Source: a virus
Direction: 5' to 3' (one strand)
IMG/VR virus record: IMGVR_UViG_3300021364_000173
Coordinates: 1 to 23,961 of that record
DNA: 23,961 bases
The translations under genes were made by a program, and so were the position numbers. The notes under the pieces were generated by a model. It ran no database searches. It saw only the letters and a program-made list of their open reading frames with translations, and had not been told where the DNA came from. Numbering within the stretch: position 1 is the stretch's first letter; every line of letters starts with the position of its first letter. Below are positions 1-23,961 of this stretch, piece by piece.

Positions 1-486
1 TGTTAAATCCCACTCCCAAATACGCCCATCATCGTTATGCAATCCAACAAGGTTTTCGCCAAAGTTATCTAGCTGCCATGTTGTTGCCTCTTGAGGAACA
101 CTATCGCTTGTAACTGATCTTGGCTGACCATAATAACCAGTGCCATAAAACCCAAAACCAAAACCAGTATTAACAGCCGCATCTTCGCGACCAGCCGCTA
201 AATCATCAGGCGTAATATCGTAGCAAATCCCTGCGCCTGTCATTGCTATTAGTTGGTCATGTGAGCCACCAGCAACCCAAGCTGTTCCATCGTTAGATTG
301 CCATGAGTGCATACCCCTAACAGGGTTATTAGCAAACGCTGCCTTTCGTGTTGTCCAACCACCAATAGGCTTTAAACTACCGTCTAACCACCGCACTAAA
401 CTACCGTCACGCCATCTATTTGACGCCTCAAACTCTGTGCCGTTTCTATAAAATCCTGCTGGTAATTTAATTGGGACTAGTGACAT
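1..486 (-). CDS. Partial phage tail/structural protein (N-terminal 162 residues)
   Basis: The frame opens at ATG 486 and runs without a stop to the left edge, so the C-terminal part lies outside the window. The protein begins MSLVPIKLPAGFYRNGTEF and is rich in Trp and Gly, with short blocks such as RWRDGSLVRW, GMHSWQSNDGTAW and TWQLDNFGENLVG. These blocks recur roughly every 30-40 residues and suggest a beta-propeller-like or repeated beta-sheet structure. This N-terminus is common in virion proteins of uncultured marine phages, usually next to fibre genes, so a tail or baseplate role is likely. The start overlaps the last 20 bp of the upstream gene, which suggests translational coupling. The family resemblance is from memory, and no enzymatic motif is visible. 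Confidence 0.75.
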   Translation of the reverse strand, partial: MSLVPIKLPAGFYRNGTEFEASNRWRDGSLVRWLDGSLKPIGGWTTRKAAFANNPVRGMHSWQSNDGTAWVAGGSHDQLIAMTGAGICYDITPDDLAAGREDAAVNTGFGFGFYGTGYYGQPRSVTSDSVPQEATTWQLDNFGENLVGLHNDDGRIWEWDLT

Positions 487-907
487 AAACCGACATATCC
501 TCGTTTGTTACGTTGTGAGTAATTAACACTTCACCGTCTTCTACCTGACTATCAAAATATTTATCGACAGCTAACCACCGTCCGTATGACGCTCTCATTA
601 ATCTTATTTTTTCAGCAACATTGTCTTCAGAAACTTCTGTGTAGTTGTCAGCATCATTCACTGAAAAGACGTTATAAACTGTTTCAGAGCTATCTAATGC
701 GTTTATTTCTGCATCTGTTAAAGGATTACCATAGGCGTAAGCCAGAACATCATTACCATCAATACGAAGTGTCTTGCTACTTACAGAGGGCTTTACAACA
801 CACCAATCAGTAGGATTATTATCTAATCTGGCTTTCATAGCTGTAACGGCTTCTTGCACTTCATCTAAAGTTTCGTAAGCTACTTGGGCATAAATATATC
901 TAGTCAT
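467..907 (-). CDS. Hypothetical protein in tail-fibre operon (146 aa)
   Basis: This is an acidic 146-residue protein with no family I can name. The first 30 residues read as a helix (YAQVAYETLDEVQEAVTAMK), followed by mixed alpha/beta sequence without low-complexity or collagen-like repeats, unlike the adhesins around it. It starts by a TAATG overlap (1 nt) with the end of the glycine-rich adhesin gene and overlaps the next tail gene by 20 bp, so it is embedded in the late operon. Possible roles are a fibre chaperone or a small tail accessory protein, but only its position supports this. It has no transmembrane segment or signal peptide. Confidence 0.7.
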   Translation of the reverse strand: MTRYIYAQVAYETLDEVQEAVTAMKARLDNNPTDWCVVKPSVSSKTLRIDGNDVLAYAYGNPLTDAEINALDSSETVYNVFSVNDADNYTEVSEDNVAEKIRLMRASYGRWLAVDKYFDSQVEDGEVLITHNVTNEDMSVYVTSPN

Positions 908-2073
908 TATGTGCCACCGTAAATTGTACCACTATTGCTAAGAGTATAAGAAACGCCACTATCATCTATAGCTTTACCAGCATCGCCACCTTGACATTGT
1001 ACAGATGTAAAAGCACCACGATAACCTCGGCCTCCTGTTGACCCCCAGCCGCCGCCACCGCCTGATTGACCTGTGTTGCCTCCTGAAGAACCATTTGCCC
1101 CTGCCTCGCCTCCTGCTCCACCATAAGGATTACTATAATGAGTGTGTCTAGTCCCAGGTAAAATTCTACCGCCTCCCCATCCACCGCCTGATACTTGGTC
1201 TTCACCAGACGATGTTACACCAGATCCACCAGCTTGAGCATTAAAGCTTTTAGACCAAGTTCCGTAGTTAGGAGAGTTTGATACTGAAACTATCCACGCT
1301 GCTTGATTAAGCTCACCACCAAAACCAATCCTAGGTCCGTTACCATTACCTGTTCCGTATATACCAAAATCCGAATATTGAGGGCCATTAGTAGTATAGT
1401 TAGGCCAGCCAGTACCATGATTATCGTTAAAGTTAGCAAACCCGCCTTCAGAGCCACCAGCTCCTCCGCCACCGCCCGAATAGGAATTTTGAGGCTCAAC
1501 GCCCGAAGAGCCACCGCCCCCTCCACCACCAGCTATATAAGCCCCAGAACTATTTGTAATGGTTACGCCACTTACACCCGAATTTATTTTAATAGCAGGG
1601 CCGCCATCTGTTCCTGTGCCTAAATTTGTTGTGCTATAACCAGAGTTATAAGCACTTGTTGTTGGGTGTGGTAAATTTTTAACTCTAATACCAGAACCAC
1701 CCTGACCGCCTTTACCTATAATTTTTCCATCGTTAATTATAGTGCAAGGTATATCAATCGTCAGTGCCGCCGTTGTTCTGCTATCTGACCAAACCCACAT
1801 ATTTGACGGTATACGCAAAGTACCGCCCGATGATATGTAAGTTGACGCAGTGATTTCTTGTCTTTGGTTTTGGCCGTTTATAGTGCCGCCAGACGTTAAT
1901 AATTCTTCTGAGCTTTGACCATAATATTCAAAAATTGAGTTAGTTGCCCCAGAAGCCTTACCAATAATATCTCTTATATCCGCATCATTTAATGAACAAG
2001 TCGTGCCGCTAGAGCCTCCTGCCTCAACATGAAGGTCATTGAGAGATATTGGCCCTGAAGTCTGTAACGCCAT
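907..2073 (-). CDS. Glycine-rich phage adhesin / tail-fibre tip protein (388 aa)
   Basis: The N-terminus (MALQTSGPISLNDLHVEAGG, then an SLNDADIRDIIG-like block and FEYYGQSS) matches a module shared by many marine phage fibre proteins and probably anchors the protein to the tail. Residues about 60-150 look beta-helical (SGGTLRIP, CTIINDGKIIGKGGQGG). From about residue 175 the sequence is packed with glycine tracts such as AGGGGGGGSSG, SGGGGGAGGSEGG and QSGGGGGWGSTGG, separated by variable aromatic stretches. This resembles the polyglycine-II helix sandwich of the T-even-type gp38 adhesins (known from phage S16), where the loops between glycine tracts contact the receptor. The role as a host-recognition tip is inferred from composition. 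The gene has TAATG junctions at both ends. Confidence 0.75.
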   Translation of the reverse strand: MALQTSGPISLNDLHVEAGGSSGTTCSLNDADIRDIIGKASGATNSIFEYYGQSSEELLTSGGTINGQNQRQEITASTYISSGGTLRIPSNMWVWSDSRTTAALTIDIPCTIINDGKIIGKGGQGGSGIRVKNLPHPTTSAYNSGYSTTNLGTGTDGGPAIKINSGVSGVTITNSSGAYIAGGGGGGGSSGVEPQNSYSGGGGGAGGSEGGFANFNDNHGTGWPNYTTNGPQYSDFGIYGTGNGNGPRIGFGGELNQAAWIVSVSNSPNYGTWSKSFNAQAGGSGVTSSGEDQVSGGGWGGGRILPGTRHTHYSNPYGGAGGEAGANGSSGGNTGQSGGGGGWGSTGGRGYRGAFTSVQCQGGDAGKAIDDSGVSYTLSNSGTIYGGT

Positions 2074-2549
2074 TAGACACTACCGTAAGCTGTTACGTTT
2101 CCTGTGACCGTTAAATTACCACTAGCATCTAGCTTCATTTTGTTAGAGCCACCTGTTGCAAAATATAAAACACCGCCGCTTTCTGTAATTTTCCAATTAC
2201 CAAAAACAACACCGCCAGAACTATCGTATACAACAGCTTTATTATTGACGACTGTTCCAGCCGCAGCACCATCAAGCAAATCAAACTCTGTAGAAGAAAC
2301 GCCTGTTGCCCTTAAATCTTTTGCATAATTTAAATCGTCATGCGTACCAGTAAAACCATCAATTTTATTTAATTCTGCCGCCGTTGTCGTGACAGTTGTG
2401 CCGTTTATTTTTAATGCGCTTAAATCAGGTGATACAGTGCCAGAGTTGCCGTTGACCGTATCTTGTACAGCCGTTAGTGCCGTATTGATTGTCTGACCCC
2501 ATGTGTCCTGACTACCACCCACTGTTGGAAGTGTTAAATTTAAAGCCAT
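2073..2549 (-). CDS. Tail-fibre repeat protein (158 aa)
   Basis: The N-terminus (LPTVGGSQDTWGQTINTALTAV) is the typical opening of phage fibre proteins that begin with a short tail-binding segment. It is followed by fibre repeats of the form TAAELNKIDGFTG and SSTEFDLLDGA, then VVYDSSGGVVFGNWKI and a closing LDASGNLTVTGNV beta-strand motif. These TAAELN/LLDG repeats are classic in long and side tail fibres. At 158 residues it is far shorter than a full fibre, so it may be a fibre subunit or adaptor that joins the following adhesin. It starts at ATG 2549 behind an AGGAG site six bases upstream, the first clear ribosome-binding site after a short gap. Its end overlaps the adhesin start by 1 nt (TAATG). 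Confidence 0.8.
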   Translation of the reverse strand: MALNLTLPTVGGSQDTWGQTINTALTAVQDTVNGNSGTVSPDLSALKINGTTVTTTAAELNKIDGFTGTHDDLNYAKDLRATGVSSTEFDLLDGAAAGTVVNNKAVVYDSSGGVVFGNWKITESGGVLYFATGGSNKMKLDASGNLTVTGNVTAYGSV

Positions 2550-2580
2550 TATAATCTCCTATTTATTAACACATATCATG

Positions 2581-3222
2581 TTATGCCGCTTCCGTCCATG
2601 TCTCAGATGGTGTGTCGGTTGTTTCTGTCCATATTTCTGCGCCAACAGAAATTTCTGTGTAAGTTTCGTCTGGCACACTAATTTCAGAAAATGGAAAACG
2701 TGCCGTTCCTACATCTACTAGCCCTGCACTTACTGGATTTGCAGAGAAAACAATAGTTAGCGTTAGTGTGCCTGTTCCTATCGTCGGATTGCCAGTGTCG
2801 AAAGTTGCCGCTACTAAATTGTGCGTTTGCGTTATTGTTGGGCTACCGACAGTTGGGTTTTGCGTAGCTATGTTAGTTCCAACAAGATTATAACTTACGC
2901 TTGCTGTTGGGCTTGCTATAGAAACTGCGCCGCTATCTACATTAGTTCCTGCAAGCTGATAATCATGGTTAAATGTAGCTGTGGCTATGTCTACCGCACC
3001 AGTGCTTATAGAAGCTGGCTGAAAAACTAATCCATAAAGTAAGGCGGCTGCATCTATTCGTACAGAACCAGTAATAACGTCAGGCGGATCAAAGCTTTCA
3101 ATCTCCACCATAACGGCATTTGGCACTGTGGGTGCGTTTGCCGTATAAACAGGGGTTAGGCTGTATTTAACAATACCTACGTCAGCAATTGACGCTCCTG
3201 CTATGGGAGCAAAGCCTAGCAT
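2581..3222 (-). CDS. Repeat-containing tail/virion protein (213 aa)
   Basis: The opening MLGFAPIAGASIADVG is typical of small virion proteins in tail operons. From about residue 65 to 180 the protein consists of five imperfect repeats of 22-25 residues. Each starts with a YxLxGTN-like strand (YGLVFQPA, YQLAGTNVD, YNLVGTNIA, HNLVAATFD, IVFSANPV) and contains a G-x-[VP]-x-[IV] turn. This resembles beta-repeat proteins found next to fibre genes in lambda-like and marine phages. The C-terminus holds a short Thr/Glu/Trp repeat (ETYTEISVG, EIWTETTD, ETWTEAA). There is no signal peptide. The gene starts immediately after the stop of the 56-residue gene. A tail decoration or fibre-linked role is inferred, and no binding specificity can be assigned. 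Confidence 0.7.
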   Translation of the reverse strand: MLGFAPIAGASIADVGIVKYSLTPVYTANAPTVPNAVMVEIESFDPPDVITGSVRIDAAALLYGLVFQPASISTGAVDIATATFNHDYQLAGTNVDSGAVSIASPTASVSYNLVGTNIATQNPTVGSPTITQTHNLVAATFDTGNPTIGTGTLTLTIVFSANPVSAGLVDVGTARFPFSEISVPDETYTEISVGAEIWTETTDTPSETWTEAA

Positions 3223-3393
3223 CTAGTCGGCCTCTGCTATGGTGTTACCCTCTGCCACCCATGCTTGTATGGCTTGCCAGTGTCGGTTACCTTCAGCACC
3301 CATTGGCACTGACCATTCTTCCCCATCAATGGTTGCGGTTACACCTACATTGTTACCGTCAACGGCTACATATTTAACTAATTTAATATTCAT
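3223..3393 (-). CDS. Small conserved phage protein (56 aa)
   Basis: This short gene runs from ATG 3393 to TAG 3223-3225. GGAG lies six bases before the ATG, and the start directly abuts the TAA of the upstream fibre gene. The protein opens MNIKLVKYVAVDGNNVGVTA, continues with a DGEEWSVPMG beta-hairpin and then a helix (NRHWQAIQAWVAEGNTI), and ends EAD. The pattern 'beta-sheet, VPxxxxNRHxxxIxxWVxxGNTIxxAD' recurs in tiny proteins beside fibre genes of marine phages and is reminiscent of fibre-assembly helper proteins. The chaperone role is inference. Its end touches the start of the repeat-containing virion protein gene. Confidence 0.75.
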   Translation of the reverse strand: MNIKLVKYVAVDGNNVGVTATIDGEEWSVPMGAEGNRHWQAIQAWVAEGNTIAEAD

Positions 3394-4380
3394 TTATAAC
3401 TCCGCATCATACCTAACGTACCCATTATTATTATCACTTTCAAACCTCATTCCTGCACTGTTAGCTATAGAACCGCTTATACCATGAAACCCTATAGTAG
3501 CGAAGGAAGTGTTACATCTGTTTTCGGTGCTAGTATAAGTTAAACTGCCAGTAGGCCTAGCATAAAGATAACAATTTGCTGTAGAAAAACTAGGCTTTAC
3601 TCTCATTACTTGAGTTAATGGGCCACTAAGATAAGCAGATGTAGTATCTATAGAACCGTTGAGAAAAATCGTGTAATAATTACCTTGATGATGCTGAAAA
3701 TACCTTTGGCACTTGCGGAGAGTAGTTTCATATGGTTCATGCTCGAAGGGTGTACTTTGCGACCCAACTTCTAACTGGACGCCTGTGATGTCTAGTGTCC
3801 AAGCATCCGTTGAAGTATCTGTATCTTGACCAATTAAAAAAGAACCATAGTTACCATTGCCAACTGTTTTACCTGATATAGATGCCATCGTCACTTTGAA
3901 GGTAAACCTTTGCCATGTAGAGGTTAAAGTTAAATCTTGAACAGTAGTGTAAACATCGCTTGAGCCGCCAGAACCAAAACTCTGATGAAACTTTACGCTT
4001 AATTTACCAAGCGTAGATGGGTTAGAACCTTTAGCGTAAAAAGACAAAACCATGTCACCTTGAAACTTAGCAACGTCCTCAATCCTTGTCATAAGAAAAT
4101 GGTTGTCATTTCCAGAAGTGCATTCGTGCCGTAAGAACTTTGTAAACTCAGTTGGTAGACCAGTTTCTCCACCTACGGTAACAGTCTGCTGCGACTGATT
4201 GTAAGTTGCACCAGAAGCGTTAACACGAAAACGGTCAATTGTTTTATATCCCGAACCTGTCTGGCTACTTACACTTGTTGAGCGCTGGCTTATAATCATG
4301 GAACCATTAGTCACCAAATTTCTGTTACCAAGCTGTCCATCAGTAGGAAGATTGTCTGCGAGTTTTCGTGCGTTGCTCAT
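3394..4380 (-). CDS. Tail-fibre protein with carbohydrate-binding-like domain (328 aa)
   Basis: Residues about 15-55 carry the phage fibre motif LGNRNLVTNGSMIISQRS...YKTIDRF. Residues about 100-215 form a beta-sandwich with FYAKGSNP, WQRFTFKV and a closing WTLDITGVQLEVGSQSTPFEHEPYETTLRKCQRYFQ (described here by its blocks). This arrangement is well known in receptor-binding fibre proteins with a carbohydrate-binding-module-like fold. The remaining ~100 residues are a variable head that probably contacts the host. The gene starts at ATG 4380 behind AGGAGG. It is followed directly by the 56-residue gene, whose product could assist its folding. The fold assignment comes from motif recognition, and the ligand is unknown. 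Confidence 0.85.
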   Translation of the reverse strand: MSNARKLADNLPTDGQLGNRNLVTNGSMIISQRSTSVSSQTGSGYKTIDRFRVNASGATYNQSQQTVTVGGETGLPTEFTKFLRHECTSGNDNHFLMTRIEDVAKFQGDMVLSFYAKGSNPSTLGKLSVKFHQSFGSGGSSDVYTTVQDLTLTSTWQRFTFKVTMASISGKTVGNGNYGSFLIGQDTDTSTDAWTLDITGVQLEVGSQSTPFEHEPYETTLRKCQRYFQHHQGNYYTIFLNGSIDTTSAYLSGPLTQVMRVKPSFSTANCYLYARPTGSLTYTSTENRCNTSFATIGFHGISGSIANSAGMRFESDNNNGYVRYDAEL

Positions 4381-4389
4381 GTGTTCCTC

Positions 4390-5394
4390 CTAACCTACTA
4401 AAAATCCTGCAAAGTGGCAGTGATTTATATAAACGCTTCCACTATGACCACTTCTATATCCCACGTTTATATAATCATTAGCAGCCAAATTTAAAACTGT
4501 TGAAGTTCCAGTCATAGAATTAGTTGTGTGTGCAGTAGCTATTCCATGAGTATCGCTAGGAGTAATATCATTACCATTCTTTTTTATTGTAAATTGCTTA
4601 CCAGAGTCATAACTAAAAATAGCGTAATTAAAACAATAAGCTCCTGCTACTGGGGCGGTAAATCTTCCATTTGATGTATTAAAGTTATTTCCTTTATCAA
4701 ATTGTTCGTTGACTATGTTAATTATAGCACCAGAAGTAAAAGAAGTTTGTCCAGCATTGCCTACCGCTAAAAAAGCTGGTTGATTAGGCATTGTCACATT
4801 GCCTGAACTGTCTATGTTTATTCTACTTGTTGCATTAGTAGCTATTAACATCCCATCAGTATTATTATCGTACTGTAGGTATCCTTTATAAATGTCTGTG
4901 CCTGTTGTTCCATCACCCATAAGAATACTACATTGGTTAGATGTGCCGCTTACAAGGCTAACTTCTGCGTTTCCAGTAGTGCTTAAAGCACTAAGCTGAC
5001 GTAGAGGTGACGTTGTTCCCACACCTATAGAGCCACTGCTTAACAATAAGTTGCCACTCATAGTATCGCCAGAAGCATTGACGTATCTCGTATCGGCTGC
5101 ACTTTTGGTATAGTGATCTGCGCTTTCAAAAGTTAGAAAAGCAGTAATAGTAACCTCATCTCCTGCGGCTGCACCAGAAACAAGCGTTACCGTGGTTGTG
5201 CTTGCGGAATAGTCACTCTCTTCGAGCTTGATACCGTTCATATGAACCATCAGGTCTGACGGTGAACAGGCAAGCGTATTACCGTTTGCGTCAGCGCCAG
5301 TAAAAGCTGTCTGATTAGCCGTGGCTTGATATGTAAAAATGTTAGCGGATTGTCTGCTAACTACCTTAGTGGGGCTACTACCGATATAAGCCAT
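4390..5394 (-). CDS. Tail-fibre protein with C1q-like head (334 aa)
   Basis: The N-terminal ~95 residues (MAYIGSSPTKVV, then LMVHMNGIKLEESDY and GDEVTITAFLTF) are a tail-attachment module shared with the 155-residue gene at 7718-8185. Next is a fibre-shaft motif, YVNASGDTMSGNLLL, with GVGTTSP typical of trimeric fibre shafts. The C-terminal ~135 residues form a C1q/TNF-like beta-sandwich (FNTSNGRFTAPVAGAYCFNY, LAANDYINV, HFAGFLVG at the end). The shaft and head resemble the product of 8195-8854, including the SNGxFTAPVAG core and the HFxGxLxG terminus, so the two are probably paralogues with different anchors. The start lies behind AGGA. Such heads usually trimerise and bind host surface structures. 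Confidence 0.85.
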   Translation of the reverse strand: MAYIGSSPTKVVSRQSANIFTYQATANQTAFTGADANGNTLACSPSDLMVHMNGIKLEESDYSASTTTVTLVSGAAAGDEVTITAFLTFESADHYTKSAADTRYVNASGDTMSGNLLLSSGSIGVGTTSPLRQLSALSTTGNAEVSLVSGTSNQCSILMGDGTTGTDIYKGYLQYDNNTDGMLIATNATSRINIDSSGNVTMPNQPAFLAVGNAGQTSFTSGAIINIVNEQFDKGNNFNTSNGRFTAPVAGAYCFNYAIFSYDSGKQFTIKKNGNDITPSDTHGIATAHTTNSMTGTSTVLNLAANDYINVGYRSGHSGSVYINHCHFAGFLVG

Positions 5395-5403
5395 TTTAGT
5401 TCC

Positions 5404-5670
5404 TTACTCTGGAGGTGTGGCCTCTGCATTAGCTTCGGCGGCTGTTTGAACAACTTCTAAATCAAACGCTTGCGTTACTTGGGCGTCTTCACCTACAGCT
5501 AAAGCAACATCATTAGCGTTGCAGTGAGCCACAAGCGCAGCAATAATTTCATCTTTAGCTATTCTAGCTCGATTGGTTAACGCATTGTCTGCCCAATCTT
5601 GTACACTAGCGGCTGCATACTCCATGCACTTATTTTCTGTGTCTGTTAAAGTTACTGTAATGTCTGGCAT
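5404..5670 (-). CDS. Small conserved phage protein (88 aa)
   Basis: This acidic 88-residue protein begins MPDITVTLTDTENKCMEYAA, continues as a long helix (VQDWADNALTNRARIAKDEI), then IIAALVAHCNANDVALAVG, and ends in an acidic tail, AEANAEATPPE. Very similar small proteins accompany fibre genes in marine and cyanobacterial phages, but I know of no experimental function. The gene has a strong AGGAG site before ATG 5670 and is tightly packed between the tail-assembly-chaperone-like gene and a C1q-headed fibre. A small assembly or scaffold role is a guess from context. Confidence 0.7.
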   Translation of the reverse strand: MPDITVTLTDTENKCMEYAAASVQDWADNALTNRARIAKDEIIAALVAHCNANDVALAVGEDAQVTQAFDLEVVQTAAEANAEATPPE

Positions 5671-5679
5671 TTTAATCTC

Positions 5680-6066
5680 CTATGATGGTTTTGTAGGCCA
5701 AGTCACATCATCTAAAGATGTTGCACTATCTGTTATGTCTCTTAGCGCCTGACGGTAGGTTGTACGCTCAGAACTCATGGTTAGGTCACTAGACGCCCAC
5801 CAATCGGTTTCTGCTAGTCTACGGTTACGCTCCTCGCGCAGTAGCCTCATTGGTTCTGCATTTTCTAGCTCAGTTTTCTTAGCTGATACCGCCGACCATG
5901 TTGTACCAAAATCATCAGGATTGTCACTTTCTATGGCAGAGCCGTTAGCATCTGCGCCTGTGACTTTACGAAACATTTCGTTAAACTCTGCCTCAGAAGT
6001 AGGTTCGCCACGTAACACCCATTCGGTTACGCCTAGTTCTTGTAATGCTGTTGCTATATCTGTCAT
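5680..6066 (-). CDS. Phage tail-assembly chaperone-like protein (128 aa)
   Basis: The C-terminal half carries LREERNRRLAETDWW, then SDLTMSSERTTYRQALRDI and a WPTKP ending. This is the signature of the small phage tail-assembly-chaperone family (the Phage_tail_APC type) that usually sits next to fibre genes. The N-terminal half (LQELGVTEWVLRGEPTSEAEF, described by its start) resembles the N-terminal module often fused to this domain. Members are thought to help fold or attach fibres, though most are uncharacterised. The start is ATG 6066 behind AAGGA. The gene lies amid the C1q-headed fibre genes, as expected. Confidence 0.75.
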   Translation of the reverse strand: MTDIATALQELGVTEWVLRGEPTSEAEFNEMFRKVTGADANGSAIESDNPDDFGTTWSAVSAKKTELENAEPMRLLREERNRRLAETDWWASSDLTMSSERTTYRQALRDITDSATSLDDVTWPTKPS

Positions 6067-6076
6067 TTGTTTATCC

Positions 6077-6652
6077 TTATGCTAACTTAACTATGGATAT
6101 ATAAGTTCTATTCTGGTGGGTTGTCATACTGCCTCCGCTGTTATGATAAGCCCATAATTCAAGATAATCATTTGCCGTTAATGTAAGTATGTAACAATTT
6201 TGCATTACAACTTGTGCAGAACTATTTGCAGAGTCACCATTCTGCAACCATTCATCAGCCAAACCTTTAGAAGCATTTGTGCTTCCATTTAATCTTATAC
6301 CAACATGGGCTTGCTCTGCACCACCATGATAACCAACTTGACCATTTACTAAATAAATACCAGCGTGTTGGATTGTTATTCTATGATTTGATGATCCATC
6401 AAAACTAACATTCTCATTAAACAATGCACTGTTTAGTTCTATTTTGGTTGAAGTTGTGTTGCTTATAGTTTGACTAGATGAATTTCTAAAAGCACCAGCA
6501 ACCCTATTAGGAATACTGATAAGTCCATTACTATCTATGTTTAACCCAGTAGTACCATTAGGATTTTTTAGGCTTGTAGTATTACTAGCTGTAGTAATAA
6601 GATCATTACCACTAGTGTTCTGTATCGTATCAACTTTTAAGATAGAACTCAT
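6077..6652 (-). CDS. Fibre/adhesin protein with C1q-like domain (191 aa)
   Basis: I place the start at ATG 6652, which overlaps the upstream stop as ATGA. An ATG 13 codons further upstream exists but lies inside the previous gene. The N-terminus MSSILKVDTIQNTSGN is the anchor module shared with the next two genes upstream (MSILKVDTI, MSTLHVENL). After a short shaft (TTGLNIDSNGLISIP) comes a C1q/TNF-like beta-sandwich with ITIQHAGIYLVNGQVGYHGG, IRLNGS, LTANDYLELWAYH and a final YISIVKLA strand. It probably forms a small trimeric receptor-binding head on the tail. The anchor and C1q assignments are from motif recognition, and the ligand is unknown. Confidence 0.8.
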   Translation of the reverse strand: MSSILKVDTIQNTSGNDLITTASNTTSLKNPNGTTGLNIDSNGLISIPNRVAGAFRNSSSQTISNTTSTKIELNSALFNENVSFDGSSNHRITIQHAGIYLVNGQVGYHGGAEQAHVGIRLNGSTNASKGLADEWLQNGDSANSSAQVVMQNCYILTLTANDYLELWAYHNSGGSMTTHQNRTYISIVKLA

Positions 6653-7149
6653 TGGGCTATCTCCATGACTGTCATTGTTTGGTTGCCCCAATCATAATTA
6701 AGACCAGAACTGTTGCCTCCAAACGACCTGTAATAAACTCGATACTGTCTACTTGTTGTGTTTCCTGCCGTTTCACTAACTACCATACTAACATTTTTAT
6801 GCTCATTATGATTAGCCACCCCAGCATTATATTCAAACGCATCTCCATTACTCCCAGCGCCTAAACGAGTAGTACCATCTTTGTAAATTGCTAAAACTAT
6901 ACCATCTGTAGTGTTACCACTATCATTCTTTACGTGTACCACTGCCTTAACAATAATTAGAGATGATGCAAACTTAGGTGTAAAATCTAAAAGAACTCCA
7001 CTTGCTACATAAGAAGTTGAAGTTGTCATAGTTTCACCCGATGATCCTGTTGGGCTTTGATAATATTTTACTTGAATAACATGACCAGGAATAGCCACCC
7101 CATTGCCAGTAGTCTTTTCGTTTATGGTGTCTACCTTTAGGATGCTCAT
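6649..7149 (-). CDS. Fibre/adhesin protein, MSxLKVDTI-anchor family (166 aa)
   Basis: The start is set at ATG 7149, which overlaps the upstream TAA as TAATG. An ATG six codons earlier would lie deeper inside the upstream gene. The protein opens MSILKVDTINEKTTGNGV, then GHVIQVKYYQSPTG, then a beta-sandwich (LLDFTPKFASSLIIVKAVVH, GIVLAIYKDGTTR, YRVYYRSFGG, TMTVMEIAQ). The blocks HVIQVK, FTPKFASS and the terminal MEIA also occur in the upstream neighbour (QVIQVK, ITPKLASS, CMEIA), so the two are tandem paralogues. The fold resembles a jelly-roll fibre head. The genes at both ends are translationally coupled. Confidence 0.8.
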   Translation of the reverse strand: MSILKVDTINEKTTGNGVAIPGHVIQVKYYQSPTGSSGETMTTSTSYVASGVLLDFTPKFASSLIIVKAVVHVKNDSGNTTDGIVLAIYKDGTTRLGAGSNGDAFEYNAGVANHNEHKNVSMVVSETAGNTTSRQYRVYYRSFGGNSSGLNYDWGNQTMTVMEIAQ

Positions 7150-7721
7150 TAAGCTATCTCCATACAATGTAAAAACGAGCCACCACCATTATCATTAATT
7201 CTTGCAATGGATGAGCCACTAGATCTATTTGCATAGACTGTAAAAATTAATGGGTCAGTAGTTGAATATTGGTCATAAAATGTTGATGTGTGTGACCTCG
7301 TTGAAATTCTACCGCCAGTATTATTTCTATGTGACTCTGAAATGGCAGGGTTTTGTCCTCCACCATCCATTGCACTAACAAAGGTGCTACCCCCATTAGT
7401 CGACACATAAATTGCAACGCTCATGTGCGCTCCATCATCTACAATAGAATGATAACTGAAATTACATAATATATAACTACTAGACGCTAGTTTTGGTGTA
7501 ATTGACACCCTATAGTTGCCAGATACTTCTGCTAAAGTAGTAGAGGAAAATGTACTTGCGGCAGTACGAATACTACTTGTTTTCACTTGAATAACTTGTC
7601 CTGCACTAGGAATAACCGTTCCACTACTAGCATCAAGCGTCTGACCAGACGGTACAATAATCTTATTAGCATTACTGCCAGAGCTAAGACCTTTTAGATT
7701 TTCTACATGAAGTGTACTCAT
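7149..7721 (-). CDS. Fibre/adhesin protein, tandem paralogue (190 aa)
   Basis: It opens MSTLHVENLKGLSSGSNANK, followed by IIVPSGQTLDASSGTV, a motif common in phage fibre proteins. The C-terminal sandwich has GQVIQVKTSSIRT, SITPKLASSSYILCNF, HMSVAIYVSTNGG, DPLIFTVYANRSSGSS and a closing FLHCMEIA. It is clearly related to the next gene (6649-7149) through the VIQVK, TPKxASS and MEIA blocks. The ATG (7721) overlaps the upstream TGA as ATGA. It probably forms one of several alternative or complementary host-recognition heads. No shaft repeats of the TAAELN type are present. Confidence 0.8.
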   Translation of the reverse strand: MSTLHVENLKGLSSGSNANKIIVPSGQTLDASSGTVIPSAGQVIQVKTSSIRTAASTFSSTTLAEVSGNYRVSITPKLASSSYILCNFSYHSIVDDGAHMSVAIYVSTNGGSTFVSAMDGGGQNPAISESHRNNTGGRISTRSHTSTFYDQYSTTDPLIFTVYANRSSGSSIARINDNGGGSFLHCMEIA

Positions 7722-8185
7722 ATAATTACCAAGTTTCCATTAACTGTAAGCGTAATATTAGCCGCTATTGTTAGAGGCCCATTACAACTAGCATTTTCAG
7801 TGCTTGCTATGGTTGTGTCTGTGGACATTGTTTGATCGTTTGTCTGAAACAAAGCAGTCTTCATTGTGTTTTGCGTTGTGTCATATATTGGCGCTCTAAT
7901 GCTGCTTTGGAATGTGCCGCCTTGTGACAGGCTAGGGGCATCTGCAACGCTAAAGGTGTTGTGGCATGTTATGGTTATTTCGTCATCTAACGCAGCCGCC
8001 GTACCTAGAACAACGGTAGTACCTGAACTTGCCGTATAGTCCGATGGCTGTAGCAATATTCCGTTCTGATGGACTTCAACTTGCCCCACATTATATACCG
8101 CATTGAACGTGCTTTGGGATGCAGTTGCGGTATACGTGTAAACCCTTCTTGTACCTTCGGTTAGTGTCTGTCCAATGTATGCCAT
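7718..8185 (-). CDS. Tail-fibre attachment protein, MAYIG family (155 aa)
   Basis: The first ~90 residues (MAYIGQTLTEGTRRVYTYTA, VEVHQNGILLQPSDYTASSG, DDEITITCHNTFSV) match the N-terminal module of the 334-residue fibre at 4390-5394 and of many marine phage fibres. That module is thought to attach to the tail. The rest (APIYDTTQNTMKTALFQTNDQTMS, described by its blocks, then ANITLTVNGNLVII) is a short beta-structured end that resembles repeated surface-protein strands. It lacks a C1q head, so it may be an adaptor that works with separately encoded heads. It has AGGA before ATG 8185. The stop overlaps the next start as ATGA. Confidence 0.75.
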   Translation of the reverse strand: MAYIGQTLTEGTRRVYTYTATASQSTFNAVYNVGQVEVHQNGILLQPSDYTASSGTTVVLGTAAALDDEITITCHNTFSVADAPSLSQGGTFQSSIRAPIYDTTQNTMKTALFQTNDQTMSTDTTIASTENASCNGPLTIAANITLTVNGNLVII

Positions 8186-8194
8186 GTCTGTGTC

Positions 8195-8854
8195 CTAACC
8201 TAGTAAACGTCCACTAAAATGATTTTCGTGAGCATACATACTGAAACTCCCAGTGCTTCTATCACTTGTTACTAATTTAAAAGTGTCATTGGCATTTAAA
8301 TAGACAACTTCGGTATAATCTACTTGCGTATGACCACCGCCGTTACCTGTCTGTTCATACCTGTTTCTTACAGAGCTGTTCACATAGCTGTATAAATCGA
8401 AATATTCACTTGTATCAAAAGGATAGTAAAGGGCTTTATGGGTAAATATGTATTGACCTGCGACTGGAGCAGTGAAAATTCCGTTTGAGCTGTTGTATGA
8501 ATTAGACTGGTTACTTCTTACTTCATTGAAAACTAATGTAGTAGTGCCAGAGATTGATTGGCTAGAAGTTCTTTTTGCATTAAAAGCTGGCTGATAAGGC
8601 GTTGTAACACGGCCTGAACTGTCTATAGACATCTTTGTTGTGTTATTATTAACTTGGTCAAAGTTTAGAGAATTAGTATTCTGGTCTATTCTCAAACCAT
8701 AAGACACAGTTGTATCGCTTGGGTGAATAGTTAAGGCAGCATCCCCTGCCGTATTACTCCTAGCTCTTCTAACAAGTAATTCACCTGTCATGCTATCGCC
8801 AGAGGTGTTTACAAATCGTGTTTCACCAGTAGCTAAATCTTTAGACTTCCCCAT
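8195..8854 (-). CDS. Tail-fibre protein with C1q-like head (219 aa)
   Basis: It opens MGKSKDLATGETRFVNTSGD with the shaft motif RFVNTSGDSMTGELLV, then a short shaft (LRIDQNTNSLNFDQVNNN, MSIDSSGRVTTPYQPAF) and a C1q/TNF-like head of about 120 residues (YNSSNGIFTAPVAGQYIFTH, YTEVVYLNANDTFKLV, ENHFSGRLLG at the end). Shaft and head resemble the product of 4390-5394, while the N-terminal anchor differs. This indicates module exchange within the operon. ATG 8854 directly follows the upstream TAG, with GGAG nine bases before. It probably acts in host recognition. Confidence 0.85.
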   Translation of the reverse strand: MGKSKDLATGETRFVNTSGDSMTGELLVRRARSNTAGDAALTIHPSDTTVSYGLRIDQNTNSLNFDQVNNNTTKMSIDSSGRVTTPYQPAFNAKRTSSQSISGTTTLVFNEVRSNQSNSYNSSNGIFTAPVAGQYIFTHKALYYPFDTSEYFDLYSYVNSSVRNRYEQTGNGGGHTQVDYTEVVYLNANDTFKLVTSDRSTGSFSMYAHENHFSGRLLG

Positions 8855-9187
8855 CTAGGTGATCTCCAAAATACTCATAATAACATCACAACTACTAGCC
8901 GCGCTGGACGTAACTTTTACGCTGTCACCAGTTTCCATAACTACTTTTTGATCACCACCAACTACGACCAGGCTTCCACCACTAGGCACGGTTGCAGTCT
9001 TAACCATAAAGTGATCATTAGACCCATCATTTAGCGCCACATCTACTGTAATCGCTGTTGTCGTACTGTTAGAACAAGTAAGTCCAATGATGGTGGTTTG
9101 CGTAGAAGCCGCCACCGTGTAACTGCCTACAGTAGCCGCAGATGTTCCTATGTTTCTGCTTAGTTTTCTTTTAAACGTGTTTGCCAT
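8855..9187 (-). CDS. Small conserved virion-type protein (110 aa)
   Basis: This beta-rich, Ser/Thr/Val-rich protein opens MANTFKRKLSRNIGTSAATVG, followed by YTVAASTQTTIIGLTCSN, VDVALNDGS, TATVPSGGSLVVVGGDQKV, LETGDSVKVTSS (as METGDSVKV) and VIMSILEIT. Proteins of this kind occur in many marine phages between adaptor and fibre genes and look like a single beta-sandwich domain suited to decoration or the tail surface. No function is proven. It has AGGA before ATG 9187 and abuts the next fibre gene. Confidence 0.7.
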   Translation of the reverse strand: MANTFKRKLSRNIGTSAATVGSYTVAASTQTTIIGLTCSNSTTTAITVDVALNDGSNDHFMVKTATVPSGGSLVVVGGDQKVVMETGDSVKVTSSAASSCDVIMSILEIT

Positions 9188-9190
9188 TTT

Positions 9191-9529
9191 CTATCCTAAC
9201 GCAATCGCCATAGCTACTGGAACCGCCGCACGAGCATCAAAGTCATCCGCCGCCAAAGTAATAAAAACCGTTGATGTACCAGAAAGATTTAACAAAGAAC
9301 CAGTTGAGCTAGACGTTAAAGTTCTGCTTAGAGTTGTGCCACTATGCGTATATGTACCAGTGCCAATTTCATAGTCATTTCCGCTCTCGATAACGTAACG
9401 CACACTGTCACCATCACTTACACCGCCATTTGCAAAAGTCCTAAAACCAGTAACAGCATTGCCCAACGTAATCGTGCCTGTGCCTGTCGTAGTCGTTGTG
9501 ACCTTTACTCTGTCTGCTACTTTAACCAT
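9191..9529 (-). CDS. Small conserved virion-type protein (112 aa)
   Basis: The sequence is beta-rich: [20 protein letters not shown], then [59 protein letters not shown] and FITLAADD. The order '[18 protein letters not shown]...FxxF...GxxVRYxIE...WExGxGxY...LxRT...SSSxG..LNLSGT..VFxT' is a pattern I recognise from tail-operon proteins in marine phages and prophages, usually annotated only as structural or hypothetical. It lies in the block of three small beta proteins after the adaptor gene, which suggests a place at the tail surface or fibre base. Confidence 0.75.
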
Positions 9530-9532
9530 CTA

Positions 9533-9904
9533 CTAGCTCGGATCTGGTATGCCTATATCTAACGCAGATATATCAAATAAGTTACCGCTGTTGACGGACT
9601 GAGAAGCGTTCAAAGCGCCTGTTACTAACAACCTACTATTTCCTGTATCTGTAATTGCAAAATGTGTTGCTGTTCCTGTGCCAGTAACAGAAGCATCGCT
9701 GATTGCCGCCAAAGTGACCTTACGTCCTCCGCCAGTCCTGTCGGCTGGTGAACCTATGCTAATGCTTGTTGTATTGCCTAGCGTATAGGTTGATGTGGCC
9801 TCTGCATATGTTGTTGCTTCTTGGCTTGTTATGTCAAATCTGTTGGCCTCTGTGTCCAAAACGGTCAATCCGTTATCCAGTATTCTGTCTGCTATACTTG
9901 CCAT
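9533..9904 (-). CDS. Small conserved virion-type protein (123 aa)
   Basis: It opens MASIADRILDNGLTVLDTEA, followed by ITSQEATTYAEATSTYTLGN, PADRTGGGRKVTLAAISDAS, ATHFAITDTGNSRLLVTGAL and SGNLFDISALDIGIPDPS. This whole pattern is a recurring small protein placed right after the head-tail adaptor gene in marine phages, with no assigned function. It is beta-rich, lacks hydrophobic segments, and ends in Pro-Asp-Pro-Ser. ATG 9904 overlaps the adaptor's TAA (TAATG), so its translation is coupled to that of the adaptor. Confidence 0.75.
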   Translation of the reverse strand: MASIADRILDNGLTVLDTEANRFDITSQEATTYAEATSTYTLGNTTSISIGSPADRTGGGRKVTLAAISDASVTGTGTATHFAITDTGNSRLLVTGALNASQSVNSGNLFDISALDIGIPDPS

Positions 9905-10524
9905 TAGTAACTCCTTATCCTAATTCTGCGTCCTGCACCGCCAGTTTTTGATCTTTCACTTTCGCTATTTATATCACCAATTGCTTTTTCATACAATGCC
10001 GCCCAGGAAGCCATCCTTGCATCATCTTGTAGATATGGCGCTGAGTGTATTAATGATCCATATAAATAAGCATCTGGGTAATTTGTTAAAACCCAATTAG
10101 ATGTCGTTTGTGCGTTTAAGGGATCTATTGTTTCGTAGTATAACATTTCTAAAGTATAAGTTGCATCTGGCGTTGGATGCACCTCTATAGAACCATCTAA
10201 AATTGTATATGATGTTGGCCTGCCCACTGCATCATTGTTAGCATCTCTTAATTTAGAAATCTCTAATGCACTTGTTTGCTCTAGCACTGAAGTATCTGTT
10301 GCTGTTATTACAAATCTAATTGGCTGCAAAAAATCGCTAGGAAGACTTGTATACTGAGTGTCTAATTGCGCTGTAGCACGTTTTTCCATACGCCAATGCC
10401 GCAACTCCCTGTTCATTTTAGTTTCCGCCAACTTTACAAAATCAGGTATAACTGCGGTCAAATCATCTCTGTTGAGAAAATCAGCAATACTTGCTTTTAA
10501 CTCGTCAAATGTTGTCAGTGCCAT
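9904..10524 (-). CDS. Probable head-to-tail adaptor protein (206 aa)
   Basis: The N-terminal half is helical (FDELKASIADFLNRDDLTAV, PDFVKLAETKMNRELRHWRM). It continues with LPSDFLQPIRFVI, SYTILDGSIEVHPTPDATYT, LEMLYYETIDPL, and then YPDAYLYGSLIHSAPYLQDD with a last helix, WAALYEKAIGDIN. This arrangement matches the adaptor protein that docks beneath the portal in short-tailed phages such as SU10, with a P22 gp4-like role. The motifs 'NRELRHWRME' and 'YPDAYLYGSL' are the best evidence. AAAGGA lies eight bases before ATG 10524, inside the preceding 53-residue gene, which overlaps it by 20 bp. A portal gene would be expected nearby but is not found in this window. Confidence 0.7.
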   Translation of the reverse strand: MALTTFDELKASIADFLNRDDLTAVIPDFVKLAETKMNRELRHWRMEKRATAQLDTQYTSLPSDFLQPIRFVITATDTSVLEQTSALEISKLRDANNDAVGRPTSYTILDGSIEVHPTPDATYTLEMLYYETIDPLNAQTTSNWVLTNYPDAYLYGSLIHSAPYLQDDARMASWAALYEKAIGDINSESERSKTGGAGRRIRIRSY

Positions 10525-10666
10525 CAGTGTAATCCTTTACTTTTACACGATAAAACTTTTGCATTGTATCGGTTTCATATTCTTTAATAATCTCAACTTT
10601 ATATTTTTCGTAGCCAGACATAAAACCTAGACCAATGTCATCTACATCCATTTCATATTCTGTCAT
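10505..10666 (-). CDS. Small acidic protein between effector-like gene and adaptor (53 aa)
   Basis: I read this short gene directly. ATG 10666 overlaps the upstream TGA (10663-10665) as ATGA, and the frame runs 53 codons to TGA 10505-10507, overlapping the adaptor start by 20 bp. The protein is charged: MTEYEMDVDDIGLGFMSGYE, followed by KYKVEIIKEYETDTMQKFYR and VKVKDYTDG. It has no hydrophobic segment and no family I can name. The two overlaps and the acidic, non-repetitive sequence favour a real gene. It could be a small partner of the adaptor or of the preceding ART-like protein. Confidence 0.65.
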   Translation of the reverse strand: MTEYEMDVDDIGLGFMSGYEKYKVEIIKEYETDTMQKFYRVKVKDYTDGTDNI

Positions 10667-11247
10667 TTGCCTGCCTTTTTCAAATATTCGAGCAAATCTC
10701 CTACTGATCCATCTCGCCTGCTCACGTCCATTGGTATTACTTTTTGAAACTGAGTATACACATTCGGACGGTATTTTCTATTACTTAATCCCAAAAACCC
10801 AAAATCTTTTGCATATTTCATAGCTCTGTTTGTAGCTAATCTGTTTATTTCCATTGGATTTAATTTTGTATCATACTTTGCAGCTAAGTCTTTTACTTCC
10901 TCCAGGGCTATAGGAAAAAACCTATCTATGTCCTCTGTAATATCATAAAAACCTTCTACTGGCTCTTGAGTATAATGGATATAATCACCTAGCCCCATTT
11001 CTGGACTATAACTTTCATCACCAAAATAACTTTGTGGTGGATATTCTTGTAAGACAACCTCTGGTTGTTCATTCATTCTTGTCAAACGAGTTCCGTAACT
11101 TAATTCTCTTTCTTGCCCTCTAATATTTGGATTTGTCAAAAATTTGTCAGGATCAATAACTTCAAGCGGTTCGTCAGAATAATGGAAAAGGTCTAATAAT
11201 CCTCTAGCTACCCTTCCAATAGTATTTAACCCCCTTCTAGCCATCAT
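10663..11247 (-). CDS. ART-like virion-associated protein (about 193 aa)
   Basis: After an N-terminal segment (MARRGLNTIGRVARGLLDLF in the second-Met numbering), residues 20-35 read FHYSDEPLEVIDPDKF. Then come RGQERELSYG, YFGDESYSPEMGLGDYIHYT and GFYDITED. The order 'HYS..xLxxxDPxxxG..GxE..R...Y......PExGLG.xxxxx....YD' is one I recognise from ADP-ribosyltransferase-like and toxin-like proteins of phages and polyvalent proteins. It probably places H21-Y22-S23 at the start of the fold. The N-terminal segment closely resembles that of 12542-13558, which points to a shared targeting or packaging signal. Two start codons are possible (11247 as ATGA overlap, 11244). Catalysis is not demonstrable from sequence. 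Confidence 0.6.
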   Translation of the reverse strand: MMARRGLNTIGRVARGLLDLFHYSDEPLEVIDPDKFLTNPNIRGQERELSYGTRLTRMNEQPEVVLQEYPPQSYFGDESYSPEMGLGDYIHYTQEPVEGFYDITEDIDRFFPIALEEVKDLAAKYDTKLNPMEINRLATNRAMKYAKDFGFLGLSNRKYRPNVYTQFQKVIPMDVSRRDGSVGDLLEYLKKAGK

Positions 11248-12542
11248 TTATTCCAATTTTTTATGATTTCTTCTAATTCTTTAAGCTCTAATCCATCTGG
11301 CATACCCATAGGATCTGATGCCCAATCAGGCAATAAACCTACCTTTTGGTCTGCATAGATAGTATCAGCACCGCTTGCCGCTCTGTTTTGGTCTGCGAAT
11401 GGCCCAAAGTTTACAAAGCTATTTTGGCCTCTTGTTTCTGTTGTCATAGCTCCTCGCGCCTCTGGGCTAAACATACGGCTATGTTGCAACCAGGCTCGTT
11501 CTTCGCCTTTGCTTCTAAATTGTGGGTTTCCTGAACCTAAATGACCAAACATATCATGGACAACTCTAAAAGCATCATTTGCTACTGCGTCTTCTTTGTC
11601 ACCTACAGTACCAACTTTTGTAAGTAAAGGATTTGCCGAAGCGTCAAAGTTAGGATTGCTGCCGTAACCAAAATCTGTAGGAAACACTGTCAAGTTTTTA
11701 TTTTCTACTACATCTTTAAAACCCAATGCTGGGGAAGAAGCATATGGATCTTCCATACCTGGCTTGAGAAACGTAAAGTTTATGCCTGTATCTTTCAACG
11801 CATTGTATTGCGCCATTGTCTCTTCAATTAACGCCTCATAAGCTTTTTTTACTTTTGGATCATCTGGATTGTTTTGCATCTTTTCATATGCAGCAGCTAT
11901 AAGTTTAGCTCGTTTCTCATCTTGATCTGGATAACGTAGATAGTCAGGCACATCTATGCCTTGATCTTTTAAGTATTTTTCTTCAGCAGCCTTTACTTGC
12001 GCAATGTCTCTTGATGAATACCTTTCATCATCTATTCTTACCGCAGCAGGCTTACCTGGCCTTGACAACATATTGACATCAGGGTTTGTTTCTAGTGTTT
12101 CGCCAAGAAGGTAGGGTCTAGCCTTTTTAGCCATACCAGCAAACTCTCCTACTTTTTGCGCCACTCCTGCATATGGAGCTACAAACATATCTACAGGAGC
12201 TTCCAAACCAAACGCCAACAAGTCTCTGTTCAATCTATCGCTAGAACTTTCGCTCATGCCTAGTTTTTCTAATTCATTAGAAACAACTCCTGACGCACCA
12301 CCTACCGCCGCCTCAAGACCTGGCGCTAATCCTTGCAAAGCCCTCAAACCCTTACCAAGTGGGCTTAGATACAGCATATCTTGCATGATAGCATTTTTAT
12401 TTGTTGTCGATCTATTAACATTTGGTGGTTGCATAATGTCTACAAGCTCTTGCATTGCATCATTAAACACTTGACCACCTTTAGTTTCTGAGAAACCTCT
12501 GGTATTCCTATCTCTAGTTATAAAATCCCAAATGGACGCCAT
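11244..12542 (-). CDS. Polyvalent-protein-type domain protein with HDxxGH motif (432 aa)
   Basis: Residues 1-45 contain TRGFSETKGGQVFNDAMQ. Residues about 55-150 form an amphipathic, Ala/Gly-rich helical stretch. From about residue 170 comes a globular domain with RLIAAAYEKM-like helices (KLIAAAYEKMQNNPDDPKV), MAQYNALKDTGINF and VFPTDFGYG. It then shows a highly conserved-looking core: DAFRVVHDMFGHLGSG, GEERAWLQHSRMFSPEAR and TTETRGQNSFVNFGP. Similar cores occur in large polyvalent proteins and in marine phage genomes beside ART domains. The His/Asp-rich VHDxFGH and the GExxAWxxH motifs could bind a metal, which would suit a peptidase or hydrolase; this is inference. The gene is coupled at both ends (TAATG, ATGA). 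Confidence 0.65.
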   Translation of the reverse strand: MASIWDFITRDRNTRGFSETKGGQVFNDAMQELVDIMQPPNVNRSTTNKNAIMQDMLYLSPLGKGLRALQGLAPGLEAAVGGASGVVSNELEKLGMSESSSDRLNRDLLAFGLEAPVDMFVAPYAGVAQKVGEFAGMAKKARPYLLGETLETNPDVNMLSRPGKPAAVRIDDERYSSRDIAQVKAAEEKYLKDQGIDVPDYLRYPDQDEKRAKLIAAAYEKMQNNPDDPKVKKAYEALIEETMAQYNALKDTGINFTFLKPGMEDPYASSPALGFKDVVENKNLTVFPTDFGYGSNPNFDASANPLLTKVGTVGDKEDAVANDAFRVVHDMFGHLGSGNPQFRSKGEERAWLQHSRMFSPEARGAMTTETRGQNSFVNFGPFADQNRAASGADTIYADQKVGLLPDWASDPMGMPDGLELKELEEIIKNWNK

Positions 12543-13558
12543 TATGAACCCAGACCTGATAAGTATTCTTCTATTTCTTCTTTTGTTACGTCAGGTTTCT
12601 GTAGTAGTTGCGCCATTCCTACACTAGCTGGCACTACTGATGCTGATATATTTCTTAAATGTGCGAACTCTGGGTCAAATCTAGCAAACGGACTTCTTAT
12701 TCTATTTCCTTTTTGCACCAAAACATCCGTAGCTGGTTTTCTTGATTGATCTTGAATTGCTTCATTATATTCTTTAAGTTTTGCTATTTCATCAGAACTC
12801 ATTCTTTCTAAAACATCTTTGTCTAATGGTGTGCCAGTAGGCGTTTGTGGGCCTCTATCTAATACATTAAACAATGTTACCGTTTCTAAATTTTCTTTAG
12901 GCATATTCCTAGAAATATTGTCTGTACTTGTATAAAATTTTTTACTTGCATCTGGATAAAATGCGCTTGGCATTACGTCTATTAGGTTTTCTTCACTCTC
13001 ATAAATACCTTTTGTTGGATTATATCCTGTCGGTGATTTGTAAGGTATAGAAAAATACGAATTGCTCATCGTATCAACCATTGGGTCATTTACATCTTTT
13101 TTGACTAACAAAGGATAAATTTGATTATTTGGTGTTTGGTTTCCTACTTTTGCATAACTCGCAGCAACAGCAGGATTATCTGTCATAAAAACTGTACCAT
13201 CGCTTCCACTAATAGGAACTAAACTTGGGCGATCATCAAAAGCTTTAATGTCTGATCTTTGATAACTACTTGGTATTTCGTCATGTGCGCCATGATACAA
13301 CATTGTGTCTGTATCAAAACCCATATCTCTAGCTCTTTGCATCCTAGCTTCAGTGGACATATCAAGTGGTGTGTTTTTAGCTAAATAATCTGGGTCAGCT
13401 AACGCCATCATTTCATCTGTTATTTCATCTGCTTGCCCTGCTGCTCTTTTGGCTAATATATATTTTGACATTTGTTCTGCCGCATCGTCTTTGCCTGACA
13501 GCAAATCTAAAATACCTTTCGCCAACCTAGAAGCTGTGTCTATACCCCTACGAGCCAT
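12542..13558 (-). CDS. ADP-ribosyltransferase-like (ART-PolyVal type) protein (338 aa)
   Basis: I choose ATG 13558, which overlaps the upstream TAA as TAATG; a GTG two codons earlier is less likely. The N-terminus MARRGIDTASRLAKGILDLL resembles that of the 193-residue ART-like protein. Residues 65-90 read PLDMSTEARMQRARDMGFDT followed by TMLYHG. Then come SDGTVFMTDNPAVAASYAKV (~119-138), YPLLVKKDVNDP, and near the C-terminus the KGNRIRSPFARFDPEF block. 'LYHG...F.T..P..A..YA...IRSxFAxFDP' is the usual signature of ART-like domains in phage polyvalent proteins. Such proteins may modify host targets with NAD+ as donor after injection. The catalytic glutamate cannot be assigned by eye. Confidence 0.75.
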   Translation of the reverse strand: MARRGIDTASRLAKGILDLLSGKDDAAEQMSKYILAKRAAGQADEITDEMMALADPDYLAKNTPLDMSTEARMQRARDMGFDTDTMLYHGAHDEIPSSYQRSDIKAFDDRPSLVPISGSDGTVFMTDNPAVAASYAKVGNQTPNNQIYPLLVKKDVNDPMVDTMSNSYFSIPYKSPTGYNPTKGIYESEENLIDVMPSAFYPDASKKFYTSTDNISRNMPKENLETVTLFNVLDRGPQTPTGTPLDKDVLERMSSDEIAKLKEYNEAIQDQSRKPATDVLVQKGNRIRSPFARFDPEFAHLRNISASVVPASVGMAQLLQKPDVTKEEIEEYLSGLGS

Positions 13559-13827
13559 TACCACTTCACCTTATTAGCCCAATATGCTGCTGACATCTTG
13601 CCTTTAGCTATATTCTTTGCATGACGTGCCTTGAATGACTTAGCTCGTTTAGTCATTTTTTTATCACCTGTTTTGCCTTGCTGACCAAAGCGAATAGTTT
13701 TGATTTTGCTACCTTCTTTAGCAACAACCACATGTGATTTAGTCGGGTGGTTTGGCGTTCTTTTTGGTTTGTTGTAACCACTAACACCAGCACGTTTGAG
13801 GCGGCTATCTTTTTTCTTTTCACTCAT
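13558..13827 (-). CDS. DUF6321-like basic phage protein (89 aa)
   Basis: This is a strongly basic 89-residue protein: DSRLKRAGVSGYNKPKRTPN, HPTKSHVVVAKEGSKIKTIR, FGQQGKTGDKK, then a Lys/Arg/His stretch (RAKSFKARHAKNIAKGKMSA) and AYWANKVKW at the end. I recognise this as the DUF6321-type family, common in marine and cyanobacterial phages and placed near structural genes, of unknown function. The sequence looks nucleic-acid binding or suited to internal virion packing. The stop overlaps the next ATG by 1 nt. Confidence 0.8.
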   Translation of the reverse strand: MSEKKKDSRLKRAGVSGYNKPKRTPNHPTKSHVVVAKEGSKIKTIRFGQQGKTGDKKMTKRAKSFKARHAKNIAKGKMSAAYWANKVKW

Positions 13828-14688
13828 TTATGGCCTTAGTAAATAATTTTCGTAAGCTCTTTCTATTTCTTCGTTTGTTGCTAACGGCCTCAGTTTTAAA
13901 GCTTCTCTTCTAAATTCTAAGAAACTTAAACTATCTTTTGTGTAAAAATCATCCACCGTTCCTAACATGTCTGGTAAAACATTGCTCGTTACTTTTGGAG
14001 GACTTGGCACGTTAATTGATGCAGAGTTAGGCATATATGCCGCATTAGCGGGCATACGCATGTCTGGATATCCTGTTGTTGGCACATAAGCATTACCAGG
14101 GTTCGCACCAGACCCTACATAGTTTCTTTGCGTATTTGCTGTGACTGTTGGCGTTGCCGTAGATGTCTCGTACACATATGGCGTTCTTGTGCCTTGATCT
14201 ACACCGCCTAGGTCATCTAAAAGATTACCCATTACACTAATCATACCACCACCTTGATATCGTCCACCGCTTGCTTGTGGGCCACCTCTATCTGTCATGT
14301 CTGTAAAATCTCTGTAACCTATTTGCTCTCTAGGTGTGTTTTCTTGCCCATATGGTGTTACTTTAAAAACATTACCTAAAGCTGACAACAAACCACCACC
14401 CTCATAAAATGTGCCAGAGGCGTTCATACCCCCACCATCTCGCATGTCTATGTCGGCTGGTACATACAAACCCTCTTCGGTGTAATATCCATAGCTACTA
14501 TCGCTATTGTACTGATTATAAACATCACTGCCTGGCTTTACTTTTGCAGTTGCGCCTTCACCACCACCTTTCGGCCCAGAAGTGCCAATGCGATTTTGCG
14601 GATCAGATCTGCCCATAACAGGCGAAACTTTTTTGTCCTTAACCAGATCATCTGGCCTACGTTTTGGGCGTAAAGAAATGTCAACCAT
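13828..14688 (-). CDS. Low-complexity virion-type protein with internal repeat (286 aa)
   Basis: The N-terminus is basic (VDISLRPKRRPDDLVKDKK), followed by Gly/Tyr/Asn-rich sequence. A unit of about 35 residues occurs twice: residues about 79-112 (DIDMRDGGGMNASG, FYEGGGLLSALGNVF) and about 126-158 (DFTDMTDRGGPQASG, RYQGGGMISVMGNLL). The middle is Pro/Thr/Asn-rich linker. The last ~45 residues are helical and look folded (FLEFRREALKLRPLATNEEI, ERAYENYLLRP). Proteins with 'FRDMxDxGGxxxSGxxFxGGG' units occur in marine phages near the terminase and are presumed virion or ejection proteins. The gene is coupled to the 15-residue gene by TAATG. No catalytic motif is visible. Confidence 0.65.
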   Translation of the reverse strand: MVDISLRPKRRPDDLVKDKKVSPVMGRSDPQNRIGTSGPKGGGEGATAKVKPGSDVYNQYNSDSSYGYYTEEGLYVPADIDMRDGGGMNASGTFYEGGGLLSALGNVFKVTPYGQENTPREQIGYRDFTDMTDRGGPQASGGRYQGGGMISVMGNLLDDLGGVDQGTRTPYVYETSTATPTVTANTQRNYVGSGANPGNAYVPTTGYPDMRMPANAAYMPNSASINVPSPPKVTSNVLPDMLGTVDDFYTKDSLSFLEFRREALKLRPLATNEEIERAYENYLLRP

Positions 14689-14735
14689 TACTTCTTCTTG
14701 CCGCCTTTTTTCTTACCTTTATGATAACCTGGCAT
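14688..14735 (-). CDS. Lysine-rich microprotein (15 aa)
   Basis: A 16-codon frame runs from ATG 14735 to TAA 14688-14690 and encodes MPGYHKGKKKGGKKK. Its ATG overlaps the TGA of the preceding lysine-rich gene (TGATG) and its stop overlaps the ATG of the following gene (TAATG), each by 1 nt. It therefore fills the gap between two genes exactly. Very short Lys/Gly-rich proteins with a PGYHK-like start occur in marine phage late operons. Other explanations are a reinitiation relay for translation of the next gene, or chance. Eight of its 15 residues are Lys. Confidence 0.55.
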   Translation of the reverse strand: MPGYHKGKKKGGKKK

Positions 14736-14920
14736 CACTTCTTCCCCTTTTTCTTTTTAGGTTTTTTAGCTGTTTTAGCTGCTTCTTTAAAAGCTTTAGC
14801 TGTAGGAGCGCCTTTTGTTCCTGGCTTTCTCATTTTTTCTGGCTTTTTGCCTGCTGCTTTTTGCGCTTTTATGCGCTTACGTTTAGCTTGAATATTAGCA
14901 TATAATCCACGTTTAGCCAT
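14735..14920 (-). CDS. Lysine-rich small phage protein (61 aa)
   Basis: The start is chosen at ATG 14920 because AGGAG lies six bases before it. The ATG two codons upstream would sit directly on the AGGAG. The sequence (MAKRGLYANIQAKRKRIKAQ, then KAAGKKPEKMRKPGTKGAPT and AKAFKEAAKTAKKPKKKKGKK in blocks) matches a small basic family very common beside marine phage terminase genes. Its composition suits binding to DNA or RNA, or internal virion packing, but no function is established. It is the first gene after the terminase large subunit, with about 30 bp between them. Confidence 0.8.
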   Translation of the reverse strand: MAKRGLYANIQAKRKRIKAQKAAGKKPEKMRKPGTKGAPTAKAFKEAAKTAKKPKKKKGKK

Positions 14921-14954
14921 GTGCATCTCCTATACTTAAATGCACACTAACACA

Positions 14955-16214
14955 TTATGCTATGCCACGCAAATTCCTTCTTATAGGTTCACCCCAATTT
15001 GTTTCTGTCTGCTTGCCAACCGCTAAATAACGCCAAGCATCAGCACCATGAGATGTCCAATCGTGCAATGGTCTACCGCGCCAGGTTTTGTTTTTTTCAT
15101 CAAACTCTCTACGATATTGCCTTAGTGCTTCTATGCCCCTGTTGCATTTTTCTTCATCAAACCAACATCTGTTAAGCATAGAACGTGCAGCCTGTATTCC
15201 GTCCTCTATGCCTAACTTTGGGGCAATAGTAACATCTTGTATTCCTAAATTATGTAAGGTTTCTAACCTTGACTTTCCTGTACCAAGCTCTTTAACCTGT
15301 ACATCGTGGGGTAAGATATGATCCATGTAGTGATAATTTTTGTTACTAAGTTCTTTTGCATAATGATCTAGCCCCACACCAGAGTTTTCATAATAGTCTA
15401 TCACCCTAATCTCTTGCCCGACATATTGCGCAAACCAAATAGACGTACTGTCACCTATACCTAAATCCCAAGCAGTAACAACACCAATACTAGGATCATA
15501 CGGCACTGATGTTATTCTGCCTTCTTGCATAGCTGTTTTCATTTCCATTGCATAATATGCACCGACAATGGCTGCTTCAAACGAACATTCAAACTCTTGT
15601 TCGTATCTATCTTCACCCATTGTACGCTTGGCTTCTTCTAGCTCTTCTGGATCTAATATGTCTGTTTCTGATGCTTTAAACATCCCAGACCACCAGTCCT
15701 CGTTAGTCTTAGCATATTCGTAAAGTTCCCAAAATTCGTTACGCCCTTTAGGTGTTGAAATAAATGTGGCGCTACCTTTTCTGTCAGCTAATGACGGTCT
15801 AATAACTGTAGTCCAAGCTGATGCTGGGAAGTCACTATGCTCATCACAGACTACTGCATCGTAATAAAGACCGCGCATAGCATTATAATTATCTGCACCA
15901 TAGAGGCGAAATCTGCTTCCATTACTAAAATCTATCCTTAACTCACTGTGGTTTACTTTGATGTCTGGAATGTCTCTGGTGTATTCTAATGCGTAATCCC
16001 AAGCTACTGCTTTAGCCTGGCTTCGATACGGAGCTATATACGCTACCCTTACGTTATCCTTTTGAACTGTAAAACACGCTCTAATTAAATCGTTAATAGC
16101 TGCCACTGTTTTACCAAAACGCCTATGAGCAACTAAAACTGCAAATCGTTCTTTACGATCATGGTATGCCTCAACTTCTTTACGAGGCTTATAGTTTATT
16201 TCTATTTCTTCCAT
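14955..16214 (-). CDS. terL: Terminase large subunit
   Basis: This is the ATP-driven DNA packaging motor and nuclease. Walker A is HRRFGKT at residues 30-36, Walker B is YDAVVCDE at 118-125 (D124 and catalytic E125), and the coupling motif is STPKG at 153-157. The RNase H-like nuclease domain follows, with AWDLGIGDS (D250), LPHD (D304) and SHGADAWRY (D392), the expected acidic residues. The ATPase domain is preceded by only about 29 residues, and the protein (419 aa) is somewhat shorter than the common 450-550, but all motifs are present. It overlaps the small subunit gene by 13 bp. No portal gene follows, which is unusual. Confidence 0.95.
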   Translation of the reverse strand: MEEIEINYKPRKEVEAYHDRKERFAVLVAHRRFGKTVAAINDLIRACFTVQKDNVRVAYIAPYRSQAKAVAWDYALEYTRDIPDIKVNHSELRIDFSNGSRFRLYGADNYNAMRGLYYDAVVCDEHSDFPASAWTTVIRPSLADRKGSATFISTPKGRNEFWELYEYAKTNEDWWSGMFKASETDILDPEELEEAKRTMGEDRYEQEFECSFEAAIVGAYYAMEMKTAMQEGRITSVPYDPSIGVVTAWDLGIGDSTSIWFAQYVGQEIRVIDYYENSGVGLDHYAKELSNKNYHYMDHILPHDVQVKELGTGKSRLETLHNLGIQDVTIAPKLGIEDGIQAARSMLNRCWFDEEKCNRGIEALRQYRREFDEKNKTWRGRPLHDWTSHGADAWRYLAVGKQTETNWGEPIRRNLRGIA

Positions 16215-16537
16215 GTGAGCTTAACCATATGTTCACCAGATGCGCCTGTACCGCTAATCTGCATGGGAAGCACTCTACCCATTAGTGACATAAATGATTG
16301 TGGGTTCTCTATAGCCTGATGCTCAAGATAATGGATCATACCTTCCTTCTTGGCATCCTCTACAAATCTAGGGTCAGCTTTGCTAGGATCATCGTATCTT
16401 GCTAAGACAATGTTTTGTCCTGCTCTATCTGCTGCCTCTAATATAGCATCTTTAAGTAGTCTTGGAACTTTATTACCTGTTCCTTTTTTTCTACCAGATC
16501 CTTCTATTTTAGTTCGATGTTCTTCTTTTGTACTCAT
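16202..16537 (-). CDS. terS: Probable terminase small subunit
   Basis: The protein opens with a basic segment (KIEGSGRKKGTGNKVPRLLK) followed by helices (DAILEAADRAGQNIVLARYD, GMIHYLEHQAIENPQSFMSL) and a short end (LMGRVLPMQISGTGASGEH). 'GRKKGTxNKxPRxLKDAIxxAA...YLxxxAxxNPxxFxxLxGxVLP' is the recurring small-terminase pattern in marine and proteobacterial phages. It would recognise the packaging site and hand DNA to the large subunit, whose gene overlaps its end. It is the first gene downstream of the structured spacer at 16538-16686. The start ATG 16537 has AGGA seven bases upstream. Confidence 0.8.
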   Translation of the reverse strand: MSTKEEHRTKIEGSGRKKGTGNKVPRLLKDAILEAADRAGQNIVLARYDDPSKADPRFVEDAKKEGMIHYLEHQAIENPQSFMSLMGRVLPMQISGTGASGEHMVKLTWKK

Positions 16538-16686
16538 ATGTCCGTCCTAATAGGGTACTACCATATATAGTGTAGGTTAACTGATTTGCTAAGAAAAGGA
16601 AACCCCCACCAGCCTGTGGGAACCAATGGGGGGAGGCTCCTGTGTAGGGAGGGTCACGAGAGAGCCTTCCTAACCTGTATCACACA
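16538..16686. other. Structured non-coding spacer upstream of terS
   Basis: The 149-bp gap holds no open reading frame of note. Its right part (16603-16670) is far richer in G and C than its surroundings and contains two neighbouring inverted repeats, one of which forms the intrinsic terminator. Its left part (16538-16590) is AT-rich with an ACTATATATGG segment on the minus strand that could be a -10 region, but I see no convincing -35. Packaging sites (cos or pac) often lie beside terS, so this spacer is a candidate; nothing in the sequence proves it. Confidence 0.5.
16591..16633 (-). terminator. Intrinsic terminator ending the early leftward operon
   Basis: On the minus strand the segment 16632-16603 folds into a GC-rich hairpin. 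CCCCCA at the 5' side pairs with TGGGGG at the 3' side, and four more pairs with wobbles extend it to about 10 bp around a 10-nt loop. A pyrimidine-rich tail follows (TTTCCTTTTCTT). It lies after the stop of the 16687-17169 gene and before the small terminase gene, so it probably separates early from late transcription. A second inverted repeat (16632-16639 with 16662-16670, one bulge) lies just upstream and might add structure. Confidence 0.7.
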
Positions 16687-17169
16687 TTAGCCTACTTTCA
16701 TATTATTAAGATATTCTTTGTACGGTTGTAAATCATTTTCATCAATATAACCTTTTCTAATCATATGTTCTGCTTCCGAACCTACAATATATTTTTCACA
16801 GACAGGCTGGTAATTTTTAATCCTAGCTGCATTAATCTTAAACGTATCAGGTTTGTATCCTTCTGATGTCATTGGGTATACTAACTCATTAAACTCTGGA
16901 CGTCTTGGAGCTATATCTTTTGCAGCCTTACTAATCTCTTTAGCAGTAGGCCAGGTTCTACTTTCTAAGTTTGTAAGCAAAGCTTCCTCAAAATCTACAA
17001 ACCAATCTGTATATTGCCTGCTAGGAGCTAACTTAATAACCCTATCCACAAGAAACTGTGCTTCTGTTTTCATTGCATCTGTATTACCTTGAACGGCTCT
17101 AGGTGCATTTAACCTGGCTAACAACTTCATTGTATTGTTTCGTAATTCATCATTTCTTTGATTATTCAT
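16687..17169 (-). CDS. Hypothetical protein in replication operon (160 aa)
   Basis: A mostly helical, charged protein: MNNQRNDELRNNTMKLLARL, a block around residues 30-90 with FLVDRVIKLAPSRQY and TDWFVDFEEALLTN, and RTWPTAKEISKAAKDIAP. It then ends in IVGSEAEHMIRKGYIDENDL. I recognise no catalytic motif, and there is no Walker A. Because it lies directly downstream of the replication initiator, overlapping it by 8 bp, a helicase-loader or initiator-partner role (as lambda P accompanies O) is the natural hypothesis, based on position only. The intrinsic terminator follows 54 bp downstream. Confidence 0.65.
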   Translation of the reverse strand: MNNQRNDELRNNTMKLLARLNAPRAVQGNTDAMKTEAQFLVDRVIKLAPSRQYTDWFVDFEEALLTNLESRTWPTAKEISKAAKDIAPRRPEFNELVYPMTSEGYKPDTFKINAARIKNYQPVCEKYIVGSEAEHMIRKGYIDENDLQPYKEYLNNMKVG

Positions 17170-17842
17170 AGCTTAATCCTAATTCCTCTAATGTTTTTTT
17201 CATATTGTTTTCTTGTGGAGCCTCTATTGGATCATTCCATCTCCTACCATTCAACCAAGTAGTCGGATGTGGAATAAATTTCTTTTCTTTGTCTTTAACT
17301 GCTTCTGCATATTTTTTTGTTGCTTCAATTAGAACATCAAACTCTACTTCAAGTCTTATCTTTGGAAACAATGTGGCCGCTTTATATTTTTCAACTTTTC
17401 TTGGATATGTGTCCCACCACTCATCAAATTCTGTAATAGTTTTATGAGTAGTATTCATGTATATATTGTTATTACTTCCAAGGTTATTACTTCCAAGGTT
17501 AGTGTCGCGTTTTGCCATAGGGGGGTGTTGCATTTTGCTACTAGGGTCTATGTCGTTTTGCGACATGGGGTCTTCTAAATGCAGAACATAAAAATTAGAT
17601 GTAAAACCACCGTCTTCTCGCCACCGCCTTTGCCTAGAAATTAAACCTTTTGTTTCTAAAGTGCATAGATGTCTATGAACTGCGCTTTTTTCCATTTCGC
17701 AACATTTAGATAATCTACTTATGCTTGGAAAGCACTCGCCTGTTTCTCCATTATGGTGATCTGCCAACCAATACAAAACAATTTTTGTTGCTGGCCTTAA
17801 ATATGGCTGTTTCATTGCCAAAGCTGTCATATAGTGTGACAT
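17162..17842 (-). CDS. Phage replication initiator, winged-helix (lambda O-like architecture)
   Basis: Residues about 15-85 form a winged helix-turn-helix (IVLYWLADHHNGETGECFPS, ISRLSKCCEMEKSAVHRHLC, TLETKGLISRQRRWREDGG) of the HTH_36/replication-O kind. Residues 91-126 are a polar linker, including a repeated LGSNN. Residues about 138-210 are a conserved C-terminal domain (FDEWWDTYPRKVEKYKAATL, KKFIPHPTTWLNGRRWNDP) found in primosomal and replication proteins of prophages. The linker DNA carries repeats that could be the origin. The start ATG 17842 has AAAGGG nine bases upstream. It probably binds the origin and recruits the host helicase. It is the second gene of the leftward operon, after the repressor. 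Confidence 0.8.
   Translation of the reverse strand: MSHYMTALAMKQPYLRPATKIVLYWLADHHNGETGECFPSISRLSKCCEMEKSAVHRHLCTLETKGLISRQRRWREDGGFTSNFYVLHLEDPMSQNDIDPSSKMQHPPMAKRDTNLGSNNLGSNNNIYMNTTHKTITEFDEWWDTYPRKVEKYKAATLFPKIRLEVEFDVLIEATKKYAEAVKDKEKKFIPHPTTWLNGRRWNDPIEAPQENNMKKTLEELGLSYE
17468..17497. repeat. Perfect 15-bp tandem duplication next to the candidate iterons
   Basis: The unit GTTATTACTTCCAAG occurs twice in a row (17468-17482, 17483-17497), encoding a repeated LGSNN in the linker of the initiator. It lies 5 bp from the first 23-bp unit and beside an AT-rich stretch (about 17445-17475) that could serve as an unwinding element. Confidence 0.75.
17503..17571. repeat. Three 23-bp direct repeats (candidate iterons) inside the initiator gene
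   Basis: Three units at 17503-17525, 17526-17548 and 17549-17571 share the core TTTTGC at 17510, 17533 and 17556, exactly 23 bp apart. A GGG at the same offset follows, and 13 of 23 positions are identical in all three. Because 23 is not a multiple of three, the units fall in different codon frames, so the repetition acts at DNA level. The third unit contains a perfect 6-bp-arm inverted repeat (ATGTCG at 17550-17555, CGACAT at 17561-17566). Confidence 0.7.
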
Positions 17843-17933
17843 TTATTTTTACCCTTTCTGTCCAAATAACTTTCGGTTATCTTGACGTTGTTATGTGCTG
17901 CTGCCTGTGGCACATTCCTTTTTACCTCACACT

Positions 17934-17967
17934 GGCCCACATTAATTTGTGGGTCATTTTTTATTTG
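17934..17967 (+). terminator. Terminator-like hairpin with T-tract, plus strand
   Basis: GGCCCACA (17934-17941) pairs with TGTGGGTC (17948-17955) around a 6-nt loop, and a run of six T follows after one A. One pair is G-U in plus-strand RNA but would be C-A in minus-strand RNA, so the structure favours a plus-strand transcript. No plus-strand gene precedes it, so it may end an antisense transcript, or the inverted repeat may serve another purpose such as protein binding. It lies just beyond the stop of the repressor gene. Confidence 0.4.
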
Positions 17968-18179
17968 TCAGTGAGAAAGTAATCAGACAACACTTTCACA
18001 GTTTCATAGTTAACATTATCTATCGCCCCATCACGCACACGATATACTGTATGGCGTGACAAACCAGTAGCATTACAAACCTGTACAGGACTTTTGTTTT
18101 TCAACGCATCCTGTATTTTACCTAATGATAACAGGTCTGGTTCTAACCACTCCTTGTATTCTTTTGAAACCACTTTCAT
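17961..18179 (-). CDS. Small HTH repressor (Cro/CI-type, 72 aa)
   Basis: The start is set at ATG 18179, which has AGGA five bases upstream; longer frames to 18245 would run into the divergent promoter. Residues about 17-68 form a helix-turn-helix: LSLGKIQDALKNKSPVQVCN, ATGLSRHTVYRVRDG, then NYETVKVLSDYF. The pattern 'xVxxxTGLSxxTVYRxRxGxxxNxxYETVxxLSDYF' is typical of small phage and prophage repressors of the Cro/CI superfamily. There is no cleavage or dimerisation domain. It is the first gene of the leftward operon and faces the rightward operon across overlapping promoters, so it probably controls both. Confidence 0.8.
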   Translation of the reverse strand: MKVVSKEYKEWLEPDLLSLGKIQDALKNKSPVQVCNATGLSRHTVYRVRDGAIDNVNYETVKVLSDYFLTDK

Positions 18180-18206
18180 TTTTTTCCTTTTTTTGTTTAT
18201 TATGGG

Positions 18207-18238
18207 TTGCATATAAGATACTAATGTGTATATTGCAA
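18207..18238. promoter_or_regulatory. Overlapping divergent promoters (repressor/recombination switch)
   Basis: Plus strand: TTGCAT (18207-18212) and TATATT (18229-18234) are spaced 16 bp. Minus strand: TTGCAA (18238-18233) and TATATG (18215-18210) are spaced 17 bp. Each promoter's -10 overlaps the other's -35, so they face each other and cannot both be occupied. The plus promoter leads to the gene at 18265 and the minus one to the repressor at 18179. The two TTGCA arms form an imperfect inverted repeat that could be the operator. Promoter calls are by eye. Confidence 0.55.
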
Positions 18239-18264
18239 GATACAAAATAAAACAAGAGGTAAAA

Positions 18265-18456
18265 ATGGATAAACTATCATTACATCGTATAAATCACGTT
18301 TCTCATTTGTTTATAACATCATCTGTATACAAAGTATTGGTTGATACAAACATTGCACCGACAGATGCAAAAAAGATTATTGATGCAATAGAAAGCGGCA
18401 TCAACAGTGCTAACGCATATGATGAAATGTTACAAATGGAGTTAAATAATGCCTAA
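18265..18456 (+). CDS. Small hypothetical protein, first gene of rightward operon (63 aa)
   Basis: The start ATG 18265 has AGAGGT four bases upstream. An ATG 13 codons further upstream lies inside the promoter region and is rejected. The protein (MDKLSLHRINHVSHLFITSS, then YKVLVDTNIAPTDAKKIIDA, IESGINSANAYDEMLQMELN) is helical and slightly acidic, with no motif I can name. As the first gene next to the switch it could be an early regulator, such as an anti-repressor or Cro-like partner, but I see no helix-turn-helix. Its end overlaps the next start by 8 bp. Confidence 0.65.
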   Translation: MDKLSLHRINHVSHLFITSSVYKVLVDTNIAPTDAKKIIDAIESGINSANAYDEMLQMELNNA

Positions 18457-19033
18457 GAAGTTACCTGAAAAACTGTCTAAACTTATTGCTGAAATAGGCA
18501 TGACAGAAAAAGATGCAACATGGGATGTGCATGGAACACCTGTTGTATTACATAAAGCTTGTGAAAAAATAGCTGCATTGTACGAAATTGTTTTTGACGT
18601 ACCCACAATGTATGCACAGGATATTAATTCTAAAGAAGTAGCAATGTGTGTTGTTGGTCATATGGGTGACAAAACAGAATGGGCTACTGGTGAAGCTGCT
18701 CCATATAATAACAAAAACAATTATCCGTTTGCTATGGCAGAAAAACGTGCCAAAGACAGGGTAATACTTAAACTAGTCGGTTTGCATGGTGATGTTTACA
18801 GTCAGTCAGAAGCAGACGAGTTTCAAGAAGCACAACCTAAAAAATTAATGGATTTAGACACAGACGCAAGAGTAGATGCTGCTGTTACTTTCTATGAAAA
18901 TTGTTCTGCTGATAAGTTTGAACAAAATGAAAAGCGTTACAAAAATTTACTAAACAGCCCTGACCTTAGTGAACCGCAATTTGATGCTGTTGTTGAAGCA
19001 CATGATAAAAGAAAAGTGGAGTTAAAATTATGA
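18449..19033 (+). CDS. Candidate single-strand annealing / recombination protein (194 aa)
   Basis: The core (residues about 25-125) reads WDVHGTPVVLHKACEKIAAL, then MYAQDINSKEVAMCVVGHMG, KTEWATGEAAPYNNKNNYPF, AMAEKRAKDRVILKLVGLHG and VYSQSEADEF. This is a family found in many alphaproteobacterial phages just before SSB. The MAEKRAxxRxxLxLxGLxG segment and beta-beta-alpha outline resemble Rad52-type annealing proteins (Sak/Erf-like), which catalyse strand annealing in phage recombination. The functional call is inference from outline and operon order: this gene, SSB, a NinB-like protein, a nuclease, an HNH protein, then RusA. The last ~60 residues are helical and charged. It overlaps the SSB start (ATGA-type). 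Confidence 0.6.
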   Translation: MPKKLPEKLSKLIAEIGMTEKDATWDVHGTPVVLHKACEKIAALYEIVFDVPTMYAQDINSKEVAMCVVGHMGDKTEWATGEAAPYNNKNNYPFAMAEKRAKDRVILKLVGLHGDVYSQSEADEFQEAQPKKLMDLDTDARVDAAVTFYENCSADKFEQNEKRYKNLLNSPDLSEPQFDAVVEAHDKRKVELKL

Positions 19034-19404
19034 AAGTTATTACAATTATCGGGCGTCTTACCAAAGACTGTGAAGTTCGTAAGAACGACAGAGGGGAGTT
19101 TGCAACCTTTTCTGTCGCGGTTGATGATGGTTACGGAGATAGAAAAGGAACAATCTATTTTGGGGTCAACTTCTGGCGAACCCAGCTTGCTCAATATCTT
19201 AGCAAAGGAACCCAAGTAGGTGTTACTGGTGAATTTAAGACAAGAGAATATGAGGGTAAAACCTATATGTCTATAAATGCTAGTGAAGTTAAATTACTAG
19301 GAAAAAAACCTGAAAACAACCGTTACGCAGAAGGTACCAAAATAGACGAAACAACGTCCAATGAAATACCGCCACAGGATTTTGACGATGAAATCCCATT
19401 CTAA
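19030..19404 (+). CDS. ssb: Single-stranded DNA-binding protein
   Basis: The N-terminal ~100 residues are an OB fold (MKVITIIGRLTKDCEVRKND, GEFATFSVAVDDGYGDRKGT, IYFGVNFWRTQLAQYLSKGT, VGVTGEFKTREYEGKTYMSI and NASEVKLLG), close to bacterial SSB. A short linker and an acidic tip, DFDDEIPF, follow. The tip matches the conserved bacterial SSB C-terminus that docks partner proteins, so it could recruit host or phage enzymes. It coats single-stranded DNA during replication and recombination. At 124 residues it is shorter than E. coli SSB (178) because the linker is short. It overlaps both neighbours in the operon. Confidence 0.92.
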   Translation: MKVITIIGRLTKDCEVRKNDRGEFATFSVAVDDGYGDRKGTIYFGVNFWRTQLAQYLSKGTQVGVTGEFKTREYEGKTYMSINASEVKLLGKKPENNRYAEGTKIDETTSNEIPPQDFDDEIPF

Positions 19405-19789
19405 AATACAAGTTTATGTAAGAGATGGGAAACTATTGCCTGTCTCTCAATATGATGCTGAACAACTAGAAGACGCTAAACAAGGTCAAGCCTACAACTT
19501 GCAAGCAACAGGTAAAAGGTCAAACCCTCACCATAGTATGTATTGGTCTATACTTAGAAATACTTGCAAAGCTACTGGACGCTGGCCTACAGAAAAACAT
19601 TTGCACAGCGAATTAAAGTGGGCTTGCGGTTATGTCAAAATGCGTTGGAACTCATTAGCCAGCGCCCATATGAGAATTATGGATAGCATATCTTTTGACG
19701 ATATGAGCCAGCAAGAATTTAATCAGTATTTTGAATTGTCTATGCAAAAACTATCAGAAGCCGTAGGTTATGATGTCCTCGAAGTATGA
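19388..19789 (+). CDS. DUF1367/NinB-like recombination-region protein (133 aa)
   Basis: I set the start at ATG 19388, with AGGA eight bases upstream; an ATG nine codons earlier has no ribosome-binding site. The sequence has SKIQVYVRDGKLLPVSQYD, the block GQAYNLQATGKRSNPHHSMY, WSILRNTCKATGRWPTEKHL, HSELKWACGYVK, then SISFDDMSQQEFNQYFELSM and AVGYDVLEV. The order 'G.L.P...D.....G......KR..xxHxxYWxxL......P....LHxxLKxxxG' fits DUF1367/NinB-like proteins in the nin-type region of lambdoid phages, which act with recombination enzymes. The exact family is uncertain. It overlaps SSB's last 17 bp. Confidence 0.65.
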   Translation: MKSHSKIQVYVRDGKLLPVSQYDAEQLEDAKQGQAYNLQATGKRSNPHHSMYWSILRNTCKATGRWPTEKHLHSELKWACGYVKMRWNSLASAHMRIMDSISFDDMSQQEFNQYFELSMQKLSEAVGYDVLEV

Positions 19790-20201
19790 TGGCATATATA
19801 AAAAAGGTGATGAGCAAAGTGAGCAAGAGATCAGCGCCTATTTAGGCTACAGATGGAAGTGTGAAATGATTAAACAAGGTCATTACGATAAGTTTGATTA
19901 CATCGCAAAAAGAAACAACAAGATTTCAGCATTTGTAGAAATTAGGTGTCGATCTCACCCTTACGGAAAATTTCCTGATTGTTTTGTATCATTAACTAAA
20001 AAAATTAGAGCAGACGAATTAACCAGGGCAACAGGTTTAATGTGTTTTTTTGTTGTTTCATGGGATGATCAAATTGGTTACGTTAATCTTGACCAGCATT
20101 TCGATTTAACAAGAAGCGGTAAGAAATGGAGCCGCAGAGATAACCCAGAAATATCAGAATTATTGTGTAAAATACCAATAGAAAGTTTTGTAAAATTATG
20201 A
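19773..20201 (+). CDS. Putative PD-(D/E)XK-type nuclease (142 aa)
   Basis: Residues about 17-30 carry an N-terminal helix (SEQEISAYLGYRWKCEMIKQ). FDYIAKRN with D42 follows, then a strand with SAFVEIRCRS (E56, R58), SLTKKIRADELTRATGLMCF (helix) and FVVSWDDQIGYVNL. This layout (Asp, ExK-like strand, helix, strand) suggests a PD-(D/E)XK fold such as VRR-NUC or small phage resolvases, with Arg in place of the usual Lys. The fold is inferred, and the changed ExR makes activity uncertain. Two ATGs (19770 and 19773) are possible; the second has AGG at five bases and is used. It overlaps both neighbours. Confidence 0.5.
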   Translation: MSSKYDGIYKKGDEQSEQEISAYLGYRWKCEMIKQGHYDKFDYIAKRNNKISAFVEIRCRSHPYGKFPDCFVSLTKKIRADELTRATGLMCFFVVSWDDQIGYVNLDQHFDLTRSGKKWSRRDNPEISELLCKIPIESFVKL

Positions 20202-20527
20202 GTAATTTAGCTAACAAACCACCGTTAGGACAAAAAGAACCTAAGAAAAAAAAGGATGCAAAATTTCTTAACAAAGTGCGTCAACAAAAATGCTGCGTCT
20301 GCGAAAGGTTTGGTGAAGCACAAATATCACCAACAACAGCACATCATCCTATCCATGATAGGCATGGTTTCATTAAAAGGTCAGATGGTGAAGCTATCCC
20401 CCTCTGTGAAGGACACCACCAAGGTTTATGGGATAACTCCAAGATTGCTATACACAAAGAACCTAAGTTATGGCAAGAGACATATGGCTCCGATTGGTCT
20501 TATTCTGTCCAAGAAACAGATAAGTAA
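20198..20527 (+). CDS. HNH-like (DUF968-type) nuclease protein (109 aa)
   Basis: After a basic N-terminus (KEPKKKKDAKFLNKVRQQK), cysteines at 32, 33 and 35 (KCCVCERFG) precede TTAHHPIHDRHGFIKRSDGE, then IPLCEGHHQGLWDNSKIAIH and LWQETYG. The pattern 'CxxC...xAHHxxHxRxGxxKxSDxxxIPLCxxHHxxxHxxP..W...YG' matches DUF968-type HNH proteins of phage recombination regions, with C35, H49/H50, H53, C70 and H73/H74 as likely zinc or catalytic residues. It probably cuts DNA structures during recombination. Its last 28 bp overlap the end of RusA on the opposite strand. Confidence 0.75.
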   Translation: MSNLANKPPLGQKEPKKKKDAKFLNKVRQQKCCVCERFGEAQISPTTAHHPIHDRHGFIKRSDGEAIPLCEGHHQGLWDNSKIAIHKEPKLWQETYGSDWSYSVQETDK

Positions 20528-20940
20528 AGCACTGGCCCTTTTTCTGGGTGACAAAACACTTTTTTAGCGTTGACGCTGGTTACTTGCGCATCAGTGTGAT
20601 ACACAGCGCCCTCAAGCCCATCCATAGCAGCTTTTAGTATGTTATCGACATCAGGCTTAGAAGCAGGCAATATCGCACCATATTCGGCCTCTAAACGCTT
20701 GACCTTGGGCCATGACTTAGGAATATCCATAAACGCTATCATTTCTAGGTGACAGAACTTGCTAATTACTTCAAGCTTCATTTCTTTCATCTTTGCCCAG
20801 GCTGCTGCTTGGATACGACTTTCGTAATCTTTTGTTTTCTGTGGTGTATAGGTGTGACCGTTACGAGTAAAACGTGGCCTACCTTTACCTATTGGTTGTC
20901 CAGATATTTCTATCTCAACCTTTTTTAATATCCTGCTCAT
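20500..20940 (-). CDS. rusA: Holliday-junction resolvase, RusA family
   Basis: The start is set at ATG 20940 (146 aa); longer frames to 21054 would cover the promoter region. The sequence has ISGQPIGKGRPRFTRNGHTY, TPQKTKDYESRIQAAAWAKM, then SKPDVDNILKAAMDGLEG and YHTDAQVTSVNAKKVF. D97 and D99 of KPDVDN, K103 and D117 correspond to the catalytic D70, D72, K76 and D91 of E. coli RusA. It resolves four-way junctions made by recombination or replication. It is odd that it lies on the minus strand between two plus-strand operons; its 3' end overlaps the HNH gene. The ribosome-binding site is weak (AAAG). Confidence 0.9.
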   Translation of the reverse strand: MSRILKKVEIEISGQPIGKGRPRFTRNGHTYTPQKTKDYESRIQAAAWAKMKEMKLEVISKFCHLEMIAFMDIPKSWPKVKRLEAEYGAILPASKPDVDNILKAAMDGLEGAVYHTDAQVTSVNAKKVFCHPEKGPVLYLSVSWTE

Positions 20941-20969
20941 AAACTTTATGTATGTTTTTTTAATTTTAT

Positions 20970-21015
20970 TTGCAATTACCTGTTGCAATACTGTATCACA
21001 TATGCTACATATAAT
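20970..21015. promoter_or_regulatory. Second divergent promoter region with paired TTGCAA motifs
   Basis: The gap 20941-21038 separates RusA (minus) from the gene at 21039 (plus). TTGCAA occurs twice (20970-20975 and 20983-20988), 13 bp apart, as in the repressor switch region. A perfect TATAAT (21010-21015) sits 24 bp before the ATG of the plus gene, although no good -35 is found at 16-18 bp; TTGCAA at 20983 is 21 bp upstream. The TTGCAA pair may be an operator for the 72-residue repressor. This is inference. Confidence 0.45.
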
Positions 21016-21038
21016 GTATAAGGTAAAAAGGATATAAC

Positions 21039-21287
21039 ATGAGCAACGTATCAACAGACATAACTATTACTGTAAAAGGTCAAGATCTACAGATAGACAT
21101 TTATGCAGACGTAGACAGTGACCGTGTGCCAGACAATATAGATTTGACCTGGAACAGCAAAGATTTGCCACCACGATTAAAAGCTTATGTCGAGGAACAT
21201 TTCGAAGATGAAATCAACGAAGCTATTTGTTTAGCACCATTAGACTTTGATGACACTGCTTATGATTTATCGAAGGAGTGTTTCTAA
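21039..21287 (+). CDS. Small acidic protein (82 aa)
   Basis: ATG 21039 has AAGGA six bases upstream. The protein starts with beta-strand-like sequence (MSNVSTDITITVKGQDLQID, IYADVDSDRVPDNIDLTW), then a basic stretch (NSKDLPPRLKAYVEEHFEDE) and an acidic end (DFDDTAYDLSKECF). Asp and Glu make up a high share of the residues, which could suit DNA mimicry, but there is no named family and I do not assert it. It is the first gene of the second plus-strand cluster, downstream of TATAAT. Its TAA overlaps the next ATG by 1 nt. Confidence 0.65.
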   Translation: MSNVSTDITITVKGQDLQIDIYADVDSDRVPDNIDLTWNSKDLPPRLKAYVEEHFEDEINEAICLAPLDFDDTAYDLSKECF

Positions 21288-21460
21288 TGGCTAAAAAGAT
21301 TAAAGTCGAATTAACGGAAAAGCAATGCTTGAAGGTTATAATGACGCTCGAAAGCCATTGTTTCGATATAGATGACGACACAACTGCAAAAGTAGAACAA
21401 AGGGTTATCAATAATGCAGTAGACGCAATGCTTGAAGGTTACGAAAAATGGAAGGAGTAG
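21287..21460 (+). CDS. Small hypothetical protein (57 aa)
   Basis: I use ATG 21287 because AAGGAG lies eight bases upstream and the previous TAA overlaps it (TAATG). The ATG three codons earlier has no spacing for that site. The protein (MAKKIKVELTEKQCLKVIMT, LESHCFDIDDDTTAKVEQRV, INNAVDAMLEGYEKWKE) reads as a short strand followed by helices, the last one amphipathic. There is no recognised family. Overlaps with both neighbours support a real, coupled gene. Confidence 0.6.
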   Translation: MAKKIKVELTEKQCLKVIMTLESHCFDIDDDTTAKVEQRVINNAVDAMLEGYEKWKE

Positions 21461-21702
21461 AGTGTGACTGCTACGGTTGCGTCACCATGCGCAAACCTTG
21501 CATCAATGAAGTTTTTGGAACTAGAAAATTAAACAAAGCAGAGGAAGCAGAATATAAATTTTTAAAACGTGAAGTCGATAAATGGTATGATGAACTTAAT
21601 CGGCTTGACGCCCACCCAAACGTCAAAACAAATCTTTGGGTAGCACAAAAAGAACTAGCAAAGTTCACAAGCAAAAAAAGAACAGAAGGGGTAAACATAT
21701 GA
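21448..21702 (+). CDS. Small Cys-rich and coiled-coil protein (84 aa)
   Basis: ATG 21448 has GAAGG nine bases upstream inside the previous gene. The N-terminus CDCYGCVTMRKPC places four cysteines (6, 8, 11, 18) in a possible zinc-binding cluster. It is followed by a charged helix (KLNKAEEAEYKFLKREVDKW, YDELNRLDAHPN) and another (LWVAQKELAKFTSKKR). It could be a small DNA- or protein-binding factor. I know of no family. It overlaps the upstream gene by 13 bp and the next ATG by 4 (ATGA). Confidence 0.6.
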   Translation: MEGVECDCYGCVTMRKPCINEVFGTRKLNKAEEAEYKFLKREVDKWYDELNRLDAHPNVKTNLWVAQKELAKFTSKKRTEGVNI

Positions 21703-22082
21703 CAAACCATTTTATAGCACTGGCTAAAGAATTAGGCCGTAGACCGACTGAAGCAGAAATTGGTCAAAGAATGAAAGAAGTGTTAGCTGTAAATCACGAC
21801 AAGCTAAACGGTCAAACACAACGTAACAAAGTGACAGGCCACATGGCTTCTCAAAAATTTAAAGATGAAGCTAATGCTCATAGAGTAAAAGACAGTATTG
21901 AAGCGTCACCTAGAGTGCGAACAATTAACATTCTAATGCACTATAACCTAAATGCTAAACAAATTGCTAACGCTCTTAACTTAACTGTCAGAACCGTTAG
22001 AGATACCGTTCACCGATATAAATTGCCTCGCGCTGAGATACGTCCGATCAAAGGCAAAAGCAAAGATATAGTCGGAGCGTAA
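21699..22082 (+). CDS. HTH transcription-regulator-like protein (127 aa)
   Basis: The start is at ATG 21699, with AAGGGG seven bases upstream and an ATGA overlap; the longer frame from 21636 runs inside the previous gene. Residues 1-30 (FIALAKELGRRPTEAEIGQR) resemble a small helical domain. Residues 74-110 form a helix-turn-helix: INILMHYNLNAKQIANALNL, TVRTVRDTVHRYKLPRAEI, with the pattern of sigma-70 region 4 or a Trp-repressor-like HTH. The basic tail (KGKSKDIVGA) is short. As the main regulator-like gene in the second rightward cluster it is a candidate late activator or antiterminator; this is inferred from position. Confidence 0.65.
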   Translation: MTNHFIALAKELGRRPTEAEIGQRMKEVLAVNHDKLNGQTQRNKVTGHMASQKFKDEANAHRVKDSIEASPRVRTINILMHYNLNAKQIANALNLTVRTVRDTVHRYKLPRAEIRPIKGKSKDIVGA

Positions 22083-22083
22083 C

Positions 22084-22293
22084 ATGGAATACTTCACCAT
22101 GCTCACCATCGTATATATCATGGGCGGTCAACCATTAGAGGCAAAGATATTATTTGCTAGTGAAGATGATTGTTGGAGTGTACTGCTAAACACAGATACT
22201 ATTTATGACCAGATCAACGGACAAGCTGGTTTCTGTGAAGTGTCAGACTTTCCATCTAAAGTTGTTAGACCAAGAATTAGACCTAACAGTTGA
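22084..22293 (+). CDS. Small protein with hydrophobic N-terminus (69 aa)
   Basis: The first 15 residues (MEYFTMLTIVYIMGG) are hydrophobic and could be a signal or membrane anchor. The rest (EAKILFASEDDCWSVLLNTD, TIYDQINGQAGFCEVSDF) carries two cysteines about 25 residues apart, followed by a basic end (PSKVVRPRIRPNS). The 'hydrophobic start, F...C ... C-E' outline resembles the 58-residue protein at the far right. No family is known to me. The TGA stop lies inside the -35 of the promoter at 22290. Confidence 0.6.
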   Translation: MEYFTMLTIVYIMGGQPLEAKILFASEDDCWSVLLNTDTIYDQINGQAGFCEVSDFPSKVVRPRIRPNS

Positions 22294-22318
22294 CATAAAA
22301 AATTAAACACTGTAGTAT
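22290..22318 (+). promoter_or_regulatory. Strong sigma-70-type promoter (TTGACA-17-TAGTAT)
   Basis: TTGACA at 22290-22295 and TAGTAT at 22313-22318, separated by 17 bp, are close to the sigma-70 consensus. The first overlaps the stop of the preceding gene. No plus-strand gene follows; the next feature is an intrinsic terminator 30 bp downstream. Transcription would start near 22325. Confidence 0.65.
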
Positions 22319-22324
22319 TTGATT

Positions 22325-22386
22325 TGCACAGTCGCGATATCGTGGCAGGGGTGTATAGAGTATGAGCTATACGCCCCTTTTACTTT
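22325..22386 (+). ncRNA. Candidate small RNA (about 60 nt)
   Basis: The segment between the promoter at 22290-22318 and the T-tract ending at about 22386 would give an RNA of roughly 60 nt. It holds a 5' arm around TCGCGATATCG (a palindromic CGATATCG) and a 3' terminator hairpin. No open reading frame of note fits in it. I recognise no known RNA family. It could be a regulatory RNA or simply a promoter-terminator pair that limits read-through. Confidence 0.45.
22348..22386 (+). terminator. Intrinsic terminator
   Basis: GGGGTGTATAG (22348-22358) pairs with CTATACGCCCC (22367-22377) around an 8-nt loop. The stem is 11 bp with one G-U pair and is followed by TTTTACTTTTCT. The G-U pair would be A-C in minus-strand RNA, so the hairpin favours plus-strand transcripts. 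It separates the rightward operon from the convergent lysis genes. Confidence 0.85.
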
Positions 22387-22387
22387 T

Positions 22388-22816
22388 CTATAACCAAGCT
22401 CTAACAGAAAAACATGGGCAAGCTTTAGAAGCATACTCATTATGACCAGACACTTTGGTAATGCTTGGGAACTTCTTCTTGTAATCTTCTATTAGCTGAC
22501 GCAACGCTGCTTCTTGTTCTGGCGTAAAGTTGTCAGAAAATTCTCCGTCAGCAATGCCGCCTCTACCACCAACTAGGCTTACCCCTATGGTAGTCTTGTT
22601 TCGGCCCCCAACGTGCGCCCCAGAGCGCTCTACAGGGCGTCCGTAGCCTACTGCACCATCCCTATGTATAACGGCATGATAGCCTATGTCAGACCACTTG
22701 CGCTCTTCAACGTGCCATCTGCGTATTTCTGCAACGACATCATCAACAGAATTGTTTACCATCCAGCTAGGGTTTGTTGCCGTAGCATGAATAATTATTT
22801 CGTCTATTTCTCTCAT
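22388..22816 (-). CDS. Endolysin, N-acetylmuramoyl-L-alanine amidase (T7 lysozyme-like)
   Basis: This is an Amidase_2-type zinc amidase that cleaves peptidoglycan between N-acetylmuramic acid and L-alanine. It lines up with T7 lysozyme: IIIHATAT (H10 zinc ligand), IGYHAVIHRDG (with Y46), SGAHVGGRNKTTIGVSLVGG, FSDNFTPEQ, and SGHNEYASKACPCF (H125, K131 and C133). H10, H125 and C133 are the expected zinc ligands. It has no signal peptide, so it would reach the wall through the holin. It is shorter than T7's 151 residues because the C-terminal end is missing. It overlaps the holin gene (ATGA). T7 lysozyme also inhibits T7 RNA polymerase, but no such polymerase is seen here. Confidence 0.9.
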   Translation of the reverse strand: MREIDEIIIHATATNPSWMVNNSVDDVVAEIRRWHVEERKWSDIGYHAVIHRDGAVGYGRPVERSGAHVGGRNKTTIGVSLVGGRGGIADGEFSDNFTPEQEAALRQLIEDYKKKFPSITKVSGHNEYASKACPCFSVRAWL

Positions 22817-23190
22817 TTTTTACTATCCGTTCCTTTTAGTTTGTCGAATGATCTAGCGCCAGCCATGCCTAACATTCCTAAAAGCAAAGGCATCATAACG
22901 CTCATGTCAGCCTGTGGGATTATAACACCGAAACCAGCACAAATTGGGCTAACAATGTAATTAACACCAAGCCCTATTCCCCCCAGCCATCCTATGAGTG
23001 GACGCCAAGACGATTGGAACCAGTTGCCCTTCGCGTCAGCTTTCAATATTTCTAGCTGTGCTAATGCAAGCTCCTGACTATGGCGATCTGCCATCGTAGC
23101 CACCTCATGGGCTAGTTTAGCAGCTTGGTCTTTGTCCTGTATCACCTTCCCAAGTAGGCCGCTTACAGGTTCAATCAATTTGTCTAGCAA
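22813..23190 (-). CDS. Holin, three-transmembrane GTA type
   Basis: It has an amphipathic N-terminal helix (DKLIEPVSGLLGKVIQDKDQ), a long charged helix (QAAKLAHEVATMADRHSQEL to about 52), then the NWFQSSWRPLIGWLGGIGLG block opening the first membrane segment (about 64-85), a second and third hydrophobic segment (about 83-112) and a basic tail (KLKGTDSKK). The WFQxxWRPxxGW motif is characteristic of the holin found in gene-transfer agents and alphaproteobacterial phages (GTA_holin_3TM type). It forms lesions in the inner membrane that let the amidase through. It abuts the EF-hand membrane protein and overlaps the amidase. Confidence 0.88.
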   Translation of the reverse strand: MLDKLIEPVSGLLGKVIQDKDQAAKLAHEVATMADRHSQELALAQLEILKADAKGNWFQSSWRPLIGWLGGIGLGVNYIVSPICAGFGVIIPQADMSVMMPLLLGMLGMAGARSFDKLKGTDSKK

Positions 23191-23538
23191 TTATTTATCT
23201 CCCTCTATACTCATTGATGTTTTTTTATCAGACTTTGCAGAATAAGCGTTAAACCCCATAAACGCTGCGACAACACCACTGGCTGCAATAACGTATACAG
23301 ACGCAATATCGGTTATCAACGAGGCTGCTTGGTCAAAGCCTAGAACACTAGCAAATAATATAATAAAAGGATAAATTAGCATCCCTGCGAGGGCGAAGCC
23401 AGTATAGCGCCTTTCGGCATCCCTCTTCAAATCCCTATCGTTTATCTCTAATCTACGTTCTTCCAGACGCAATTTTTCCCATTCGATTGGCTCTATAACA
23501 CCATTACCATTACTGTCGGCTTTTTCGAACTCTTTCAT
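23191..23538 (-). CDS. EF-hand membrane protein in lysis cassette (115 aa)
   Basis: I place the start at ATG 23538, with AGGAG seven bases upstream; the ATG two codons earlier is one base from the AGGAG. Residues 8-19 (DSNGNGVIEPIE) form a canonical EF-hand loop with D8, N10, N12, E16 and E19 as calcium ligands. A charged helix (KLRLEERRLEINDRDLKRDA) follows, then two transmembrane segments at about 47-67 and 76-98. Proteins like this occur in marine phage lysis cassettes and may be an accessory holin or anti-holin; a calcium-sensing role is speculative. It is directly upstream of the holin gene. Confidence 0.75.
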   Translation of the reverse strand: MKEFEKADSNGNGVIEPIEWEKLRLEERRLEINDRDLKRDAERRYTGFALAGMLIYPFIILFASVLGFDQAASLITDIASVYVIAASGVVAAFMGFNAYSAKSDKKTSMSIEGDK

Positions 23539-23716
23539 TTGCATACTCCTGACATATGCGCCTATTATAACCTAATATTATTAATCGTCCATTTTTATCG
23601 TAAACAGCCCACTTTTTGCCATGCTCTATTGCGATTGGGTAGTTATCTCCAAACACAAAAGTTCCTGACTTGTGTGGTTTTTCATCACGCTTGCTTTCTT
23701 TTTTTCTTCTTGGCAT
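23510..23716 (-). CDS. Small basic hypothetical protein (68 aa, or 48 aa from GTG)
   Basis: The full frame starts MPRRKKESKRDEKPHKSGTF from ATG 23716 without a clear ribosome-binding site. An internal GTG (23656) has AGGA six bases upstream and gives a 48-residue protein, FGDNYPIAIEHGKKWAVYDK then NGRLIILGYNRRICQEYANE. That would reduce the overlap with the 58-residue gene to 31 bp. The 'YPIxIEHGKKWAVYDKxGRLIIxGYNRxxCxxYAxE' core looks conserved and folded. I do not know the family. It overlaps the EF-hand gene start by 29 bp. Confidence 0.6.
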   Translation of the reverse strand: MPRRKKESKRDEKPHKSGTFVFGDNYPIAIEHGKKWAVYDKNGRLIILGYNRRICQEYANERVRKSRQ

Positions 23717-23802
23717 TGGCTCATTTCAGGAAATGTAGCTATTTGGTAAAAACGTAAATTATCTGTATTTACAAATTGGATAAAAACCAAAACATAAATC
23801 AT
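23626..23802 (-). CDS. Small exported/membrane protein (58 aa)
   Basis: The frame starts at ATG 23802, overlapping the upstream TGA as ATGA, and ends at TAG 23626-23628. The N-terminus MIYVLVFIQFV is hydrophobic and suits a signal or anchor. The rest has two cysteines (SQCQEEKKKASVM and ELLCLEITTQSQ). The same outline is seen in small marine phage lysis-region proteins. It overlaps the 68-residue frame by 91 bp if that uses its first ATG, or 31 bp from the GTG. Confidence 0.55.
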   Translation of the reverse strand: MIYVLVFIQFVNTDNLRFYQIATFPEMSQCQEEKKKASVMKNHTSQELLCLEITTQSQ

Positions 23803-23948
23803 GGCAAGTAATCCCAGATGTTTAGCCAGCCCATGTAGTGGAGATAGGCCGTAGAGCCAATGAACGAGGCTGTGAGAAGCAAAACGATTGAAGCAACGGT
23901 AAGTGCCAGATCAGCCCTTTCCTGTGCCTCACGCTTCGCTAGACGCTC
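23799..23948 (-). pseudogene. Small single-TM open frame lacking an ATG start (49 codons)
   Basis: The frame ends at TGA 23799-23801 and is open back to an in-frame TGA at 23949-23951. It encodes ERLAKREAQERADLALTVAS, then a membrane segment (IVLLLTASFIGSTAYLHYMG) and WLNIWDYLP. No ATG, GTG or TTG lies at a sensible place; the first ATG is at residue 39. An ATG in another frame (23952-23950) is followed after seven codons by a stop. A short indel near the window edge would join that ATG to the TM frame. The gene is probably real but broken here by a mutation or sequencing/assembly error, or it uses a rare start codon. Confidence 0.5.
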
Positions 23949-23961
23949 TCATTCGAGCTAT

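Follow-up and report, generated by a model that had tools for sequence, protein, structure and literature searches.

The region 17427-17571 of the window (the whole 23,961-bp stretch of marine phage DNA analysed here, whose record is probably a fragment) is very probably a lambda-like phage replication origin located in the linker-encoding part of an initiator gene, with iterons bound by the winged helix of the initiator and AACC boxes in or beside a DNA unwinding element. We infer this origin function from sequence features. Origins inside initiator genes are a known kind, represented by lambda and by the RepA_N plasmids, and few of them have been dissected. The window initiator belongs neither to the lambda O Pfam family nor to RepA_N, though its mode of action would be like both. 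What is new, as far as the searched open-access literature shows, is the presence of constant AACC boxes and of a helix/half-site code across the whole initiator family. The open-access papers searched held no description of AACC boxes and searches by box sequence returned unrelated papers only (mostly primer lists as far as judged), although an earlier mention is possible.

Iterons within the initiator gene

The features on which this reading is based are as follows.

17162..17842, minus strand: O-like replication initiator of 226 amino acids (PF13730 HTH_36; PHROG 270/391)
17669..17692, minus strand: codons 51-58 (EKSAVHRH) in the predicted recognition helix, which covary with half-site type across relatives
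17549..17565, minus strand: iteron 1 in gene order, TGTCGCAAAACGACATA, hyphenated palindrome in codon frame 1
17526..17542, minus strand: iteron 2, AGTAGCAAAATGCAACA, hyphenated palindrome in codon frame 0
17503..17519, minus strand: iteron 3, TATGGCAAAACGCGACA, hyphenated palindrome in codon frame 2
17491..17500, minus strand: AACC box 1, AACCTTGGAA, inside a 15-bp duplication, with frozen codons in 57 representatives
17476..17485, minus strand: AACC box 2, AACCTTGGAA, 15 bp from box 1, with frozen codons
17427..17476, no strand: candidate DNA unwinding element, with the lowest nearest-neighbour stability of any 50-bp stretch in the 24 kb

Pfam scanning of the initiator at E<=0.1 identified HTH_36 (PF13730; E=4.6e-12, 46 bits against a cutoff of 25) along with other winged-helix families, and gave no match to PF04492 (Phage_rep_O) or to the RepA_N family. 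PHROG comparison placed the protein with phrog_270, a replication initiation protein (E=2.4e-40), and with the O-like phrog_391 (E=5.5e-18). A PDB sequence search returned two weak, uninformative matches only, and a megablast search for near-identical phages was without match. The AlphaFold2 model showed a winged helix at residues 1-88 with the predicted recognition helix at 52-64, a linker at 95-127 that is predicted to be disordered (pLDDT below 50) and, starting at residue 132, a C-terminal domain made of helices. Fold-level matches to this model were 4pql and 5kbj, which we take to be RepA_N structures, and 2v79, presumably the DnaD N-terminal domain. The linker is encoded almost exactly by the iterons and boxes, and the repeats thus lie between the winged-helix and C-terminal domains, as had been proposed from the sequence in an earlier note on this DNA.

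That note had also described three 23-bp repeats out of codon phase and had argued for selection on the DNA itself, and our analysis upheld these points. The units at 17503-17525, 17526-17548 and 17549-17571 share 13 of 23 columns in all three copies, TTTTGC starts at 17510, 17533 and 17556, and the period-23 score is nowhere higher in the 24-kb window. The iterons occupy all three codon frames, and their observed identity was reached by none of 2000 codon-preserving permutations of synonymous codons within the initiator gene. The earlier note overlooked the palindromic iteron nature of these units, as well as the duplication beside them as a conserved DNA element. Read on the minus strand, the units are 17-bp palindromic iterons of the GTCGC-AAAAC-GAC type with an A/T-rich centre, and they are imperfect palindromes in which 3-4 of 6 arm pairs match. 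The palindromic direct-repeat triplet score was 22.7 versus 17.8 +/- 1.3, a value that 1 of 1000 synonymous resamples reached.

Half-sites and recognition helix among relatives

Relatives comprised 118 unique initiator genes of roughly 36-70% protein identity, collected by IMG/VR scans with several family members as queries; since they were found via conserved N-terminal peptides, close family members are favoured. Three hyphenated-palindrome iterons formed the best triplet in the same linker in 118 of 118 relatives. Their linkers hold out-of-frame repeats that vary in sequence while the protein domains are conserved, which is the outcome that had been put forward earlier as support for an origin. 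Iteron spacing is 22/23 bp in most relatives and 23/23 bp in the clade of the window and a few others, so that copies fall in two or three codon frames; spacing deviates by 1-2 bp in L044, L028 and L062, and a few relatives are at 21-25. Synonymous resampling of 98 distinct linkers gave a median z of 5.4, with 98% above all 40 resamples. Depending on the phage, the half-sites are TGTTGC/TGTCGC, TGCGCA, ATGGCA, TAGGAA, TGTCAA, TGTTCG or TATGTA. A genome scan for hosts found relatives at only three loci in cellular genomes, all of them in Rhodobacterales, which suggests a roseobacter-type host for the window phage.

Half-site type followed the recognition helix. Among 69 non-redundant members, distance across residues 51-58 correlated with half-site distance at r=0.76, and at r=0.75 once distance in the C-terminal domain and in the remainder of the winged helix had been partialled out; none of 2000 permutations reached this correlation, which, as the permutation test carries no explicit tree model, is strong evidence of recognition and not proof. 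Residues 51-58 were the best co-varying 8-residue stretch, with 51, 53, 56 and 57 as the best single positions. Half-site distance showed no correlation with the rest of the winged helix (partial r 0.06) or with the C-terminal domain (0.02). The wing lies between the helix and the iterons in the gene and is nevertheless uncorrelated, indicating that simple linkage is not the explanation. Helix types pair with half-sites as follows: SRRSVE with GCGCA, SKR(A/S)VQ with GGCA/TGCA, D(K/R)ST(I/V)(I/V)R with GTTGC/GTCGC, (S/T)DRS(V/I)R with GGAA, SRQSIIN with GTCAA and GKTALVG with GTTCG, a code that appears close to one-to-one. As the covariation with half-sites is confined, within the protein, to the recognition helix, the iterons are very likely bound by the winged helix of the initiator. 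The natural initiator/iteron pairs, more than 100 in number, would make the code by which a large family of phage initiators recognises DNA readable from sequence, and this code would predict for which phages and phage-plasmids origins are shared or mutually excluded.

AACC boxes and the candidate unwinding element

The 15-bp direct duplication beside the iterons, reported earlier as a neighbour of the repeats, is exact at 17468-17497 (plus 4 bp) and encodes NLGSNNLGS, which has the look of a peptide repeat. Codons were counted in 57 representatives below 85% identity. Within box 1, N115 is AAC in 57/57 and L116 is CTT in 50/54, and substitutions at L116 (Leu to Gln or Pro) retain the leading C; within box 2, N120 is AAC in 56/56, L121 is CTT in 49/51 and G122 is GGA in 53/53. 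Invariant residues elsewhere in the gene have saturated codons (N31 31/25; L44 all six; G66 all four), so that conservation here acts on the DNA, in the form of a tandem AACCTTGGAA box. Since the boxes stay constant while the iterons change, they are not what the recognition helix reads. We propose an AACC-box origin group, defined by two or more AACC boxes in tandem, at intervals of 10-18 bp, immediately behind the iterons; the window belongs to it by its boxes at 17491-17500 and 17476-17485 with their frozen codons. The boxes offer a sequence handle on strand opening, the least understood step, and their role is cleanly testable because they can be recoded without protein change.

The AT-rich stretch that had been noted beside the repeats was found at 17427-17502 (26% G+C). 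It contains the 50 bp with the lowest stability in the whole window, which lie on the C-terminal side of the iterons and overlap the box array at its 3' end. Across the window family the 30 bp of lowest stability in the gene begin 0-40 bp beyond the first box in 56 of 90 genes, and in a GC-rich rhizobial-type family they begin 0-20 bp from the first box in 37 of 40. These positions fit an unwinding element at or beside the boxes. Cumulative GC skew, which had been suggested as a check, has its minimum at 18.0-18.5 kb, ~0.7 kb away and exactly at the gene-orientation switch; owing to this coincidence and to the probably fragmentary record, the skew is unusable as origin evidence.

Other O-like initiators, fetched by protein similarity, extended the range of the boxes. 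In phages of Vibrio, Salmonella, Pectobacterium and Aggregatibacter the initiator iterons are followed by AACC motifs in tandem (AGAACCAGTCACTCT..GAACCAGTCAA), with copies in different codon frames, and the same order is seen in RcDormio (AACCTTGTAAGAGAAGAACCAGTAAG), cyanophage Pam5 and Arthrobacter phage RedFox. Box-bearing initiators, in which the boxes are often out of frame, span phages of alpha- and gammaproteobacteria, of a cyanobacterium and of Arthrobacter, together with phage-like plasmids; a gene of this kind with both iterons and boxes is present on circular plasmids of Sulfitobacter, Arsenophonus and Microbulbifer. Of the 54 unique genes in the family retrieved with the RcDormio query, 52 have at least two boxes; three boxes, at spacings of 13 and 12 bp, are typical. 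Translations of the O-like initiators showed the boxes together with three or more mutually unrelated C-terminal domains.

When viral DNA was searched blindly for three AACCNGTAA-type boxes, at least 120 stretches matched. Assigned to genes by their start motif and by visual inspection, about 34 of 80 retrieved stretches fell in winged-helix initiators directly after iterons, and the remaining matches (about half) were mostly in-frame peptide repeats of tail-protein type. Because about half of its matches are other repeats, the box pattern by itself is not diagnostic of an origin; when it follows iterons in a winged-helix gene, the sequence comparisons indicate that it does diagnose one. The false positives in box searches include AACCAGTAAATG-type repeats in L424-L503 (e.g. 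L431, L437, L459, L474), which are in-frame 12-bp peptide repeats (NEPVNEPV) and apparently the antisense of tail-protein repeats. The palindrome score exceeded all shuffles in about 25 of 44 non-redundant box-bearing genes and is no general detector, because it misses arrays with asymmetric repeats; by this score no iterons were found in the O-like genes of RcDormio, OctDB2 and Aleemily. Four tandem AACCGGTAAAT units were also observed at L425:211-258, outside long ORFs and with no winged-helix initiator beside them in the part seen. The L461:9314 region (minus strand) encodes a DnaD-like, apparently Firmicutes-type initiator with seven AACC motifs spaced exactly 11 bp, from which the AACC boxes may extend to phages of Gram-positive hosts.

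Proposed initiation, alternative readings and neighbouring genes

Comparison with lambda supported the earlier view that the arrangement is the same as that of ori-lambda. The layout held when checked on the annotated lambda record, as iterons in mid-gene, an AT-rich tract on the C-terminal side and an overlapping downstream gene are common to both; the initiators differ in Pfam family, lambda O being of PF04492 type and the window protein of PF13730 type. Lambda iterons follow the same grammar, being hyphenated palindromes of about 18 bp with an A-tract centre (TCCCTC-AAAAC-GAGGGA) spaced 20/24/23 bp, and our palindromic-array score found them at codon 120. Lambda differs in having four iterons in comparison to three and in lacking the tandem AACC boxes, and the 160-aa protein downstream in the window cannot be recognised as lambda P. 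In lambda the iterons, inverted repeats located centrally in gene O beside an AT-rich tract, are bound by O dimers (PMC7466680, PMC5043065), while plasmid iterons bind monomers (PMC5043065). RepA_N initiators of the pSK41 type share with the window phage an origin inside rep and a winged-helix N-terminal domain, which binds Rep boxes central in rep, the central region being a linker only (PMC5703833); the window initiator resembles them at the level of fold only, without Pfam membership, and the host phylum is different. The pPR9/pUSA03 hybrids carry a PF13730 N-terminal domain as the window initiator does, but on a staphylococcal plasmid and with a RepA_N C-terminal domain; in pPR9 this N-terminal domain was exchanged together with the origin region, and the mini-replicon replicates autonomously (PMC5703833). 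RK2 oriV/TrfA likewise combines a winged-helix initiator with iterons, although TrfA has two winged helices and the iterons bind monomers. TrfA-type Rep proteins bind one strand of the unwinding-element repeats in a sequence-specific manner, and changes in these short repeats abolish origin activity (PMC4081077), which provides the model proposed here for the AACC boxes.

The genes around the initiator are relevant to both the mechanism and its alternatives.

16687..17169, minus strand: 160-aa ORF overlapping the initiator 3' end in the position of lambda P, a possible helicase loader from position only
17961..18185, minus strand: small Cro/C1-type HTH regulator upstream of the initiator (phrog_18104 transcriptional regulator, E=2.7e-5)
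19770-20201, plus strand: PDDEXK_14 nuclease ORF (Pfam)
20500-20940, minus strand: RusA resolvase ORF (Pfam), conserved in 42 relatives' loci
22388-22816, minus strand: possible amidase-type endolysin ORF, from reading of the sequence

In the mechanism that we infer, winged-helix dimers of the initiator would bind the three 17-bp hyphenated palindromes, with recognition helix 52-64 reading the iteron half-sites. Binding would bend and strain the DNA so that the AT-rich stretch melts at and beyond the tandem AACC boxes, which would serve as an invariant signal within or next to the unwinding element and hold or organise the open strand. The boxes would most likely be bound single-stranded by the initiator, as with TrfA and RepE, or else by some replication partner that is itself conserved. 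Recruitment of the host helicase would then fall to the C-terminal domain, perhaps together with the overlapping 160-aa protein. Extended to PF13730 phage and phage-plasmid origins in general, this becomes a bipartite scheme to which we give an even chance: rapidly changing iterons would be recognised by the winged helix, with a simple code that is nearly one-to-one, and slowly changing AACC N1-2 G(T/G)AA boxes (2-4 copies at 11-16 bp) would mark the unwinding element and be read by a constant partner, probably the initiator on single-stranded DNA, in phages whose hosts belong to several bacterial phyla.

A tentative alternative, less likely than the initiator itself, is that the iterons are origin sites while the boxes serve a host or other non-initiator factor, such as an architectural protein or the helicase/primase machinery, and are not a single-strand target of the initiator. 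This would agree with the constancy of the boxes while half-sites change, which the recognition helix does not account for, and with the presence of boxes alongside at least three unrelated C-terminal domains, no single one of which can explain them. An equally conserved host factor would, however, be required in hosts from several phyla, and plasmid winged-helix initiators themselves bind unwinding-element repeats (PMC4081077).

Readings in which the repeats are not an origin appear far less probable. The sites lie inside an operon that runs on into the terminase genes, and winged-helix proteins are commonly repressors, so the repeats could be an internal operator by which the initiator blocks its own initiator/terminase operon, with the origin elsewhere. 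We consider this improbable, as it leaves the AACC boxes and the low-stability stretch unexplained, and as the mid-gene position is conserved in phages with different downstream genes and also recurs in plasmids with replication genes nearby; operator and origin roles could nevertheless coexist. About 1 kb downstream lie the terminase large-subunit gene and a small ORF placed where a small-subunit gene would be expected, which would be compatible with a packaging (pac) site, a still more remote explanation given that the half-sites vary in step with the recognition helix of the initiator itself and that the same arrangement is found where the neighbours are DnaB-like helicase genes and not terminase. 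The slightest chance of all falls to protein-level linker repeats or slippage products without DNA function. Linkers are often of low complexity and NNLGSNNLG is an in-frame repeat, but the iterons stand in different codon frames, the 13/12-bp box spacing of the rhizobial relatives breaks frame and no synonymous shuffle in 2000 matched the array; together with the frozen box codons, these codon data rule the protein-level reading out.

Among the neighbouring genes, the 17961..18185 regulator matched Pfam HTH_26 below the cutoff and is kept upstream in 26 loci. A sigma-70 promoter scan of 17100-18400 found none, fewer than in shuffles (5.5 expected by chance), and thus located no promoter for transcription across the origin; expression signals of the initiator region may be of another type. 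A protein similar to the 160-aa ORF lies just downstream on the same strand in 49 of 83 relatives' loci. The 160-aa protein has a confident helical model, and comparison with lambda P and other known loaders gave no PHROG, PDB-sequence or significant fold match (lambda P fold at rank 3, E=1.7, not significant). The gene after the initiator is swapped between families at the same position (window 16687-17169; L002-L046), the types being a 160-aa NNQRNDELKN type, a 168-aa MTHEERIRVI type and unrelated 130-138-aa types; on sequence comparison, these are possible interchangeable helicase loaders without known family. Finally, the initiators of ST64B and mEp460 (L350:2501-3319, L357:2501-3319) end in IPTGFRG/IPAGFRG, which we take to resemble the tail at the C-terminus of DnaT, a primosomal protein of E. 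coli, and this suggests a DnaT-like helicase-loading tail.
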